Below are positions 1-57,336 of a DNA stretch of 57,336 bases, one piece after another. Where the stretch lies: NCBI GenBank assembly GCA_024653965.1, contig JANLGW010000072.1, positions 1 to 57,336 on the forward strand. The letters are read 5' to 3'. Positions within the stretch are counted from its first letter, which is position 1. Each line of letters begins with the position of its first letter. This DNA comes from Rhodospirillales bacterium. Lineage in GTDB: Bacteria > Pseudomonadota > Alphaproteobacteria > Rhodospirillales > Magnetovibrionaceae. A program made the translations under genes and the position numbers. A model generated the notes under the pieces. It was given only the letters and a program-made list of their open reading frames with translations. It did no database searches and was not told where the DNA came from.

Positions 1-896
1 GCCAGAACCTTGCCCATTTCATACAAAGGCGCGACCAACCCATACGTCATGCCACGGTGTTCGACACATTCGCCTACGGCGAAAATATCGGGGTTCGACG
101 TCTGCATCTGATCGTTGACCAAAACGCCGCGCCCGATCTCTAGACCAGCTTCGCGCGCTAAGGTGACGTTAGGTTTGATGCCCACGGCCATCACCACCAG
201 ATCGCACGCAATGGTGCGCCCGTCGGTGAGTTGCAAACCCGAAACTTTGCCGTCGCCCAGGATGGATTGCGTGTTGGCTCCGGTTAGAACATGCAGTCCG
301 CGCCCTTCCAGTTCACTCGCCAGCAAGTACCCCGCAGCTTCGTCCAACTGACGTTCCATCAAAGTGCCCATCAGGTGCACCACCGTGACGTCCATACCGT
401 TCATTTTCAAGCCCATGGCGGCTTCCAGGCCCAACAGCCCGCCGCCGATGACCACCGCGCGCCCGCGCGACTTGGCTGCCGCCAGCATACGGTTGACGTC
501 ATCTAAGTCGCGGAATGTCACCACGCCGTCCAAATCTTTTCCGGGCACGGGAATGATGAACGGATCGGACCCCGTCGCCACCAAAAGCTTGTCGTAAGAA
601 AGCGTTTGGCCGCGTGCAGACGTGACCGTCTTAGCCTCTGCGTTGATGGAGGTGATGGCGTCACCCGCGAACAGTGTGATGTCCTTTTCCACATACCATT
701 CGCGGCTGTTGATGATGATGTCTTCAAAGCTTTTTTCGCCACTGAGAACCGGCGACAGCATGATGCGGTTATAATTTTCACGCGGTTCCGCACCAAATAC
801 AGTGATGTCGTACTGACCCGCATCGCGCTTTAGGATTTCCTCAACTGTGCGCATACCCGCCATGCCGTTACCGATAACCACCAATTGCTGTTTCAT
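1..896 (-). CDS. nirB: Nitrite reductase [NAD(P)H] large subunit, N-terminal part (partial)
   Basis: This reading frame opens at an ATG at 896 behind an AGGAGAG ribosome site and runs off the window start, so only about 298 residues are visible. The protein begins with a dinucleotide-binding fold (VVIGNGMAGMR) and has a second nucleotide-binding motif (VVIGGGLLGLEAA) around residue 150, the FAD and NAD(P)H domains of NirB. The siroheme and Fe-S half is outside the window. NirB reduces nitrite to ammonium in the cytoplasm. It lies 22 bp behind the nitrate ABC transporter ATPase gene and is probably cotranscribed with it. A stand-alone rubredoxin-reductase-like enzyme is the alternative, but the context favours NirB. 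Confidence 0.85.
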   Translation of the reverse strand, partial: MKQQLVVIGNGMAGMRTVEEILKRDAGQYDITVFGAEPRENYNRIMLSPVLSGEKSFEDIIINSREWYVEKDITLFAGDAITSINAEAKTVTSARGQTLSYDKLLVATGSDPFIIPVPGKDLDGVVTFRDLDDVNRMLAAAKSRGRAVVIGGGLLGLEAAMGLKMNGMDVTVVHLMGTLMERQLDEAAGYLLASELEGRGLHVLTGANTQSILGDGKVSGLQLTDGRTIACDLVVMAVGIKPNVTLAREAGLEIGRGVLVNDQMQTSNPDIFAVGECVEHRGMTYGLVAPLYEMGKVL

Positions 897-918
897 GTCC
901 ACTCTCCTGAGGCTCTCT

Positions 919-2625
919 TTAAGCGACGGCCTTGTTTTGTTGTTTCAGTTCCGATTTGCCTTGGTGGCCATGCTCATACTCGTCAAGGAAGCCGAGCAAC
1001 TGTTCGCGCAATTCGTAATAACGAGGATGCTCCAACAACGCCTTGCGGGTGCGCGGGCGCGGCAGGTCGACGTCCATAATCTTGCCGATGCGCGCATGCG
1101 GGCCGTTGGTCATCATCACCACGCGATCTGCCAGCAAGATCGCTTCGTCCACATCGTGGGTGACGCACACGGTGGTAACCTGGGTGCGATCCCACACCTC
1201 CATCAATACTTCTTGCAATTCCCAGCGCGTAAGACTGTCGAGCATGCCAAAAGGCTCATCGAGCAACAGTAATTTCGGCGATAGAGCGAACGCCCGCGCA
1301 ATACCAACACGCTGCTTCATGCCGTTGGACATGTCGGCAGTGGGTTTGTGCATAGCGTCCTTAAGCCCGACGCGCGCCAGATAATATTCAACGATATCGC
1401 TGCGTTCGGCTTTGGTGGCATGAGGAAATACACGCTCGACGCCGAGCATCACGTTTTCTTTAGCCGTCAGCCAGGTGTAAAGATTAGGCGCTTGAAACAC
1501 GACCGCGCGTTCGGGATTGGCGCCATTGACTTCGTGGCCATCCAAGACAATACCGCCGTCACTGATAGAATTCAGCCCCGCGGCCATGGACAACACCGTC
1601 GACTTTCCGCAACCCGAATGGCCAATCAACGAAATGAACTCGCCCTTTTTCAGGATGATTTCAAACCCATCCACCACCGTGAGCGGCCCTTTCGCGGTGG
1701 GGTAGGTTTTTTTCAGATTAAAGAATTCCAAATAGCGTTCATCATTGTAGCTGATAGCCGCATCGCGATATGCCTTGGGTGGCTTTTGCATGGGAAATAC
1801 GGGCATAACGTTTGGCAAAACACCGTCTTCTCCGCCTTCCACATGGGCCGCCGCACCCACGTCCATCAAATACTTGGTGATGTCGGCGCGCAGTTTTTTA
1901 AACATTACATCCGAATTCATCGCCGTGCGATCGCGCGGACGCACAATATCAACCTTAAAGTCCGGGCCAAGCGTCGCGTTCGGACCAGGATTCAAGGGGA
2001 TGATGCGGTCGGCTAGCAGGATCGCTTCATCAACATCATTGGTGATAAGGATCACAGTCTTTTTGTCTTGCGACCAAATCTGTTCGATCTCGTTTTGCAG
2101 TTTGGCGCGAGTCAGCGCATCAAGCGCGGACAGGGGCTCATCCAGCAACAGAATGTCTGGATTCATCGCCAGCGCACGCGCCACCGACACCCGTTGGCGC
2201 ATGCCGCCAGACAATTCAGAGGGGTGACGGTCCACAGCATGGGCAAGGCCGACCATGTCGATGTAGTGCTGCGCCTTAGCTTGGCATTCCCTTTTCGACA
2301 GGCCTTTGTTAACACTTTCCACGGCCAGCTTAATGTTGCCCAAGACTGTCAGCCACGGCATCAGCGAGTAGCTTTGAAACACCAAGCCCCGATCCGGTCC
2401 CGGGCCGGTGATGGCTTCCCCCTTCAACAAGACTTCACCTGCGTCGGGCATTTCCAATCCCGCTATAAGATTGATGAGCGTGGTTTTCCCGGAACCGGAA
2501 AAACCCACAATGGCCACGAACTCACCGTCGCTAATGGACAAGTCGATGCCGCCCAAGACGTCGGTTCTGGCGCTGCCCTGACCGAAGCTTTTCTTTGCAC
2601 CCTTAAGTTCCAGGATCGGTTTCAT
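919..2625 (-). CDS. nrtCD: Nitrate ABC transporter, two ATPase domains fused (NrtC/NrtD-like)
   Basis: The protein carries two complete ABC ATPase domains in one chain of 568 residues. Domain 1 (about 1-250) shows Walker A GFSGSGKTT, signature LSGGMRQR and Walker B ILLLDEP. Domain 2 (about 300-550) shows GHSGCGKST, signature MSNGMKQR and LLLLDEP. It should power nitrate or nitrite import through the permease encoded 11 bp upstream. In cyanobacterial Nrt systems the two ATPases are separate and NrtC carries an NrtA-like C-terminal domain. Here they are fused and that domain is absent, so both nucleotide sites lie on one polypeptide. The start at 2625 follows a GAGGAGG site 6 nt upstream. Confidence 0.85.
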   Translation of the reverse strand: MKPILELKGAKKSFGQGSARTDVLGGIDLSISDGEFVAIVGFSGSGKTTLINLIAGLEMPDAGEVLLKGEAITGPGPDRGLVFQSYSLMPWLTVLGNIKLAVESVNKGLSKRECQAKAQHYIDMVGLAHAVDRHPSELSGGMRQRVSVARALAMNPDILLLDEPLSALDALTRAKLQNEIEQIWSQDKKTVILITNDVDEAILLADRIIPLNPGPNATLGPDFKVDIVRPRDRTAMNSDVMFKKLRADITKYLMDVGAAAHVEGGEDGVLPNVMPVFPMQKPPKAYRDAAISYNDERYLEFFNLKKTYPTAKGPLTVVDGFEIILKKGEFISLIGHSGCGKSTVLSMAAGLNSISDGGIVLDGHEVNGANPERAVVFQAPNLYTWLTAKENVMLGVERVFPHATKAERSDIVEYYLARVGLKDAMHKPTADMSNGMKQRVGIARAFALSPKLLLLDEPFGMLDSLTRWELQEVLMEVWDRTQVTTVCVTHDVDEAILLADRVVMMTNGPHARIGKIMDVDLPRPRTRKALLEHPRYYELREQLLGFLDEYEHGHQGKSELKQQNKAVA

Positions 2626-2636
2626 CAATATCCTCC

Positions 2637-3734
2637 TCAGCGCACGTCGCCATGGGTAAACAAGGCCTGCAACGCTGACATGACACGATCCAGCGCAAAT
2701 CCGATGATGCCGATGGTGAGTACAGCGACCATGATCTTAGCCAGCGATTGGGATGATCCGTTTTGAAATTCATCCCACACGAATTTGCCCAAGCCCGGAT
2801 TTTGCGCCAGCATTTCAGCGGCAATCAGCACCATCCAACCCACACCCAGCGACAAGCGCAGCCCAGTAAAGATGTACGGCAACGCGCTGGGCAGAACCAA
2901 CTTCGTCAATGTCGTATCCCATTGCAGGCGCAGCACGCGCCCGACGTTCATCAGATCCTTGTCGATGGACGCCACGCCGACGGCGGTATTGATCAGCGTC
3001 GGCCATAACGAACACAGTGTCACCGTGACGGCGGACGTGATGAAGGCCTTTTCGAACATCGGGTTGTTCGAAACATACGTGGCGCTCACCACCATGGTGA
3101 CCAGCGGAAGCCACGCCAGCGGCGAAACCGGTTTGAAAATTTGAATGAGCGGATTTAGCGCAGCATTGACCGTGGGCGACAAACCGCACAACACGCCCAG
3201 CGGCACGGCGATCAACGAGCCGATCAAAAAGCCCATAAATACGGTTTTCAGGCTGGTGAAAATTTGATCGAGATACGTCGGTTTACCCGTGTACTGGCGA
3301 ATATTTGCTTGATCATCAGGATTATTGGCCAGTTTTTCTGCATTACGCTGCTCCTGGCGTTCATAAAAAGTGGCTTCTTTGGTGCGTTCGCGCACATGAT
3401 CATCATAGAGGTTGACCGCCTGCTCCCACACAGCGGCAGGCCCCGGAATTTCACCCAACGAAGTTTGCACCATCGGCGCCGTGTTGGCCCAAATCAGCAA
3501 AAATACCCCGATTGCCGTGATCGGCACGCCCAACAACCGCCAGAGCTCCTTACCCTGAGCCATAGCGTCTTCACCCGCCGCAATTTTCAAAATCGGTGTG
3601 ATCCAGCCAAGCCCCGCGACATTGAGATACTTCGACGCTTTGTTGATACGCGTGTGCAAACGCTCGTTCCGCCTGACTTTGGCTTCAGCCACAAGCTTCT
3701 CATCGGCGCTCTCTACGGTGGTTGCAGTATTCAT
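2637..3734 (-). CDS. nrtB: Nitrate ABC transporter permease
   Basis: This 365-residue integral membrane protein contains the BPD-type permease region (FMGFLIGSLIAVPLGVLCGL and the later SLGVGWMVLIAAEML segment) typical of NrtB/SsuC/TauC. It is longer than the usual family member of about 280 residues, because of a longer N-terminal cytoplasmic part and a charged stretch between the first and second membrane segments. The gene lies between the binding protein gene nrtA and the fused ATPase gene. It starts behind an AAAAGGA site. Its substrate is assigned as nitrate or nitrite from context (NasS/NasT, NirB), since the family also includes bicarbonate, sulfonate and taurine permeases. Confidence 0.85.
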   Translation of the reverse strand: MNTATTVESADEKLVAEAKVRRNERLHTRINKASKYLNVAGLGWITPILKIAAGEDAMAQGKELWRLLGVPITAIGVFLLIWANTAPMVQTSLGEIPGPAAVWEQAVNLYDDHVRERTKEATFYERQEQRNAEKLANNPDDQANIRQYTGKPTYLDQIFTSLKTVFMGFLIGSLIAVPLGVLCGLSPTVNAALNPLIQIFKPVSPLAWLPLVTMVVSATYVSNNPMFEKAFITSAVTVTLCSLWPTLINTAVGVASIDKDLMNVGRVLRLQWDTTLTKLVLPSALPYIFTGLRLSLGVGWMVLIAAEMLAQNPGLGKFVWDEFQNGSSQSLAKIMVAVLTIGIIGFALDRVMSALQALFTHGDVR

Positions 3735-3811
3735 GTCTCAATTCCTTTTATATCTTCAACGTGATGGAGAGGAGCCCTGCCAGAAGCCGGGGCTCCTCTT
3801 CACCTGTCGCG

Positions 3812-5233
3812 TTATTTAGCCGCCACGACCTTGTTGCCTTCGACCATTTCGCCGTCCTTCAGGCCGATAGGAAAATTGGCGAGATAAGCGTTGGGTTGGC
3901 GTCCATCGTAAGTGATGCCGTCGATAAACTCAGACACCGGCTCACGGAAACCATCGGTATCCCAGGGGAAGTCGGCTTTGTTCGCCTTGCCTTCGGCGAC
4001 CAGCATCTCAGCAGCCTTCAGATAAATGTCCGGGCGATAGACTTTGGCCGCCGTTTCCTTGAACCACGCATCGGATTTTCCTTCGGTAATCTGGCCCCAG
4101 CGGCGCATCTGGGTCAGATACCAAATGGCGTCGGACTGATACGGATAGGTCGCATGATGGCGAAAAAATACGTTGAAATCGGGCACGTCACGCTTATCGC
4201 CCTTTTCATATTCAAACGTACCGGTCATGGAATTCGCGATCACGGCTGCATCCGCACCGACGTATTGCGCCCGCGCCAGAATTTCCACGGCTTCCTTGCG
4301 ATTGGCGTTGTTGTTTTCGTCCAACCACATGGCGGCGCGGATCAAAGCCTTCACCACAGCTAAGTGAGTGTTGGGATTTTTCTCAGCCCATTCATTGCTA
4401 ACGCCGAAAACCTTTTCCGGGTTATTCTTCCACAGCTCATAGTCTGTGATCACCGGCACGCCGATGCCCTTGAACACGGCCTGCTGGTTCCACGGCTCAC
4501 CGACGCAATAGCCATTGATGGTGCCCGCTTCCATCGTTGCGGGCATTTGCGGCGGTGGCGTCACCGACAGCAACGCATCGCCTTGAATCTGGCCGGAGGT
4601 GTCGGTCTTGGAATAATATCCAGGATGAATGCCACCGGCTGCCAGCCAATAGCGCAGTTCGTAGTTGTGGGTCGAGACCGGGAACACCATGCCCAAATTA
4701 AAGGGTTTGCCTTCGGCGCGATATTTGTCGACCACCGGCCTCAAATAATCGGCCTTGATGGGATGCATCGGTTTGCCATCCGCACCCTTCGGCACGTGGG
4801 GTTTCATCTGTTCCCATACGTCATTCGATACGGTAATGGCGTTGCCGTTCAAATCCATGGAAAACGCCGTGACGACGTGCGCCTGGGTGCCAAAACCGAT
4901 GGTCGCACCGAGCGGCTGGCCCGCCAACATGTGCGCGCCGTCCAGCTCGCCGGAAATCACACGATCGAGCAGAACCTTCCAGTTGGCCTGCGGCTCTAAC
5001 GTGACATAAAGGCCTTCATCTTCAAAAAATCCTTTTTCATAAGCCACCGCCAACGGCGCCATGTCGGTCAGCTTGATGAAGCCAAACTTCAATTCTTCCT
5101 TTTCCAACTTCAGCATTTCCGCGTGGGCGGGCATGCCCATTAAACTGAAGCCCAGTGCTACGGTACCCATACCCAGAACAGCACGCCGCGATAACCTTTT
5201 GCCGGACAGATTGGGAATTCGGGATTTGCTCAT
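3812..5233 (-). CDS. nrtA: Periplasmic nitrate-binding protein, Tat-exported
   Basis: The product is a 473-residue solute-binding protein of the NrtA/CmpA family. The N terminus has a twin-arginine signal ([10 protein letters not shown]) followed by a hydrophobic stretch ending near AHA. The mature part starts with the typical [23 protein letters not shown] segment in pieces. ATG at 5233 is chosen because AAGGAG lies 9 nt upstream and it directly precedes the signal peptide; a longer frame would start inside the terminator hairpin. The protein captures nitrate or nitrite and passes it to NrtB. Expression is probably controlled at a sigma-54 promoter (5386-5401) and by NasT-dependent antitermination in the leader. 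Confidence 0.9.
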
Positions 5234-5265
5234 TTCGTAATCTCCTTTTGGGTACTCATCGACAC

Positions 5266-5319
5266 AAAAAAAACGCCACGGATACACCAAGACCGAGTGG
5301 CCTTGGGATCTGCGGCGTT
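5266..5319 (-). terminator. Intrinsic terminator (attenuator) in the nrtA leader
   Basis: On the minus strand AACGCCGC (5312-5319) pairs with GTGGCGTT (5272-5279), including one G-U pair. An inner CCAAG/CTTGG stem adds to it, and a run of eight T follows (5266-5273). It sits 33 bp before the nrtA start codon. Its 5' arm shares bases with the loop and 3' arm of the adjacent hexaloop hairpin, so the two structures exclude each other. Confidence 0.85.
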
Positions 5320-5343
5320 GCAGCGTTCACCCAGCGTTGGGTG
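5310..5343 (-). promoter_or_regulatory. ANTAR-type dual-hairpin RNA target for NasT
   Basis: Two adjacent hairpins are visible on the minus strand. P1 (5328-5343) is CACCC-AACGCT-GGGTG and P2 (5310-5323) is CTGC-AACGCC-GCAG. Both have hexanucleotide loops with A at position 1 and G at position 4, the known signature of RNAs bound by ANTAR proteins. The linker is 4 nt. P2 overlaps the left arm of the terminator at 5266-5319, so NasT bound to P1/P2 would prevent termination and allow nrtA expression when nitrate releases NasT from NasS. The structure is seen directly; binding is inferred from the NasR/NasT mechanism. Confidence 0.85.
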
Positions 5344-5385
5344 CAAATGTTATGAACCGGCGTCAGTGCCGTATACGTTTATCAC

Positions 5386-5401
5386 TACAAGATACGTGCC
5401 A
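5386..5401 (-). promoter_or_regulatory. Sigma-54 promoter for nrtA operon
   Basis: The minus strand reads TGGCAC-N5-TTGTA, matching the -24/-12 consensus except for T in place of the final C. Transcription would start near 5375, about 30 nt before the first leader hairpin. This fits nitrogen control by NtrC. Confidence 0.7.
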
Positions 5402-5506
5402 AACGCAAACGGTTTTCTTAATACATTGATTTATCTAGCAAAAAATATGCAGCAGCAGAAACTGCCGTGATCCTTCACAAGCCGCAATGGTTATTTTTTA
5501 AGCATT

Positions 5507-6646
5507 TTATTTTTTTTGCTCAAAATTGCGGCACTTTATCGACTCCGCGGCGATATATCCCGCCACGTCCGCCGGATCAAAAACGACCCCATCCAAGGGG
5601 CGCACGTTTGGTATTTGCGGTTGCACATGGTTCTTGCCCAGCGCATCCGCCAACAAATCCGGCCGATAGGTGCAACATGCGGCTTGTTCGCCCGACGGCA
5701 ACAACAGTGTCTGCCCCCAACGCACCATCTGCGCATAAAGCCACAGGGCATGGTCGCAGGATGCCGCCGTACAAAACCGCAAATCACCCTCGAGAGCTAA
5801 GGCAATGTGGCGCTCTGGAACATCTAAGTATTCGGCGCGTGCGAGAATCCCCGCCAACTCTGCATGATGGGCGTGATCGTCGGCCCACCGTGCCGCCTGA
5901 TCCAGAGCGCGCAGCAGTGCCGCAAGAACGTCCGGATTGTTTTGCGCCCAAGATTCCTGCATGCCCAGGACCTTTTCCGGACCATCTGGCCACACAGATG
6001 ACCCCGACAACAAGACCTTACCCACGCCCTTTTTTGCCGCCAGAGTGTTCCATGGCTCGCCCACGCAAAAGCCGTCGATCTGCCCCGCCTGCAGACTCTG
6101 CACCATGAAGGGCGGCGGGATGACAACCAAACGCACGTCGAAGTCAGGATCAATCCCCGCTGCCGCCATCCAATAGCGCAGCTGGTAGTTGTGGTTTGAA
6201 AACGGAAACACCATACCGAACGTCAACGGTTCCAAACCTTGCACGCGGCGGCGCTCAATGACGGCGCGCAACGCGTCGCCCGAAGCGAGGGGAGCAAGCA
6301 AGTCCAGCCCCGACTGAGCCAAGGCCTCGTACAGGCCATAACTGAGCGTGATGGCATTGCCGCCCGCGCCCAATGCCATCGGCGCAATCATGGGAACCTT
6401 AATATGGCCGATGCCCATATTGGCCGCAATGGGCATACCGGCCAACATATGCGCCACGTCGAACTGGCCAACATTAACCCGATCGCGGATATTCGCCCAC
6501 GACACTTCCTTGAATAATTGCAGATCGATGCCGTGCGCTTCAGCAAATCCCTTTTCACGCGCCACGACCAATACGGCGCAATCCACCAGCGGGATGAAAC
6601 CCGCTCGGACAGTAGTAATATTGGACGCGCTTTCAGTTTTGGCCAT
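5507..6646 (-). CDS. nasS: Nitrate sensor NasS (NrtA-like, cytoplasmic)
   Basis: The protein (379 residues) belongs to the NrtA/CmpA binding-protein family, with VRAGFIPLVDCAVLVVA-like opening and the QLRYWMAAAGIDP and FCVGEPWN segments also seen in the nrtA product. Unlike NrtA it has no signal peptide, so it should stay in the cytoplasm. The gene lies 11 bp behind nasT. In known NasST systems NasS holds NasT inactive until it binds nitrate or nitrite. The match in context (nasT before it, an ANTAR RNA target after it) makes NasS more likely than a transport protein. Confidence 0.85.
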   Translation of the reverse strand: MAKTESASNITTVRAGFIPLVDCAVLVVAREKGFAEAHGIDLQLFKEVSWANIRDRVNVGQFDVAHMLAGMPIAANMGIGHIKVPMIAPMALGAGGNAITLSYGLYEALAQSGLDLLAPLASGDALRAVIERRRVQGLEPLTFGMVFPFSNHNYQLRYWMAAAGIDPDFDVRLVVIPPPFMVQSLQAGQIDGFCVGEPWNTLAAKKGVGKVLLSGSSVWPDGPEKVLGMQESWAQNNPDVLAALLRALDQAARWADDHAHHAELAGILARAEYLDVPERHIALALEGDLRFCTAASCDHALWLYAQMVRWGQTLLLPSGEQAACCTYRPDLLADALGKNHVQPQIPNVRPLDGVVFDPADVAGYIAAESIKCRNFEQKK

Positions 6647-6657
6647 GCGTTTTTCCT

Positions 6658-7242
6658 TTAACTCAACAAATCAGCTGCAGTGACGACACTGGCCGCAATT
6701 TCAGCGATCTTTTTCTTCTGGTTCATCGCATTGCGACGCAGCAGCGCATACGCTTCATCTTCACTGATGCCCTTTTGGCGCATCAAGATGCCCTTGGCGC
6801 GGTCGATCACCTTGCGTTCTTGCAATTGAGATTTGGCATCATCCAACTCGCGCTGCAGTCGGGAAAAAGCGTTAAAGCGGCTGATGGTCATATCGAGAAT
6901 GGACTTAATGCGCTCTTTCTTCAGCCCATCGACGATATAGGCACTCACCCCGGCATCCACCGAAGCGGTGATCATGGCGCTGTCGGATTGATCGACAAAC
7001 ATAGCGATGGGCCGCTTGACCGCACGGCTGACCTGAAACATCTGCTCAAGCACGTCGCGGTTGGGGTTTTCCAGATCAATCAGCACCACGTCCGGATCCA
7101 GAGCCGCGATACGCACCAGCAGATTGGCGGTGTCGGTGATCCATTCCACACGCACGTGACCGGCATCGCTCAAACCATCCTTAAGGATGGCAGCGCGCAC
7201 CGGATCTTCGTCGATCACAAGAATTTTAAGATCAGAACCCAT
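6658..7242 (-). CDS. nasT: ANTAR antitermination regulator NasT
   Basis: The 194-residue protein has an N-terminal receiver-like domain (KILVIDEDPVRAAIL, then VVLIDLENPNRD where the phospho-acceptor region lies) and a C-terminal ANTAR domain from about residue 130, with IDRAKGILM and SEDEAYALLRR. ANTAR domains bind paired hexaloop hairpins in RNA. The receiver region is degenerate, as expected for NasT, which is controlled by NasS binding rather than phosphorylation. The target is very probably the hairpin pair at 5310-5343 in the nrtA leader. A sigma-54 promoter lies just upstream at 7281-7295. Confidence 0.9.
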   Translation of the reverse strand: MGSDLKILVIDEDPVRAAILKDGLSDAGHVRVEWITDTANLLVRIAALDPDVVLIDLENPNRDVLEQMFQVSRAVKRPIAMFVDQSDSAMITASVDAGVSAYIVDGLKKERIKSILDMTISRFNAFSRLQRELDDAKSQLQERKVIDRAKGILMRQKGISEDEAYALLRRNAMNQKKKIAEIAASVVTAADLLS

Positions 7243-7280
7243 GCATTCCCACTCATGGCATTATCGCCATAAGAAACATA

Positions 7281-7295
7281 GCAAGATGGGTGCCA
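7281..7295 (-). promoter_or_regulatory. Sigma-54 promoter for nasT-nasS
   Basis: The minus strand reads TGGCAC-N5-TTGC, an exact match to the -24/-12 consensus, about 40 bp before the nasT start codon. It points to nitrogen-status control through NtrC; I do not see a clear NtrC site beside it. Confidence 0.75.
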
Positions 7296-7368
7296 AAGAC
7301 GAAAATGGTGACTTTCTGCGATTTTACTGTTGCAACGAAACATTAGACCCAGGCGCATGCACAAATAT

Positions 7369-7510
7369 CAGGCAGAGTGCCTACTCCTTCCTTTCGGCAA
7401 CCAGCCCCGCGGTTCGTCCTTGACCAGCGTCAACCCGCAAAACTCCATTTCCGGGTAAGCTGATTTCAAAATAAAGCGATGGGTATCAAGAAAGGAAAGC
7501 TCGTGAAGTT
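7369..7510 (+). repeat. Truncated copy of bacteriohemerythrin upstream region (direct repeat, left copy)
   Basis: This stretch matches 37819-38026 in the same orientation with only a few mismatches, apart from about 65 bp missing after CCCCGCGG. It includes the region before the bacteriohemerythrin gene and its first codons (ATG at 7479, probable GTG at 7503). The match ends abruptly at 7510, where an IS-like sequence begins. It is the left member of a pair flanking about 30 kb and holds no functional gene. Confidence 0.85.
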
Positions 7511-7521
7511 AGGGGGTGGAC

Positions 7522-7620
7522 TCAATTGGCCCATAACCTGATGGCAAATATATGAACCATTGCGAGGAAGTTAGCACCGAGTTTTTCATATCTTGTCGTC
7601 AACCTTCTCATGTCTTTCAT
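7522..7620 (-). pseudogene. IS5-family transposase C-terminal remnant
   Basis: Reading the minus strand from 7620 gives 32 residues and a stop, beginning MKDMRRLTTRYEKLGANF and ending AIRLWAN. This closely resembles the C-terminal tail of IS5-type DDE transposases (R-RYEKL-NFL--VHLA-IRLW). Nothing of the catalytic core remains. The remnant sits between the truncated hemerythrin copy and the moaB stop codon, which falls inside it at 7617-7619. This suggests the element was deleted during rearrangement at this junction. Confidence 0.6.
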
Positions 7621-8177
7621 AGTGCAGAAGAAGTAGCGTGAGATCCGAGGTGCTCTCTCAACTGCGGCATCAATTCGACCATGTTACAGGGCCGCGTACG
7701 GCTATCGAGCTGATGCACCAAAATGTCATCCCACGCATCGCGGCAGGCACCGGGCGAGCCGGGCAACGCGAACAGGTAGGTGCCGTTGGCGACCCCCGCC
7801 GTGGCGCGCGACTGAATAGTCGAGGTCTTGATCTTGGCGTAACTCAGCCAGCGGAACAACTCGCCGAAGCCGGGAATCTCCTTCTCGCACACCTGCTTGA
7901 AAGCCTCGGGCGTGACATCGCGCCCAGTCAGGCCGGTGCCACCGGTAACAATGACCACGTCCACGGCCTCGTCTGCGATCCATTTTTCCAGTTGGCGAGC
8001 AATCAGGTCGGACTCATCCTTGACGATGCCGCGCGCCGCCACCACGTGGCCCGCCCCTTCAATACGCTCCACCAGGGTGTTGCCAGATTTGTCGGTATCA
8101 AGCGTGCGGGTATCCGAAACGGTCAGCACCGCGATACGCACAGAGAGGAATTTACGTTCGCCTTCAATATGGGACAT
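7617..8177 (-). CDS. moaB: Molybdenum cofactor biosynthesis protein MoaB
   Basis: The 186-residue protein has the MoaB/Mog fold: IAVLTVSDTRT at the N terminus, the molybdopterin-binding VIVTGGTGLTGRDVTPEA loop in parts, and LFALPGSPGACRDAWDDIL near the C terminus. It binds and probably adenylylates molybdopterin before molybdenum insertion. It is the last gene of the moa/moe operon. Its stop codon coincides with the edge of an IS remnant, so the last few residues (SHATSSAL) may come from the rearrangement; the core fold is complete. The start follows AAAGGA. Confidence 0.9.
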   Translation of the reverse strand: MSHIEGERKFLSVRIAVLTVSDTRTLDTDKSGNTLVERIEGAGHVVAARGIVKDESDLIARQLEKWIADEAVDVVIVTGGTGLTGRDVTPEAFKQVCEKEIPGFGELFRWLSYAKIKTSTIQSRATAGVANGTYLFALPGSPGACRDAWDDILVHQLDSRTRPCNMVELMPQLREHLGSHATSSAL

Positions 8178-8298
8178 GTGGGATTCCTTTATACGATCGA
8201 GCGGTTATCGAGATGGCACATACTCATAAATGCCGGACTTGCCGCCCGATTTATAAGTCAAACAGATATCGGTTATTCGCATTTCCCTATCGATGGCC

Positions 8299-8751
8299 TT
8301 ACACAAAGTACATTGCTCCACGATCAGATGCGTCGTTAAGAAAAGTCACCACACCCCCCAGCGCGATCGGAACATCCTTGCGTAAATCATCATGCTGGAT
8401 GTCAAACGCTTTTAGACCCATTTCGCAAACCATGAACGTCACGCCCAACTCAACGCAAGCGCTTAAAAGCACTTCGAATGTTGCCGTTCCCTTAGCAAAA
8501 AAGACGGCATCCATCTCACCACCCGTGTACACGCCGCTGCCAGTGGGGAGTGCGTGCCACGCCGGAGCGCCACCTTCATGTGGCTTGAGAAATGCGCGCG
8601 CCGCATCCATGGTGAAAAATAGCGTCACAGGAGTGGATATGGCCGCCGCTGCGCTCGCCATGACCAAGGCGTAATGAACTTTGTCAAAAGTGCCTGAAAA
8701 AACGACGATGGAAAGCTTGTCGGGCGGAACACGTTTATGAGCATCAGCCAC
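8299..8751 (-). CDS. DsrE/DsrF-like family protein
   Basis: The protein (150 residues from the GTG at 8751) has the DsrE-like fold signature: KLSIVVFSGTFDKVHYALVMA at the start, TLFFTMDAA, and a C-terminal VTFLNDAS. Such proteins are thought to carry sulfur or polysulfide during sulfur transfer, or to act as accessory peroxiredoxin-like proteins. The GTG start is chosen because AAGGAA lies 8 nt before it and it overlaps the moeB stop by 8 nt; an ATG 21 nt further upstream (8772) has no better site. Cys at VLLSACVEL and FMVCEMG could be the reactive residues. It is embedded in a Moco operon, which needs sulfur for the dithiolene group, so a sulfur-carrier role is possible but unproven. Confidence 0.75.
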   Translation of the reverse strand: MADAHKRVPPDKLSIVVFSGTFDKVHYALVMASAAAAISTPVTLFFTMDAARAFLKPHEGGAPAWHALPTGSGVYTGGEMDAVFFAKGTATFEVLLSACVELGVTFMVCEMGLKAFDIQHDDLRKDVPIALGGVVTFLNDASDRGAMYFV

Positions 8752-9568
8752 GACACACCGTTCCTTCCACACTTTTGTGGCGGCTTAAATCTCCAATGGT
8801 TGGAGTCGCCCCACACAGCACGCAATCCGGGTTCCGGGGCATTTTAATGGTGCGAAACGCCATGGAAAGAGCATCGTAGAAAACCATCTTCCCCGACAAG
8901 CTTTCGCCGATGGATAAAATCTCCTTGAGAACCTCCGTGGCCTGAAGGGAGCCGACTGTTCCGCAAAGCACACCTAAAACCCCCGCTGCGGAGCAGCTTG
9001 GAATTTGCCCCGCTGGCGGAGGATCAGGGAAGATGCAGCGATAACATGGGCCGCTCTCATCTCCTCCGGGGAAATTCTTAAACGTTGAAATTTGGCCATC
9101 GAAACGAAGGATCGCCCCAGAAACCAATGGTTTTCGCGCCAAGTAACAAGCATCGCCCATCAAGTACCGAGTGTTAAAATTATCGGACCCATCCACGACA
9201 ACATCGTATTGCGACACCAAATCCATCGCGGTATCCGCCGTGATTCTATACGGGTGTTCGCGTAGCGTCACATCAGGATTGATTGCCGCAACTGCCTGCG
9301 CCGCACTGGAAACTTTCGAAACACCAATGCGATCCGTGGTGTGTATGATTTGACGCTGCAGATTCGAGACGTCAACGACGTCATCATCGGCAACGCCGAT
9401 CGTCCCCACGCCTGCCGCTGCAAGATACATGATCACCGGTGAACCCAAGCCCCCCGCGCCAACGACAAGAACCTTCGATTCTAAAAGCTTTTCCTGGCCG
9501 CTCCCACCGACCTGAGGCAGGAGGATATGACGCGCATAGCGCTGGATCTGCTGTTCGCTGAAATTCAC
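8744..9568 (-). CDS. moeB: Molybdopterin-synthase adenylyltransferase (ThiF/MoeB family)
   Basis: This is an E1-like adenylyltransferase with the nucleotide-binding VLVVGAGGLGSP motif, the arginine-rich SNLQRQIIH segment and zinc-binding CYRC and CVLC pairs. It activates the C-terminal Gly-Gly of MoaD for sulfur transfer in molybdopterin synthesis. MoaD is encoded in the same operon, so MoeB is favoured over ThiF. The GTG at 9568 is preferred because TAAGGGGG precedes it and the sequence from NFSEQQIQRYARH matches family N termini; an ATG at 9598 would add ten cysteine-containing residues and overlap the upstream gene. Confidence 0.88.
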   Translation of the reverse strand: MNFSEQQIQRYARHILLPQVGGSGQEKLLESKVLVVGAGGLGSPVIMYLAAAGVGTIGVADDDVVDVSNLQRQIIHTTDRIGVSKVSSAAQAVAAINPDVTLREHPYRITADTAMDLVSQYDVVVDGSDNFNTRYLMGDACYLARKPLVSGAILRFDGQISTFKNFPGGDESGPCYRCIFPDPPPAGQIPSCSAAGVLGVLCGTVGSLQATEVLKEILSIGESLSGKMVFYDALSMAFRTIKMPRNPDCVLCGATPTIGDLSRHKSVEGTVCRG

Positions 9569-9578
9569 AGCCGCCCCC

Positions 9579-10169
9579 TTACAAAATCCGCAAGACATCT
9601 GTGTGCTGTCGTCTTGTCACATCCTTAGGGCGTTCCTTGATGCTGCCCATGCACACAAATCCGAGCAGATGCTGATCATCGGGCACGCTCAAAAAATCGC
9701 GAACTTCCCGGTCGTGCACCCGATTACCGCTCAAGATAATCGCGCCATAACCCGACGCATGGGCGCACAACAATATATTCTGCACCGCGGCCCCGATGGC
9801 GATGTACTGTTCCTCCAGCGGAACCTCCGGTTCATCAAATTTAAAATCCGAAATCAAAGCGAGCATGACCGGCACAGCATGGGCCTTATCGAGTTCAATC
9901 GTCTTCTCGTCTTCGCTGACTTCCCCCCAACGGCGTATCTTGCCGTGGATAAAAGCACGGGCCAGATGGTCACGCTTTTCTTCAGAAACTAAAACCAACC
10001 TCCAGGGCGTCAACTGATTGTGATCCGGCGCAGTCAGCGCCGCATCCACCATGACCTGAATTTCCTTATTGCTGGGGCCGGGCGCACAGAGACGCTTAGG
10101 CATAACCGAACGGCGAGAAAGAACCGTTTCCATAAAGGATGCGGAGTATTGGGCTAAGTTCGTCACCAC
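9579..10169 (-). CDS. Nitroreductase-family flavoprotein
   Basis: The 196-residue protein has the nitroreductase fold: SRRSVMPKRL near the N terminus for FMN phosphate binding, APDHNQLTPWRLVLV, and a C-terminal LGFVCMGS segment. It resembles the single-domain YdjA-type group. These enzymes use FMN and NAD(P)H, but the substrate here is unknown. The gene starts with GTG behind GGGAGG, one base after the moaA stop codon. Its position between moaA and moeB in a cofactor operon is unusual and suggests a role linked to the molybdoenzyme module. Confidence 0.8.
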   Translation of the reverse strand: MVTNLAQYSASFMETVLSRRSVMPKRLCAPGPSNKEIQVMVDAALTAPDHNQLTPWRLVLVSEEKRDHLARAFIHGKIRRWGEVSEDEKTIELDKAHAVPVMLALISDFKFDEPEVPLEEQYIAIGAAVQNILLCAHASGYGAIILSGNRVHDREVRDFLSVPDDQHLLGFVCMGSIKERPKDVTRRQHTDVLRIL

Positions 10170-10170
10170 C

Positions 10171-11217
10171 TTAGCCTCCCGTGACGTTCATGAAACGATC
10201 CACGGCACCGCTTTCGCATCCGCTCCGGCGGTCATATTCAAAGTCATGCCCCTTAGGTTTCGCAAAAATGCCTTCGCGGATAGCATCCTCAACGGAGCGC
10301 CCCTCACGCAAGGCCTCGCGGAGATCAACGCTATCGCCCTGGCCTAAGCACATAAATAACTGCCCCGTACACGTCAAACGCACCCGATTGCAGCCTTCGC
10401 AGAAACTCCCAGATAAGGGGGATATAAAACCAACTTTGCATCCCGTTTCTTTGATCGTGAAATACTTCGACGGACCGCCGGTGCTGTGATCCGTTTCCTC
10501 CAGCGTCCAAACCTGCGCAAGCTCCTCTCGGACCTCTGACGCAGGCATATAGGACATGACGCGGCACCGGCCAATGTCGCCCATCGGCATAGCCTCGATG
10601 AAGGTAAGATCAAATCCCCGGGCACCACACCATTCGACCAAAGCGTTGAATTCGTGGTCATTGATGCCCTTCAGTGCCAGGCTGTTGATTTTCACCTTTA
10701 GGCCGCTTTCTTGCGCAGCCCTAAGCCCGGCGATGACGTCATTAACGTCTCCACCCCGGGTGATGGATGCGTAAGATTCTGGATTTAACGTATCCAAAGA
10801 CACGTTGATCCGGCGCATGCCATGCTGACGAAGCGCATCGGCGTATTTGGCGAGCAAGGTCCCGTTCGTGGTTAAGGTCAATTCATCGAGTCCACCGCCA
10901 TTGAGGTGGCCGGAGAGCTGCTCCACCAATGTCATCACATTACGCCGTACCAAAGGCTCACCTCCGGTAAGACGAATTTTCTTCACACCCAGCCGAATGA
11001 ACGCGGCGCAAATTTTCTCTATTTCTTCCAGATCGAGAACGTCCTTGCGCGGCAAAAACGCCATGTCCTTGGGCATGCAGTAAACGCAGCGCAAATCGCA
11101 ACGATCGGTTATGGATAGACGCAAGTAAGAAATGGTTCTGCCAAGCATGTCTGTCAGGGCGCGGGGAGCCTCCTCATGCGCTGCTTGGATATTTCGTTCG
11201 CTGGTCACAAAATTCAC
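10171..11217 (-). CDS. moaA: GTP 3',8-cyclase MoaA
   Basis: MoaA is a radical-SAM enzyme that converts GTP to 3',8-cyclo-GTP, the first step of Moco synthesis. The radical-SAM cluster motif CDLRCVYC is present in the N-terminal third, followed by IRLTGGEPL. A C-terminal cluster motif (CEGCNRVRLTCTG) and the terminal Gly-Gly (NVTGG) are also seen, so the protein looks complete at 348 residues. The start is placed at the GTG at 11217 because AAGGGGAGG precedes it. The further upstream frame lies within moeA. It is followed directly by the nitroreductase gene. No moaC is seen in this operon. Confidence 0.95.
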   Translation of the reverse strand: MNFVTSERNIQAAHEEAPRALTDMLGRTISYLRLSITDRCDLRCVYCMPKDMAFLPRKDVLDLEEIEKICAAFIRLGVKKIRLTGGEPLVRRNVMTLVEQLSGHLNGGGLDELTLTTNGTLLAKYADALRQHGMRRINVSLDTLNPESYASITRGGDVNDVIAGLRAAQESGLKVKINSLALKGINDHEFNALVEWCGARGFDLTFIEAMPMGDIGRCRVMSYMPASEVREELAQVWTLEETDHSTGGPSKYFTIKETGCKVGFISPLSGSFCEGCNRVRLTCTGQLFMCLGQGDSVDLREALREGRSVEDAIREGIFAKPKGHDFEYDRRSGCESGAVDRFMNVTGG

Positions 11218-11233
11218 GCCCGACCTCCCCTTT

Positions 11234-12499
11234 TCAACGCAGCATGCCGAACGGCAAGAATGGCACCAACTGCCCAATGCGTACCTCGCCTAAACCCGCC
11301 AAGTCGATCAGACCATCCGTCTCGACGAGGGAACTGAGGACGCCAGAACTTTCGGTGCGAAATTTTTTCACCTGCATCCGCCCGGCTGGCGATGCCGCCA
11401 AACGTCCGCGCAAAAACTCTCGCCGGGTGCCCTTGCAATCGTGATCAAACGCACTTTCGACAAAAAACGATACGGGAGAGGTATGGGAGCATCCCGATAA
11501 CCGCAACAACACCGAACGGGCAATCAGCATGAACGTCACCACGGCCGATACGGGGTTGCCCGGCAGGCCGATCAGAGGCGTGCCGAGAATGTTTGCAATA
11601 CCGACCGGCTTTCCGGGTTTGATGTTGATGCGCCAAAACGCCAGTTCGCCGAGGATGGCGATGGCGGCCTTAACATGATCCTCTTCCCCGACGGACATAC
11701 CGCCAGAGGTGATGATGGCGTCGGCTTCTTCGGATGCCTCGCGCAAAATGGCAACGATGGCCGCCAGATCATCTGGCACGATCCCCTTGTCGATAACTTC
11801 GCAGCCCATCCATTGCAGAAGCGAAAGCACCCCATAGCGGTTCGAATCATAGATACCGCCCTGAGAAAGCGGCTGCCCCGGCTCGTGCAATTCATCGCCA
11901 GTGGATACAACGGCGACACGCAGCGGGCGATAGACGGAAAGCCGTTCATGCCCGGTGGCTGCGGCCAGGGCAATGTCCTGGGGCCGTAACCTTACGCCTT
12001 GCTCTAAAATCACTTGTCCCCGCCGCACATCGCCGCCTGCAGGCCGACAATTCTTCCCACGGGTTATGTCCACGGGAATACTCACAAACCCATCCGCAGC
12101 CAGACAATGTTCCTGCATGGCCACTGTATCCGCCCCTTGGGGAAGAGGCGCGCCAGTGAAGATGCGCACCGCTTCGCCCTCGCTCAGAGGCGTGTCGGGC
12201 GCGACACCCGCCGCTAGGCGTGCTTTCGACAGGCGCAGGCGTCCGCCATTACCTTCAGTAAGACTTGCGTGGGAAAAAGCGTAACCGTCCATCGCCGAAT
12301 TTTCAAAAGGGGGAAGATTAATCGGCGACACCAAAGGCTGCGCCAACACCGCATCCAATGCCTCAAGCAACGGCACTTCGCTGACCGACGCCACGCAAGA
12401 GAACATCGTATCGATCTTGGACCATGCCTCTTCCAGCGAAAGCGATCCGACGCTGGACTCGCACGCGCCGCAAGGCTCGCGCATTATGTCCTCAGGCAT
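11234..12499 (-). CDS. moeA: Molybdopterin molybdenumtransferase MoeA
   Basis: MoeA inserts molybdate into adenylylated molybdopterin. Family motifs are clear: [35 protein letters not shown] and [14 protein letters not shown], plus [10 protein letters not shown]. The length of 421 residues is normal. The ATG at 12499 is chosen because AAGAAGGCGG lies upstream, and it overlaps the tatA stop codon by a few bases. The N-terminal 30 residues contain two cysteines (CGACE) not usual for the family. Together with moaA, moaB, moaD and moeB it makes most of a dedicated Moco pathway. Confidence 0.95.
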
Positions 12500-12686
12500 G
12501 TTCCGCCTTCTTATCCGCCACCTGCCCAGCCTCACCGTCCGTCGAAGTTTCTTCGGACATGCCTTTCTTGAAGGCGCGGATTCCGCTGCCCAGATCCCCC
12601 ATCAGTCCGGAAATCTTACCCTTGCCAAACAGAATGAGCACAATCGCTAAAACGATCAGCCAATGCCAAATTCCAAAAGTTCCCAT
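12492..12686 (-). CDS. tatA: Sec-independent protein translocase TatA
   Basis: The 64-residue protein has the TatA pattern: one N-terminal membrane helix ([20 protein letters not shown]) ending in the FGKGK hinge, an amphipathic helix ([16 protein letters not shown]) and a charged tail. TatA forms the pore of the twin-arginine translocase. The gene lies inside a molybdenum-cofactor operon rather than with tatBC, and no tatB or tatC is in the window. This suggests extra export capacity for Tat-dependent molybdoenzymes such as the psrA-like protein. The ATG at 12686 follows GGGGAG. Confidence 0.92.
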
Positions 12687-12789
12687 CTTCAACTCCCCGT
12701 ATTTTCTATTTTCGATACGCTCTCAATGGCGCTCGTTTTTTTACCTGTCATCATGATGGCAGATGACGGCTTACAAATTCACTTGCACA

Positions 12790-12984
12790 TCATCCGACAA
12801 TAACCTCGGTAATGCGCAGTTCGTGCGTCTTTGCGTACTGCATGGCGTCTTGAATCATGCCATAACACTTTTTCGTATCACGGCAATTGGCGCAGTCGCG
12901 CCCTTCATTCCAACCCGCAAAATAGAGATCGCAGATCACTTTACGAAAACTCCAAAAAAGTAAATCTTCGTCCTTGGCGCTCAC
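12790..12984 (-). CDS. Small cysteine-containing protein of unknown function
   Basis: I do not recognise this 64-residue protein. It starts at a GTG at 12984, one base after the moaD stop, with AGGAGG 5 nt upstream, so translation is well supported. It contains four cysteines, three in the cluster DCANCRDTKKC, which could bind a metal or Fe-S cluster, and an aromatic segment (LLFWSFRKVICDLYFAGW). It has no signal peptide or clear membrane segment. Its place between moaD and tatA suggests a part in Moco or molybdoenzyme maturation. Confidence 0.7.
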   Translation of the reverse strand: MSAKDEDLLFWSFRKVICDLYFAGWNEGRDCANCRDTKKCYGMIQDAMQYAKTHELRITEVIVG

Positions 12985-12985
12985 A

Positions 12986-13243
12986 TCAGCCTCCTGTGAC
13001 CGGTGGGAAAAAGGCAACTTCATCACCCGCATTCAAACGCCACGCACCATTTACATGCTCATGATTTACCGCCACACGAATGACGCCGGTGTTAGAAAAA
13101 ACCTCCTCATATGCCCCGCCTTGCCCTCGCAGCCAAGCCATCAGATCCGCCACGGTCTGAACGCTTTTGGGAGATAGGATTTCCTCATGAGCGCGCCCAA
13201 GCTTTTCTTTGCACCATGCAAAATAGAGGATGTTTAAATTCAC
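12986..13243 (-). CDS. moaD: Molybdopterin synthase sulfur-carrier subunit MoaD
   Basis: The protein (85 residues) is a ubiquitin-like sulfur carrier: NILYFAWCKEKLG at the start, a central VRVAVNHEHV-like strand and the conserved FFPPVTGG ending, whose terminal glycine becomes a thiocarboxylate. Its partner MoaE is not seen in this window. It is the first gene of the Moco operon. The GTG at 13243 is chosen because it directly precedes the family N terminus and a GGGGG run lies upstream; a GTG at 13258 is possible. Confidence 0.9.
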   Translation of the reverse strand: MNLNILYFAWCKEKLGRAHEEILSPKSVQTVADLMAWLRGQGGAYEEVFSNTGVIRVAVNHEHVNGAWRLNAGDEVAFFPPVTGG

Positions 13244-13265
13244 CGTATTTTCCCCCACGGCCCGG

Positions 13266-13294
13266 AAAAGCGGTGGTGCCCAAAGGCACCACCG
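13266..13294 (-). terminator. Strong leader hairpin before moaD (possible attenuator)
   Basis: On the minus strand CGGTGGTGCC pairs perfectly with GGCACCACCG (13271-13294) around a 4-nt loop, followed by CTTTT. The hairpin is 23 bp before the moaD start and inside the probable transcript from 13463-13477. It may be an attenuator or the expression platform of a riboswitch. No protein-coding gene is convincing in the remaining leader (13295-13450). Confidence 0.5.
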
Positions 13295-13462
13295 AAGTTT
13301 GCTTACAGGTCGTCACTGTACGGGACACACCAAAACGGCGCGCCTTACACAGCCAAACCCGGCCAATGGTGATGTCTTCGCAGGGATCCACAAATAACCG
13401 CAACGCCATGGGCGGATCATGACAAATGTATCACCTGACCGAGTTTGGTCGCCAGTTAACCA

Positions 13463-13477
13463 GCAAAACGCATGCCA
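13463..13477 (-). promoter_or_regulatory. Sigma-54 promoter for the Moco/tatA operon
   Basis: The minus strand reads TGGCAT-N5-TTGC, one base off consensus. It would start a leader of about 210 nt before moaD. A perfect 14-bp palindrome (ATCAATGCATTGAT, 13489-13502) lies just upstream, and a GTTCGGA-type motif shared with the psrB region lies at 13569-13586. The remainder of 13478-13654 shows nothing else recognisable. Confidence 0.65.
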
Positions 13478-13568
13478 GCCAGAACGCCATCAATGCATTG
13501 ATTTTGCTTGTGTTTGTTAATGCGGCCTCATCGCAAGTCCACCTATTCGGACAGAGCCGATCGCCTGT

Positions 13569-13586
13569 GTTCGGAAGCCCGGACAA
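13569..13586. promoter_or_regulatory. Candidate enhancer motif shared with psrB region
   Basis: The motif GTTCGGAAGYYCGGACAA occurs here (YY = CC) and at 27371-27388 (YY = TT); 16 of 18 bases are identical. Here it lies about 90 bp before a sigma-54 promoter, a usual distance for an NtrC-type activator. A weaker relative, TTCGGAC, is at 13546-13552. The binding protein is inferred to be the regulator encoded at 27391-28752. Confidence 0.4.
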
Positions 13587-13654
13587 CATGAGGATGACCT
13601 AATGTCTATTGCGCAGCACTTTAACCGCCGAGGGCGACCGTAGAGCCAAGGCGA

Positions 13655-14164
13655 TCAAGCCCCAAAGGCCTTTCGCTCATCATGGTCAAAGACTTGCAGC
13701 CCCTTCCAATATGAAGCTTCGGGGGTGTTGCCCGCGTTACGCGAGCCCAGCCCCATCGACTTGGCAATTTCACTTCGATGTTTCGCGTAATTCGGCGCCA
13801 CGATTGGATAATCTGGGGGGAGACCCCAGCGCCTTTTGTACTCGGCGGGGGTCAGTCCATAATAAGTTTTCAAATGCCGCTTGAGCATCTTAAGTTTTTT
13901 CCCGTCTTCCAGACAGACGATGTAATCCGGCATGACGGACCGCTCAATCGGAACAGCAGGATGAAGCTGCTCAGCATTTGTTTCTTGAGAAGGCGCCTGA
14001 ACTAAGATGGCATAAATTTCTTCCATCAATCCCGGCAATTCATTGCGGGCGATGGCTTTGCGTCGAATGAACAAAGCGGCAAGTTGCGAGGCGACTTTAA
14101 TAAAGTCGTCAATCTCTTGGGCATTCACCAGGGCATTCACCGTAGCGTTTTCAGTTTTGTTCAT
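13655..14164 (-). CDS. mucR: MucR/Ros-family transcriptional regulator
   Basis: The 169-residue protein has the MucR/Ros zinc-finger domain in its second half: IVCLEDGKKLKMLKRHL, TYYGLTPAEYKRRWGLPPDYP and APNYAKHRSEIAKSMGLG, split here for length. The first half is a helical region thought to mediate oligomerisation. The classical zinc ligands begin with C in IVCLEDG and H in KRHL; the spacing fits Ros-type fingers. MucR proteins are global alphaproteobacterial regulators, often acting as silencers of AT-rich or foreign DNA. Its place between the Moco operon and the respiratory operon suggests local control. The ribosome site is weak, and an attenuator-like hairpin lies 50 bp upstream. Confidence 0.9.
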   Translation of the reverse strand: MNKTENATVNALVNAQEIDDFIKVASQLAALFIRRKAIARNELPGLMEEIYAILVQAPSQETNAEQLHPAVPIERSVMPDYIVCLEDGKKLKMLKRHLKTYYGLTPAEYKRRWGLPPDYPIVAPNYAKHRSEIAKSMGLGSRNAGNTPEASYWKGLQVFDHDERKAFGA

Positions 14165-14213
14165 TGCCTAGTCCAACAATAAAATTCAGCCTATATCCCA
14201 CATTAGGCGCAAT

Positions 14214-14272
14214 GAGAAAAACGGGAGCCGGATGCCTAGATCCAGTACGGAACACGCTCATCCGAACTCCCG
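14214..14272 (-). terminator. Rho-independent terminator upstream of mucR
   Basis: On the minus strand CGGGAG and CGGATG pair with CATCCG and CTCCCG, giving a 6+6 bp stem with a small internal loop and an inner TCC/GGA hairpin, followed by TTTTT. It lies between the sigma-54 promoter at 14489-14503 and mucR, so it could end a short RNA of about 260 nt or attenuate mucR. The surrounding sequence 14273-14636 has no convincing gene. Confidence 0.75.
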
Positions 14273-14488
14273 CTGAGTGTGTAAGAGAGGTGACGATGGG
14301 ACCCCTCTTACTTGGGAAAAAAGAACTCGTCTTATGCATCGCAACAGCCAAGGACACGCAACAGGGTCCCACACGTTTACCGTCCTAACTACTCATCAAG
14401 CGAAGCTCTGCCTCTATCCGGGAGGAAAAGATAGTCAGGCGTCCGACCTGCAGACAAAATCCCGCTCAATGCACGCCCCCATTCACAA

Positions 14489-14503
14489 GCAAATCACATG
14501 CCA
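14489..14503 (-). promoter_or_regulatory. Sigma-54 promoter upstream of mucR
   Basis: The minus strand reads TGGCAT-N5-TTGC, the same variant as before moaD. Transcription would begin near 14477 and meet the terminator hairpin at 14214-14272. A GTTCCGGAC element (minus strand, near 14586-14600) about 90 bp upstream resembles the candidate enhancer motif at 13569 and 27371. Confidence 0.6.
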
Positions 14504-14636
14504 CTTTGTCTGCGCTTCTTAAACCAGGAGAATAAGCCAAATATTCCTCGAGATGTTCACTAACCAAGACACGAAGCGGTGGAGATGTCCGGAACATCCA
14601 ACAACTTTAGGACGCCCTAATGGACCGAAGTGAAAA

Positions 14637-15491
14637 TCACGGTTTCGTTGATGGAAAGGAAATTTCCACCTGGTCCATCTGCTCATGCACCGCTTCGGGG
14701 GCATCATATTCTCCCGCCGTGAATTGATAGACGAGCGACGTCCGCAATTTTCGCGCTCCCGCGCGATGCAAGTCACCGATCTCGACGATAGCGGTGCGAT
14801 TAGGCTTTAACGTTTTATCCGTCCAGCCTCCATCCGACGCATACTCCCAGCCAAATCGGGTCAACGCGCGCCAAACCGCAACGCCAACATCATCAAGCCC
14901 CTCAACCACCAACCAGACGGCCCGGCCACTGGTGCCCCCAGGCAAAGCATGCCCCGCCGAATGGGAAATGCTCACAACGGCAACATCGCCTTGCGGCCCT
15001 GTTGCCACGGATACACGCAAACGCCCTACCCTCGTCAAAAACTCGGCCCGGCTGGGCCCCGTAATATCGTGAACGTCGCCGCCCCGACTTTCGGTGTGGC
15101 AATCCAGGCACCCATAACCATCCTTAAGGGCCTCTGACCGAAGGAACGAGCGCACCGTCAACTCACCTGGGGCGTCATGACAACTCGCACAAACATTGGG
15201 AACATCCAACTTGGAAAAAGGGTGGTCGCTCCCGACGTGGCAATCGCGGCACTGCACACCCGCACCACCCGAAGGGGCGTGGCAAGCGAGACAGGCCTTA
15301 TCCTCGCCTTTATGTTTCCACTCTGCGAGAAACGTGGATGTCGAAGCCGCCCGCGACATGGCTGAACGCCCAAAAGCGGCAGCAGCCTCTATATGGCAAC
15401 CTTCGCACGATGACTGAACACCTTCACCCGCCAGAGCGCTATTCCAGATTAAACCGGACAATGCAGCGGCGAGCCAAGTCCCCCATTTCAT
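14637..15491 (-). CDS. Pentaheme c-type cytochrome, exported
   Basis: The 284-residue protein has a signal peptide (MKWGTWLAAALSGLIWNSALA) and five CxxCH heme-binding motifs in the first half: CEGCH, CLACH, CRDCH, CASCH and CLDCH. The second half has no heme motif and looks like a beta-rich domain. It should carry electrons in the periplasm. The ATG at 15491 overlaps the stop codon of the rhodanese-like gene (ATGA), so the two are translationally coupled. It is the last gene of the long psr-like operon. I do not assign it to a named cytochrome family. Confidence 0.85.
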   Translation of the reverse strand: MKWGTWLAAALSGLIWNSALAGEGVQSSCEGCHIEAAAAFGRSAMSRAASTSTFLAEWKHKGEDKACLACHAPSGGAGVQCRDCHVGSDHPFSKLDVPNVCASCHDAPGELTVRSFLRSEALKDGYGCLDCHTESRGGDVHDITGPSRAEFLTRVGRLRVSVATGPQGDVAVVSISHSAGHALPGGTSGRAVWLVVEGLDDVGVAVWRALTRFGWEYASDGGWTDKTLKPNRTAIVEIGDLHRAGARKLRTSLVYQFTAGEYDAPEAVHEQMDQVEISFPSTKP

Positions 15492-15970
15492 GGGTAGACT
15501 TTGGCTGGCGTATTCATTTCGCACAGTCCGCGAGGAATAATGAATGGAAATTTTCCCGGAACGGCAGACGTATCTACCGGCGATTTCACAGGGCCGTCAT
15601 GGTTAACCCAAGACGCAAAGCCTCCTTCAAGAAAATAAATTGGGTCATGGCCGAAAGTAACAAGACGATCATGCCATGCTTCCAAAATATCGGCGGAGGT
15701 ATCACCATCGGCAATGACCAATACCGCCCCTCCGCGGCCATCACCGATATAACCGTCTGGCGACGGGCCAACATGCACCGCACCCGGCACCGTTCCCGAC
15801 AGGTATGCGGCCCGATCCCGCAGATCAATCACATACACTTCGCCCGTATTTTTTTTCACCTGTTCAATCAGGAATCCAAACTCCGACAATGTAGCAACAC
15901 CCCCGCCAGCAACCCCGATTCCCGCACTAAACATCATCACCATTACGGCAAGGGGCAGAGCGTATTTCAT
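15488..15970 (-). CDS. Exported rhodanese-like protein without active-site cysteine
   Basis: The protein (160 residues) has a signal peptide and a single rhodanese domain (VYVIDLRDRAAYLSGTVPGAVHV). In active rhodaneses a Cys follows the VVVYC-type strand; here that position reads VLVIADGDTS, with no cysteine. The only Cys in the mature protein is near the C terminus (RGLCEMN). It may bind sulfur compounds or partners rather than catalyse transfer. The gene is coupled to the pentaheme cytochrome gene and follows the unknown gene at 15977. Confidence 0.8.
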   Translation of the reverse strand: MKYALPLAVMVMMFSAGIGVAGGGVATLSEFGFLIEQVKKNTGEVYVIDLRDRAAYLSGTVPGAVHVGPSPDGYIGDGRGGAVLVIADGDTSADILEAWHDRLVTFGHDPIYFLEGGFASWVNHDGPVKSPVDTSAVPGKFPFIIPRGLCEMNTPAKVYP

Positions 15971-15976
15971 CACCGT

Positions 15977-16753
15977 TTATGCGCTTCCCATAGCGGCCTG
16001 CGCGGTAGCATCGGCCGGGCCTGCACTGCCAGACGGCAGTGCATCCGCGACCCTTTCCTCTTCCGGCCTCCAAATACCGCGCAAGGCGGAAATTCCCGCC
16101 TCATCGATCAGGCTTTTGTCCAATACCACGCCGCTAACCATGCACTCATTCGCCAAGTTGCGGACATGTTTTTCAGTCGTCGCGCCACCGGATATCCAGA
16201 CCCCGCCATTCATGGCCTTAGCAGCCTGCCTCGCCGCAATCAGATCGAACCCTTTGCCAACTTCGCGCGCCTCAGACGATTCAAGCCAGACCAAATCAAA
16301 CTTCAAGTACTTGGCGCGATCAAGCCAATCGTCCAACAACAATGCGCTATCACAAACACGACGCTCGTCAAGCGTGGCTGGATTGAGCTTGTACGTTTTG
16401 AAACCTGAAGTGTAATCATCGTTCCCAAAAGAATAACTGGCGGCAACTTTATAAACGTTCGTCTTGGCGATCCAGCACGCGTCAGGCGCAAAGGCGCGCA
16501 GACGATCGGTCTCGGTTAGCCCTGCATTACAGACAAAACAGACATCGTCCATTTTTTCAGCACACAGCTGAGATACAATCTGATCATCGCCCCTGGATAC
16601 CATAACGACTGCCTTTGTGCCCTGCTGGCCGCATTGACGCAGAAGTCCCGCATCCACCTGGACCGTGGAGAAAACAAAACCGTCACTGGCCACAGAGGCA
16701 ACGTCCTCTGCCTGCAATGATAAATCCCGCATATCCATATAAATGGTCGTCAT
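15977..16753 (-). CDS. Conserved-looking protein of unknown function
   Basis: I do not recognise this 258-residue cytoplasmic protein. The ATG at 16753 follows AGGAGA with good spacing. The C-terminal half alternates strands and helices, and GGVWISGGATTEKHVRNLA followed by VSGVVLDKSLID resembles the phosphate-binding end of a TIM-barrel enzyme (HisA-like). The N-terminal half has cysteines in QLCAEKMDDVCFVCNAG. The last 30 residues are Ala/Gly/Ser-rich. It lies directly behind two Mrp ATPase genes, which suggests a partner in Fe-S or cofactor assembly. The fold call is tentative. Confidence 0.7.
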   Translation of the reverse strand: MTTIYMDMRDLSLQAEDVASVASDGFVFSTVQVDAGLLRQCGQQGTKAVVMVSRGDDQIVSQLCAEKMDDVCFVCNAGLTETDRLRAFAPDACWIAKTNVYKVAASYSFGNDDYTSGFKTYKLNPATLDERRVCDSALLLDDWLDRAKYLKFDLVWLESSEAREVGKGFDLIAARQAAKAMNGGVWISGGATTEKHVRNLANECMVSGVVLDKSLIDEAGISALRGIWRPEEERVADALPSGSAGPADATAQAAMGSA

Positions 16754-16781
16754 GGCCGATCTCCTGTCATGTTTCTCATTT

Positions 16782-17660
16782 TTAGTCCCCCAGCAATTCA
16801 TTCCAGAATGCCGCGTCTTCTTCTTCGTGTCCCACACGGCTGGCCGCCGCAGAACGCTCTCTTGCCAAGGCTTTAACAAGGGACTCGCCCAAGCTGGCAA
16901 AAGCTTTGGCGACTTCCCCCTCCGGCTTCTTGTCGATCAACGGCACGCCACCATCCGCACAGGCTTGACCGTCTGAGTCCAAAGGCAGACTTCCCAGATG
17001 CGTCACATGCTTCATCTTGGCCAGGGTCTTAGCCGCGCCGCCGGGAAACAACTCCATCCGCTCCCCACAGCAGGGGCAGAGATAGCCGTCCATATTTTCG
17101 ATCAATCCGAACACGGGGATATTAAGCTCATGGAACATGGCGATGCCACGTTCAGCATCCGCAACCGCCAGTCGTTGCGGTGTCGTCACAACGATGGCGC
17201 CGGAAACATCGAGCTGTTCGAGGAGGGTCAGATGCACGTCTCCCGTTCCCGGAGGCATATCAACCAGCAAAACATCCAAGTCCGGCCATGCCACATCCAC
17301 AAACAATTGCAAAAGCCCCTGGGCGACTAGGCTACCCTTCCACACAATAGGAGATTCAGCGGGCGTGGTGTTGGCAATGGACATGGAGTGAATGCCGTGG
17401 GTCATGAAAGGCACAACCTTGCCACCCTCAGCGGGCACAAGAAACTGATCCACCGTCCCCAGCATCAAGCCCAAGGACGGTCCATAGACATCCGCATCAA
17501 CAACCCCGACTTTAAGGCCGCGATTGCGCAACGCTGCGGCCAAATTCACCGTAACCGTGGATTTTCCGACGCCGCCCTTTCCGCTCGCCACCAATACAAT
17601 ATCGCGCACGTTGGGAAGGGTAACACCCGCCGCTTCTTCGGTTTGTTGAGCCAAGCCCAT
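16782..17660 (-). CDS. Mrp/NBP35-family Fe-S cluster carrier ATPase (short form)
   Basis: This 292-residue P-loop ATPase has the deviant Walker A of the family (ASGKGGVGKST), the VDMPPGTGD motif and a C-terminal CPCC pair for cluster binding. Mrp/ApbC proteins bind and transfer [4Fe-4S] clusters to apoproteins. It lacks the N-terminal MIP18-like domain present in its upstream paralogue. Its ATG overlaps the stop of that gene (TGATG). The two may form a heterodimer, as Nbp35/Cfd1 do in eukaryotes. A C-terminal tail of about 50 residues is extra. Confidence 0.9.
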   Translation of the reverse strand: MGLAQQTEEAAGVTLPNVRDIVLVASGKGGVGKSTVTVNLAAALRNRGLKVGVVDADVYGPSLGLMLGTVDQFLVPAEGGKVVPFMTHGIHSMSIANTTPAESPIVWKGSLVAQGLLQLFVDVAWPDLDVLLVDMPPGTGDVHLTLLEQLDVSGAIVVTTPQRLAVADAERGIAMFHELNIPVFGLIENMDGYLCPCCGERMELFPGGAAKTLAKMKHVTHLGSLPLDSDGQACADGGVPLIDKKPEGEVAKAFASLGESLVKALARERSAAASRVGHEEEDAAFWNELLGD

Positions 17661-18718
17661 CAGTTTTCCTCCTTCGCTTCGCTCGCCGAGTTGATCAATT
17701 GCGTCGCCAAATCGTCGAAGGCATCGCCCAAAATCAAACCGTCTTCGCTTACGCAAAGCTTTCCGGTATCCGCCCGCCGCGCCAACCCAGTTTCGAACGG
17801 CAACACCGCAAGCAACGGAACACCTATGGTTTGGGCCAAAATGCGCCCCCCTTCTGCGCCAAAAGGATGGCTCGCGCCATGGCACTTCGGACAGGCGACT
17901 TGGGCCATATTTTCAATCACGCCAAGACACGGAATGGCGAGATCGGCGAACATTTCCACACCGCGCATAACGTCTTGCACGGAAGTTTGTCCAGGTGCCG
18001 AAACCGTCACGACACCGGCCACCTCGACCCGATGGGCGATCGCCAGATGCACGTCGGAAGTTCCCGGCGGCATATCCACGAGCAACAAATCGAGTTCGCC
18101 CCAATCCACGTCAAAAAATAGCTGGGGGATGCCTTCGTCCACCAGGGAACCGCGCCACACCAAGGCTTGATCATTCGACATCAGGAATCCTAAGGACATC
18201 ACCTTGATCCCCAACGCCTCCATCGGTGCGATTTTACTGCCGTCCTGGGTCGTTTCAGCGCGCCCCGAAAGGCCAAACAACACAGGTTGCGAAGGGCCGT
18301 ATACATCGGCATCGAGAACACCGACACGCAATCCCCTGGCCGCCAGAGCGAGTGCCAGATTCGCCGTCACAGTGGACTTGCCGACCCCACCCTTACCGCT
18401 ATGCACCAAGACGATGCGGTCAATCCCGGGTACGGGGCGGCGCGTCTTGGAAGCCTTCGGACGGGGTTTTACGACGGCTCGTTTCACGCCCTCCACCTCA
18501 TTGGCGAGGCGGCCAAGCAATGGTGCAAGCTCCTCCAAATCATCAAGAGGAGCTTTATCCAAGTCGATCAAAACACGAACCACGCCATCGATAGACACGA
18601 CGCCATACACATGACCTTCGGATACGACACTTTCGCCATTTTCGCCAACCGTGACGCGGTTCAACTGGGCGAGAACGGCATCCTCGATGAGATCATCGGT
18701 CCTCTTGACTTGATTCAT
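17660..18718 (-). CDS. mrp: Mrp/NBP35-family Fe-S cluster carrier ATPase (with N-terminal domain)
   Basis: The protein (352 residues) has an N-terminal MIP18-like domain (about 1-85), then the P-loop domain with HSGKGGVGKST, VDMPPGTSD and a CPKC pair. It should bind a bridging [4Fe-4S] cluster through CxxC and deliver it to target proteins. The ATG at 18718 follows AAAGGAG and overlaps the preceding small cytochrome gene by 26 bp. The operon encodes many Fe-S proteins (psrA-, psrB-like, the 18978 ferredoxin), which are the likely clients. Confidence 0.92.
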   Translation of the reverse strand: MNQVKRTDDLIEDAVLAQLNRVTVGENGESVVSEGHVYGVVSIDGVVRVLIDLDKAPLDDLEELAPLLGRLANEVEGVKRAVVKPRPKASKTRRPVPGIDRIVLVHSGKGGVGKSTVTANLALALAARGLRVGVLDADVYGPSQPVLFGLSGRAETTQDGSKIAPMEALGIKVMSLGFLMSNDQALVWRGSLVDEGIPQLFFDVDWGELDLLLVDMPPGTSDVHLAIAHRVEVAGVVTVSAPGQTSVQDVMRGVEMFADLAIPCLGVIENMAQVACPKCHGASHPFGAEGGRILAQTIGVPLLAVLPFETGLARRADTGKLCVSEDGLILGDAFDDLATQLINSASEAKEEN

Positions 18719-18977
18719 TTTGTCTCCTTTGCGAGAGAACGTAATCGACAATCATCTCCGCTTCTTGCTCGTCAATGACTTCTGCCGCTCCATGTTTTTC
18801 CCGCATGGTTGTAACCATAGGGGAAATTTGGTGATCCTCGAACCTTGAAAGGTCAGGCAATACATGACAGGTCGAACAGCGCACCTCGAACATCTCCTTG
18901 GGTGTCTTCGGCTGTTCCCACCACCACCAACCAACGGCAACAAGCACCAGACAGGCCACTACTAAACTTTTACGCAA
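18693..18977 (-). CDS. Small membrane-anchored monoheme cytochrome c
   Basis: The 94-residue protein has an N-terminal hydrophobic anchor (LVVACLVLVAVGWWWW) and one heme motif, CSTCH, followed by a MVTTMREKHGA segment whose Met may be the distal ligand. It looks like the single-domain cytochromes that pass electrons to periplasmic oxidoreductases. It appears to start at a TTG at 18977 directly after the stop of the Fe-S protein gene; no ATG in frame gives the membrane anchor. It overlaps the first mrp gene. Confidence 0.75.
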   Translation of the reverse strand: MRKSLVVACLVLVAVGWWWWEQPKTPKEMFEVRCSTCHVLPDLSRFEDHQISPMVTTMREKHGAAEVIDEQEAEMIVDYVLSQRRQNESSQEDR

Positions 18978-20123
18978 TCATCCCCCCAACATGCTCATCC
19001 ATTCACTGTCGAGTTCGCCCTCGATCTGACAGGACGAACACAAACCAGCCTGCGTTTCAGCATTCGGAACATACTGCACGCGGCACTGGGAACAGGTCAC
19101 CGTATCCAGCCGGACCAGCTCCTTGCGTTCCCGCGCCGTTAAATCTTCAACTTTAAAGGCACGCGCCTTGACGGCCTCCTGCGGACAGATCACCGCGCAC
19201 AGCGTGCAATTGGTACACAGCATGGAATCATAAGATATGGCCTTGCCCGTCGCATCATTTTCAACATGCAGCGCGCCAGTGGGGCAACGTTGGGCACATA
19301 CCTCGCACACCGTGCAGGAAGGCTCGAAAGTGCGCGAATAAAAAGGTGGTCGCGCTTTTTCGTTCCAAGAAACTCGATCCGCTCGATCCGCAACGATCTG
19401 CTGATATTCAACGACGCGCGGGGCAAAAGGATCACGTTGAAAAATCGAAACCGGAGCATCCGGCTCTTTAACCTGAGGCGCCAACCATCCGGCCGCGCCG
19501 ACGGCGGCCCGCACCCCGGCAAAGCGCAAAAAGCTGCGCCTGTCCATTTTCACCTGATCGTGCCGCTCAACCTTGACCGCGCCCTTGTCTCCTGCGAGGA
19601 AAATGCCTTCGTGAAACGCTGGGGCAGCGGCCCCGAGCCAACGTTCTGTCCTAACCTTAGCATCCGCAACGGCCTTGCGGGCGTCACCTCGCGTGCATTT
19701 TTCACAACCGTCCAGTCCACCGAAGGAAATACTCTCAGCCCCTTCCCCCGCCATGGCGGCAAGCATACGCGCATCTACGACGTGCAAACATGGAACCACC
19801 ATGCCGCCGCCTTCGATCTCACGGCTTTCCGAACAGTGCATCCGAACATCGGTTTGCCCGGCAACCGCCGACACCACCGCTTCGGCTGAAAATCCAGATA
19901 TGGAAAATACTCCGCCCGGACACGACGCCACACAGGCCCCACATACCGTGCATGCATCGGAAACAGCGACGTGATCTTCCGTCAGCTCCAGGGCCGAAAC
20001 CGGGCATGCCTCGCGGCAGATTTCGCATTTGACGCTGCGGGCGCGCAAATTAACGCACAGTTCTTCACGACGTTTTAGCGCCGCGCCGCTCCACATCTGC
20101 ACCGCATCTTGAAATGAGCCCAT
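18978..20123 (-). CDS. Multi-cluster Fe-S protein with internal twin-arginine motif
   Basis: This 381-residue protein has two ferredoxin-like halves. The first has CEICREACP and CTVCGACVASCP, then a Cys-containing region (VPCLHVV, GCEKC) reminiscent of MvhD-type domains. The second has CTVCEVCAQRCP and CTNCTLCAVICP, then two further CxxC pairs (CSQC, CSSC). Between them, at about residue 193, lies DRRSFLRFAG followed by a hydrophobic stretch, a good Tat signal. Either this is a fusion that spans the membrane, or translation also starts at the ATG at 19547 to give a Tat-exported NapG-like ferredoxin. The start at 20123 follows an AAGGAC site; 20126 is equally possible. Confidence 0.85.
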   Translation of the reverse strand: MGSFQDAVQMWSGAALKRREELCVNLRARSVKCEICREACPVSALELTEDHVAVSDACTVCGACVASCPGGVFSISGFSAEAVVSAVAGQTDVRMHCSESREIEGGGMVVPCLHVVDARMLAAMAGEGAESISFGGLDGCEKCTRGDARKAVADAKVRTERWLGAAAPAFHEGIFLAGDKGAVKVERHDQVKMDRRSFLRFAGVRAAVGAAGWLAPQVKEPDAPVSIFQRDPFAPRVVEYQQIVADRADRVSWNEKARPPFYSRTFEPSCTVCEVCAQRCPTGALHVENDATGKAISYDSMLCTNCTLCAVICPQEAVKARAFKVEDLTARERKELVRLDTVTCSQCRVQYVPNAETQAGLCSSCQIEGELDSEWMSMLGG

Positions 20124-20185
20124 CATCTTCGTCCTTGTTCTTGTTTTTGGATCCTTCCTGGATGAAACCGGAACGATCATATTTC

Positions 20186-20590
20186 TTAATCTTGTTCTTC
20201 CTGTTCCTCAACGTGTCGGCCCAACCACTGGACGATGGCATTGGCCGCAACCAAATTGGTCGCCAGCGGCACATTGTTAAGGTCACACACCCGGTAAAAC
20301 GGCGTGATATCCGCTTCCGAAAAGTCCGTATTAAACGGATCACGTAAGAATATCACCGCTCGGATCGCGTTCGAACACACCAATCCGGCCAGCTGGGTTT
20401 CTCCGCCTTTTGCGGCAGGAAAGACATGTGTAACCTCGATATCCAAAGCCTCCTCAATCGCCTCGCCCGTTTCCTTGGTGGAAAGCAGGCGATATTCATC
20501 AAAAATCACACGCCGCTTTTCGATCAATTTGATCAAGGCTTTGAGGTAGCGTTTGTGTGCTATCAGGATGACCGTTTGCGCGCCTGGCAT
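20186..20590 (-). CDS. Methylglyoxal-synthase-like protein
   Basis: The 134-residue protein matches the MGS-like fold: VILIAHKRYLKALI at the start, GGETQLAGLV in the middle and RDPFNTDFSEADI then NVPLATNLVAANAIV at the end. Classical methylglyoxal synthase has GGDQQ, whose Asp is the catalytic base; here it is Glu (GGETQ). The phosphate-binding GTTG also differs (STKETG). Activity on dihydroxyacetone phosphate is therefore doubtful, and it may bind another phosphorylated ligand. The gene sits 6 bp behind the glycosyltransferase gene in the respiratory operon. Confidence 0.75.
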   Translation of the reverse strand: MPGAQTVILIAHKRYLKALIKLIEKRRVIFDEYRLLSTKETGEAIEEALDIEVTHVFPAAKGGETQLAGLVCSNAIRAVIFLRDPFNTDFSEADITPFYRVCDLNNVPLATNLVAANAIVQWLGRHVEEQEEQD

Positions 20591-20596
20591 AGAACC

Positions 20597-21739
20597 CTAC
20601 AATTTTGCCGCCACGCCAACTCCGCCGTCTTTGGCGAAGGCAGGCGGCGTTTTTTGCACTACGTCGTCGTACATGAATACGTGCCTTTCCGCCAGGGCTC
20701 GGCACGTCTGTTCCAATCCGGCGTCTTTGGTTAGGGTATCGCGCATGGGTTCCAAAAGGCAAGGATTGCCACACCATTCTTTCATGGCTTGAACGAAAGC
20801 GGAAAACTGGTCGTGAGCGATGGTCCGTCCATGCCGTCCTTCAACAAAATTGCTGCCCTCAACCCGGTCCGTGCGCAGCGCCGGCACACAGAAAGCCGCC
20901 GCCAGATCCAACAGTGGGCTTTTGCATTGCTTTTGATAGGGCATCAGCAAAACGTCTGAACTCCGAAACAAGGTCGAAACGGCCCGTGGCGGAACATAAC
21001 GATCAATGACCGTTACGCGCATTTTACTGGGGACTTTTGCAAATTGCTCGGACACCTCACGCGCAACCCCTTCGCCTGCGACCACCAAATGGGCCTGCTC
21101 CGGCCAGTCCGTTGCGCTCACCGCATCGAGCAACTGCGCCAAACCCTTACGGGAAGAACCATGGCCGAAGAAAAGCATCCTGAATTCACCGTCCATACGT
21201 ACCGGTAAACCCAGCAGTTCATCACCACGCACTTCGGGGTGCGCCATCAGATTGGGGCTGCCCGGTACATGGCTAACGCGGCGCTCGGGCAACGCCATCA
21301 ACTCTTCTAGGCCCCAAGCGATGTTCGTGTCGCGGGCAACGACACGGTCCACCGCATGATAAACCAACCGATACAGCGGCGTACTCAGCCAACGCAGACG
21401 ATGCGGCAAGATATTGTGCGGCGTATAAACCACCTTGGAGCCCAGCACCTGGACCAGCTTGATAAACAGGTAAGCAAGAAGGGGACGGTCAATCCACTGG
21501 ATATGAACGATATCCGGTCGCATACGAAGCATACGCAACGACAGACAAAACCACCCCCAAGTGCCGGGAAGATTGCACCGCTCCTTAGGCACGCCAATAG
21601 GAAAATCGGCAAGCTCGTCGCGACGCCCCATAATCAACGTCACGTCCTGGCCGAGCGCATGAAGCCCCAGAACCAGAGCATGAGCGTACTGGCACAGGAA
21701 CCCCCTGCCCGAGCCTTCGATGACAACGACGCGTGGCAT
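20597..21739 (-). CDS. Glycosyltransferase family 4-like protein
   Basis: The protein (380 residues) has a GT-B fold with the N-terminal acceptor domain (GFLCQYAHALVLGLHALGQ) and the C-terminal nucleotide-sugar domain with LFFGHGSSRKGLAQLL and SDVLLMPYQ. No signal peptide is seen, so it should act in the cytoplasm on an unknown acceptor. Its position between a TorD-like chaperone and a methylglyoxal-synthase-like gene is unexpected for a sugar enzyme. The ATG at 21739 is chosen because AAGGGGGA lies 9 nt upstream. Confidence 0.8.
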   Translation of the reverse strand: MPRVVVIEGSGRGFLCQYAHALVLGLHALGQDVTLIMGRRDELADFPIGVPKERCNLPGTWGWFCLSLRMLRMRPDIVHIQWIDRPLLAYLFIKLVQVLGSKVVYTPHNILPHRLRWLSTPLYRLVYHAVDRVVARDTNIAWGLEELMALPERRVSHVPGSPNLMAHPEVRGDELLGLPVRMDGEFRMLFFGHGSSRKGLAQLLDAVSATDWPEQAHLVVAGEGVAREVSEQFAKVPSKMRVTVIDRYVPPRAVSTLFRSSDVLLMPYQKQCKSPLLDLAAAFCVPALRTDRVEGSNFVEGRHGRTIAHDQFSAFVQAMKEWCGNPCLLEPMRDTLTKDAGLEQTCRALAERHVFMYDDVVQKTPPAFAKDGGVGVAAKL

Positions 21740-21754
21740 CGTGCCCACTCCCCC

Positions 21755-22513
21755 TTAAATTCCCGAAGCCTTGCGGAAGTCGGCGTTGTAATCCAACTTG
21801 ACCGGCGGACGACGGTTGAGCGTGACGAGTTCTTGAAACTGATCGGAAGATGCGAGTTCCTTAATCTCATCCATCAACACCTCTTCAGCCAGGGCAAGAA
21901 TAGATGCGTAAAACTGTTGCTGCGCCAAAATCCGCGCGCGATGGCACCAGCCAAGCCCCCAGGGGCCGATCTGGTCGACAACGAACGTCTCTCTCATATC
22001 GCGCCACTGATCTGCGCGCGCCTCATCACCCTTTTGCACGGCATCGGCTTCCGCCGAATAAAGTTTGGAGATAAATGTCAGCATAACGCCCATATGATCG
22101 GGGAACTCACCGCTCAGGCGATGCTGAAACTCCCAGCCCGCCTTTTTGTACGCTGCGGCAGCTTCATCGCAGGGGGGCTGAAACATCCGCCCCGTCTCAA
22201 ACACGGAACGGTAAGGCGACACACACCCCGGCTGCACAAAAAGCCCGGTGTATTCCTCCGCAAGCGCACTGAGTACCTGCACCGGATCACCTTCGGCAAT
22301 GTCACTGGAAAGAATAACGCCAGCCTCGGCAAGAGAGTCGGCAAGTTCGCCGCGAAGAAGTTCGAGAAGCGGTAAATCCACTTCTTCTTCAAATAAACGG
22401 CCCAACAACGAATACAGGCCGGATTTAACCTGCAACACTTCTCCCCGCGGGAATGCTTCCGCGGTGTAATCGTCTAAATCCGAATTTCCCATCAATTCTT
22501 TTTGTTTTATCAC
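21755..22513 (-). CDS. TorD/DmsD-family molybdoenzyme chaperone
   Basis: This helical protein of about 252 residues matches the TorD family: SGLYSLLGRLFEEEVD near residue 30, the LAEEYTGLFVQPG segment and PYRSVFETGRMF. Such chaperones bind the Tat signal of a molybdoenzyme and hold it for cofactor insertion. The client is almost certainly the psrA-like protein, encoded directly upstream. The start is a GTG at 22513 behind TAGGAG; an ATG at 22492 is possible. Confidence 0.85.
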   Translation of the reverse strand: MIKQKELMGNSDLDDYTAEAFPRGEVLQVKSGLYSLLGRLFEEEVDLPLLELLRGELADSLAEAGVILSSDIAEGDPVQVLSALAEEYTGLFVQPGCVSPYRSVFETGRMFQPPCDEAAAAYKKAGWEFQHRLSGEFPDHMGVMLTFISKLYSAEADAVQKGDEARADQWRDMRETFVVDQIGPWGLGWCHRARILAQQQFYASILALAEEVLMDEIKELASSDQFQELVTLNRRPPVKLDYNADFRKASGI

Positions 22514-22606
22514 GTCTTGGTGCTCCTACTCGAAAAAGAGGTGGCGGGGGAAATCATCAGAAGGAAGATGAACCTCCCCCGCCGTAGTCATGCGAGAGGA
22601 AGAGTA

Positions 22607-25258
22607 TTAGTGACCGCCGGGAAGCGGCAGATTACTCCAGTCGATATCCACCTCCGGGTGGTTTTTGCGATGCATATCCCCCGTATAGGTGTAACGCAGG
22701 GTTTCCTTGTAATCCGCCATGGCGACCTCACGGTCATACTGGGAGTCACCATATTTGTCATTGGCTTCGGCCTTGGTCACCGTAACAGTGGTGTCAAACC
22801 AACCCTGAGAGCCACCAATGGGGTCAACCGCCAAGCGGATGATCGGATTGGGGTGAACACCCTTGTCATCCCACCACACGTTATTGGTCACGTCGGGATC
22901 GCCACCCAGCGCCCACTCGGAATCGGGTTCCTTGTGCTTGAGCTGAGCCAAACGACCATAGGCACTGTGACCGCAAGCCGTAGAGATCGCCACCACGTCC
23001 GGATGGATACCTTCGGTGACATGCGCACGGGTCACGATGTAACCGAGCTTGGAGGTCACGCGCACCAAATCGCCGTCCGCAATTTCACGCTTGGCCGCCG
23101 TGTTCGGGCTGATCCACATCGGGTTTTTGTGATATAGCTCAGCCAAGTACTTCAACGAAGCGGTGCGGCTTTGCGTATGCACGTTGACCTTGTAAGTCAC
23201 CAGCACCAGTTCATCAGCGCCCTTATCCCGAGAAGCCAGCCGCTTGTAGACCGGCATCGGGTTGAAGCCATACTTCTTATAGCTTTCCTTAAAGATTTCG
23301 ATCTTACCCGAGGGCGTGCCGAAACCGGTATAGTTCACGCCATTAACCTGAACGCCAATGGTCTTGCCGTTTTTATGGATCGTGCCTTTTTCGTCAATCT
23401 CGGCACCTTCCATGTCGGCATCAGAAACTTTCCCCTTATAAAGATTGTACTCTGGCTCGACTTCATTACCGTTGCCGTCGACGATCTTGGCAGTCTCCTT
23501 ATCGACCTTGCCATAGATCGGCCAAACGCCTTTTTTCTTCAGGAAGTCGTAACCGCCATCCTTCTGAAGTTTTGCGTTGGCGTCGAAGTGCGAACGCACC
23601 CAATCCTCAGGACTCTTGAAGTTGAAATACTTCTTGATGTCTAGAGCGCCGTCGGCGTCAACCTTATGGATAACATCCACCAAAGTCTGACGGAATTCTT
23701 GGGTGTTGCCCAAGGGCTTAACCACCGCCTGGCGGATCGACAGGCAAGGATACAGACCGCCCGGCATGGATTCCGGATCGTGGCGCTCAAGATACGTCAC
23801 ATCGGGAATGATCAGATCGGACAGTTCCGTCGTTTCCGACATATAAGGGCTGAATGACACTAGGAACGGAACCAGCTTCTCGTCTTTCAGGAAATCCGCC
23901 CATATACCCGAAGATGGATAGGTGTACACGGGGTTGTCATAGTACGTCATCCATACCGAGACCTTGGCCTCGCCATCCATGACCATATAAGGTGCATGGG
24001 TGGAAACGTGGTGTGATGCCAAAGGATAAAGCGGCGGAGCGGCAATAGCGCTCGGTGCCTTCGCCTTAGGCGGAACGGGCGAGGGCTGATCCCAACCCAT
24101 GCCACGCGGCAGACAATAACCGCCCTTCTTTTCCACGTTACCGGTGATAATCGGCAGCAACATGATCGATGCTTCCTGATAGGAACCATAAACGTGCTTG
24201 CACGGCCCACGGTAAGAAAACACCGTCGCCGGCTTCACGCCAGCAAATTCCCGCGCAACGCGACGGATGTCGCTGGCCGCAATGCCCGACTCGCCTTCGG
24301 CGAATTCCGGTGTGTACGGCTTCAAGTGCTCGATCAGCCCCTCGGCAGTGACGTTGGTCCAGTCACGAATGAAATCGGCGTCATATAGACCTTCGTTCAT
24401 AATGACATGAGCCATAGCAAGTGCCACCACGCCGTCCGTACCCGGATAGGGCGCGAACCATTCGTCGGCATAGCCCGAGGTATTAGACAAACGCACGTCG
24501 AACGAAACCAACTTGGCCTTGTTACCGACCACGCCGTCCACCAAACGTTGTGCGTTCGGGTTCATGAAGTACGCCGTTTCCAAAATATTGGAACCAAAAT
24601 TCAAGATGTACTTCGTATTGGCCCAGTCGCAGGACTCGATGTCCGGTCCCCAAGTCGGCTCCATCCCCACTTTTTTCGAGGATTCGCAGACGTTGGTGTG
24701 ATTGAGCAAGGCGCTGGAACCGAGCGCGCTCACGAAGCGTTTCACTGCTCCGCCGGAACGGTCGCGGCCATACTTGAATACGATTTCGTTCAGGATGGAG
24801 GGATCGCCTTCCTTCCTGGAACGGTCGATCACCGCACGCAGCTTTTCCGCCAACATGGCCGTCGCTTCATCGTAGGAAATACGCTTCCACTTGCCTTCAC
24901 CGCGAGCGCCGGTACGCACCAACGGAGTCATGATGCGATCAGGATCGTAGATGTGCAGGAAACCGGAATTGCCCTTAGCGCACAACTTACCGCGCGTATT
25001 GGGGTGATCCATATTACCTTCGAGCTTCACCACACGGCCGTTCTCGACATGGGCGACACCACCATCTTCGATGTTACAGGCTAGGCAGGTATAGGGAACG
25101 GTTTCCAATTTCGCGCCGTCGACCGACGAGTAATCGGTGCCGCCCAAATCCTGCTCCATGGCGACCAGTCGACTGCTTTGCAGAGACGCGGCCACCGTGG
25201 CGGCAGTACCCCCAAGCTTCATGAAGCTGCGGCGGCTTACTTTAAATTGCTTATTCAT
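22607..25258 (-). CDS. Molybdopterin oxidoreductase catalytic subunit (PsrA/PhsA-like), Tat-exported
   Basis: This 883-residue enzyme belongs to the DMSO-reductase superfamily. It has a Tat signal (SRRSFMKLGG) and a Fe-S region CLAC (residues 58-61) that ends in RGKLCAKG (C93). The usual third cysteine is missing: the position about four residues after C61 is Asp65 (CNIEDGG). A probable Mo ligand Cys191 follows (HTNVCESSKK). The C-terminal molybdopterin-binding domain is present (NPMWISPNTAAKREIADGDLV and later). It should reduce or oxidise a periplasmic substrate and exchange electrons with the psrB/psrC-like subunits. Thiosulfate, polysulfide or tetrathionate are typical for the group, but arsenic or selenium oxyanions cannot be excluded. 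Confidence 0.88.
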   Translation of the reverse strand: MNKQFKVSRRSFMKLGGTAATVAASLQSSRLVAMEQDLGGTDYSSVDGAKLETVPYTCLACNIEDGGVAHVENGRVVKLEGNMDHPNTRGKLCAKGNSGFLHIYDPDRIMTPLVRTGARGEGKWKRISYDEATAMLAEKLRAVIDRSRKEGDPSILNEIVFKYGRDRSGGAVKRFVSALGSSALLNHTNVCESSKKVGMEPTWGPDIESCDWANTKYILNFGSNILETAYFMNPNAQRLVDGVVGNKAKLVSFDVRLSNTSGYADEWFAPYPGTDGVVALAMAHVIMNEGLYDADFIRDWTNVTAEGLIEHLKPYTPEFAEGESGIAASDIRRVAREFAGVKPATVFSYRGPCKHVYGSYQEASIMLLPIITGNVEKKGGYCLPRGMGWDQPSPVPPKAKAPSAIAAPPLYPLASHHVSTHAPYMVMDGEAKVSVWMTYYDNPVYTYPSSGIWADFLKDEKLVPFLVSFSPYMSETTELSDLIIPDVTYLERHDPESMPGGLYPCLSIRQAVVKPLGNTQEFRQTLVDVIHKVDADGALDIKKYFNFKSPEDWVRSHFDANAKLQKDGGYDFLKKKGVWPIYGKVDKETAKIVDGNGNEVEPEYNLYKGKVSDADMEGAEIDEKGTIHKNGKTIGVQVNGVNYTGFGTPSGKIEIFKESYKKYGFNPMPVYKRLASRDKGADELVLVTYKVNVHTQSRTASLKYLAELYHKNPMWISPNTAAKREIADGDLVRVTSKLGYIVTRAHVTEGIHPDVVAISTACGHSAYGRLAQLKHKEPDSEWALGGDPDVTNNVWWDDKGVHPNPIIRLAVDPIGGSQGWFDTTVTVTKAEANDKYGDSQYDREVAMADYKETLRYTYTGDMHRKNHPEVDIDWSNLPLPGGH

Positions 25259-25279
25259 CTGCTGACCTCCCCCTGGGCT

Positions 25280-26155
25280 TCAGTAGTAAATCTGGGTCAA
25301 TTGCCCAGCATAGAGAAGAACTTCGCGGAACGTGTAGGCACCAACGGAACCTGCCACACCGGCGACGGTGACAAACAAAGGGTTGGTCGAGAGCGCAGGC
25401 AAGGTCAAAATAACCAGCGGAACCAGCGTTCCCACCACAAAGGTCAGCAGCCAGAACCGGACGCCAAACTCTGCATTAATGATCTGCCACGCCTGCAATT
25501 CTTCCTCGGTGCCGTACCAAAGGGTGATAACTTCACCTAAGAACAGCCAAAACGTGACCCCAACCGAAGCAAATAGAATAATTCGGGTGAGACGGGTCAT
25601 ATCATTGTTCATACCGCCCGTCGCCATGCCGAGCACCGACACAAGAGCCATGCCAGAGGTGACCGAAAGAACAACAAACAGAACCGGAATGGTCGGATTG
25701 CTCCACAATTCACGGGATTGATGAACCATAAGATCAAGCCCCGTGTAGAGCGGCATACTAAGGGCCAGCAATGACCCTAAAATGCCCGACCATTTCATCA
25801 TCTGGTCATTGTCTTGCATCTTGCCCCAACCGAAACCGACGATACACACGCCGAACAGAGGCAGAAACAAAGAACCCCACGACAACGGCGAAGTCCAGTG
25901 GAAGTAAATGATCGGATACAAGAAACGTTCCGGCATTCCAAGATCGGAGATCAACAGCGGACCGCAAATGATCAACAGCAGCAACGAAACAACCAGTCCA
26001 GTTTTCTGCGAAGACTCGAACGGTTGCGCAACCTTACCAAACACCACAGGCGCAGCAGATACGACGAAAACCATACTCGCCGTGCCGATCAAGAAGAAGT
26101 ACAGCGCCAACTGCCAAGGCCAAGGCGCAACGTTAAATGGCATATACTCAAACAT
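25280..26155 (-). CDS. NrfD/PsrC-family membrane quinol-interacting subunit
   Basis: The 291-residue protein has eight or nine membrane segments and matches the NrfD/PsrC family: WPWQLALYFFLIGTASM, a LGMPERFLYPI loop and EFGVRFWLLTFVVG. It anchors the enzyme and exchanges electrons with quinone. It starts behind GGGAGGGAG and lies between the psrB-like and psrA-like genes, which gives the order B-C-A. Confidence 0.9.
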   Translation of the reverse strand: MFEYMPFNVAPWPWQLALYFFLIGTASMVFVVSAAPVVFGKVAQPFESSQKTGLVVSLLLLIICGPLLISDLGMPERFLYPIIYFHWTSPLSWGSLFLPLFGVCIVGFGWGKMQDNDQMMKWSGILGSLLALSMPLYTGLDLMVHQSRELWSNPTIPVLFVVLSVTSGMALVSVLGMATGGMNNDMTRLTRIILFASVGVTFWLFLGEVITLWYGTEEELQAWQIINAEFGVRFWLLTFVVGTLVPLVILTLPALSTNPLFVTVAGVAGSVGAYTFREVLLYAGQLTQIYY

Positions 26156-26170
26156 GAGAAACTCCCTCCC

Positions 26171-26893
26171 TCAAAGGACACCAGCATAAAATTTGCTGCC
26201 ATTGTTGTGACGGTAGAAAGCTTCTGCGTCACTCTTAGCTGCTGCCGAAGTTGGCGTAGCAAGCACCTGATCAACAATGGTGCGGTCCGGCTTAATGTAA
26301 TAGACCTGAGGTTTCGTACCCTTGTCCGCCTTCAAAACGGTGACCGTCTGAGTGGCGACAAGGCGCGCGACTTCGCTGGTCGTATCGTTGATATCGCCAA
26401 AAATGCGGGCGCGGCCAAGACAGGTCTGTACGCACGCAGGCACTAGGCCTTTTTCAACGCGATGCTGACAGAACGTGCACTTGTCAACCACGCCGCCGAT
26501 CTTCACGCGGCTGCGGTTGTTGGGCAGGACATGGCGAGCGTTGTAGGGGCACGCCGCGATGCAGGTGCGGCAAGAGATGCAACGCTCGTAGCGCTGCAGA
26601 ACGAAACCGTCCTCATGCTTGTACGTCGCCTCGGTCGGGCAATTTCTGACGCACGGCGGATTGTCGCAATGATTGCACAACCGTGGCATAAAATGCTTTT
26701 TAACCTTGGGATATACCCCCGTATCACTCACCTTAACCGTAGTGCGCCATACGCCGAGCGGAACGTCGAATTCCGCCTTATCCGCGCAGACGCACGCCAT
26801 GCAGCCAATGCAGCGGCGCAGGTCGATTACCATCGCCCAACGCTTTTTGCCAGGCACGCCGAACGATGGTTCTGCCTGTAATCCGACAGCCAT
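26171..26893 (-). CDS. Four-cluster Fe-S electron-transfer subunit (PsrB/DmsB-like)
   Basis: This 240-residue protein carries 16 or more cysteines in the four-cluster arrangement of DmsB/PsrB: CIGCMACVCAD, CNHCDNPPCVRNCP, CISCRTCIAACP and CTFCQHRVEKGLVPAC. No signal peptide is visible, so it would be exported with the Tat-signalled catalytic subunit. It moves electrons between the membrane subunit and the molybdenum site. The ATG at 26893 follows GGGAGG. It is the first gene behind a consensus sigma-54 promoter. Confidence 0.92.
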   Translation of the reverse strand: MAVGLQAEPSFGVPGKKRWAMVIDLRRCIGCMACVCADKAEFDVPLGVWRTTVKVSDTGVYPKVKKHFMPRLCNHCDNPPCVRNCPTEATYKHEDGFVLQRYERCISCRTCIAACPYNARHVLPNNRSRVKIGGVVDKCTFCQHRVEKGLVPACVQTCLGRARIFGDINDTTSEVARLVATQTVTVLKADKGTKPQVYYIKPDRTIVDQVLATPTSAAAKSDAEAFYRHNNGSKFYAGVL

Positions 26894-27001
26894 GTAATGC
26901 CTCCCTCTTGTCAGTATCGGCCGCATTAACGCAAGCGGTCGAATTCCCCGTGATCCATACGCCCCAGACCCATTACGGGCGGAACATTCCCACTGGTAAG
27001 A

Positions 27002-27016
27002 GCAATTGCCGTGCCA
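27002..27016 (-). promoter_or_regulatory. Sigma-54 promoter for the psrBCA-like operon
   Basis: The minus strand reads TGGCAC-N5-TTGC, an exact consensus -24/-12 promoter. Transcription would start near 26990, about 97 nt before the psrB-like start codon. It fits control by the NtrC-type regulator encoded upstream (27391-28752). Confidence 0.8.
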
Positions 27017-27136
27017 GCAACGTTTGCATTTAAAGAGAAATAGCAGATTGAAAGACTCGGACTTTCACCCAGCTTGAACATCTACACGGTCCGTGACGCT
27101 TCGCATCCGCAACCGAATGCGTTCATGTTGAGCATT

Positions 27137-27154
27137 AGTGTTTCATAATACACT
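27137..27154. promoter_or_regulatory. Candidate activator-binding inverted repeat upstream of psrB
   Basis: AGTGT-N8-ACACT forms a perfect 5-bp inverted repeat about 125 bp before the -24 element. A weaker relative, AGTGT-N9-ACACC, lies at 27221-27239. This spacing suits enhancer binding by an NtrC-family regulator. The rest of 27017-27390 shows only the motif at 27371. Confidence 0.45.
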
Positions 27155-27370
27155 TTGAATTCCGTGCCGGTCATAACCGCCGTCACACCACGCCCAGCTT
27201 TTTGCATTGCACAAAAAATGAGTGTCCTGCAAAAACACCCGCAGCCAGGATGCTTGGAACATTTCCTCATCAGACCCGGAAATTTAATTGAAAAGAGGGT
27301 GCATGCCCTATCCTGTAGGCTCAGGCGCCACATATGGCGTAGAGATTCCCGAACAGCCCGCATACAGACC

Positions 27371-27388
27371 GTTCGGAAGTTCGGACAA
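27371..27388. promoter_or_regulatory. Candidate enhancer motif shared with moaD region
   Basis: This is the second copy of GTTCGGAAGYYCGGACAA (here TT), directly after the response-regulator stop codon and about 355 bp before the psrB promoter. A related TTCCCGAAC lies nearby at about 27347-27356. It could equally be part of a hairpin at the end of the regulator gene. Confidence 0.35.
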
Positions 27389-27390
27389 TG

Positions 27391-28752
27391 TCAGCCTTCT
27401 CTAATGTACCTATCCGTCGGCAGATCGTATTTGCGCATTTTCTCCCACAGGGTGGTGCGCGAAACGCCAAGCATATCAGCCGCCTTGGAAATATGTCCCT
27501 TGGTGCTGGCTAAGGCGTTGAGGATGTGACGCCGCTCAAAAGCATCGCGAGCCTCGGACAGAGAAGTCACCTGGCAACAGTTTTCCCCTTGATCACAATC
27601 CGCCGCCAAATCCGGAAACAAATCCGCATGAGTCAACCAACTGCCATCGGCCAAGACCACTGCCCGCTCGACGCGGTTGCGCAATTCGCGCACGTTACCC
27701 GGCCAGTCGTGGGCCCGGGCCTGCTCTTGGGCAATCGATGTAATTCCCCTTACCGCGCTGCCAAATGCCTGGGCATACTCACGTAAAAAACACTCCATCA
27801 GCGGCAGGATATCATCGCGACGCTGGCGCAAGGGCGGGACGTCAACGTGAATGACATTAACGCGGTAAAATAAATCTTCGCGGAAGCGGCCCTTGTGTAC
27901 CCGATCTTCAAGATCGACATTGGTGGCGGAAATCACACGCGCGCGGAACGGCAACACTTCTTTCCCGCCCACCCGGGAAAATGTCCGTTCTTGCAAAAGG
28001 CGCAGCAATTTAGCCTGCATATCAAACGGCAGTTCCGCGATTTCATCGAAAAATAAAGTGCCATCTAGAGCGCGCTCGGCATAGCCTTCATGACGCGACT
28101 TGGCATCGGTAAAGGCGCCTCTCTCGTGACCAAAAATCTCAGATTCCAATAGGTTAAGCGGAATCGCCGCACAGTTTACCGCGATGAAGGGCTTCTCCGC
28201 GCGTGGCGAAACATCGTGCAGAAACCGGGCCGCGACTTCTTTGCCGACACCGCTCTCGCCAGTAAGCAATACGGTGCTATCCACCCCGGCGACGCGACGC
28301 AAAATGCGCTCGATATTGCACATGGCAAGCGAAGTGCCCAAAACACCATGGCCTTCACCCTGGCCACGATGCTGCAACAGCCCATCCATACGGGTCAAAA
28401 AATCATCCATATCAAACGGTTTGGTGATGTAGTCCCCGGCACCCGCCCGCACCAAACGAACGGCCTGATCGATATCTGCAAAACCGGTGACAAACATAAC
28501 GGGCGTCGCGCCAAGAAGGGGCAGGGCTGCGGAGAACACCTCCTCGCCATTCATATCGGGAAGACGGATATCGCACACCATCAAGTCGGGAGAAAATTTT
28601 TCCAATCCAGCCAAGGCTTCCTTGCCGTTGTCCCACCAGACAACGTCATACCCTTCCAGCTCCAGACGATGCTGAAGGGACTCGCCCATGATCGGATCGT
28701 CCTCTACCAGGACGACCTTCCGCTGGATCACGGATTGCGTTTGCATGCCCAT
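27391..28752 (-). CDS. Sigma-54-dependent response regulator (NtrC family)
   Basis: The protein (453 residues) has a receiver domain (VVLVEDDPIM, phospho-Asp in LMVCDIRLPDM, and ITKPFD), an AAA+ domain (TGESGVGKEV Walker A, LFFDEIAEL Walker B) and a Fis-type helix-turn-helix at the end (HISKAADMLGVSRTTLWEKM). The sigma-54 contact loop reads GAFTDA rather than GAFTGA. It should activate the -24/-12 promoter before psrB. The ATG at 28752 follows GGGAGG and overlaps the kinase region by position only, two bases after its stop. Confidence 0.93.
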   Translation of the reverse strand: MGMQTQSVIQRKVVLVEDDPIMGESLQHRLELEGYDVVWWDNGKEALAGLEKFSPDLMVCDIRLPDMNGEEVFSAALPLLGATPVMFVTGFADIDQAVRLVRAGAGDYITKPFDMDDFLTRMDGLLQHRGQGEGHGVLGTSLAMCNIERILRRVAGVDSTVLLTGESGVGKEVAARFLHDVSPRAEKPFIAVNCAAIPLNLLESEIFGHERGAFTDAKSRHEGYAERALDGTLFFDEIAELPFDMQAKLLRLLQERTFSRVGGKEVLPFRARVISATNVDLEDRVHKGRFREDLFYRVNVIHVDVPPLRQRRDDILPLMECFLREYAQAFGSAVRGITSIAQEQARAHDWPGNVRELRNRVERAVVLADGSWLTHADLFPDLAADCDQGENCCQVTSLSEARDAFERRHILNALASTKGHISKAADMLGVSRTTLWEKMRKYDLPTDRYIREG

Positions 28753-28753
28753 T

Positions 28754-30202
28754 TTACCTCCCGCCAACAGGAAAATAGGCGGTCACTCTAGTGCCTTTCA
28801 ATTCATTTGTCCCAACTTCGATTCGTCCTTCTAGACGTTTAGTTAACATTCCGACCGTCCAAGCGCCGAGGCCAAGGCTCACTTCCGGCACTCCGGAAAT
28901 AAAAGGGCTGATCAGTTGCTTCGCCACATCTTCGGGAATGCCGACCCCCTGATCCCGCACAACGATCACCAAACTGCCACCTTCGATGCGCGCCTCCAGG
29001 CCGACCTCTCCGCCTTCCGGTGTTGCTTCGCAAGCGTTCAGCAGCAAATTAAGGGCGATCTGCCGTACCGAGGTGCCATCCACCATTGTTTCTTGAGGCA
29101 GGGTATTTAACCACAACAATTTAAGATGCCGCCGCTTCACAATATGTTGAACGAGAAGTTGAATGTCTTCCATATCCCGAAAAGCAAGCTTAGCTGGATC
29201 GGCCCCGCCTTTGTAGGTCACCAGCGTCGCGCGGGTGACATTGGCAATGCCTTCAAGCCCCCGATCCAATAAATCGAGAGAACGCGCGCGTGTGGCTTCA
29301 TCATTTCCGTGTTTGCGGATGGTATCGATAACGTTACGCATTCCGCCTAAGGGATTGTTGACTTCATGCGCCATCGAAGAAGCGAGCTTGCCGATAAGCG
29401 CCAGCTTTTCTTCTTCAGCAAGACGGGTCGCCAATTCTTCACGTTCCCGAATGGCATCTTTCATGGCGTCAAAGCGCTTGAACAAAAGACCAAACTCCGT
29501 GCGCGGATCCATCAACTCGCTGACGGGGAACGGATCGTCGTGTCCATGACGGACGGATTCGACAAAATGGCTAAGCAAGCCAATCGGCCTCACCATCCAG
29601 CGCACGGCAACATAGCCGATCAACACGAACGTCAGGGTCAACAAAAATGCGCCCGACAACAGTGTAAACAACACTTCCCTACGCTCGGCCAACAGATGGG
29701 AAATATCCAATTCAGCAAATAGATCGCCCACCTGTTGCTCAGCCTCCATCAATGGCCGCCACACCAGAGCTACGCCTTTTTCCTCGTTAATGTGAATACG
29801 GTCGGGAAACATAAGGTGGCCTTCGACAAAAGGTTCGCGCAATTCCCATGGCAACTCGCTCCGCACAGGAAATAAGGTTGGATTTGACGATGCCAACACC
29901 TCATCCCCAGGTAATGAGACCACCGTAAAAACCGCCTTCACGGCTGCATAATGTTGCCGCGCACGATCTAAGGTATCAAATACTTCCCATGAATCTTTGC
30001 GGATGACATGGGGCATCAATGTCGTGGAAACACCATCCAGATAGGCCTCGGTCAATTGCGCAAGAGCCTTCTCTTGCGCCGCCGCCATACGATCCAAAAT
30101 CAGATACGACACAATACTGGACAGCAAACTCATCAGCACCGCCACCATCAGCGGCGCTTTGATGATCATCGGCCAAGTCGCGGGAGAAAGACTAAACCTC
30201 AT
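28754..30202 (-). CDS. Membrane sensor histidine kinase
   Basis: The 482-residue protein has two membrane segments (about 13-37 and 185-207) enclosing a periplasmic domain, a HAMP-like region (MVRPIGLLSHFV), the phospho-acceptor box SSMAHEVNNPLGG and a C-terminal ATPase domain (LLLNACEATPEGG, VRDQGVGIPED). It lies in one unit with the PhnD-like protein and the NtrC-type regulator. The ATG at 30202 overlaps the stop of the PhnD-like gene (TGATG). I infer that it receives the ligand signal from that protein. Confidence 0.92.
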   Translation of the reverse strand: MRFSLSPATWPMIIKAPLMVAVLMSLLSSIVSYLILDRMAAAQEKALAQLTEAYLDGVSTTLMPHVIRKDSWEVFDTLDRARQHYAAVKAVFTVVSLPGDEVLASSNPTLFPVRSELPWELREPFVEGHLMFPDRIHINEEKGVALVWRPLMEAEQQVGDLFAELDISHLLAERREVLFTLLSGAFLLTLTFVLIGYVAVRWMVRPIGLLSHFVESVRHGHDDPFPVSELMDPRTEFGLLFKRFDAMKDAIREREELATRLAEEEKLALIGKLASSMAHEVNNPLGGMRNVIDTIRKHGNDEATRARSLDLLDRGLEGIANVTRATLVTYKGGADPAKLAFRDMEDIQLLVQHIVKRRHLKLLWLNTLPQETMVDGTSVRQIALNLLLNACEATPEGGEVGLEARIEGGSLVIVVRDQGVGIPEDVAKQLISPFISGVPEVSLGLGAWTVGMLTKRLEGRIEVGTNELKGTRVTAYFPVGGR

Positions 30203-31095
30203 CAAAGGATGTCCTTCACCGCGTTGAACTTTCTGGCGATCGCATCGTAATTTGATGGATCTCCTGGTACGAACCCGTCCAGATGCAACGTCTGCAAAAT
30301 ACGCTGCCCCAACGGATCTTCATGCATTTTGAAGAGCGCTTCCGCCATTTTGACAACGGATTTGTCATTGCGGTTATCCACGTTGCACGCGATGGGGGGA
30401 AAACCTAAGGGTTCAGACCTCCGGATCACCCGCGTACCCGTAACCAATTCCGGCTCAGATTCTGCCACCACGTCCCACACGTAGCCATCCACGCTGCCGC
30501 TTTGCGCTAGGCCGGATGAAACAGCCCGAATGACGTTGCGGTGACTGTAGGTAAAGATCGTTTCGGAAAAGAAACTGCGCGGGTTGCGTTTATGTTCCGC
30601 CAAAAGATGCATCGTAACCAAATATCCGGAATTGCTGTTGGGATCCGAAAAGGCATGAACGCCGCCCGACAACTCATCCAAACTCTGCGCGGGATTATCC
30701 TTGTTGACGATCAGGTAAGATTCATAAAGAGGCACGCCCTTATAAAGCGGCATCGCCAACACCGATAAACGCTCCCGGTAACGCACGTAAGGGAACCCGC
30801 AAATCCACGCTGCCTGAACGCCTCCGGACAGCAGCATGGAGGTGATCTCTTGATAGGTACGGCGTTTAACCGGAGAAACCGGCTGATCCAGCTTACGGGT
30901 AAAGTACTCCGTTATCTCCGACATAATCTCCAGATCGGAATCCAAAAACACCGGCGTCAGGCCAAACATAAACGGTTCTCGCGCTAAGGCATTCCCCGCG
31001 CCTAAGAGCGAACACGCGCCAAACGCCGCCGCACCCACCAGCACCTCTCTGCGCCGAAACGCGGATTTTGGATATAAGCCCTGTACCTTAGTCAT
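30202..31095 (-). CDS. PhnD-like periplasmic binding protein (probable sensor)
   Basis: This 297-residue protein has a Tat-like signal (FRRREVLVGAAAFGA) and the PhnD/SsuA-type fold: FGLTPVFLDSDLEIM, GGVQAAWICGFPYVRYRE and AFSDPNSNSGYLVT. It is not near transporter genes. Linked to a kinase and sigma-54 regulator, it resembles AioX of AioXSR (arsenite) and the sensor domain of TtrS (tetrathionate). It probably binds the enzyme substrate in the periplasm and signals to the kinase. The mature protein has few cysteines (WICGF, IACNV), which leaves the ligand open. Confidence 0.85.
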   Translation of the reverse strand: MTKVQGLYPKSAFRRREVLVGAAAFGACSLLGAGNALAREPFMFGLTPVFLDSDLEIMSEITEYFTRKLDQPVSPVKRRTYQEITSMLLSGGVQAAWICGFPYVRYRERLSVLAMPLYKGVPLYESYLIVNKDNPAQSLDELSGGVHAFSDPNSNSGYLVTMHLLAEHKRNPRSFFSETIFTYSHRNVIRAVSSGLAQSGSVDGYVWDVVAESEPELVTGTRVIRRSEPLGFPPIACNVDNRNDKSVVKMAEALFKMHEDPLGQRILQTLHLDGFVPGDPSNYDAIARKFNAVKDIL

Positions 31096-31140
31096 TTAAC
31101 CTCTCCCCCGTCCACGCGACCCCCGTCACGCTTCGTATTT

Positions 31141-32058
31141 TTAGCGCCCAACTTCCTGACAGTTCGTATCACATTGAACTAAACCACCATCATCCCCAGA
31201 GGACCGTTCAACCTGAATGGTCACATGGGCGATGTTGAATTTCCCATTCAACCCTTCCGACACATTAAAAAGAAAATCTGGACTTGGAGACTGTGGCACA
31301 ACCAGATGAGCCGTCAATGCCGTCCTTGTGGTGCTCAACGGCCAGATATGCAGATCATGTACACTTTGAACCTCGGGCAAATTGCAAAGCCACGCCTGCA
31401 CCTCGTGGATGTCGATTTCGGGCGGCACCCGATCCATGCCTAAATCAAAGGCATCTTTGAACAATTTGAACGCCGTCCAGCCAATCACCAAGCTGATGGC
31501 AAGCGCCGCCAAAGGATCGAGCCAGAGCCAGCCCGTCGCCATGATCGCCAGCGCCGAGGCAACCACCCCCGCCGAAACGGCCGTATCCGATACCATATGC
31601 AAAAATGCGCCACGAATATTCAGGTCATGGTGGCTGCCCCCGATGAACAGCAACGCCGAACCGCCATTGACGACAATGCCAGCCAGCGCGATCCACAACA
31701 CCGCCTGGGCGGGCACATCCTTGGCAGAGGATAAATTCTGCGATGCCTCCCAGGCCAGCGCCCCAACAGCGACCAAAACAAGAAGAGCATTAGCCATCGC
31801 AGCCAAAATAGACGCCCGCCCCAAGCCATACGTATAGCGTAAAGAGGCTGGCAAGCGCCCCAATGACAATGCCACCCAGGCGATGATCAGGCCCAAGACA
31901 TCCATGGTATTGTGCGCGGCGTCCGCCAGCAGCGCCAGCGATCCCGTCCAATATCCGCCGATCAGCTCAACCACGACGAAGCCGACGTTCAACACAAGCG
32001 CCCATAAAAATGGGCGATGCATCGCCGCGGACTGTTCGTGGTGCGGGTGATCAGACAT
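31141..32058 (-). CDS. Cation diffusion facilitator (CzcD/ZitB-type) metal exporter
   Basis: The 305-residue protein has six membrane segments and CDF motifs: ALLADAAHNTMDVLGL with the metal-site HxxxD, and LHMVSDTAVSAGVV with the second site. A cytoplasmic ferredoxin-like domain follows (VHDLHIWPLSTTRTALTAHL). It should export zinc or another divalent metal by proton exchange. The C-terminal VQCDTNCQE adds two cysteines. It lies between the OsmC-like gene and the PhnD-like sensor gene and may be cotranscribed with both. Confidence 0.9.
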   Translation of the reverse strand: MSDHPHHEQSAAMHRPFLWALVLNVGFVVVELIGGYWTGSLALLADAAHNTMDVLGLIIAWVALSLGRLPASLRYTYGLGRASILAAMANALLVLVAVGALAWEASQNLSSAKDVPAQAVLWIALAGIVVNGGSALLFIGGSHHDLNIRGAFLHMVSDTAVSAGVVASALAIMATGWLWLDPLAALAISLVIGWTAFKLFKDAFDLGMDRVPPEIDIHEVQAWLCNLPEVQSVHDLHIWPLSTTRTALTAHLVVPQSPSPDFLFNVSEGLNGKFNIAHVTIQVERSSGDDGGLVQCDTNCQEVGR

Positions 32059-32068
32059 TGCTTTCGCC

Positions 32069-32485
32069 TCAACTCTTCTCTTGTCGGGCGCGAAGGATAT
32101 TCCCTTCCAGCTTTACTGCAGACGCCACCGTATTAAAAATGGTTCCGTAACGGCGAATGTTCTCATGCAGCAATTCAAGGCGATGGTCCGACTCATCGGT
32201 ATCAACGCGAATCTCATAAACAATTCCCGTCATTTTCGGTGGCGCATCCTGGCGCGCCCCGCGCAACAGAATTTCTACGCCACGAAGATCAAAATTGAGA
32301 ATGGGTATCACCCTTTCAATACCTTTGATCATACAGGCTGCCAGCGCGGCGAGCAGCAACTCCACCGGATTGAAGGCATCCGACCTACCGTTCAGGTCCG
32401 TGTCGGCGACCATCTCGGCATCCTTGCACGACATCAAGGTCCCGTGCGCATCAATTCTTTCGGCGTATACGCTGTAGTCGAACAT
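32069..32485 (-). CDS. OsmC-family protein
   Basis: This 138-residue protein matches the OsmC/YhfA group: a FNPVELLLAALAACMIKGIERV helix with a Cys at ALAACM. OsmC members act as thiol peroxidases or of unknown function. The second redox cysteine of Ohr/OsmC is not clear here, so peroxidase activity is uncertain. The ATG at 32485 follows TAGGAGG. It is first in the unit that reads on into the CDF exporter gene. Confidence 0.8.
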   Translation of the reverse strand: MFDYSVYAERIDAHGTLMSCKDAEMVADTDLNGRSDAFNPVELLLAALAACMIKGIERVIPILNFDLRGVEILLRGARQDAPPKMTGIVYEIRVDTDESDHRLELLHENIRRYGTIFNTVASAVKLEGNILRARQEKS

Positions 32486-32529
32486 CAAACCAACCTCCTA
32501 TTCCGCAACGCCCCACTTTTCCAAAGTCT

Positions 32530-32535
32530 ATTATA
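32530..32535 (-). promoter_or_regulatory. Probable -10 element before osmC-like gene
   Basis: The minus strand reads TATAAT in the 105-bp gap between the sulfurtransferase and osmC-like genes, about 45 bp before the start codon. No good -35 hexamer is seen at 16-18 bp, so an activator may be needed. Confidence 0.35.
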
Positions 32536-32590
32536 CTGTGCGGGGCATTAGCAGGATTGGCTCAAGAAATGAGGAATATTAAATGGTACC

Positions 32591-33544
32591 CTACAATTTA
32601 AACGTCTCGTCAAACGGTTCTGCGCCTTCCACCACGGGCAGGGATAGTTCATTGCCCCAATGACCCCAACCGCCGTTGTACAAACGAACGTCCTGATAGC
32701 CTAGGGCTTTAAGCTGCATATAAGCGAGGCTCATGCGAAAACCATCATGGCAATAAACGATGACGGTTTTATCCTTGGGGATGGAAGCGTACATGGCCGC
32801 CACCTCTTCAAGGCTCTTCCACAACTGAGTTTCGCCGTGCGTGCCATCTAGGCTAACAATATTAACCGAACCCGGAATATGCCCGCCCCGTACGGCATGA
32901 ACGACTTCTTTGCCCGTGTAGTGAGTCTGCGGGCGGGCATCCAATAACACGACCGAAGGGTCGCGCCGCGACACAACACGATCATAAACGTCCGTCCATT
33001 CAACGAACTTGGAGGTATCCACTTCACGCAAGGTCACGCCGCCCTTAGGTCGCTCCACAGCTTCGGTCGCCAGCTCATTAAACGCACCCCACGCCACGGT
33101 ACCACCGTCGAGCATCTTCACGCGGTTCATATCAAACCCGTACAGGTCGAGCAGAAAATAAACACGCGACGCCAAAGCCGTGCGGGAGTCGTCATAAAGC
33201 ACGATGATGGAATCGTCGTTCACGCCCCAACTCCGCAGGGTTTCCTGAAAGGCATCCTTGCTGGGAAAAAACATGATCGACTGACCATCATTATCGCCCA
33301 AGTCCTTAAAGCGCTGCACCTGCACCGCGCCGGGAATGTGCCCAACTGTCATATAACGATGGGGATGATAACGGACCTCTAGGATCACCAAGTTGGGCTC
33401 ATCGATATGTTCCTCCAACCATTCTGCGCTGACGAGAAAATCCGCACCCTCGGCTTTGGCCGGTACAGCATGCGCAAACGCTGCAATCGCCACGGCCAAT
33501 ACCATGGCCTTTAGCGCCACAGCGCGCAGTCCAAATTTCTTCAT
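32591..33544 (-). CDS. Exported two-domain sulfurtransferase (rhodanese/SseA-like)
   Basis: The 317-residue protein has a signal peptide (MKKFGLRAVALKAMVLAVA, cleavage near AKA) and two rhodanese domains. The first (about 30-165) lacks cysteine at its active loop (IIVLYDDSRT). The second has VIVYCHDGFRM with the catalytic Cys. It can move sulfur from thiosulfate or a mercapto compound to an acceptor in the periplasm. The ATG at 33544 follows GAGGGGG. It lies directly behind the ars genes. Confidence 0.88.
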   Translation of the reverse strand: MKKFGLRAVALKAMVLAVAIAAFAHAVPAKAEGADFLVSAEWLEEHIDEPNLVILEVRYHPHRYMTVGHIPGAVQVQRFKDLGDNDGQSIMFFPSKDAFQETLRSWGVNDDSIIVLYDDSRTALASRVYFLLDLYGFDMNRVKMLDGGTVAWGAFNELATEAVERPKGGVTLREVDTSKFVEWTDVYDRVVSRRDPSVVLLDARPQTHYTGKEVVHAVRGGHIPGSVNIVSLDGTHGETQLWKSLEEVAAMYASIPKDKTVIVYCHDGFRMSLAYMQLKALGYQDVRLYNGGWGHWGNELSLPVVEGAEPFDETFKL

Positions 33545-33582
33545 TTTATTCCCCCTCGTTTCTGGTGTCTTGATTATGCCGT

Positions 33583-34458
33583 TCACGGTTGAGTGCCGGA
33601 TACTAAAAAAACCGGCTGCTCGTCGACCGGCTTTGTGGCGAGTTCTTCATCCGTTAGCCGCGCGTAGATTTCGATCAGATTTCCATCCGGATCCTTGATC
33701 CACAACTCGTGCAAGGGCGTTCCCCGCCATGTGGTGCGCGGCGGTTTGTGAATTTCGGCCCCGTACTCCAGTGCGCGATGATACGCCTCGACGACCGCTT
33801 CTTTGTCCTTCATCGCTACTCCCAGATGGAACAAGGTGTCATGATGCAATTCCATGCCATCGTTTACCAAGATGACAAAGTTAAGATGCAAATCGGCGCG
33901 GATGAACGTCACGAAGCGGTGCGTAATATCTTTGGGTTCACAGTCCAGCAACCACGCGTAAAAACGCGCGCTCCGCGCCAGATCGTTGACCCGGATGGAA
34001 CTGTGGAACTCATGTGCTGGAACGCTTCTGGGGCGACCCTGCAACGCAGCCAGAACCTCGATGCGGCCCTTCAGCATATCCCGAACTTTACGGAAGCGTT
34101 CAAGAATATCGGCTTCACTTTCGCCCACAACGGATTTGGCCGGGTCCTGCAGTGGCCAGGCGATGCGGCGGACCTTCCCTAAAAACACCGGGCAAACTTC
34201 ATCGGCGCACAACGTCACCACCGTATCGACATCGTGCGTGTCCAGATCATCCACCCGTTTTGAGGCATGCCCCGAAATGTCGATGCCGATTTCCTGCAAT
34301 ACCGTCACCGCATGAGGATTGATGCTTGTCGGGTTGGAACCGGCGCTTCGCACCCGCACCTTATCGCCAAACGCCTGGCGGGCCAGTCCTTCGGCCATTT
34401 GGCTGCGCGCCGAGTTGGCGACGCAAAGAAACAATACGTCTTTCAAAATAGCCCTCAT
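33583..34458 (-). CDS. arsC: Arsenate reductase fused to a glyoxalase-fold domain
   Basis: The first 140 residues are a low-molecular-weight-phosphatase-type arsenate reductase: CVANSARS with the nucleophile C12, and C84 and C89 (TLCADEVCP) as the redox pair. From about residue 150 a glyoxalase/bleomycin-resistance domain follows (SSIRVNDLARSARFYAWLLDC and later DPDGNLIEIYARL). ArsI-type C-As lyases need a vicinal Cys pair, which I do not see. The ATG overlaps the acr3 stop (ATGA). The fusion is complete with no frameshift. It reduces arsenate to arsenite for export; the role of the second domain is unknown. Confidence 0.88.
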   Translation of the reverse strand: MRAILKDVLFLCVANSARSQMAEGLARQAFGDKVRVRSAGSNPTSINPHAVTVLQEIGIDISGHASKRVDDLDTHDVDTVVTLCADEVCPVFLGKVRRIAWPLQDPAKSVVGESEADILERFRKVRDMLKGRIEVLAALQGRPRSVPAHEFHSSIRVNDLARSARFYAWLLDCEPKDITHRFVTFIRADLHLNFVILVNDGMELHHDTLFHLGVAMKDKEAVVEAYHRALEYGAEIHKPPRTTWRGTPLHELWIKDPDGNLIEIYARLTDEELATKPVDEQPVFLVSGTQP

Positions 34459-35531
34459 TTATTATTGTGCCGCGCCTGAGAAGGGGCGGCTTGATACCAT
34501 GCGCGGGTGCGGTTCACGATCATGACCACCGACAACATCACCGGCACTTCGACCAGCACACCGACAACGGTGGCAAGCGCGGCACCACTATCAAAGCCGA
34601 ACAGGCTGATGGCGGCGGCAACGGCCAATTCAAAGAAATTGCTGGCACCGATTAGGGCCGACGGGGCGGCGACATTGTGACTTTCTCCCACCCAACGATT
34701 GAGCAGATAAGCCAGGCCGGAGTTGAAATACACCTGGATCAAAATCGGCACCGCGAGAAAAGCAATGATCATCGGCTGATCAAGAATTTGCCCACCCTGA
34801 AATCCAAACAACAGCACAAGGGTCAGCAAAAGCGCTGAGATGGAGATCGGGTCCAATGTTTTCAAAACGCTTTGAAGCCGCACCACACCGCCGGACGAGA
34901 GCAGCACACGACGGATAACTTGCGCGATCCCCACCGGAACGGCGATATACAAAGCCACAGAGAGAAACAGCGTATCCCACGGCACCGTGATGGCCGACAG
35001 CCCCAGCAACAACCCGACGATGGGCGCAAAAGCGAACACCATGATCACATCGTTCAACGCCACTTGGCTAAGCGTGAAGTGCGGCTCACCATCGCAGAGG
35101 TTGCTCCACACAAACACCATGGCCGTACAGGGTGCCGCGGCCAAAATAATAAGCCCCGCGATATAAGAATCGATCTGCCCGGCGGGAAGATACGGCGCAA
35201 ACAGATAACCGATGAACAGCCAGCCCAGCGCCGCCATGGAAAAGGGCTTCACCGCCCAATTGACGAACAGCGTCACGCCGATACCGCGCCAATGTTCGCG
35301 CACTCGCGACAACGCGCCAAAGTCGATTTTGAGCAGCATCGGCACAATCATCAACCAAATGAGTGCCGCCACAGGTAAATTGACCTTAGCGACTTCCATC
35401 GCCCCAATGGCCTGAAACGGCGTGGGGAATAAATAACCCAGCCCAATTCCGACGACGATGCACAAAGCGACCCAAAGCGTCAGATAACGCCCGAACACAC
35501 CCAACGCCGCCGTCTTTTTTTCGGGAATCAT
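34455..35531 (-). CDS. acr3: Arsenite efflux permease ACR3
   Basis: The 358-residue protein has ten membrane segments and the ACR3 core APCTAMVFVWS with its essential cysteine, plus the SNFFELAVAAAI segment. It exports arsenite using the proton gradient. The start is placed at the ATG at 35531 behind AAGGCGAG; a TTG at 35552 is possible but weaker. The gene lies between arsR and the arsC fusion. Confidence 0.93.
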   Translation of the reverse strand: MIPEKKTAALGVFGRYLTLWVALCIVVGIGLGYLFPTPFQAIGAMEVAKVNLPVAALIWLMIVPMLLKIDFGALSRVREHWRGIGVTLFVNWAVKPFSMAALGWLFIGYLFAPYLPAGQIDSYIAGLIILAAAPCTAMVFVWSNLCDGEPHFTLSQVALNDVIMVFAFAPIVGLLLGLSAITVPWDTLFLSVALYIAVPVGIAQVIRRVLLSSGGVVRLQSVLKTLDPISISALLLTLVLLFGFQGGQILDQPMIIAFLAVPILIQVYFNSGLAYLLNRWVGESHNVAAPSALIGASNFFELAVAAAISLFGFDSGAALATVVGVLVEVPVMLSVVMIVNRTRAWYQAAPSQARHNNK

Positions 35532-35552
35532 CACATCTCGCCTTATCGTCAA

Positions 35553-35897
35553 TTAAGCGGATTTTTTACAACACGGCGAAACGGGCTTGACCGTGCGAAT
35601 GCAAAGCTCCGGGCGTCCGCCACAGCAGTCATCAACCAAAAATTCCAGCAGATCGTTGAGATTGCCGAAATCTGCCGCATAAACGATCTGCCGCCCGCTT
35701 TTGCGACTGGTCACCAAACCGGCCTGACGCAGGTCCTTCAAATGAAAGGACAGCGTGGATGGCCCAACACCCAAACTTTCCGCCAGATCGCCCGCCGCCA
35801 TGCCGCCTTTGGAAATCAGGGTACGGAAAATTTGCAGCCGCATTTCGTTGGCGAGCCCCGCAAGGATTTGCGTCGCCTGTTGAATGTTCACCGTCAT
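35553..35897 (-). CDS. arsR: ArsR-family arsenic-responsive repressor
   Basis: This 114-residue protein has a winged helix-turn-helix (AGDLAESLGVGPSTLSFHLKDL) and C-terminal cysteine groups: DDCCGGRPELC and SPCCKK. Such C-terminal Cys pairs bind As(III) in one subclass of ArsR, and binding releases DNA. The ATG at 35897 follows GAGGAA and directly precedes the family N terminus; a longer upstream frame lies across the promoter. It probably represses its own operon and perhaps the divergent gene at 36031. Confidence 0.92.
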   Translation of the reverse strand: MTVNIQQATQILAGLANEMRLQIFRTLISKGGMAAGDLAESLGVGPSTLSFHLKDLRQAGLVTSRKSGRQIVYAADFGNLNDLLEFLVDDCCGGRPELCIRTVKPVSPCCKKSA

Positions 35898-35960
35898 CGT
35901 TATTCCTCTCGCCGTAAAACGAAGTGCCGCGTCAGGCGCGAAAATGAAATTGACAATCCT

Positions 35961-35989
35961 CATTATTTCGACATTTATTGAAATGTCAA
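35961..35989 (-). promoter_or_regulatory. arsR promoter with overlapping operator
   Basis: The minus strand has TTGACA (35984-35989), 17 bp, then ATAATG (35961-35966), a good sigma-70 promoter. A perfect inverted repeat GACATTT-ATTG-AAATGTC (35970-35987) covers the -35 and spacer, as expected for an ArsR operator. Confidence 0.75.
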
Positions 35990-36030
35990 AATAAAACCGG
36001 TGCTGCCAACCTGCCAGGAACCCCGCCGTC

Positions 36031-36951
36031 ATGAAAAACATCATCTTCGCCGCACTGTTCGTCTGTGGATTTTTCGCAACTCCGGCGTTTGCCGCCAGCC
36101 TTGAAGTTCAGACCGTAACCGACGGCGTTTACGCCATCGTCGGCCCCCATGAACAACGCAATGCGACAAACCTCGCCAACAATGCCACCCTCGGGTTTGT
36201 CGTTACGGACGAAGGCGTATTGCTGGTCGATCCCGGCGGCAGTTACAAAGGTGCGGCAGCAGTCGAAGCCGCCATCCGTTCCGTAACCGACCAACCGGTC
36301 AAAATCGTCATCAATACCGGCGGGCAGGATCACCGCTGGCTGGGCAACGGCTACTTCAAGGAACGAGGGGCTCACATCATCTCTTCGGCGGCGGCTTTTG
36401 AGGATCAAAAAACCCGCACCAACGATCACTTTTTCCTTTTGACCCAGCTCATGGGCAAAGAGGCCTTGGAAGGCACGCAGCCCGTCCATGCCGATCAAAC
36501 CTTTGAATCCGCCCTGGACCTAACCTTCGGCGGACGCCGCTTCGAAATCCGCCATGCCGGACCCGCACATACCTTGGGCGATGCCTATGTATGGATGCCC
36601 GATGCGCGTGTTGTATTTACGGGCGACATCGTCTTCACCGGGCGCATGCTCGGCATCGGGCCTGCGCGCAACACACAACGCTGGATCAGTGTGTTTGAAG
36701 CCGTGGCGGCCCTGGACCCAAAATACGTTATCCCCGGTCATGGGCACGTCACTACACTGGCCCAGGCGAAGGCTGAAACCTACGACTATCTGGTGTTTTT
36801 ACGCACCGAAATCAGCAAAATCTTGGAAGCCGGAGGACCGATCGAAGAAGCCATCAAAATCGATCAATCCGCTTTCCGTCACTTGGCCGTGTTTGACGAA
36901 ATCAGCAAACGCAATGCCCAAAACGTCTACATGCAAATGGAGTTTGAATAA
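36031..36951 (+). CDS. Exported metallo-beta-lactamase-fold protein with altered metal motif
   Basis: The 306-residue protein has a signal peptide (ending AFA) and the MBL fold. The usual HxHxDH motif is replaced by TGGQDH, so two of the metal-binding histidines are gone. The later ligands remain: the His of GPAHTLGDA, Asp of FTGDIVF and His of PGHGHV. It resembles the SoxH-like quinoprotein-relay group. Binding of one metal ion at the second site is still possible. It is transcribed away from arsR, with the operator between them, and its true substrate is unknown. Confidence 0.85.
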   Translation: MKNIIFAALFVCGFFATPAFAASLEVQTVTDGVYAIVGPHEQRNATNLANNATLGFVVTDEGVLLVDPGGSYKGAAAVEAAIRSVTDQPVKIVINTGGQDHRWLGNGYFKERGAHIISSAAAFEDQKTRTNDHFFLLTQLMGKEALEGTQPVHADQTFESALDLTFGGRRFEIRHAGPAHTLGDAYVWMPDARVVFTGDIVFTGRMLGIGPARNTQRWISVFEAVAALDPKYVIPGHGHVTTLAQAKAETYDYLVFLRTEISKILEAGGPIEEAIKIDQSAFRHLAVFDEISKRNAQNVYMQMEFE

Positions 36952-37228
36952 CTCATCCCGGCGTCACACAAGTTTCATCAACATTGAATACATAAACTTT
37001 ATAACTGACGGAATGACGGGAGAATAACGTGGATATAGACCGACCCCAACTTAGCAGTTGCATCAAAATAAGATTTCCATAAGATTATCTTGCTTACAGG
37101 AGTAGCCCTGGTCGCACGTACACTTAAAAAATTGGCGTGCAGCCTTCAAAATACCAGGGCTTTTGGTATCTGCGACTGGTCCTTGAACCGTCGTTATGTA
37201 TGAACCGATAGACTCCTGGAGGCGCTTC

Positions 37229-37720
37229 ATGACCAACATGTCCAACTTGGACCTAGGCTTAAATCCAAAGAGAGTGATTGACGCTCGACATACGGACGGG
37301 CCGATAACCCTGGTCAAACTTAACCATGAAATCAAAACCGCCTCGTTAGAAGCGGTGCTGTCCGTTCTCACAACGGAACCTGACGCGGAAGCAAATCTTC
37401 GCTCGTTCTGCAAATCAACGGGCAATCAGTACCTCGAATGCGATCACCACGATGGGTACGATATTCACTGGATCAAAAAAACCCGAGACAAAATTGGGTG
37501 CGAGACATGCAACAATGTGCGAACCGTTTTAGGTGGCGTACTCGCAGCGGGTGTCTTGGCATATACAGCCCCGCTCGTCATCGCAGGTGGTGAAGCCACG
37601 ATCATGACGATTCTGTTCATTCTTTCGCTCTGCTCATTGCCACCCGTTGCATATGACAACTTCAGACTGGCTCTGCGAGTTGGCAAACAATTGGCGCGCT
37701 CGCCCGATGATCGCTTTTAA
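37229..37720 (+). CDS. TusA-like domain with membrane anchor, catalytic Cys missing
   Basis: The protein (163 residues) starts with a TusA/SirA-type domain (RVIDARHTDGPITLVKLNHEI, then DAEANLRSFCKSTGN and LECDHHDGYDIHWIKK). TusA has CPxP after the first strand; here the same place reads DGPI, so the sulfur-accepting Cys is absent. Two membrane segments follow (about 100-150), and a CETC pair lies before them. The ATG at 37229 follows GGAGG. It may be a membrane adaptor for sulfur transfer; this is inference from fold only. Confidence 0.7.
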   Translation: MTNMSNLDLGLNPKRVIDARHTDGPITLVKLNHEIKTASLEAVLSVLTTEPDAEANLRSFCKSTGNQYLECDHHDGYDIHWIKKTRDKIGCETCNNVRTVLGGVLAAGVLAYTAPLVIAGGEATIMTILFILSLCSLPPVAYDNFRLALRVGKQLARSPDDRF

Positions 37721-37766
37721 ACAAATGAAGCGTAACGCTTCAGATCACCCTGTCACATTGTCCAAA

Positions 37767-37807
37767 CTTGCTGGAACTTGAAGTTGGGTGCTTACCCTGT
37801 GCTTATC
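37767..37807 (+). repeat. 41-bp direct repeat (left copy)
   Basis: This 41-bp sequence recurs at 45929-45969 in the same orientation with four mismatches. On the minus strand both copies read KHRVS-QLQVPASL in one frame, so they may be remnants of the same coding tail. The two copies flank the nitric-oxide module (hemerythrin to Crp/Fnr regulator). Confidence 0.7.
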
Positions 37808-37818
37808 GATCATGACCG

Positions 37819-38026
37819 CAGGCAGAATGCCTACTCCTTCCTTTCGGCAATCAGCCCCGCGGCTTCGATCATGTTTGATCTCAAACAATGAATCCTGAGC
37901 CTAAGCAGCGCTGATATCCCCTTCGCAGTTCGTCCTTGACCAACGTCAACCCGCAAAACTCCATTTCCGGATAAGCTGATTTCAAAATAAAGCGATGGGT
38001 ATCAAGAAAGGAAAGCTCGTGAAGTT
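37819..38026 (+). repeat. Direct repeat, right copy (bacteriohemerythrin upstream region)
   Basis: This is the full-length counterpart of 7369-7510. It covers the upstream region and first codons of the bacteriohemerythrin gene and is about 65 bp longer inside. On the minus strand it ends an open frame MIEAAGLIAERKE with a stop, possibly a gene remnant. A palindrome GTTTGA-GA-TCAAAC (about 37872-37886) is present only in this copy. Confidence 0.85.
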
Positions 38027-38411
38027 GATCAAGTGGAACGAGACGATGAGGCTTGGTGTGCCCGAAGTCGATTTCGAACACGAGGAGTTGATTGGCGTCA
38101 TCAATGCGTTAGGCGATCTGCTGCAAGCGGGCAACTCGCCCGACACAATCCAATTGCTGCTGGGCAAGATTCACGCCCAGATCGAAGGCCACTTCGCGCT
38201 CGAAGAAAAAATCATGCGCGACCGTGGCTTCGTAGGCTATGAAGCGCACAAAGAAGATCATGACCGTCTGCTGGAACAGATCCGCGACATCATGACCGAA
38301 GCCAAGACGCTGGACGAGCCAACGCTACGCGATAACTTAGCAGAGCGGCTAAACGCCTGGTTCTCGGATCACTTCAGCACCCTGGACCGTAGTTTTCACA
38401 ACCACAGTTAA
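38019..38411 (+). CDS. Bacteriohemerythrin
   Basis: This protein of about 130 residues has the hemerythrin di-iron ligands in order: His in DFEHEE, His and Glu in HFALEEKIM, His in EAHKEDH and His/Asp near HFSTLDRSF. Such proteins bind oxygen or nitric oxide. The GTG at 38019 is preferred, with AAGGAAA upstream; an ATG at 37995 would add MGIKKGKL. The gene lies at the end of a repeat copied at 7369-7510. It converges with the gene at 38417, five bases away. Confidence 0.9.
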   Translation: MKLIKWNETMRLGVPEVDFEHEELIGVINALGDLLQAGNSPDTIQLLLGKIHAQIEGHFALEEKIMRDRGFVGYEAHKEDHDRLLEQIRDIMTEAKTLDEPTLRDNLAERLNAWFSDHFSTLDRSFHNHS

Positions 38412-38416
38412 ACCAG

Positions 38417-39154
38417 CTATTTCACAAAAAAACCGCTGCCGTCTTCGTTAAAGCCGACCACCAAATTCTGCGCGCCCGTTAACTCAACGGCCTGGCTGAG
38501 TTTGTGGGTGAAATCACTTATTGGGCCTGCATCGTTCATACGCACCATCAAGGTGTGCGCGCCCACAGGCACGCGAAATTTTTCATAAAAACTCGATGAA
38601 CCATCATTGTGCAAGCCCGCAGCGGCGGCCTCGCCCGCAAACACCACACGACCATCCAACGTCAACTCGATCGTGATCGGCCAACGCTCGCGCGCGCACT
38701 CCAGCTTCGCACGCATATTGGGGGCCAGCTTTGCCAGCTCTTCGCGCGTGCGGGTGTGACACTCTTCGACCCGTTTACCGGGATGGCTGAGGCTCAACTT
38801 GATCTGCGCCGTGTCCGGTTCGCTATAACGATAGCCGGGCCATGCGGAATACAGCCCCAAAATCGAGGCAAAAGCTGCATAAAAAACAGCCTGCGCCACC
38901 CAATGTTTTGACGATGCCGTCGCCAAATGTTCAGCGCGGGCATAATAACCAGCCTTGCTTTCGCGTCGTTTGGTGATGCGATCTGCGTGTTCGCGTTCCA
39001 GGCGGCGCTGCTCTTTATATTCGGGTGGCGTATAGAAAATATTTTTCAATCCGAAGTTCCACAACACCGCGAAAAACACTGGCCCAAAAAACAGTACCGG
39101 CGCCAGATAGAACCACAGCATGTTATCGGGCGAGATGTTAAAGAGGCTAAACAT
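38417..39154 (-). CDS. Membrane protein of unknown function, linked to cytochrome b/Fe-S fusion
   Basis: I do not recognise this 245-residue protein. It has an N-terminal membrane segment (MLWFYLAPVLFFGPVFFAVLW), a charged loop and a second membrane segment (about 90-108), then a periplasmic beta-rich domain of about 130 residues with two Cys (ECHTRT and LECARE). Its ATG overlaps the stop of the upstream fusion gene, so it is probably made together with that protein. Confidence 0.75.
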   Translation of the reverse strand: MFSLFNISPDNMLWFYLAPVLFFGPVFFAVLWNFGLKNIFYTPPEYKEQRRLEREHADRITKRRESKAGYYARAEHLATASSKHWVAQAVFYAAFASILGLYSAWPGYRYSEPDTAQIKLSLSHPGKRVEECHTRTREELAKLAPNMRAKLECARERWPITIELTLDGRVVFAGEAAAAGLHNDGSSSFYEKFRVPVGAHTLMVRMNDAGPISDFTHKLSQAVELTGAQNLVVGFNEDGSGFFVK

Positions 39155-40679
39155 CCTTGGCCTCCTCTGTATTCAATGCCTTCAGATCGTCTTGAAAGCT
39201 CACTGCGGCGGCTTGCAGTTCTTCGGCTTCGATATGTGATGCCCAAAAGGTGCGCACCCGCTCGCGCGGCACGCGTTTGCGCAAATACGGATCACGCCGT
39301 CCATCCAGGCGGTCTTGCATCCACGCCACGCCGTAACGGAATCGGCAGCCGCATTCCGGACACCCGGCGATCATCACGCCACCCGCACCCTGGTCTACCA
39401 TGTAATCGATGAACGATGGCGGCAGCATGGAAACGCACGGCAGTCGCACCGCCGCCGCACCCTGCAACGTCAAATCCTGAACCTTCGGGCCGTGCTCGCA
39501 GCCCACCACAACCACGCCACCCGGCGCTTTGGCCATCGCTTCGTCCACCAAGGTACGCATGCGCTTGATGTCCAAATGCGGCAGATCAATCCCAGTGACC
39601 AATTCCTCCACGCTGCGAAAGGGGCTGGCGACCGGACACGCGCCAACACAAATGCCACAGCGCGTACAGTTCGCCGCGTTCACTTCGGCTTGTTGGCTAT
39701 AGGGCAGGCCATCGGTACGTGGCATCATGGTGATGGCGCCGTAGGGACAATCCGCATAACAGCGCCCGCAGCCATTGCAATGATCCAACGCCACCACCGG
39801 CGCCGCAGGGAGCTTCACCGGCGGCAGCCACGGCAGTACCGCCAAAAACAGCGATCCACCAATCGCCAGCGCCCACAGCGCCAAACCGCCCCAGGCATCG
39901 AATACCGGATAAAACAGCATGAAAAACCAATCGAGGTTCAGTTCCTGCGAGATCATGCTTAAGTCTGCCGGGCCATGGCTGATGGCGGGCTTAATCAGCG
40001 ACAACACCACCAGCATCGCCGACAGACCGATGGCAACACCGCGCGGCGGGTTGATCTTGGGCTGACTGACGCGGATCACGTGAATCCACATCGCAAACAG
40101 CAAAAACAACGGCACAAAGATATGAATGAACACCAGCAGCGTGAAGAACCGGTCGGTCATTGACCCTTGGGAGAGAAAATTGTTCGCCACCGGTTCACCG
40201 AAAATACCCAGCGCATCAAACCATTCCATGGAACCCAGCGCCACATACTGCGCCAGTTCATCCCACACTAGCCAATAGCCCGACAGACCCGATGCATACA
40301 GCAGCCAGATCACCGGAACGCCCGTAAACCACGCATACCAACGCACCCCGCGATAGCGGTCGAACGACCACTCGCGGATCAAATGCAGCGCCATCATCAA
40401 CACCATGCCGTCGGATGAATAGCGATGCAGGCTGCGCATCACACCTGCGAAGTACCACTGGTCGTTGCTCATGTATTCGACCGAACGGTAAGCGCCGTTC
40501 ACCGAAGTTTCAAAAAAGATATAAATGATGATGCCCGTGGCCGCCGCGATCCAAAAAAAGTAGAACGCGACCGTGCCCAACTGGCGCATCGGATTCCACT
40601 CCGGCCCGAAAAATCGGTCAAAGAATTTTTCGCTACGCAAGAACGCGATCTGCAGGGGGGAACGCAAACGATTTAGCAC
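39147..40679 (-). CDS. Cytochrome b / [4Fe-4S] / MvhD-like fusion protein
   Basis: The 510-residue protein joins three parts. Residues 1-290 are a cytochrome b6-type membrane domain with SLHRYSSDGMVLMMALHLIREW giving heme histidines. Residues 300-350 carry two [4Fe-4S] motifs, CNGCGRCYADCP and CTRCGICVGACP. Residues 380-470 resemble MvhD (VVGCEHG, LPCVSMLPP, AGCPECGC), a partner of heterodisulfide reductase in methanogens. It could move electrons from a cytoplasmic donor to quinone or to the oxidase. The start is a GTG at 40679 behind AAAGGG. It lies between the SenC gene and the 38417 gene. Confidence 0.85.
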   Translation of the reverse strand: MLNRLRSPLQIAFLRSEKFFDRFFGPEWNPMRQLGTVAFYFFWIAAATGIIIYIFFETSVNGAYRSVEYMSNDQWYFAGVMRSLHRYSSDGMVLMMALHLIREWSFDRYRGVRWYAWFTGVPVIWLLYASGLSGYWLVWDELAQYVALGSMEWFDALGIFGEPVANNFLSQGSMTDRFFTLLVFIHIFVPLFLLFAMWIHVIRVSQPKINPPRGVAIGLSAMLVVLSLIKPAISHGPADLSMISQELNLDWFFMLFYPVFDAWGGLALWALAIGGSLFLAVLPWLPPVKLPAAPVVALDHCNGCGRCYADCPYGAITMMPRTDGLPYSQQAEVNAANCTRCGICVGACPVASPFRSVEELVTGIDLPHLDIKRMRTLVDEAMAKAPGGVVVVGCEHGPKVQDLTLQGAAAVRLPCVSMLPPSFIDYMVDQGAGGVMIAGCPECGCRFRYGVAWMQDRLDGRRDPYLRKRVPRERVRTFWASHIEAEELQAAAVSFQDDLKALNTEEAKDV

Positions 40680-40706
40680 GACGACCCTTTCGTCAGTTTT
40701 TTTACA

Positions 40707-41591
40707 TCATGTTTTTATGGGTAATGCCGGTTTCTTCGCCGTCCGGCGATTTTTCCACCACCAATTTCCGATGAACGTCATCATCGCCAAGATAATGGTT
40801 CCACCAACGGCCAGACGAAAGAAAATCGCATATTCAAACCGGTATTGGTCCGTTGCCGGATCGTAAATGGTACAGAACAGTCGCACCTTGTTGAGCAAGT
40901 CATCCAGGCTTGCAAACGGAGTGGTGGTACCAAACACCAGATTCTTCAAAGGCTCGACAAAATGCGGAGTCTGAAACGTCTCGCCATAGATATGGCGGTA
41001 TACTTTACCATCGCCGTCTAAGATGGTGGTCTGGGTCAAATGATCGAAGCCCTTAGGGCTTTCAAAAAATTGGAACCCGATATCTTCGCTGAGCGAGAGG
41101 ATGGAAGGCAAATCGCCACTGAGAAACCGCCAATGATCACTGACCGTCACACCGTACTTGCGCGCAAAACTTTGCATGCGCACGGGGTTGTCGTCCGCAG
41201 CATCAAAACCGATGGTGATGATATTATACGCATCGTCGCCCAAGGCGTCGCGGGCGATGGCATCCACGCCTTCGAGCGTCGACGTAATGACCGGGCAAAC
41301 GTCCGCGCAACTGGAATAAATCATCGAAATGACCAGGGGCTTGCCTCGATAATCTGACAGACGCACCCGCTGACCACGCGTGTCGCGAAAGATATAGTCG
41401 CCGACTTGCCGACCGAGGACGGCCTGACTAATCGCCAGCGCCTTTGCCTCATCAATGGGGGATCGGCCTGTTGGATCGGTGTTGGATAGGGTTGGGGCGG
41501 CAGTTTGGGAATGCGCAGTGGCGGCCGCGAATGAAAACACCGCACCCGCCACGCAGGAAACCCAAACTCTGTTTAGCCTTACCAAATTCAT
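40707..41591 (-). CDS. senC: SCO1/SenC copper chaperone
   Basis: The protein (294 residues) has a signal peptide (MNLVRLNRVWVSCVAGAVFSF in part) and a thioredoxin-like SCO domain with the copper-binding CADVCP and a downstream His (GFDHLTQ). A C-terminal membrane segment (AIFFRLAVGGTIILAMMTF) is unusual for SCO proteins. It delivers copper to the CuA site of subunit II, encoded in the same unit. SenC is also part of the norSY-senC set of ammonia oxidisers. The ATG at 41591 follows GGGGA. Confidence 0.9.
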   Translation of the reverse strand: MNLVRLNRVWVSCVAGAVFSFAAATAHSQTAAPTLSNTDPTGRSPIDEAKALAISQAVLGRQVGDYIFRDTRGQRVRLSDYRGKPLVISMIYSSCADVCPVITSTLEGVDAIARDALGDDAYNIITIGFDAADDNPVRMQSFARKYGVTVSDHWRFLSGDLPSILSLSEDIGFQFFESPKGFDHLTQTTILDGDGKVYRHIYGETFQTPHFVEPLKNLVFGTTTPFASLDDLLNKVRLFCTIYDPATDQYRFEYAIFFRLAVGGTIILAMMTFIGNWWWKNRRTAKKPALPIKT

Positions 41592-41657
41592 CGTTTTTCC
41601 CCTGGCCCACATCATCGCCGAAGGAATGGAGGGGCCCGAAGAGATGGAGGGGAAAGA

Positions 41658-41692
41658 GGCGGATACCTTTCGTGGGCTTGCCGGTATCCGCC
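41658..41692 (-). other. Stable hairpin between oxidase subunit I and senC
   Basis: GGCGGATACC pairs perfectly with GGTATCCGCC on the minus strand, in the 163-bp gap between the two genes, followed by TCTTTCCCC. It may act as a weak terminator or mRNA-processing site that lowers senC relative to the oxidase subunits. Confidence 0.55.
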
Positions 41693-41754
41693 CCCCCGTG
41701 GGCACCCTTGGGAGGGGGTGCATGCGCTTAATCAGTTCCCGTATCTATTCCAGA

Positions 41755-43434
41755 TCAGCTCAGTCCCCAGACGTCGGACAAATATTTCCAGTTGACGAAG
41801 TAATAGAGCACAAAGGCGGTCAGAAACACCAAGGCCAGCACAAACGTGCCGGGCACCGCCATGGTTCCCGCAGAGCCGTAAGTGGTCGCAGCGCCGCCGA
41901 TATTCGGCACTTCGGCCGCAGCAGCCTTGGGCTGTTTGGCTTTACCAAAGAACACCGTGCCAACCATGTTGAGGATGAAAATCGCCCCGCCAACACCGCC
42001 AATCAAAGCGGCAATGCCGTTCAGCCCCATCATCATATAAGCGGCGGCCGGGAACTCATGCACCATCGCCGCATCGGCAAAGGATATATCCCAATGGCGG
42101 CGCGGAACACCCAACGTACCGGCCCCCATCATGAACACCGATGCCAGCCCCATGCCCAGCCCGAACAGATAGGGCTGCCATTTGGCGAGACCGGGGAACA
42201 TCAGTTCTTTCTGCCACAGCGTCGGCACCAGCCAGTAGCTCATGGCCATGAACGCCAACGTCGTACCCACCACCACGGTGCCATGGAAATGACCCGGGGT
42301 GTACATGGTGTTATGGGTGATGATGTTGAGCTGTTCCGTGCCCATCATAACGCCGGTGATGCCGCCCAAGAAGCCGAACAAGACGAGCGACAGCGCAAAC
42401 CCGGAAAACACCGGATTGCCCCATGGCGCCTTGCGCAGCCATTCAAACAGTCCTTTATTGAAGCCTCGCTTGCGTTGTGCGGCTTCGACCGCGCCAGGAA
42501 CCGTCAAGCCGTGGATCATCGAACCCAAAACCGCCAGATACATGGCATACGAGGTGTTGAAGATTTTCCATTCCGAACTTAGGCCTGGGTCCACCAACAA
42601 ATGGTGAGCCGACGCCAGTTGCAAGAACAGAATGTAAAACAAAAACGCCGTACGGCTGACTTTTTCCGACAGTGGGCTCGCATTGAACAAGATCGCCGCA
42701 ATGGCGTACCAGCACGCGATTTGCGCTGCAACGTTGACCTGCTGGGACGAGTGCCCCATGGCCCACCACACAACACGATACATCAGGCCATCGATCGAAC
42801 CGATGAAACCCATCGACCAAAACAGCGTCGGCACCAAAATCACCGCCCCAGACAGGATGGTAAACACGGCAATGATCGCCGCCGTCATGGCACCGAACGT
42901 CACCAGCGGCATCGACCCTTCATAGGTATTATCGCGTTTGGCGATATAGAGGGTGGCGAAAAACACCACGCACCCCAACAACGCGCCCACCGCAAATAAG
43001 ATGATGCCGAGGTAAAAATCAGGTGCCGCCATCATCGGAACGTAGGACGTAAACATCACGCTGGAATCCCCACGCAGCACCGCCACGTTGGTCATAATCG
43101 CGCCGACCAGCATAAGGATATATTGCGCCCAAGCGATCTTAGGAAGCGCCAAGCGACTCTTCAACAAAATCGACGAGGTGAAATAAAGTAGCGCCATTTC
43201 GAAATAAATGCACCAGACCAACAACACGTCGAACCCATGCGCGGTTAATGCTAGATAAAAGTCATCCGCGCCCAAAAGATGCACAGCAGGCCAGCGTGTG
43301 AGCGCCACCGCAAGGCCGAATAGCCCGCCAACCAACAGGAATACAACCGCCGTAACGGCGTTCCACTTGATCAGCTTGTCGGCGTTGAGGTCGATTGCGA
43401 ACCCGGTGTCCGGGCAAGTCCTAAACTGAGCCAT
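41755..43434 (-). CDS. norS: Heme-copper oxidase subunit I, NO-reductase-like (sNOR type)
   Basis: The 559-residue protein has about 12 membrane segments and the heme-copper ligands: LTAHGFDVLLVW (low-spin heme), AHHLLVD (CuB) and GHFHGTVVVG (both hemes). The CuB His region reads WWAMGHSSQQVNVAAQ, so the HPEVY tyrosine of oxygen-reducing enzymes is absent. This matches non-canonical NO reductases, and the order subunit II, I, senC resembles norY, norS, senC. Nearby NnrR boxes support NO. The ATG at 43434 follows GGGAGG. The alternative is a divergent oxygen reductase. Confidence 0.75.
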   Translation of the reverse strand: MAQFRTCPDTGFAIDLNADKLIKWNAVTAVVFLLVGGLFGLAVALTRWPAVHLLGADDFYLALTAHGFDVLLVWCIYFEMALLYFTSSILLKSRLALPKIAWAQYILMLVGAIMTNVAVLRGDSSVMFTSYVPMMAAPDFYLGIILFAVGALLGCVVFFATLYIAKRDNTYEGSMPLVTFGAMTAAIIAVFTILSGAVILVPTLFWSMGFIGSIDGLMYRVVWWAMGHSSQQVNVAAQIACWYAIAAILFNASPLSEKVSRTAFLFYILFLQLASAHHLLVDPGLSSEWKIFNTSYAMYLAVLGSMIHGLTVPGAVEAAQRKRGFNKGLFEWLRKAPWGNPVFSGFALSLVLFGFLGGITGVMMGTEQLNIITHNTMYTPGHFHGTVVVGTTLAFMAMSYWLVPTLWQKELMFPGLAKWQPYLFGLGMGLASVFMMGAGTLGVPRRHWDISFADAAMVHEFPAAAYMMMGLNGIAALIGGVGGAIFILNMVGTVFFGKAKQPKAAAAEVPNIGGAATTYGSAGTMAVPGTFVLALVFLTAFVLYYFVNWKYLSDVWGLS

Positions 43435-43445
43435 GACAACCTCCC

Positions 43446-43988
43446 TCACTTTTCAATCACGTGAATTTTGCCGACCATCGTATGATGGCCAATGCCGCAA
43501 AATTCGTTACAGACAACGCTGAACTCACCACTGCTGGTGGGCGTAACGGTCAGAATCATTTCGTAGCCCGGAATGATCTGGAGATTGATGTTTTCCGGCT
43601 GCAGAGAGAACCCATGCTGCCAATCAACCGACGACAGGTGCAGGCGATAGGACTGCCCTTTCTCCAACTCCAGCACCGGCCACCATTCCCACATCCGGCC
43701 CAACATATAGACATCGCTGCCCGCCGGAGGACGCACAACGGGAATGCCCGTCTCACCTTGTTCGCGAACGGTATACTTCGCGGCAAACGCCTCGGTGCGT
43801 TCGGCGAAAACTTCCGGCCTAATTTTATAAGCTTCATTGGACAGGTTTTGGTTACCCGTCATATGCCAGTAGGGCATCATAAAAAACATAACCAACGCCC
43901 ACACCAGCGCGAGCGTGACCCAGAGGACTTCCGATTTTTCAATTGGCTCGTTCCACCACACCCGTTCCTTCGGAGGAAATATCGACAT
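43446..43988 (-). CDS. norY: Heme-copper oxidase subunit II with CuA site
   Basis: This 180-residue protein has one membrane helix (LWVTLALVWALVMFFMMPYWH) and a periplasmic cupredoxin domain. The CuA ligands are complete: His in DWQHGF, then CNEFCGIGHHTM giving two Cys, His and Met. It accepts electrons from cytochrome c and passes them to subunit I. The start at 43988 follows GGGAGGG. It lies just before the subunit I gene and after the 53-residue small gene. Confidence 0.85.
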   Translation of the reverse strand: MSIFPPKERVWWNEPIEKSEVLWVTLALVWALVMFFMMPYWHMTGNQNLSNEAYKIRPEVFAERTEAFAAKYTVREQGETGIPVVRPPAGSDVYMLGRMWEWWPVLELEKGQSYRLHLSSVDWQHGFSLQPENINLQIIPGYEMILTVTPTSSGEFSVVCNEFCGIGHHTMVGKIHVIEK

Positions 43989-44002
43989 CGCTCAGCCCTC
44001 CC

Positions 44003-44164
44003 TTAAGGCGCTACGGGGATGGCGACAATTTCCATGATCCCCCAGATGATATAAATAACCGTCGGCATACCGACGCCAATAATCAGCAATAGAAACGGCG
44101 AGTCCAACAACTGCTGCATGAGCGGGACTGGCCCCTCTCCTTGCGTGCTTTTATGATCTGACAT
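44003..44164 (-). CDS. Small single-helix membrane protein (probable NO-reductase subunit)
   Basis: This 53-residue protein has one membrane helix (LLLIIGVGMPTVIYIIWGIMEI) and a short polar N terminus. The ATG at 44164 follows GGGAGGGA. It is the first gene of the oxidase unit and overlaps no other. Small single-helix subunits are common in heme-copper oxidases. I do not recognise its family. Confidence 0.75.
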   Translation of the reverse strand: MSDHKSTQGEGPVPLMQQLLDSPFLLLIIGVGMPTVIYIIWGIMEIVAIPVAP

Positions 44165-44299
44165 GTAAAACTCCCTCCCAAATCTCAATCGTTTTAAGGA
44201 CGATGTACGCGAGGACGCCGCGCACGATAACGACCAGCCCACGGTTGGGCATTGGAATCCATACCCGAGTATTAAAGTCAGTCTTCCCGCCCGAGCGCC

Positions 44300-44313
44300 T
44301 TGACGACGGTCAA
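44300..44313. promoter_or_regulatory. NnrR/Dnr box for the NO-reductase operon
   Basis: TTGAC-GACG-GTCAA is a perfect inverted repeat of the NnrR/Dnr type. A TTTAAT -10-like element lies at 44271-44276 on the minus strand, so the box is centred near -41.5 of a start at about 44265, as expected for activation. Confidence 0.75.
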
Positions 44314-44351
44314 ATCGACAAAAATCGAAACTTGAACAAACTCAGGGCAAA

Positions 44352-44365
44352 TTGACGGACGTCAA
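44352..44365. promoter_or_regulatory. NnrR/Dnr box for the HHE-domain gene
   Basis: TTGAC-GGAC-GTCAA is a second perfect inverted repeat. It is centred about 63 bp before the ATG at 44422; activation from -41.5 would start transcription near 44400. This geometry argues against the alternative start at 44365. Confidence 0.7.
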
Positions 44366-44421
44366 TGCACGATCATGTGGAAATGGCCATGCTGTGGGCG
44401 CATATTTGGGGAGATTCATTC

Positions 44422-44997
44422 ATGCTGTCCGAAAGACCACCCCGCTCGGTCTGCAATGATGAACTCGCAGAGCGGATTCCCGACAACATCCTGCGAGAAC
44501 CCATCGACTATCTTTTTGCAGATCATTGTCGACAGGCGACGCTGTGCAACGAACTCCATCATTTCGTGGCGCACTTTTTTAATGCCCCGCCCGATCCGGA
44601 CCGGGCGGCGGCGATATTGTCGTGTCTGGAAGTTGATGTGAACCTGCATATCGCAGACGAAGAATTGGATTTATTTCCACGATTACGCATGCGGGCGAGA
44701 GCGGAAGATCGTTTCTCCGAATTGCTGCGTCTATTGGATAAGGAACATGATCGCGATCGCACACTTGTCGAGGAAGTTTGTGTGGACTTAACACGCCTCG
44801 TTCAAGGCCAATCCCTCGAAGATCCGGATCGATTTTGCCGCTCCGCCAGTGCATTGGCGGCCAGCCACATCAGTCACTTGGAATGGGAAAATGCCGTCCT
44901 ATTGCCGCTGGCGCGCCTTCGTCTAACGAATGAAGACCTAAACGCCATGGGTAAAACCATGGCCGCAAGAAGATCAATACCGTATCCCGGCGATTAA
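44422..44997 (+). CDS. Hemerythrin/HHE-domain protein
   Basis: The protein (191 residues) is helical with metal-binding type residues in order: DYLFADHCR, HHFVAHFF, VNLHIADEELDLFP and SHISHLEWENAVLLP. HHE proteins bind di-iron and are often induced by nitric oxide; some repair Fe-S clusters damaged by NO (YtfE type). It is transcribed away from the NO-reductase unit, with NnrR-type boxes between them. The ATG at 44422 follows GGGGAGA. Confidence 0.82.
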   Translation: MLSERPPRSVCNDELAERIPDNILREPIDYLFADHCRQATLCNELHHFVAHFFNAPPDPDRAAAILSCLEVDVNLHIADEELDLFPRLRMRARAEDRFSELLRLLDKEHDRDRTLVEEVCVDLTRLVQGQSLEDPDRFCRSASALAASHISHLEWENAVLLPLARLRLTNEDLNAMGKTMAARRSIPYPGD

Positions 44998-45004
44998 AAA
45001 CGGT

Positions 45005-45739
45005 TCAACCGCAGCCCATAGATTTGTGTTTGATGTAATCGCGCAACGCATCGATATTTTGAATAACCACGTCGTGTCCAGAGTTGCTCACCCCAGCAGC
45101 CTTTAACTTCGCTAGGGCGCGCGAAAAAGTTTCCGGCTGCATACCGAGACGGGCGGCAATTAAAGATTTATCGTGCGGCAAAGTAAGACAAACCTCCCCC
45201 TGAACGGCATCGCACAAACTCAGCAAAAAATCCGCCAACCTTTCGGTCGAAGACAATGCCGAAAGCTGATGCACCAAGGTGATGCTTTTACGCAGATGGC
45301 GTGACATGGAACTCAGCATATTGAAGGTGAAGCTCATATTATCGTGCAATTCTCGCAACATGGCTTCTGCGCTGACCACCAGCAAACGCGTATCCGTGAT
45401 GGTCATGGAGCTAACGGGGTAAACGCGATTGTCGAAGATGGCTGCTTCAGCAAAACTTTCACCCGGAGACACCACCGAGATCACCACTTCATGGCCGTCT
45501 TCACACAAACGATAAAGCTTAATCCAGCCTTCCATAACCACAAAAAACCGCTGCGCGGGCTCGCCTTCCATGAATAGGGTAGTTTGGTCTGGATAATGGC
45601 GGATGGAACTGGTGGCCAACAGCTTGCGCAGATCGTCAGGGATGAACCCGGTAAACAAAGGAACCTTGCCCAAGCGACGGATGTCGCCGGGCGTAATGCC
45701 GGTGCGCAAGGTAAAGGCCTCTTGTTCGCGCCCCCCCAT
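45005..45739 (-). CDS. Crp/Fnr-family regulator (NnrR/Dnr type)
   Basis: This 244-residue protein has an N-terminal cyclic-nucleotide-binding-like domain (FMEGEPAQRFFVVMEGWIKL) and a C-terminal helix-turn-helix with recognition segment MQPETFSRALAKL, matching Dnr/NnrR-type proteins that bind TTGAC-N4-GTCAA. No N-terminal four-Cys cluster of Fnr is seen. It is therefore the probable activator of both boxes at 44300 and 44352. It converges with the HHE gene. Confidence 0.88.
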   Translation of the reverse strand: MGGREQEAFTLRTGITPGDIRRLGKVPLFTGFIPDDLRKLLATSSIRHYPDQTTLFMEGEPAQRFFVVMEGWIKLYRLCEDGHEVVISVVSPGESFAEAAIFDNRVYPVSSMTITDTRLLVVSAEAMLRELHDNMSFTFNMLSSMSRHLRKSITLVHQLSALSSTERLADFLLSLCDAVQGEVCLTLPHDKSLIAARLGMQPETFSRALAKLKAAGVSNSGHDVVIQNIDALRDYIKHKSMGCG

Positions 45740-45928
45740 AAAACCCCTCACTTATAGCGGTTAAAGCGTTACTCATTGCACTTTGAATATATAGGATAAA
45801 TTACCGAGTGGCGAGGTAAGATCTTTTCAAAAATATTTACCAACCTGGACTTGTCTAAATAAAGCAGACAGCGCCGTAGCCGTTAGGGGCGCTGGTCGCC
45901 ACCGTCAAGCTCAGCTTGATTGCCCAGG

Positions 45929-45969
45929 CTTGCGGGAACTTGAAGTTGTCTGCTTACCCTGTGCTTACC
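45929..45969 (+). repeat. 41-bp direct repeat (right copy)
   Basis: This copy matches 37767-37807 with four mismatches. It lies just before a terminator and a sequence like the end of a tRNA. The rest of 45740-45928 shows no gene that I can support. Confidence 0.7.
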
Positions 45970-45976
45970 CGCACAT

Positions 45977-46007
45977 AAAAACGGCTTAGCATTTTACTGC
46001 TAAGCCG
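45977..46007 (-). terminator. Rho-independent terminator after the 46127 gene
   Basis: On the minus strand CGGCTTAGC pairs perfectly with GCTAAGCCG (45982-46007) around an 8-nt loop, followed by TTTTT (45977-45981). It probably ends the transcript of the gene at 46127-46837. Confidence 0.85.
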
Positions 46008-46017
46008 TTGATAGTAT

Positions 46018-46037
46018 TGGTTGCGGGCAGAGGATTT
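46018..46037 (-). other. Sequence like the 3' end of a tRNA (possible attachment site)
   Basis: The minus strand reads AAATCCTCTGCCCGCAACCA, resembling the T-arm end, acceptor stem and CCA of a tRNA. No complementary 5' acceptor strand (GCGGGCA) is visible within 100 bp, so this is not a whole tRNA gene. Integrases often leave such half sites. Evidence is limited to this resemblance. Confidence 0.3.
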
Positions 46038-46126
46038 ACGTGCGCGCGGCTTCGCCGTGCTCCGTGGACCTTCGGCCTTGTTTTACAAGGCCTTGAGCTG
46101 AACAAGCTCAACAATCTCCCACAAAG

Positions 46127-46837
46127 TCAAGCAAGCATCAGCGCCTGCTCAATTGCGATAATTTGACGTTCAATTGATATGGGGGTTTCGTTGAGGATAT
46201 CGAGGCCTCGATCTTCGAATACATCCGTATCCGGGTGAGCGTCTTTCCACTTTGAAATGACACCATCGCGTTTGTGAATCAGGTCAATAATTTGTGGACG
46301 GAACAAACGTAACATGTTCGTTATCCAGATATTGACGGGCCAAGATGGAGGCGCGATGTCCATTTCAAATTGTTTCAACATCGCCACCGTATCGGCGGCG
46401 TCGAACCAATTTTCCGCCGTGACCCATCGGTTCGTCGTGAATAGTCCGATTGGCAAGCCCGCGCTGTCCATGGAAATGGCAATCAAATGACAGATGGTAT
46501 CTTCACGTTCATCCATATAATCCATATGGGATTGATCGATCGGCTGGGCCATTGCGGCCACATCGCCACGCAAAAACGTGTGGAAATGACCGTGTTCGCC
46601 GCCTCGATGAGCATGATAGTAATGCTGGCTAAAACTCGACGGATCGAAGACATCCCCCGGTGGATAATGTTCCAGTTCGGTGAAGACTCCATTGCCCTTC
46701 AGAACTTCGCCAACAATGTTGTCCGAGCTTTTTTGCAAAACCCGATGACACTCCAAAACCCAGCGTCCCGCATCCAACATATTTTCAAGTTCTTCACACG
46801 GAAGTTGACGAAAATCGTCTGCGGTTTCGCTTTCCAT
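46127..46837 (-). CDS. Conserved-looking protein of unknown function (His-rich segment)
   Basis: I do not assign this 236-residue protein a family name. It shows ELEHYPPGDVFDP, then YYHAHRGGEHGHFHTFLR, a cluster of histidines that could bind metal, and ICHLIAISMDSAGLPIGLFTTNRWVT. No signal peptide is seen. The ATG at 46837 follows GGGGGG. It is flanked by terminators at 45977 and 46912 and so forms its own transcription unit. Confidence 0.7.
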   Translation of the reverse strand: MESETADDFRQLPCEELENMLDAGRWVLECHRVLQKSSDNIVGEVLKGNGVFTELEHYPPGDVFDPSSFSQHYYHAHRGGEHGHFHTFLRGDVAAMAQPIDQSHMDYMDEREDTICHLIAISMDSAGLPIGLFTTNRWVTAENWFDAADTVAMLKQFEMDIAPPSWPVNIWITNMLRLFRPQIIDLIHKRDGVISKWKDAHPDTDVFEDRGLDILNETPISIERQIIAIEQALMLA

Positions 46838-46911
46838 ATACAATCCCCCCAGAAATAAACTTGGAAAAACTTGAAAAAATTTTGATAAGTATACTGTGAA
46901 GTTACACGCCC

Positions 46912-46951
46912 AAAAAGAGCCAGCACGAACCCACATAGGGGTCCGTGCTGG
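46912..46951 (-). terminator. Rho-independent terminator after the NPCAAK-cytochrome gene
   Basis: On the minus strand CCAGCACG pairs with CGTGCTGG (46920-46951), with further pairing inside (GACCC/GGGTT), followed by CTCTTTTT. It lies 16 bp behind the stop of the 46967 gene. Confidence 0.88.
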
Positions 46952-46966
46952 TTTGTTCAAAAGAGC

Positions 46967-47710
46967 CTAGCGCGCTGCGCAAGGATTTTTAGCCGCGCAA
47001 GGGTTCTTGGCTGCACACGGGTTTTTCGCTGCGCAGGGATTTTTAGCCGCGCAGGGGTTTTCATCCACTTCAGGAACAAAAGTCTTTTGCAGCTCTGCCG
47101 TATAAGCCGTTAACGCAGCTAGAGTGCGCGAATCCCACGGCAATGGATCAGCGGCCATCGGCACGACCATGCAGAACTGGATCATTTCATCCAGCGCAAT
47201 GGATGTAATCCCCCCCCTATCGACAGCCATCGACACTTCATGCGGATAAGGTTTGGCAAAAGACGCCTCAAATGCACCATGATCATTATGGCAGGAGATG
47301 CATGACATACCGTTTGTGCTCAGTTTGTCGTCCGCAAATAAGGCCTCACCTTCGGCAACCAATGCCGAATGTTCTCCCGCCGCCAATTTAGTGCCTTTGG
47401 GACGGGTCACCAGCTTGGCATCGACTTTAGCGCCCGCACAAGGATTGGCGCCGCACGGATTGCAGGGGTTTTTAGCTGCGCAGGGATTTTTGGCCGCACA
47501 CGGGTTCTTGGCCGCACAGGGATTGCAGGGATTTTTCATCGCAGCCAATTGAAAAACATCAATCATCGAACGACTTTGAGCGGCTGGGTTCACCCCCCCG
47601 ATACCGGGGCTTCCTGCCAAGGCAGGGGTGGCGGCCGCGAGGATCAAACCCGCGCCAATGATCTTGGGGAAAGCCGTCCTAGGCTTGAATTTTCTGTCTA
47701 ATGGTTTCAC
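46967..47710 (-). CDS. Exported monoheme cytochrome c with NPCAAK repeats at both sides
   Basis: This 247-residue protein has a signal peptide (ending ALA), a first repeat region (about 59-93, NPCAAK and NPCNPC units), a cytochrome-like core with one CISCH heme motif (about 137) and a C-terminal region with five NPCAAK units. The repeats hold many regularly spaced cysteines, suited to binding soft metals or forming disulfides. The smaller gene at 47822 encodes the same repeat. Start is a GTG at 47710 behind GGAG. The function is unknown. Confidence 0.8.
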   Translation of the reverse strand: MKPLDRKFKPRTAFPKIIGAGLILAAATPALAGSPGIGGVNPAAQSRSMIDVFQLAAMKNPCNPCAAKNPCAAKNPCAAKNPCNPCGANPCAGAKVDAKLVTRPKGTKLAAGEHSALVAEGEALFADDKLSTNGMSCISCHNDHGAFEASFAKPYPHEVSMAVDRGGITSIALDEMIQFCMVVPMAADPLPWDSRTLAALTAYTAELQKTFVPEVDENPCAAKNPCAAKNPCAAKNPCAAKNPCAAR

Positions 47711-47821
47711 AGCGCTAACTCCAGCTACATAGAGATTATTTCAAACAGACACAGGGGCGCTAAACGGCTCCGTCGACTATATCAAAATCGAACAGACCGT
47801 TCGCAACAAGCTTTCTGGGCT

Positions 47822-48115
47822 CTATTTGGCTGCGCAGGGATTTTTAGCCGCGCACGGGTTCTTGGCCGCACAGGGATTTTTGGCTGCACACGGGTTCTTG
47901 GCCGCACAGGGGTTTTTAGCCGCGCACGGATTTGACGCCGCGCAAGGATTCTTTGTGCATGGAGCACAGGGATTGCATGGATTTTTCACACAGTCTGCAC
48001 TTGCAACCAAAATACCCGTTTCCGCTGCCTGTGCCTGCGGCAAAACCGTCACGGCGCTCACTCCCGCCAAAAGAGCAAGGCTCAGCGCTGCAGGCTTAAA
48101 TGACATCTTCAACAT
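47822..48115 (-). CDS. Small exported cysteine-repeat protein (NPCAAK)
   Basis: The 97-residue protein has a signal peptide (ending AQA) and then almost only cysteine repeats: CVKNPCNPCAPC, then eight NPCAxx units. About a third of the mature protein is Cys, Asn and Pro in a strict six-residue period. It has no domain I recognise. The ATG at 48115 follows GGGAGGA. It may bind metal or act as a partner of the 46967 cytochrome. Confidence 0.78.
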   Translation of the reverse strand: MLKMSFKPAALSLALLAGVSAVTVLPQAQAAETGILVASADCVKNPCNPCAPCTKNPCAASNPCAAKNPCAAKNPCAAKNPCAAKNPCAAKNPCAAK

Positions 48116-48148
48116 TTTTATTCCTCCCGGTAAGTTACAGAAATTGGG

Positions 48149-48169
48149 CAATCCATAAAATATGGATTG
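48149..48169. other. Perfect hairpin in the leader of the 47822 gene
   Basis: CAATCCATA and TATGGATTG form a perfect 9-bp stem around a 3-base loop, about 35 bp before the start codon at 48115. It could affect translation or be a regulator site. No other element is clear nearby. Confidence 0.4.
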
Positions 48170-48242
48170 GTTTCACACTCCGTATTCGCCATCACTCTGA
48201 CTTTGGTTACACAACCACGTAAAAAGTTTTTAAATAACGGGT

Positions 48243-48725
48243 TTACGGAGTTGTAACGATCAAGGTGTAATTCGGCGTCGTATTTAATGGGCATGAATAG
48301 AAATACTCACCCGCCTTCAGCGTTACCGCATAGTCTTGTTTTGTGCCTTGCATCAGCCCGCCGCCGGAAACGCTGGTTTTGGTTATTTTGTGAAGTGGAT
48401 TGCCCAAGTCATAATCTTTTTCACGCAACCAAAAACCCAATTCATAGGAGACGTTTTTGTTGCTCACCCTAAAAATATAGTCCCCCGGCGCCACGGTAAT
48501 CACACGGGCCTGCTTTAAGCGCTCTTCCTCGGTTCGGGCATTGATCGCATCGCAATCGGCCTTTTGTGTCGATGTAAACCCATGGTCCATCTCGACCTCT
48601 AGGAACTGACACGGCGTTTGCGTTAATTCAATAATTTGAGGCGATTGCGCCAAAACGACCGCCGGGAAAAGAGGCCAGACTGCCGCCATATAAATGAAAT
48701 ACCGATAGCCAATAACTTTTTTCAT
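48243..48725 (-). CDS. Exported protein of unknown function (beta-rich)
   Basis: This 160-residue protein has a signal peptide (MKKVIGYRYFIYMAAVWPLFP in part, cleavage near LAQS). The mature part is beta-rich and ends with GEYFYSCPLNTTPNYTLIV, loosely like the end of a cupredoxin, but the copper ligands are not clear. It has three Cys in the mature part (TPCQFLE, KADCDAI, YSCPLN). The start is chosen at 48725; an ATG at 48737 would add four residues. Confidence 0.7.
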   Translation of the reverse strand: MKKVIGYRYFIYMAAVWPLFPAVVLAQSPQIIELTQTPCQFLEVEMDHGFTSTQKADCDAINARTEEERLKQARVITVAPGDYIFRVSNKNVSYELGFWLREKDYDLGNPLHKITKTSVSGGGLMQGTKQDYAVTLKAGEYFYSCPLNTTPNYTLIVTTP

Positions 48726-48763
48726 GACCTGCTCCATTTCATTTAGTCCCTTTTCCCATATGG

Positions 48764-49942
48764 CTACAGCCCAAGCCTTTTGCGAATCAAAAGGCCAAGT
48801 CCATTGCCGGGAAGGGCACAAACAATCCACAGCCATCCATGCAGGCTGCCTGAAGCCACCCCGCTGAAAAACGCCCCAATATTGCACCCATAGGCGAGAC
48901 GGGCTCCATAACCCATCAATAATCCTCCCGCGATTGCGGCAATCACGGCGTTCACTTTTATAAAACCGCCTTTGCCATACGATCCGGCCAAGGCCGAAGC
49001 CGCCAAGGCCCCGATCAAGATGCCTATATCCATGACCGACGTTTCGTCCAACAAAATTGACTTGTTAAGCGCCTCGAATTGAAAACCGCCCGCCCAAAAA
49101 GAACTGCTCAAAGGATCCCAGCCCATCAAGACCGCCCCTTTTGCGGCCCATAAGGAAAAAGCCCAGGTGATTGACCACCCATGCCCCGTGGTCAACAAGG
49201 TTGCCCAATTGAGTAGCGCCAACATGCATGCGGCGAGCACCAACGGCCACGGCCCACGCAAAATTCTTTGTAAAGACAACCCGTCGCCCCACAACGCCCC
49301 AGGACGAATTTTCCACCCCCCCAATCGAAGTCCGACGTAAATCAGCCCCAACACGCCGAGTTGAACGATGACCGATACGCCCCAGCCCCATTGCCGCCCT
49401 AACGAGATCGTCCCGAATGACGGCAGGGTTTGCCACCAGCCTAGATCAACACTTCCCCAAAATGCCCCGACACAGAAAAAAAGCAAGACTAAGACCATTC
49501 GCGGATTCCCACCGCCCACCGTATACAGCGTGCCGGATGCACACCCCCCGGCAACTTGCATGCCGATACCGAAAATAAACGCACCAAATGCAACGGAGAC
49601 ACCCACGGGAGCGAGCGATCCCGTTACGCCACGATCAAAGACCGTGCCCTGGGCCAGAACTGGCGCAAACAGAACGATGGCGATGCCCAGCATAAGCAGC
49701 TGGGCGACAATACCCGTCATGTCCCGCTCCACCAAAAACTTCCGATAGGCGCCGGAAAAACCATATGAACCGTAGAGCAGCGTCATCCCCATGCCCAAAC
49801 CGAGAACGAATAAAATGGCCAATTTCCCATCTTGGTCCAACACGTACATAAACAAGCCCAGAGCCATCCCCAGGGCTGCTGTCAACACCACGTATTGAGG
49901 TGCATTCTTGTCCTCTGTGCCCTGTGCTCGAAGCGCGCTCAT
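48764..49942 (-). CDS. YeeE/YedE-family sulfur-compound transporter
   Basis: The 392-residue membrane protein belongs to the YeeE/YedE (DUF395) family, which includes the thiosulfate importer TsuA. Family motifs with cysteine are present: VAGGCASGTLYTVGGG and RLAYGCNIGAFFSG. The ATG at 49942 follows AAGAGGG. It may import thiosulfate or another reduced sulfur compound, matching the sulfur-related genes elsewhere in the window. No TusA gene is next to it. Confidence 0.88.
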   Translation of the reverse strand: MSALRAQGTEDKNAPQYVVLTAALGMALGLFMYVLDQDGKLAILFVLGLGMGMTLLYGSYGFSGAYRKFLVERDMTGIVAQLLMLGIAIVLFAPVLAQGTVFDRGVTGSLAPVGVSVAFGAFIFGIGMQVAGGCASGTLYTVGGGNPRMVLVLLFFCVGAFWGSVDLGWWQTLPSFGTISLGRQWGWGVSVIVQLGVLGLIYVGLRLGGWKIRPGALWGDGLSLQRILRGPWPLVLAACMLALLNWATLLTTGHGWSITWAFSLWAAKGAVLMGWDPLSSSFWAGGFQFEALNKSILLDETSVMDIGILIGALAASALAGSYGKGGFIKVNAVIAAIAGGLLMGYGARLAYGCNIGAFFSGVASGSLHGWLWIVCALPGNGLGLLIRKRLGL

Positions 49943-49952
49943 GGGAGCCCTC

Positions 49953-50417
49953 TTATTGAACCGCATCGGCAACAATATTTTCAAAAATGCCATCAAGCTC
50001 AGAGGCCATCGCATCCAAATCGGCAACGCCGTAGGGGGAGAATATTTTGCTGGGCAACCGGTAACTCAACTGTGTACCGTCTTTTTGCTCCGTGACATAA
50101 AGCCGCAGTGGCGCTTCGATTCCGGCAGCAATGCTCGCTTCCAACATCCGTACGGCAAACCGAGGATGATAAATCATGACCACACGATTACCCGCGATTT
50201 CCACACCAATTTGACGCGCCCCGCAATCGGCGCAGGCTTCGGCGACGACGCCCATCTTGTGGGCCGCAATCGCTGATTTAAGGCGCGGCATGAAATCATC
50301 AATCGCTAATTCGGAATGGAAAACCTTGGTACCTTCGATGGGCGAGACATCATCCGCCAGCGAAGGAGAGGCCCATAACAGAACCAGAAAACAAACGCGC
50401 ATGAACCGTAAAAACAT
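49953..50417 (-). CDS. DUF302-family exported protein
   Basis: This 154-residue protein has a signal peptide (ending SLA) and the DUF302 fold (FMPRLKSAIAAHKMGVV, VVMIYHPRFAVRMLEAS and PLRLYVTEQKDG). A CADCG motif at about residue 60 could bind a metal. The ATG at 50417 follows GAGGAGGA. It lies ten bases before the YeeE/YedE gene and is probably cotranscribed. Confidence 0.85.
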   Translation of the reverse strand: MFLRFMRVCFLVLLWASPSLADDVSPIEGTKVFHSELAIDDFMPRLKSAIAAHKMGVVAEACADCGARQIGVEIAGNRVVMIYHPRFAVRMLEASIAAGIEAPLRLYVTEQKDGTQLSYRLPSKIFSPYGVADLDAMASELDGIFENIVADAVQ

Positions 50418-50446
50418 TTTATTGTCCTCCTCTAAGATTTTGAATC

Positions 50447-51898
50447 TCATGCCTGCGCGACGCCTTCATTCGCTAGGCTCTCCCCGAGACGCAAGCCCCA
50501 GGCATAAATGGTGAGCGCCGGATTCACACGGCTGGAGCGCGGCAAAATGCTCCCATCGGCCACGTAAAGCCCTTGAAACCCGTGGACCCCACCATTGGCA
50601 TCGACCACGGACGTTTGGGGATCCGATCCCGTCACTAAACTGCCCAATGCATGCGCCGTTCCCGCTAGGCCCATCGGCTTGGAAACACTCAGCAATCCGC
50701 AACGCCACAGGCTACGCTTAAAAGCCTTGAGCAATGATCGGTGCTCCACCATGGAAGCGGGCGTGCGAGACACACTGTAATCAAGGATAGGGTGCCGCCC
50801 TGATGAGCCTCTCGACACCACACGGTTGCTCGTACTCGAACCATCTTCCGTGGTGATGAAAAATCCATACGCCCGCCTGCCCATGGCATCGGCGATGAAA
50901 CGTGGAACGACAGCAGGCAATTGCGTGGACAATATCTCGCCATCCAACCAGCCAAGACACTGTACGGTGCTATGGGGAAATTCCTCATTGAAGATAATCG
51001 CAGTCTTGCGCAACGTATCGCCATTCATGGAAGGAGAAAATGCCAACAACGCACTGTTTAAGTGGAGTTTAAAGTTGGCGCCGACCAACGGCGCGGATCG
51101 CCACATCTGGTCAAGCCCAGACTCCGCCAAATAATCTTGCAAAATGCGTGGAGAACTCATCGCGCCTGCGGCCAAAATCACCTGGGGGGCATGATAGCTG
51201 CTGCCATCAGCACAACGCACCCCGATGATTTTCATAGGCGATTGCTCAGCAGCAAGCAGGGCGACCACTTCTTTTTGCGAGTGCAGCGCGAATTCTTCTT
51301 TATTGAGTATGGGCGTCAACATGCTCCATTCAGCGTCTGCCTTATAACCGCCAGGAGAGGCAAAGCCGTCAAAGTGTTTAGCCTCGTTCGGGTACTGAAG
51401 AATATCCTGCTTTAGGCCCAAGGGCAGCGCCTGAGGTTGCCAGTTGGGGTCTTGTTGAACGATGCGGTCGATAAGCCGTTGCAAATGCGGCTCGTTGGCA
51501 AAGAAGTCAACACCCAACAAGGCCTCGGCCTGCTCGTAATAAGGTGCCATATCCGCATAGGTGATCGGCCAGCCCAGACACTGAAACGCAAGACTGGGTT
51601 CAAATTCATGCGGCGCGAAACGCAACAGCGCAGCGCCATACCATTTGGTCTTACCGCCGACGTTGTAGAACTCATCCGGCACAAAACGGTTATGTCGATT
51701 GTCCTCCCACGTTTCTCGATTTTTGAACTCACCGCGCCCAAAGACACGCTGTACATCCAGCGTGCTGCCATCTCGCGGCAACTGCCCACCCTTTTCTAGC
51801 ATCAACACACGCTTTCCAGCATTGACCAGGGCGTAGGCCACGGCCGAACCGCCTGCACCGGAACCGATGATAATCGCGTCATATAATTGCATGGTCAT
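50447..51898 (-). CDS. GMC-family FAD-dependent oxidoreductase
   Basis: The 483-residue protein has the FAD-binding motif IIIGSGAGGSAVAYAL at the N terminus, NVGGKTKWYGA in the middle and a C-terminal GMC signature (LYVADGSILPRSSRVNPALTI in part) with a likely active His (GTAHALGS). It lacks a signal peptide. GMC enzymes oxidise alcohols or sugars; substrate unknown. The gene lies four bases behind the aquaporin gene. The start may be 51898 or 51892. Confidence 0.85.
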   Translation of the reverse strand: MTMQLYDAIIIGSGAGGSAVAYALVNAGKRVLMLEKGGQLPRDGSTLDVQRVFGRGEFKNRETWEDNRHNRFVPDEFYNVGGKTKWYGAALLRFAPHEFEPSLAFQCLGWPITYADMAPYYEQAEALLGVDFFANEPHLQRLIDRIVQQDPNWQPQALPLGLKQDILQYPNEAKHFDGFASPGGYKADAEWSMLTPILNKEEFALHSQKEVVALLAAEQSPMKIIGVRCADGSSYHAPQVILAAGAMSSPRILQDYLAESGLDQMWRSAPLVGANFKLHLNSALLAFSPSMNGDTLRKTAIIFNEEFPHSTVQCLGWLDGEILSTQLPAVVPRFIADAMGRRAYGFFITTEDGSSTSNRVVSRGSSGRHPILDYSVSRTPASMVEHRSLLKAFKRSLWRCGLLSVSKPMGLAGTAHALGSLVTGSDPQTSVVDANGGVHGFQGLYVADGSILPRSSRVNPALTIYAWGLRLGESLANEGVAQA

Positions 51899-51901
51899 GT
51901 T

Positions 51902-52720
51902 TCAATCATCCAATTCGGCATTTTTCAAAGGGGGGGGCGGCATATATCCGCAATGAATGCACCGCCTATCATCGGCGTGATCAAGTTTGGCGCACATGCG
52001 TAATGTACTGAATTTCATCAAACGACAGATTTCGACGGCGCTCAGCATGCCGATCAATGGTGCACTGAAATAGATCCAGATGTACGTCCATTCGCCGCCA
52101 AAGGCGGAGGATGCAAAGCTGCGCGCCGGATTCATACTCATTCCCGACAGCGGCGCTTCGAAGATGATGAAGAGCGCCACCAACACACCCGCAGCGAGAC
52201 CGGTCATGTGCTCCATCGCAGACCGATTCAAAAAGAACAGCACCGCAAGCATCAATGTCATCGAAATGAAAAGCTCGGCAATAAAGGCCAACCAATATCG
52301 ACCTACCATCGGCATGGTCACTAAATAGTTTACCGGAGGCTGTGCAAAGCTATCGCCGAACATGCCCCACACCAACAACACCCCGAGCGTGCCCCCGATA
52401 AACTGAGCTATGACATAAAACAACGCATCCCAAGTGGCCACTTTGCCCAGCCTATAAAAGGTGAGCGTAACCGCAGGGTTCAGGTGCGCGCCGGACTGCT
52501 TCCCCCACGGAGAGTAAATAATGCCGATGGCCGTGAGCCCCATGGCGATGCCGATGATGGCGCGGCGCAAATCGGCATCGCCGATCAGGTCGCGCATAGG
52601 GAAAATGCCGGATTCCATCACCACCACGCTCACGCCTGCCGCAACCATGAAAACGCCCAACCCCCAAGCTTCCATCAGGTATTCCGGCCAGTGATCCCGC
52701 AAGGATTGGAACGGCCCCAT
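51902..52720 (-). CDS. MIP-family aquaporin/glycerol channel
   Basis: This 272-residue protein has six membrane segments and both NPA-type boxes, LNPAVT and MNPARS. The C-terminal tail is extended and holds a Cys-containing segment (RRCIHCGYMPPPP). It could transport water, glycerol or small neutral solutes such as arsenite. The ATG at 52720 follows GGGGGG. A GTG at 52726 overlapping the SDR stop is possible. Confidence 0.9.
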   Translation of the reverse strand: MGPFQSLRDHWPEYLMEAWGLGVFMVAAGVSVVVMESGIFPMRDLIGDADLRRAIIGIAMGLTAIGIIYSPWGKQSGAHLNPAVTLTFYRLGKVATWDALFYVIAQFIGGTLGVLLVWGMFGDSFAQPPVNYLVTMPMVGRYWLAFIAELFISMTLMLAVLFFLNRSAMEHMTGLAAGVLVALFIIFEAPLSGMSMNPARSFASSAFGGEWTYIWIYFSAPLIGMLSAVEICRLMKFSTLRMCAKLDHADDRRCIHCGYMPPPPLKNAELDD

Positions 52721-52722
52721 AT

Positions 52723-53574
52723 TCACCCCCCTGTGGCAAAACCCGGATAGAGCGTCATGCCGCCATCGATGAACAAGCTTATGCCGTTAATGTAATCGGC
52801 ATCATCCGATGCAAGCCAGACAACGGCCCGTCCGATGTCATCCGGTTCGCCAATGCGCTTGTAGGGAATGAGCCTCATGAGATCGTCATAGGCTTGCGGC
52901 GTTTCCCATGCTGACTGATTAATGGGCGTGCGAATAGCGCCGGGACAGACACTGTTAACGCGAATGCGATAAGGGGCAACTTCCTGAGCGATACTCTTGG
53001 TCATCAGCATCACGCCGCCTTTAGATGCTGCGTAATTGACGTGACCCGCCCAGGGAATGACCTCGTGCACCGAACTCATGCTGATGATTTTACCAGCGGC
53101 GCAGGAAATTTCGGACACCACACCGCGCCGTTTAAATTCGCGTATGGCTTCGCGCGCGCAGAGAAATTGTCCGGTCAGATTGACGTTGATCACTGTGTTC
53201 CATTGTTCAAGCGTCATTTCGTCGATGGGCGCGTCTTTTTGCAGCCCCGCGTTATTGACCAGAATATCGACCGTGCCAAAATCAGCGATCATCTGGCTGA
53301 ACATGGCCTGCACTTCATCTTCTTTTGAAACATCTGCCTTAATGGCGATGGCGTGTCCGCCCTTGGCCTTAATTTCATCGACCACCTCGTGCGCGGCAGC
53401 ATCCCCATAAACATAATTCACAACAACGTCGGCGCCTTCCTGAGCCAGAAACATGGCGACACTTTTCCCTATCCCGGAATTCGCACCGGTCACCAGCGCC
53501 TTTTGACCACGCAGTAGATTCCGATGCGGCGGATGCGGCATCACAACATTGGGCAATTCATCGTGTTCGTTCAT
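52723..53574 (-). CDS. Short-chain dehydrogenase/reductase (glucose-1-dehydrogenase-like)
   Basis: The 283-residue protein has the SDR cofactor motif TGANSGIGKS, the NNAG motif, catalytic Ser (SMSSVHE) and YxxxK (YAASKGG). The pattern fits glucose 1-dehydrogenase-type SDRs. Substrate is unproven. The ATG at 53574 follows GAGGAA. It is in the unit with two glycosidase genes and may act on the sugar they release. Confidence 0.9.
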   Translation of the reverse strand: MNEHDELPNVVMPHPPHRNLLRGQKALVTGANSGIGKSVAMFLAQEGADVVVNYVYGDAAAHEVVDEIKAKGGHAIAIKADVSKEDEVQAMFSQMIADFGTVDILVNNAGLQKDAPIDEMTLEQWNTVINVNLTGQFLCAREAIREFKRRGVVSEISCAAGKIISMSSVHEVIPWAGHVNYAASKGGVMLMTKSIAQEVAPYRIRVNSVCPGAIRTPINQSAWETPQAYDDLMRLIPYKRIGEPDDIGRAVVWLASDDADYINGISLFIDGGMTLYPGFATGG

Positions 53575-53597
53575 CGCAAATTCCTCACAGTATTGGG

Positions 53598-56264
53598 TCA
53601 ATGGCGCTTGTGCGGTTGCAACAGTTTTGCCACCAAACCGCTCCATCCGGTTTGGTGCGAAGCACCCACCCCAAGACCGGTATCTCCGTGAAAATATTCA
53701 TGGAATAAAATATAATCTTGAAAGTTCGGATCATCTTGGAACTTGGCTTGTGCGCCAAATACCGGTCGTTTCCCCGACTCATCACGCCTGAACAGTCGCG
53801 TCAGGCGCAATGCGAGCTCGTCGGCAACGGCATGAACCGTGAGTAATTTTCCCGAGCCGGTGGGACACTCAATCTTAAAATCATCGCCATAAAATTCGGC
53901 AAAGCGACGTAGCGAAGTAACCAGCAGATAGTTTACCGGAAACCAGATCGGGCCGCGCCAGTTGGAGTTACCGCCAAACATGCCGGACTCTGATTCTGCC
54001 GGTTGGTAACTGACACTCATCGGATTAGCGATACAGCTAAAAACGTATGGTGTTTCTTTATGAATGCGCGAGAGCGACCGTATTCCGTAATCGGAAAGAA
54101 ATTCGGTCTCGTCCAACATGCGTTGGAGAATGGCCTTTGTACGATGGCCGCGCAGAAGTGAGAGCAGGCGACGATTGCCCCGCCCCGGCTCCTGCCAATG
54201 AGAAACCAATGCAGCCAGTTCCGGGCGGTTTTTCATAAACCATTCAAGCCGCCTTTTGAAATCCGGCAGTTGATCGAGCAATTCAGGTTCCAAAATCTCC
54301 ACGGCATAAAGCGGGATCAGTCCCACCATGGAGCGTACTTTGAGCGGCATCATTCCGCCATCCGGAGTGCGCAAAACGTCGTAGAAAAATTGATCCTCTT
54401 CGTCCCATAAACCTACGCCCTGATCGCCGATGTTGTTCATCGCTTGGGCAATATAAAGAAAGTGCTCGAAGAATTTCGTTGCGATGTCCTCGTAAGTGCG
54501 ATTGTGCAATGCCAGTTCCAACGCGATGCGCATTAAATTAAGCGAATACATCGCCATCCAACTGGTGCCGTCGGCCTGATTGATATATCCCCCCGTCGGC
54601 AATGGAGCGCTACGGTCGAACACGCCAATATTATCCAGTCCGAGGAAGCCCCCCTGAAACACATTATGCCCATCGGCATCTTTACGATTGACCCACCACG
54701 TAAAGTTCAGCAGCAATTTATGCAGCTCGCGCTCTAAAAACTCCAAGTCGCCGACGCCGTTGTTGGCATCGCACTCGGCCTTGTACACCTCCCATACTGC
54801 CCAGGCATGCACAGGTGGATTCACGTCACCAAAAGCCCATTCATAAGCCGGGATCTGCCCATTGGGATGCATATACCAAACGCGCGTCATTAGCAGGAGT
54901 TGGTTTTTGGCAAATACAGGATCAATATCCGCCAGCGTGACACAGTGAAAAGCGAGATCCCATGCGGCATACCAGGGGTATTCCCATTTGTCCGGAATCG
55001 AAATGATATCGGCATTGTTTAGATGCTGCCATTCACTGTTGCGCCCATTAAGTCGCCCCTCCGGCGGCGCTGGCATATTGGGATCACCCTTCTGCCATGA
55101 TGGAATATCGAAGTAATAAAACTGTTTGCTCCAGATCATTCCGGCAAAAGCCTGCCGCTGAATCAGACGTGCATCCTTATCCTCAATATCGCCCTGTAGC
55201 GCGGCATAAAAATGATCGGCCTCGGCCCGGCGCGCATTAAAGACAGCCTCAAAATCCTTGAACGGGCGCTTATTTATTGCGCGCGTGAGACGCAGACGGA
55301 CCTCCGCCTTTCCATGGGCCGGTATGATCAAGGCGAAGTGCCCCGCCCCCTTGGTTCCGCTTTGCTGGGGATTAACGGCATGGTGATTGCCGTGGACTAT
55401 ATGTTCGTGAAAGGCATCTTTAAAATGGCCGGTCACATCTGAGCCGTACAGGCGCTTGGCATTGGTCTCGTTTTCGCAAAACAGCAATTCCGGCGCGTCA
55501 TCAAAATAACAGTGATAGGTTCCCAGCTTTGGATGCTGCAACACGATGCAGCCCTGTTCGGTGACCGACATCACGGGCTTTTCGCTTGCTCCGTCCCAAG
55601 ACCATTCATTCCTGAACCATAGCTGCGGCACGATGTGTAGCGGCGCACCCTCAGGGCCGCGATTGTGCGCGGTAACCCGCATGAGTATATCGTGGGGATC
55701 GGCCTTGGCGTATTCTACAAAAACATCGAAGTAGCGATCTTCGTTAAAAAGTCCGGTGTCAATCAGCTCAAATTCCGGCATATCTTTGCCGCGACGGCGA
55801 TTTTCTTCTACCAGCCATGCGTAGGGATACGCCTGCTGGGGATATTTGTAGAGCATTTTCATGTAGGAATGTGTCGGGGTCGCATCTAAATAATAATACA
55901 GTTCCTTGACGTCTTCACCGTGATTGCCCTCGCTGTTGGTCAGGCCGAACAGACGTTCCTTCAAGATGGGATCTTGTTCGTTCCACAACGCCAACCCCAA
56001 ACACAAGTGTTGGAATTTATCGCTCATTCCAGCAATCCCGTCCTCGCCCCAACGATAGGCGCGACTGCGGGCGTGATCGTGGCTAAAGTATTCCCAGGCT
56101 TCACCGTGCGGGCTGTAATCTTCGCGTACCGTTCCCCATTGGCGTTCGCTTAAGTAAGGCCCCCATCTTGACCACTCCGGCTCATCTTTATCCCGCGCCA
56201 TAAGGCGCTTTTTCTCCTCGTTTACGGGAACATTTTTTGTGCGTGCCGTCGATGAGATGGCCAT
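53598..56264 (-). CDS. Large glycoside hydrolase (GH63/MGH1-like)
   Basis: This 888-residue protein has an N-terminal beta-rich region (about 1-350) and a C-terminal (alpha/alpha)6 barrel with YPWYAAWDLAFH, PAYEWAFGDVNPP and GLDNIGVFDRS segments, as in the GH63-related glucosidases. The likely acid residues are Asp in AWDLAF and Glu in AYEWAF. No signal peptide is seen, so it acts in the cytoplasm, probably on a glucosyl compound. The ATG at 56264 follows GAGGA; an ATG at 56282 overlapping the upstream stop is possible. Confidence 0.85.
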   Translation of the reverse strand: MAISSTARTKNVPVNEEKKRLMARDKDEPEWSRWGPYLSERQWGTVREDYSPHGEAWEYFSHDHARSRAYRWGEDGIAGMSDKFQHLCLGLALWNEQDPILKERLFGLTNSEGNHGEDVKELYYYLDATPTHSYMKMLYKYPQQAYPYAWLVEENRRRGKDMPEFELIDTGLFNEDRYFDVFVEYAKADPHDILMRVTAHNRGPEGAPLHIVPQLWFRNEWSWDGASEKPVMSVTEQGCIVLQHPKLGTYHCYFDDAPELLFCENETNAKRLYGSDVTGHFKDAFHEHIVHGNHHAVNPQQSGTKGAGHFALIIPAHGKAEVRLRLTRAINKRPFKDFEAVFNARRAEADHFYAALQGDIEDKDARLIQRQAFAGMIWSKQFYYFDIPSWQKGDPNMPAPPEGRLNGRNSEWQHLNNADIISIPDKWEYPWYAAWDLAFHCVTLADIDPVFAKNQLLLMTRVWYMHPNGQIPAYEWAFGDVNPPVHAWAVWEVYKAECDANNGVGDLEFLERELHKLLLNFTWWVNRKDADGHNVFQGGFLGLDNIGVFDRSAPLPTGGYINQADGTSWMAMYSLNLMRIALELALHNRTYEDIATKFFEHFLYIAQAMNNIGDQGVGLWDEEDQFFYDVLRTPDGGMMPLKVRSMVGLIPLYAVEILEPELLDQLPDFKRRLEWFMKNRPELAALVSHWQEPGRGNRRLLSLLRGHRTKAILQRMLDETEFLSDYGIRSLSRIHKETPYVFSCIANPMSVSYQPAESESGMFGGNSNWRGPIWFPVNYLLVTSLRRFAEFYGDDFKIECPTGSGKLLTVHAVADELALRLTRLFRRDESGKRPVFGAQAKFQDDPNFQDYILFHEYFHGDTGLGVGASHQTGWSGLVAKLLQPHKRH

Positions 56265-56278
56265 ATCAAGTCCTCTTT

Positions 56279-57336
56279 TCATTCCGTGTCATCCGCAAAA
56301 CGATTGCGCGCGCCCTTTTGCAAATCCAACCATGCGCGGAGCACTTCCGAAACGCTCCAAGCCTGCGCGAAGCAACCCCGTGGCGCAAACGGTGGTTCTG
56401 CATCGAATATTTCGCTGATATTACCAAGGCATGCTTCGCACAGATGTAACGCTAGCGGCTCAAGAAAGGACCGCGCCATGTCCGCATCCCCATAGACGCG
56501 GTAGTGCGCATCTACAAACGGCCCGATCAACCAAGCCCATACGGTTCCTTGATGATAGGCCGCATCGCGTTGCAAGGGATTGCCATGATAGTAAGGAACG
56601 TAAGCGTCCTCGTCGCGCGCCAAACTACGCAAGCCATGGGAAGTTAATAATTCACGCGCGCAAACATCCACCACCGCTTTTTGTTGCATCGTTTGCAATG
56701 GGCTATTGGGCAATGCCACGGCCAACACTTGGTTCGGACGCAGACGCGAATCGCGGTTCCGCCCATCGGGGCCGGGGGTTCCTTCCCGCCCATCAATTAC
56801 ATCGTACAGATAACCTTGTTCATGGTTCCAAAAACGCTGGAAACTTGAACGCACTTGCGCCGCCGCTTCCCGATATTCGCCAGCCAACTTTTTCTTGCCA
56901 AGCCGCTTGCTGAAATCTTCCATAATAACCAGCGCATTGTACCAAAGGGCATTTACCTCAACAGGTTTTCCAATACGTGGTGTGACCACCCAGTCGCCGA
57001 TCTTGGCGTCCATCCATGTGAGTTGCGCGCCGTCTTCACCGGCAAAAAGCAGGCCATCCTCAGCATCGACCTTAATGCCGTATCGTGTGCCTTTGCGGTG
57101 CCAGGCGATGATGTCGCTGAGTGTTGCATACAGTTCCTTGACCAGCGCCGTATCGCCACTTCGCTTGGCATATTGATCTACCGCATGGACGTACCACAAC
57201 GTCGCATCGACCGTATTGTATTCAGGCTCTTCGTTATGATCGGGGAAACGATTGGGTAACATGCCTTCGCTGGCATACGCGGCGAACGTACGCAGGATGC
57301 TGGCAGCAACGTCAAACCGCTTTAGCGCAAGCGTCA
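56279..57336 (-). CDS. Glycogen debranching enzyme (amylo-alpha-1,6-glucosidase), C-terminal part (partial)
   Basis: The frame continues to the window end, so only the last 352 residues are visible. It matches the (alpha/alpha)6 barrel of bacterial debranching enzymes (MLPNRFPDHNEEPEYNTVDATLW in part, later GTVWAWLIGPFVDAHYR). It removes alpha-1,6 branches of glycogen-like glucans. The stop overlaps an upstream start of the next gene, so both form one unit. Start and N-terminal domain are outside the window. Confidence 0.88.
   Translation of the reverse strand, partial: TLALKRFDVAASILRTFAAYASEGMLPNRFPDHNEEPEYNTVDATLWYVHAVDQYAKRSGDTALVKELYATLSDIIAWHRKGTRYGIKVDAEDGLLFAGEDGAQLTWMDAKIGDWVVTPRIGKPVEVNALWYNALVIMEDFSKRLGKKKLAGEYREAAAQVRSSFQRFWNHEQGYLYDVIDGREGTPGPDGRNRDSRLRPNQVLAVALPNSPLQTMQQKAVVDVCARELLTSHGLRSLARDEDAYVPYYHGNPLQRDAAYHQGTVWAWLIGPFVDAHYRVYGDADMARSFLEPLALHLCEACLGNISEIFDAEPPFAPRGCFAQAWSVSEVLRAWLDLQKGARNRFADDTE

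Follow-up and report, generated by a model that had tools for sequence, protein, structure and literature searches.

The window, by which we mean the whole 57,336-nucleotide stretch analysed here (Rhodospirillales bacterium, contig JANLGW010000072.1), contains a compact operon on its minus strand (44164–38417) that encodes, in order, a 53-aa protein, a CuA-bearing subunit II, a heme-copper subunit I, SenC, a cytochrome b/ferredoxin/FlpD fusion and a protein that we call OrfM. The gene order recurs in loci assigned to Alpha-, Beta- and Gammaproteobacteria, so the arrangement is not a matter of chance. Judged from sequence, the operon product is a nitric oxide reductase of the eNOR type. Enzymes of this type are known but have been little studied; this one would convert NO to N2O. 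The operon features described in an earlier note on this DNA were all found where it had placed them. The first gene (44003..44164), an ORF whose ATG at 44164 coincides with the end coordinate of that note, encodes a small protein with a single transmembrane segment; similar small ORFs occupy the equivalent position in Defluviimonas, Thermus and Thermomicrobium.

Oxidase-like subunits and their family

Subunit I (41755..43449) scores 226 bits with COX1 (Pfam cut-off 34.8). In an alignment with eight Tyr-type B-family sequences, its active-site motif HSSQQ (42739..42753) places Q237 where the cross-linking tyrosine would be, with H233-S-S-Q-Q237-V replacing HPEVY. The absence of this tyrosine, already pointed out in the earlier note, extends to its relatives: HxxQQ is present in 121 of 121 distinct sequences, all chosen, as for subunit II, by similarity to the window and with identical sequences counted once. 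A tree of 34 Gln rows with 8 Tyr and 2 A-type rows parts subunit I from the Tyr-type B-family oxidases on a 100/99 branch; the comparison with oxygen reductases proposed earlier reveals no grouping with Tyr-type enzymes. Five heme-copper rows (L001, L004, L174, L180 and L181) were excluded from the tree as distant, L180 also because it was read in a wrong frame. Among solved structures, ba3-type oxidases match best (7deg and Thermus entries). Subunit II (43446..43988) falls below cut-off with both CoxB (NCBIfam, E = 1.4e-11) and COX2 (Pfam, 19.1 versus 22 bits), and its translation contains the complete motif C160-x3-C164-x3-H168-x2-M171 (43476..43511), an intact CuA site as had been claimed, which each of the 120 distinct closed homologues also carries.

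A glutamine at the tyrosine site denotes eNOR and an asparagine sNOR, according to Table A4 of PMC8756737 and the eNOR definition in its section 2.7.1. Given the glutamine in the window and all 121 relatives, the previously proposed resemblance to sNOR did not hold; the broader description as NO-reductase-like did, by family, with the eNOR-defining glutamine present and the Tyr-type oxidases separate. A search of 100 genomes from an ammonia-oxidiser family yielded no match to subunit I at 1e-12; it had no positive control, for want of which an empty result carries no weight when taken alone, and weaker matches were not listed. After it, we dropped the idea that the norSY-senC-orf1 genes of ammonia oxidisers are the present operon, with orf1 as the fusion. 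The eNOR of Rhodothermus marinus has been tested biochemically. Passages of PMC8879329 report NO reductase activity for the eNOR family and name the MAGs BS150m-G9 and SI054_bin61 as carriers; the operon is present in both (loci L136 and L130, respectively). It is also present in Paramagnetospirillum caucaseum (L160), and the Magnetospirilli are named for eNOR in a passage of PMC6431628. A further carrier, Defluviimonas sp. SAOS-178_SWC, has the operon on a plasmid; both this strain and P. caucaseum can be cultured. From this family, we infer that NO is the substrate.

The SenC/SCO copper chaperone gene (40707..41723; SCO1-SenC, 46.9 bits in Pfam) follows the oxidase genes, in agreement with the earlier note. 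Its true start is probably the internal Met45, at about 41591, because the alignment of most homologues begins only at about residue 46–92; the exception, at locus L008, aligns from residue 2.

The fusion protein, OrfM and the upstream region

Pfam places cytochrome b, ferredoxin and MvhD-like domains in a single gene (39147..40679), confirming what had been read from the letters, with bounds at residues 32–204 (Cytochrome_B), about 295–350 (4Fe-4S motifs) and 409–502 (FlpD); the AF2 model has a pLDDT of 83.9 and a pTM of 0.83. The cytochrome b part (residues 1–290; 39810..40679) carries four heme-ligating histidines, H85, H99, H186 and H200, in 106 of 106 aligned fusions. It is followed by a 2[4Fe-4S] ferredoxin part with 8 Cys (about residues 294–352; 39624..39800) and an FlpD/MvhD part (about residues 389–502; 39174..39515; FlpD 51.6 bits, cut-off 22.3), which is matched by MvhD chains. 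Heme and Fe-S ligands are 99–100% conserved across the 106 fusions, including C394, C415, C440 and C445 of the FlpD part, which would ligate an Fe-S cluster. The PEWY quinol-site motif is not kept in these 106 sequences, the aligned residues being xDW(F/Y), and Qo-like elements are: G134-Y-W-L-V-W-D140, and D250-W251, which aligns with the Glu-Trp of PEWY and is found in 106 of 106. The 106-sequence set counts identical sequences once; a smaller fusion alignment takes in the window and 21 of the 63 fusion loci.

OrfM (38417..39154), the unknown membrane protein of the earlier note, is indeed anchored by a transmembrane segment and has no Pfam family. It is presumed to be periplasmic, and its AF2 model (pLDDT 86.5) contains an Ig-like domain at residues 110–245. 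C132 and C153 are invariant among 106 aligned sequences; a smaller OrfM alignment takes in the window and 20 of the 62 OrfM loci. A PDB sequence search yielded nothing usable and Foldseek gave no match at 1e-3; the best VIA-align hit (Z 9.2), an HGSNAT domain, reflects a common beta-sandwich arrangement from which we draw no function.

Upstream of the operon lie two Crp/Fnr-type palindromes, listed without strand: TTGACGACGGTCAA (44300..44313) and TTGACGGACGTCAA (44352..44365), the latter abutting the first base of a divergent ORF on the plus strand (44365..44997) that encodes a hemerythrin-domain protein (44.1 bits, Pfam) and shares the intergenic region with the operon. Exact matches to TTGAC-N4-GTCAA number 4 in the window against 0.10 expected, two of them being these upstream sites. 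Crp/Fnr-type palindromes also stand ahead of the operon in 69 of 117 distinct cases, compared with 6 of 351 controls. The FNR box TTGAT-N4-ATCAA with two mismatches occurs in the window at chance level (35 observed, 27.7 expected). A Crp/Fnr-family regulator encoded nearby on the minus strand (45005..45751; FtrB-like, below cut-off) is a candidate reader of the palindromes.

Distribution and exchange of the module

Fusion and OrfM lie downstream in every one of the 61 named loci whose downstream sequence exceeds 4.5 kb, bearing out the earlier view that the fusion belongs to the unit. Conversely, of 42 order/class genomes, 37 have subunit I beside the fusion, and contig ends cut the locus in the remaining 5. 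The notion that the fusion is bound to eNOR without exception fitted these 42 genomes and was broken by the phylum sample, in which 11 of 33 fusion loci carry fusion and OrfM with neither subunit I nor SenC in the 4–7.7 kb upstream. The outcome that the earlier note had named as refuting, the fusion gene without the oxidase in most genomes, was not seen. All 11 come from one family, f213, three further genomes of which (G921, G925 and G947) have eNOR adjoining the fusion.

A cd1 nitrite reductase (NirS) lies within about 4.5 kb in 7 of these 11 loci. The protein at L306 matches solved cytochrome cd1 nitrite reductases at 7.6e-264, and those at L306 and L317 combine Cytochrom_D1 with a c-type domain in Pfam, with no NCBIfam family at 1e-10; low-identity cd1-type matches at other loci may be NirN- or NirF-like. 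NirK or a cd1-type protein is present in 23 of 25 operon-bearing relatives versus 11 of 35 others. In the genome to which the window belongs, a search turned up neither NirK nor NirS. Subunit I also has relatives in Thermus and Thermomicrobium, and the annotated stretches around these contain no fusion.

Burkholderiales have a related cytochrome b that carries Fer2, FAD_binding_6 and NAD_binding_1 instead, that is, a [2Fe-2S]/FAD/NAD(P)H reductase. Among 23 genomes of this order with eNOR, 19 contain this version as detected by its cytochrome b part, and its reductase part was confirmed in 15 of the 19; two genomes (G371 and G449) have the NAD(P)H version only. In 5 of the 19 it does not lie within 10 kb of subunit I (17–19 kb away or on other contigs). 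OrfM adjoins either version, FlpD or NAD(P)H, in 15 of 15 regions examined. The electron input thus appears to be exchangeable.

Proposed electron input and competing readings

We propose, as a reading with about an even chance of being right, that a nitric oxide reductase of the eNOR type is encoded here together with its own cytoplasmic electron-input module. Cytoplasmic electrons would enter the fusion through the FlpD and ferredoxin clusters, cross the membrane over the two b hemes and pass to CuA directly, via quinone or via a carrier. Subunit II, through CuA, and subunit I, with a low-spin heme and a heme-CuB site bearing glutamine for the cross-linked tyrosine, would then reduce NO to N2O. 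SenC would load copper, OrfM may dock the module to eNOR and a Crp/Fnr-type regulator would control expression. The earlier suggestion that the fusion feeds electrons from a cytoplasmic donor gains most from the version with an NAD(P)H reductase, and we retain it as a suggestion.

This proposal is favoured by the glutamine site, CuA, the separation from Tyr-type oxidases, the linkage with fusion and OrfM and the conserved ligands, as well as by the NAD(P)H version, the position of OrfM beside either version, the co-occurrence with NirK or cd1-type proteins and the palindromes. Against it, reduced cytochrome c is given as the eNOR electron donor in a passage of PMC8879329 that cites a 2021 preprint. 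Also against it stand the Thermus and Thermomicrobium relatives without a fusion, the NAD(P)H versions distant from subunit I, the lack of a NirK or NirS hit in the window's genome as a source of NO, and the Qo-like motifs, which would suit quinol oxidation and a reverse flow. The 11 fusions with no eNOR beside them, 7 of them near NirS, raise the possibility of a wider role in periplasmic N-oxide reduction.

Fusion and OrfM could accordingly be a general electron supply for periplasmic nitrogen-oxide reduction, serving NirS, eNOR, cytochrome c or the quinone pool, with the eNOR operon only as their usual genetic home; they would then be, we assume, functional counterparts of NosR or NapGH. 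The 11 eNOR-less loci suggest as much, but their origin in one family that elsewhere keeps eNOR beside the fusion, the 4–7.7 kb on which absence was judged and the very tight linkage outside them make this unlikely. The retained Qo-like elements, together with an LPWD kept in most NAD(P)H versions shown, would fit a site that oxidises quinol and bifurcates its electrons, one going to CuA and NO and the other passing both b hemes on its way to ferredoxin/FlpD or NAD+, such that NO reduction pays for low-potential reductant. Such bifurcation with NO is energetically possible. However, PEWY itself is lost, the operon has no Rieske protein or cytochrome c1, and the kind of reductase attached in the NAD(P)H version normally oxidises NAD(P)H; we know of no case of CuA in a Rieske-like bifurcating role and consider this reading very unlikely. 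Its specific form, in which the CuA protein of eNOR stands in for the Rieske protein and NO, a very strong oxidant, draws one electron per quinol, is a shade less probable again; if true, a nitric oxide reductase would make low-potential reductant for the cell.

The fusion might instead be a maturation factor, whose electrons would serve to make heme A or to assemble the copper sites of eNOR and not for turnover. SenC lies in the operon, a CyoE gene separates subunit I from SenC in 52 of the 80 named loci, and the heme A synthase of mitochondria depends on a ferredoxin system. Yet neither cyoE nor ctaA was detected in the window's operon (Pfam and ORF reading), fusions also lie beside NirS, which has neither copper nor heme A, and twelve invariant cofactor ligands and the swap with an NAD(P)H reductase suggest a route used in turnover; we regard maturation as very unlikely too. 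That subunit I is an oxygen reductase with an unusual active site, in an operon serving low-oxygen respiration, would agree with its B-family fold, and low oxygen would also suit Crp/Fnr-type sites. We judge it extremely unlikely, given a cross-linking tyrosine in 0 of 121 sequences, the position apart from Tyr-type enzymes in the tree, the linkage of the operon with nirS and nirK and the family's reported activity as an NO reductase (PMC8879329).

Whereas eNOR itself is known, the electron module is the newer part. A literature text search for FlpD with nitric oxide reductase returned one paper, PMC8756737, whose Table A3 lists FlpD for an ORF with cytochrome c (C1) and cytochrome b6, not tied there to eNOR; an earlier description outside the text covered is possible. 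eNOR is a widespread source of N2O, and a frequent module partner would mean that bacteria may pay for NO removal directly from cytoplasmic reductant, around the bc1 complex. The module makes the eNOR donor question testable, offers two marker genes for operons that are often annotated as oxidases, and provides in FlpD versus NAD(P)H a natural swap for study. It is relevant, too, to genomes like that of the window, with the operon and no NirK or NirS in our search.

Compared with known systems, the operon agrees with eNOR, the alphaproteobacterial 'ba3-a1' heme-copper type, in its glutamine, its CuA subunit II and its SCO gene, and departs from the published passages on eNOR cited here, which leave the fusion and OrfM genes unmentioned and give cytochrome c as the donor. 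With sNOR (norSY-senC-orf1) it shares a CuA subunit II, a B-type subunit I and a downstream senC, but not the asparagine of PMC8756737 Table A4. The fold and metal ligands of subunit I are those of the B-family (ba3) oxygen reductases, without their cross-linking tyrosine. The fusion resembles cytochrome b6 and the cytochrome b of bc1 in its four heme-ligating histidines, helix arrangement (Z up to 20.2) and remnant Qo motifs, and differs in having xDW(F/Y) for PEWY, no Rieske or c1 gene in the operon and an attached ferredoxin-FlpD. That attachment, ferredoxin then FlpD, recalls the HdrA2 C-terminus and MvhD (NF040770 aligns at residues 292–506, below cut-off), but here there is no FAD-carrying HdrA part, and the attachment is to a cytochrome b.

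An eNOR-type operon

The gene set that spans 44164 to 38417 on the minus strand of the window encodes a 53-residue protein with one transmembrane segment (44003–44164), a CuA subunit II (43446–43988), subunit I of a heme-copper enzyme (41755–43449), SenC (40707–41723), a 510-residue cytochrome b/ferredoxin/FlpD fusion (39147–40679) and OrfM, a membrane-anchored protein of 245 residues (38417–39154). Subunits II and I overlap by a few bases, as do the fusion and OrfM; with the remaining genes separated by short gaps, this is very likely a single operon. As the earlier note claimed, the CuA site is intact, with all ligands present in subunit II, and SenC lies downstream of subunit I.

The same note's reading of HSSQQV as a replacement of the cross-linking-Tyr motif also holds: HSSQQVN stands where the Tyr-type B-family oxidases compared have HxxxY. 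HxxQQ is found in all 121 distinct subunit I proteins that reach 450 residues (two, off-pattern at one upstream residue, were read by eye), a set gathered by similarity to the window, which shows how far the group extends rather than sampling at random. A 44-row tree, which contains some long branches, has a 100/99 branch that splits 34 Gln rows from 8 Tyr-type B-family and 2 A-type rows, placing the window-type subunit I outside the Tyr-type oxidases. The Gln side also holds Thermus plasmid and Thermomicrobium proteins (45–49% identical, HGAQQVN); a multicopper oxidase, an Rrf2 regulator and DUF542 neighbour the Thermus subunit I, with P460 near one of the two. Both plasmid-borne Thermus copies (L090, L092) have GHFK where GHFH is expected, with Lys at a usual heme-ligand position. 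At L155, on a contig assigned to a Saprospiraceae MAG, there is an eNOR subunit I of proteobacterial type (67% identical), either through mis-binning or through transfer.

According to PMC8756737, Gln at the Tyr site marks eNOR, Asn marks sNOR and CuANOR, and Asp marks gNOR. The earlier note had likened the operon to sNOR; that label is rejected, as the window and all 121 relatives carry Gln where Asn is expected, and on its sequence we assign the window enzyme to eNOR, not sNOR. Putative eNOR is reported for many Alpha-, Beta-, Gamma- and Deltaproteobacteria (PMC8756737), and the alphaproteobacterial ‘ba3-a1’ type is described as eNOR, with the MAGs BS150m-G9 and SI054_bin61 named (PMC8879329); both carry the operon. 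Its NO reduction is reported to draw electrons from reduced cytochrome c (PMC8879329). A search of 100 genomes from one ammonia-oxidiser family, recognised by ammonia monooxygenase and searched without a positive control, gave no subunit I match at 1e-12.

Other heme-copper matches in the window's genome presumably represent CcoN, an A-family subunit and a divergent protein. A divergent heme-copper-like protein of this genome (L004, G000:C145) is encoded about 1 kb from an A-family-like oxidase gene; it has a GGHVLQ motif, and no HH pair was seen in L004, L181 or the L235 copy. Homologues lie near the fusion in L235–L246, and occur in 12/12 Burkholderiales eNOR regions, 4/35 phylum-sample regions and 10 of the best 80 loci, among the matches listed, from a subunit I scan of named genomes. 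Four loci of family f204 (L300, L309, L312 and L331) carry tandem fusions, in three of them with such a homologue downstream.

The fusion module and its association with eNOR

All 106 distinct fusion sequences keep the eight ferredoxin Cys and the four His that ligate heme, and 99–100% of them keep the four FlpD Cys. In an AlphaFold2 model (pLDDT 83.9, pTM 0.83), the membrane part has a cytochrome b fold (structure comparison: Z up to 20.2, 249 residues, 2.7 Å).

Across an order-based sample of 60 genomes and a class sample of 289, with a few genomes in common, the full-length fusion occurs in 43 distinct genomes including the window's own, clearly separated from weaker matches (worst 3.6e-157, next 9.7e-16 in the class sample). 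Subunit I adjoins it in 37 of the 42 others, one a contig-edge fragment, and the remaining five loci are broken by a contig end. Among the best 80 named loci of the matches listed, SenC, a fusion with its ferredoxin–FlpD part and OrfM are all present in 61/61 with more than 4.5 kb downstream; the other 19 end too early, 12 of these retaining a fusion-type cytochrome b, whole or in part. In 52 of the 80, SenC is separated from subunit I by a cyoE-type gene.

These counts support the earlier note's inclusion of the fusion in the unit, with exceptions in a Pseudomonadota-wide sample. In that sample the fusion occurs in 34/398 genomes and, in the 33 besides the window's own, eNOR is nearby in 14 (one divergent), SenC stands at a contig edge in three and five are unjudgeable; the remaining 11, all of family f213, have the fusion and OrfM without eNOR nearby. 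In seven of these 11, a cd1 nitrite reductase gene lies no more than about 4.5 kb away; its product at L306 is NirS by domain search and solved-structure matches. The module therefore belongs with denitrification, and with eNOR mostly but not always.

A second version with an NAD(P)H reductase head

In 300 genomes of the order, assumed to be Burkholderiales, of an Aromatoleum MAG (included), subunit I was found at 1e-60 in 23. The full fusion is present in 20 of these and a second protein, matching the cytochrome b part only, in 19; G371 and G449 lack the full fusion and carry this second kind alone, and in G345, where contigs end, neither was found at 1e-40. By Pfam, four proteins of the second kind comprise cytochrome b, Fer2, FAD_binding_6 and NAD_binding_1, with a cytochrome b 41–50% identical to the window's, and tblastn confirmed the reductase part for 15 of these 19 genomes as well as for L144, L159 and L332. 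The gene lies less than 10 kb from subunit I in 14 of the 19, 17–19 kb away in two and on other contigs in three. Where a region holds eNOR and the second kind, the latter takes the fusion's usual place between SenC and OrfM in 10/12 and sits further downstream in 2/12; OrfM adjoins one kind or the other in all 15 regions examined. Three regions (L239, L246 and L159) have two OrfM copies, one behind each kind. The NAD(P)H version was found in 0/40 alphaproteobacterial regions and in just two of the best 80 named loci listed (L144 and L159).

This module swap, in which homologous membrane parts bear two different heads, one an NAD(P)H reductase, is the best evidence that the cytochrome b part may carry electrons from cytoplasmic donors. 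On the preferred reading, electrons would pass from these donors through FlpD/ferredoxin (or FAD/[2Fe-2S]) and two b hemes to eNOR; the last step could be direct to CuA, via quinone or via cytochrome c.

NO source, regulation and known systems

Among 60 relatives, a NirK or cd1-type protein occurs in 23/25 operon-bearing and 11/35 other genomes (Fisher p 3e-6, kinship uncorrected), at thresholds set in this analysis (NirK over the model cut-off, cd1-type at 1e-50) that admit NirF- and NirN-like proteins as cd1-type; a stricter NirS threshold gives 15/25 and 5/35. Ardenticatena is reported to have eNOR and NirK in one operon (PMC4653789), and some Gallionellaceae eNOR with nirK or nirS (PMC10734462). 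The NirK and NirS models had no match in the window's own genome (99.6% complete), so there NO must come from another source or the operon's role must be protection.

The window holds four exact copies of the palindrome TTGAC-N4-GTCAA (0.10 expected; 0/100 shuffles had as many), two of them between the operon and the hemerythrin gene. The other two are at 7420–7433 and 37936–37949, one of them about 45 bp before the bacteriohemerythrin gene (37995), which suggests that this gene and the operon may share a regulon. In the 450 bp before subunit II, 69/117 distinct loci have the form TTGRY-N4-RYCAA, against 6/351 control stretches that are coding, taken inside subunit I genes, and incompletely matched in base composition. 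Such palindromes are targets of NNR/DNR/FNR-like regulators of the Crp/Fnr family. Elsewhere, the window encodes two NPCAAK/NPC-repeat-rich proteins (46967–47710 and 47822–48151); the first, a possible redox partner or metal-binding protein, contains a CISCH motif for c-type heme. It also encodes a molybdoenzyme-like set (22607–26926; TAT-type large subunit, NrfD-like membrane protein and 4Fe-4S protein, labelled by eye).

Already known are eNOR, SenC, cytochrome b and FlpD. The literature searched, a scope outside which the 2024 PNAS eNOR paper falls, yielded no description of the NAD(P)H variant, of OrfM or of a frequent partnership between the fusion and eNOR. The C-terminal part of the fusion resembles both the HdrA2 C-terminus and MvhD. 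In the alignment, xDW(F/Y) of the fusion, with D250 and W251 invariant, takes the place of the PEWY of cytochrome b6f subunit IV; together with a nearly invariant G134-Y-W-L-V-W-D140 motif, this makes a periplasmic-side quinone site possible. The ba3-a1 enzymes of Magnetospirilli are reported to lack the Tyr and to have SCO genes (PMC6431628). The norSY-senC sNOR described in ammonia oxidisers (PMC4940428, PMC6967387, PMC5118430) shares senC with this operon, but has Asn where the window enzyme has Gln (PMC8756737).
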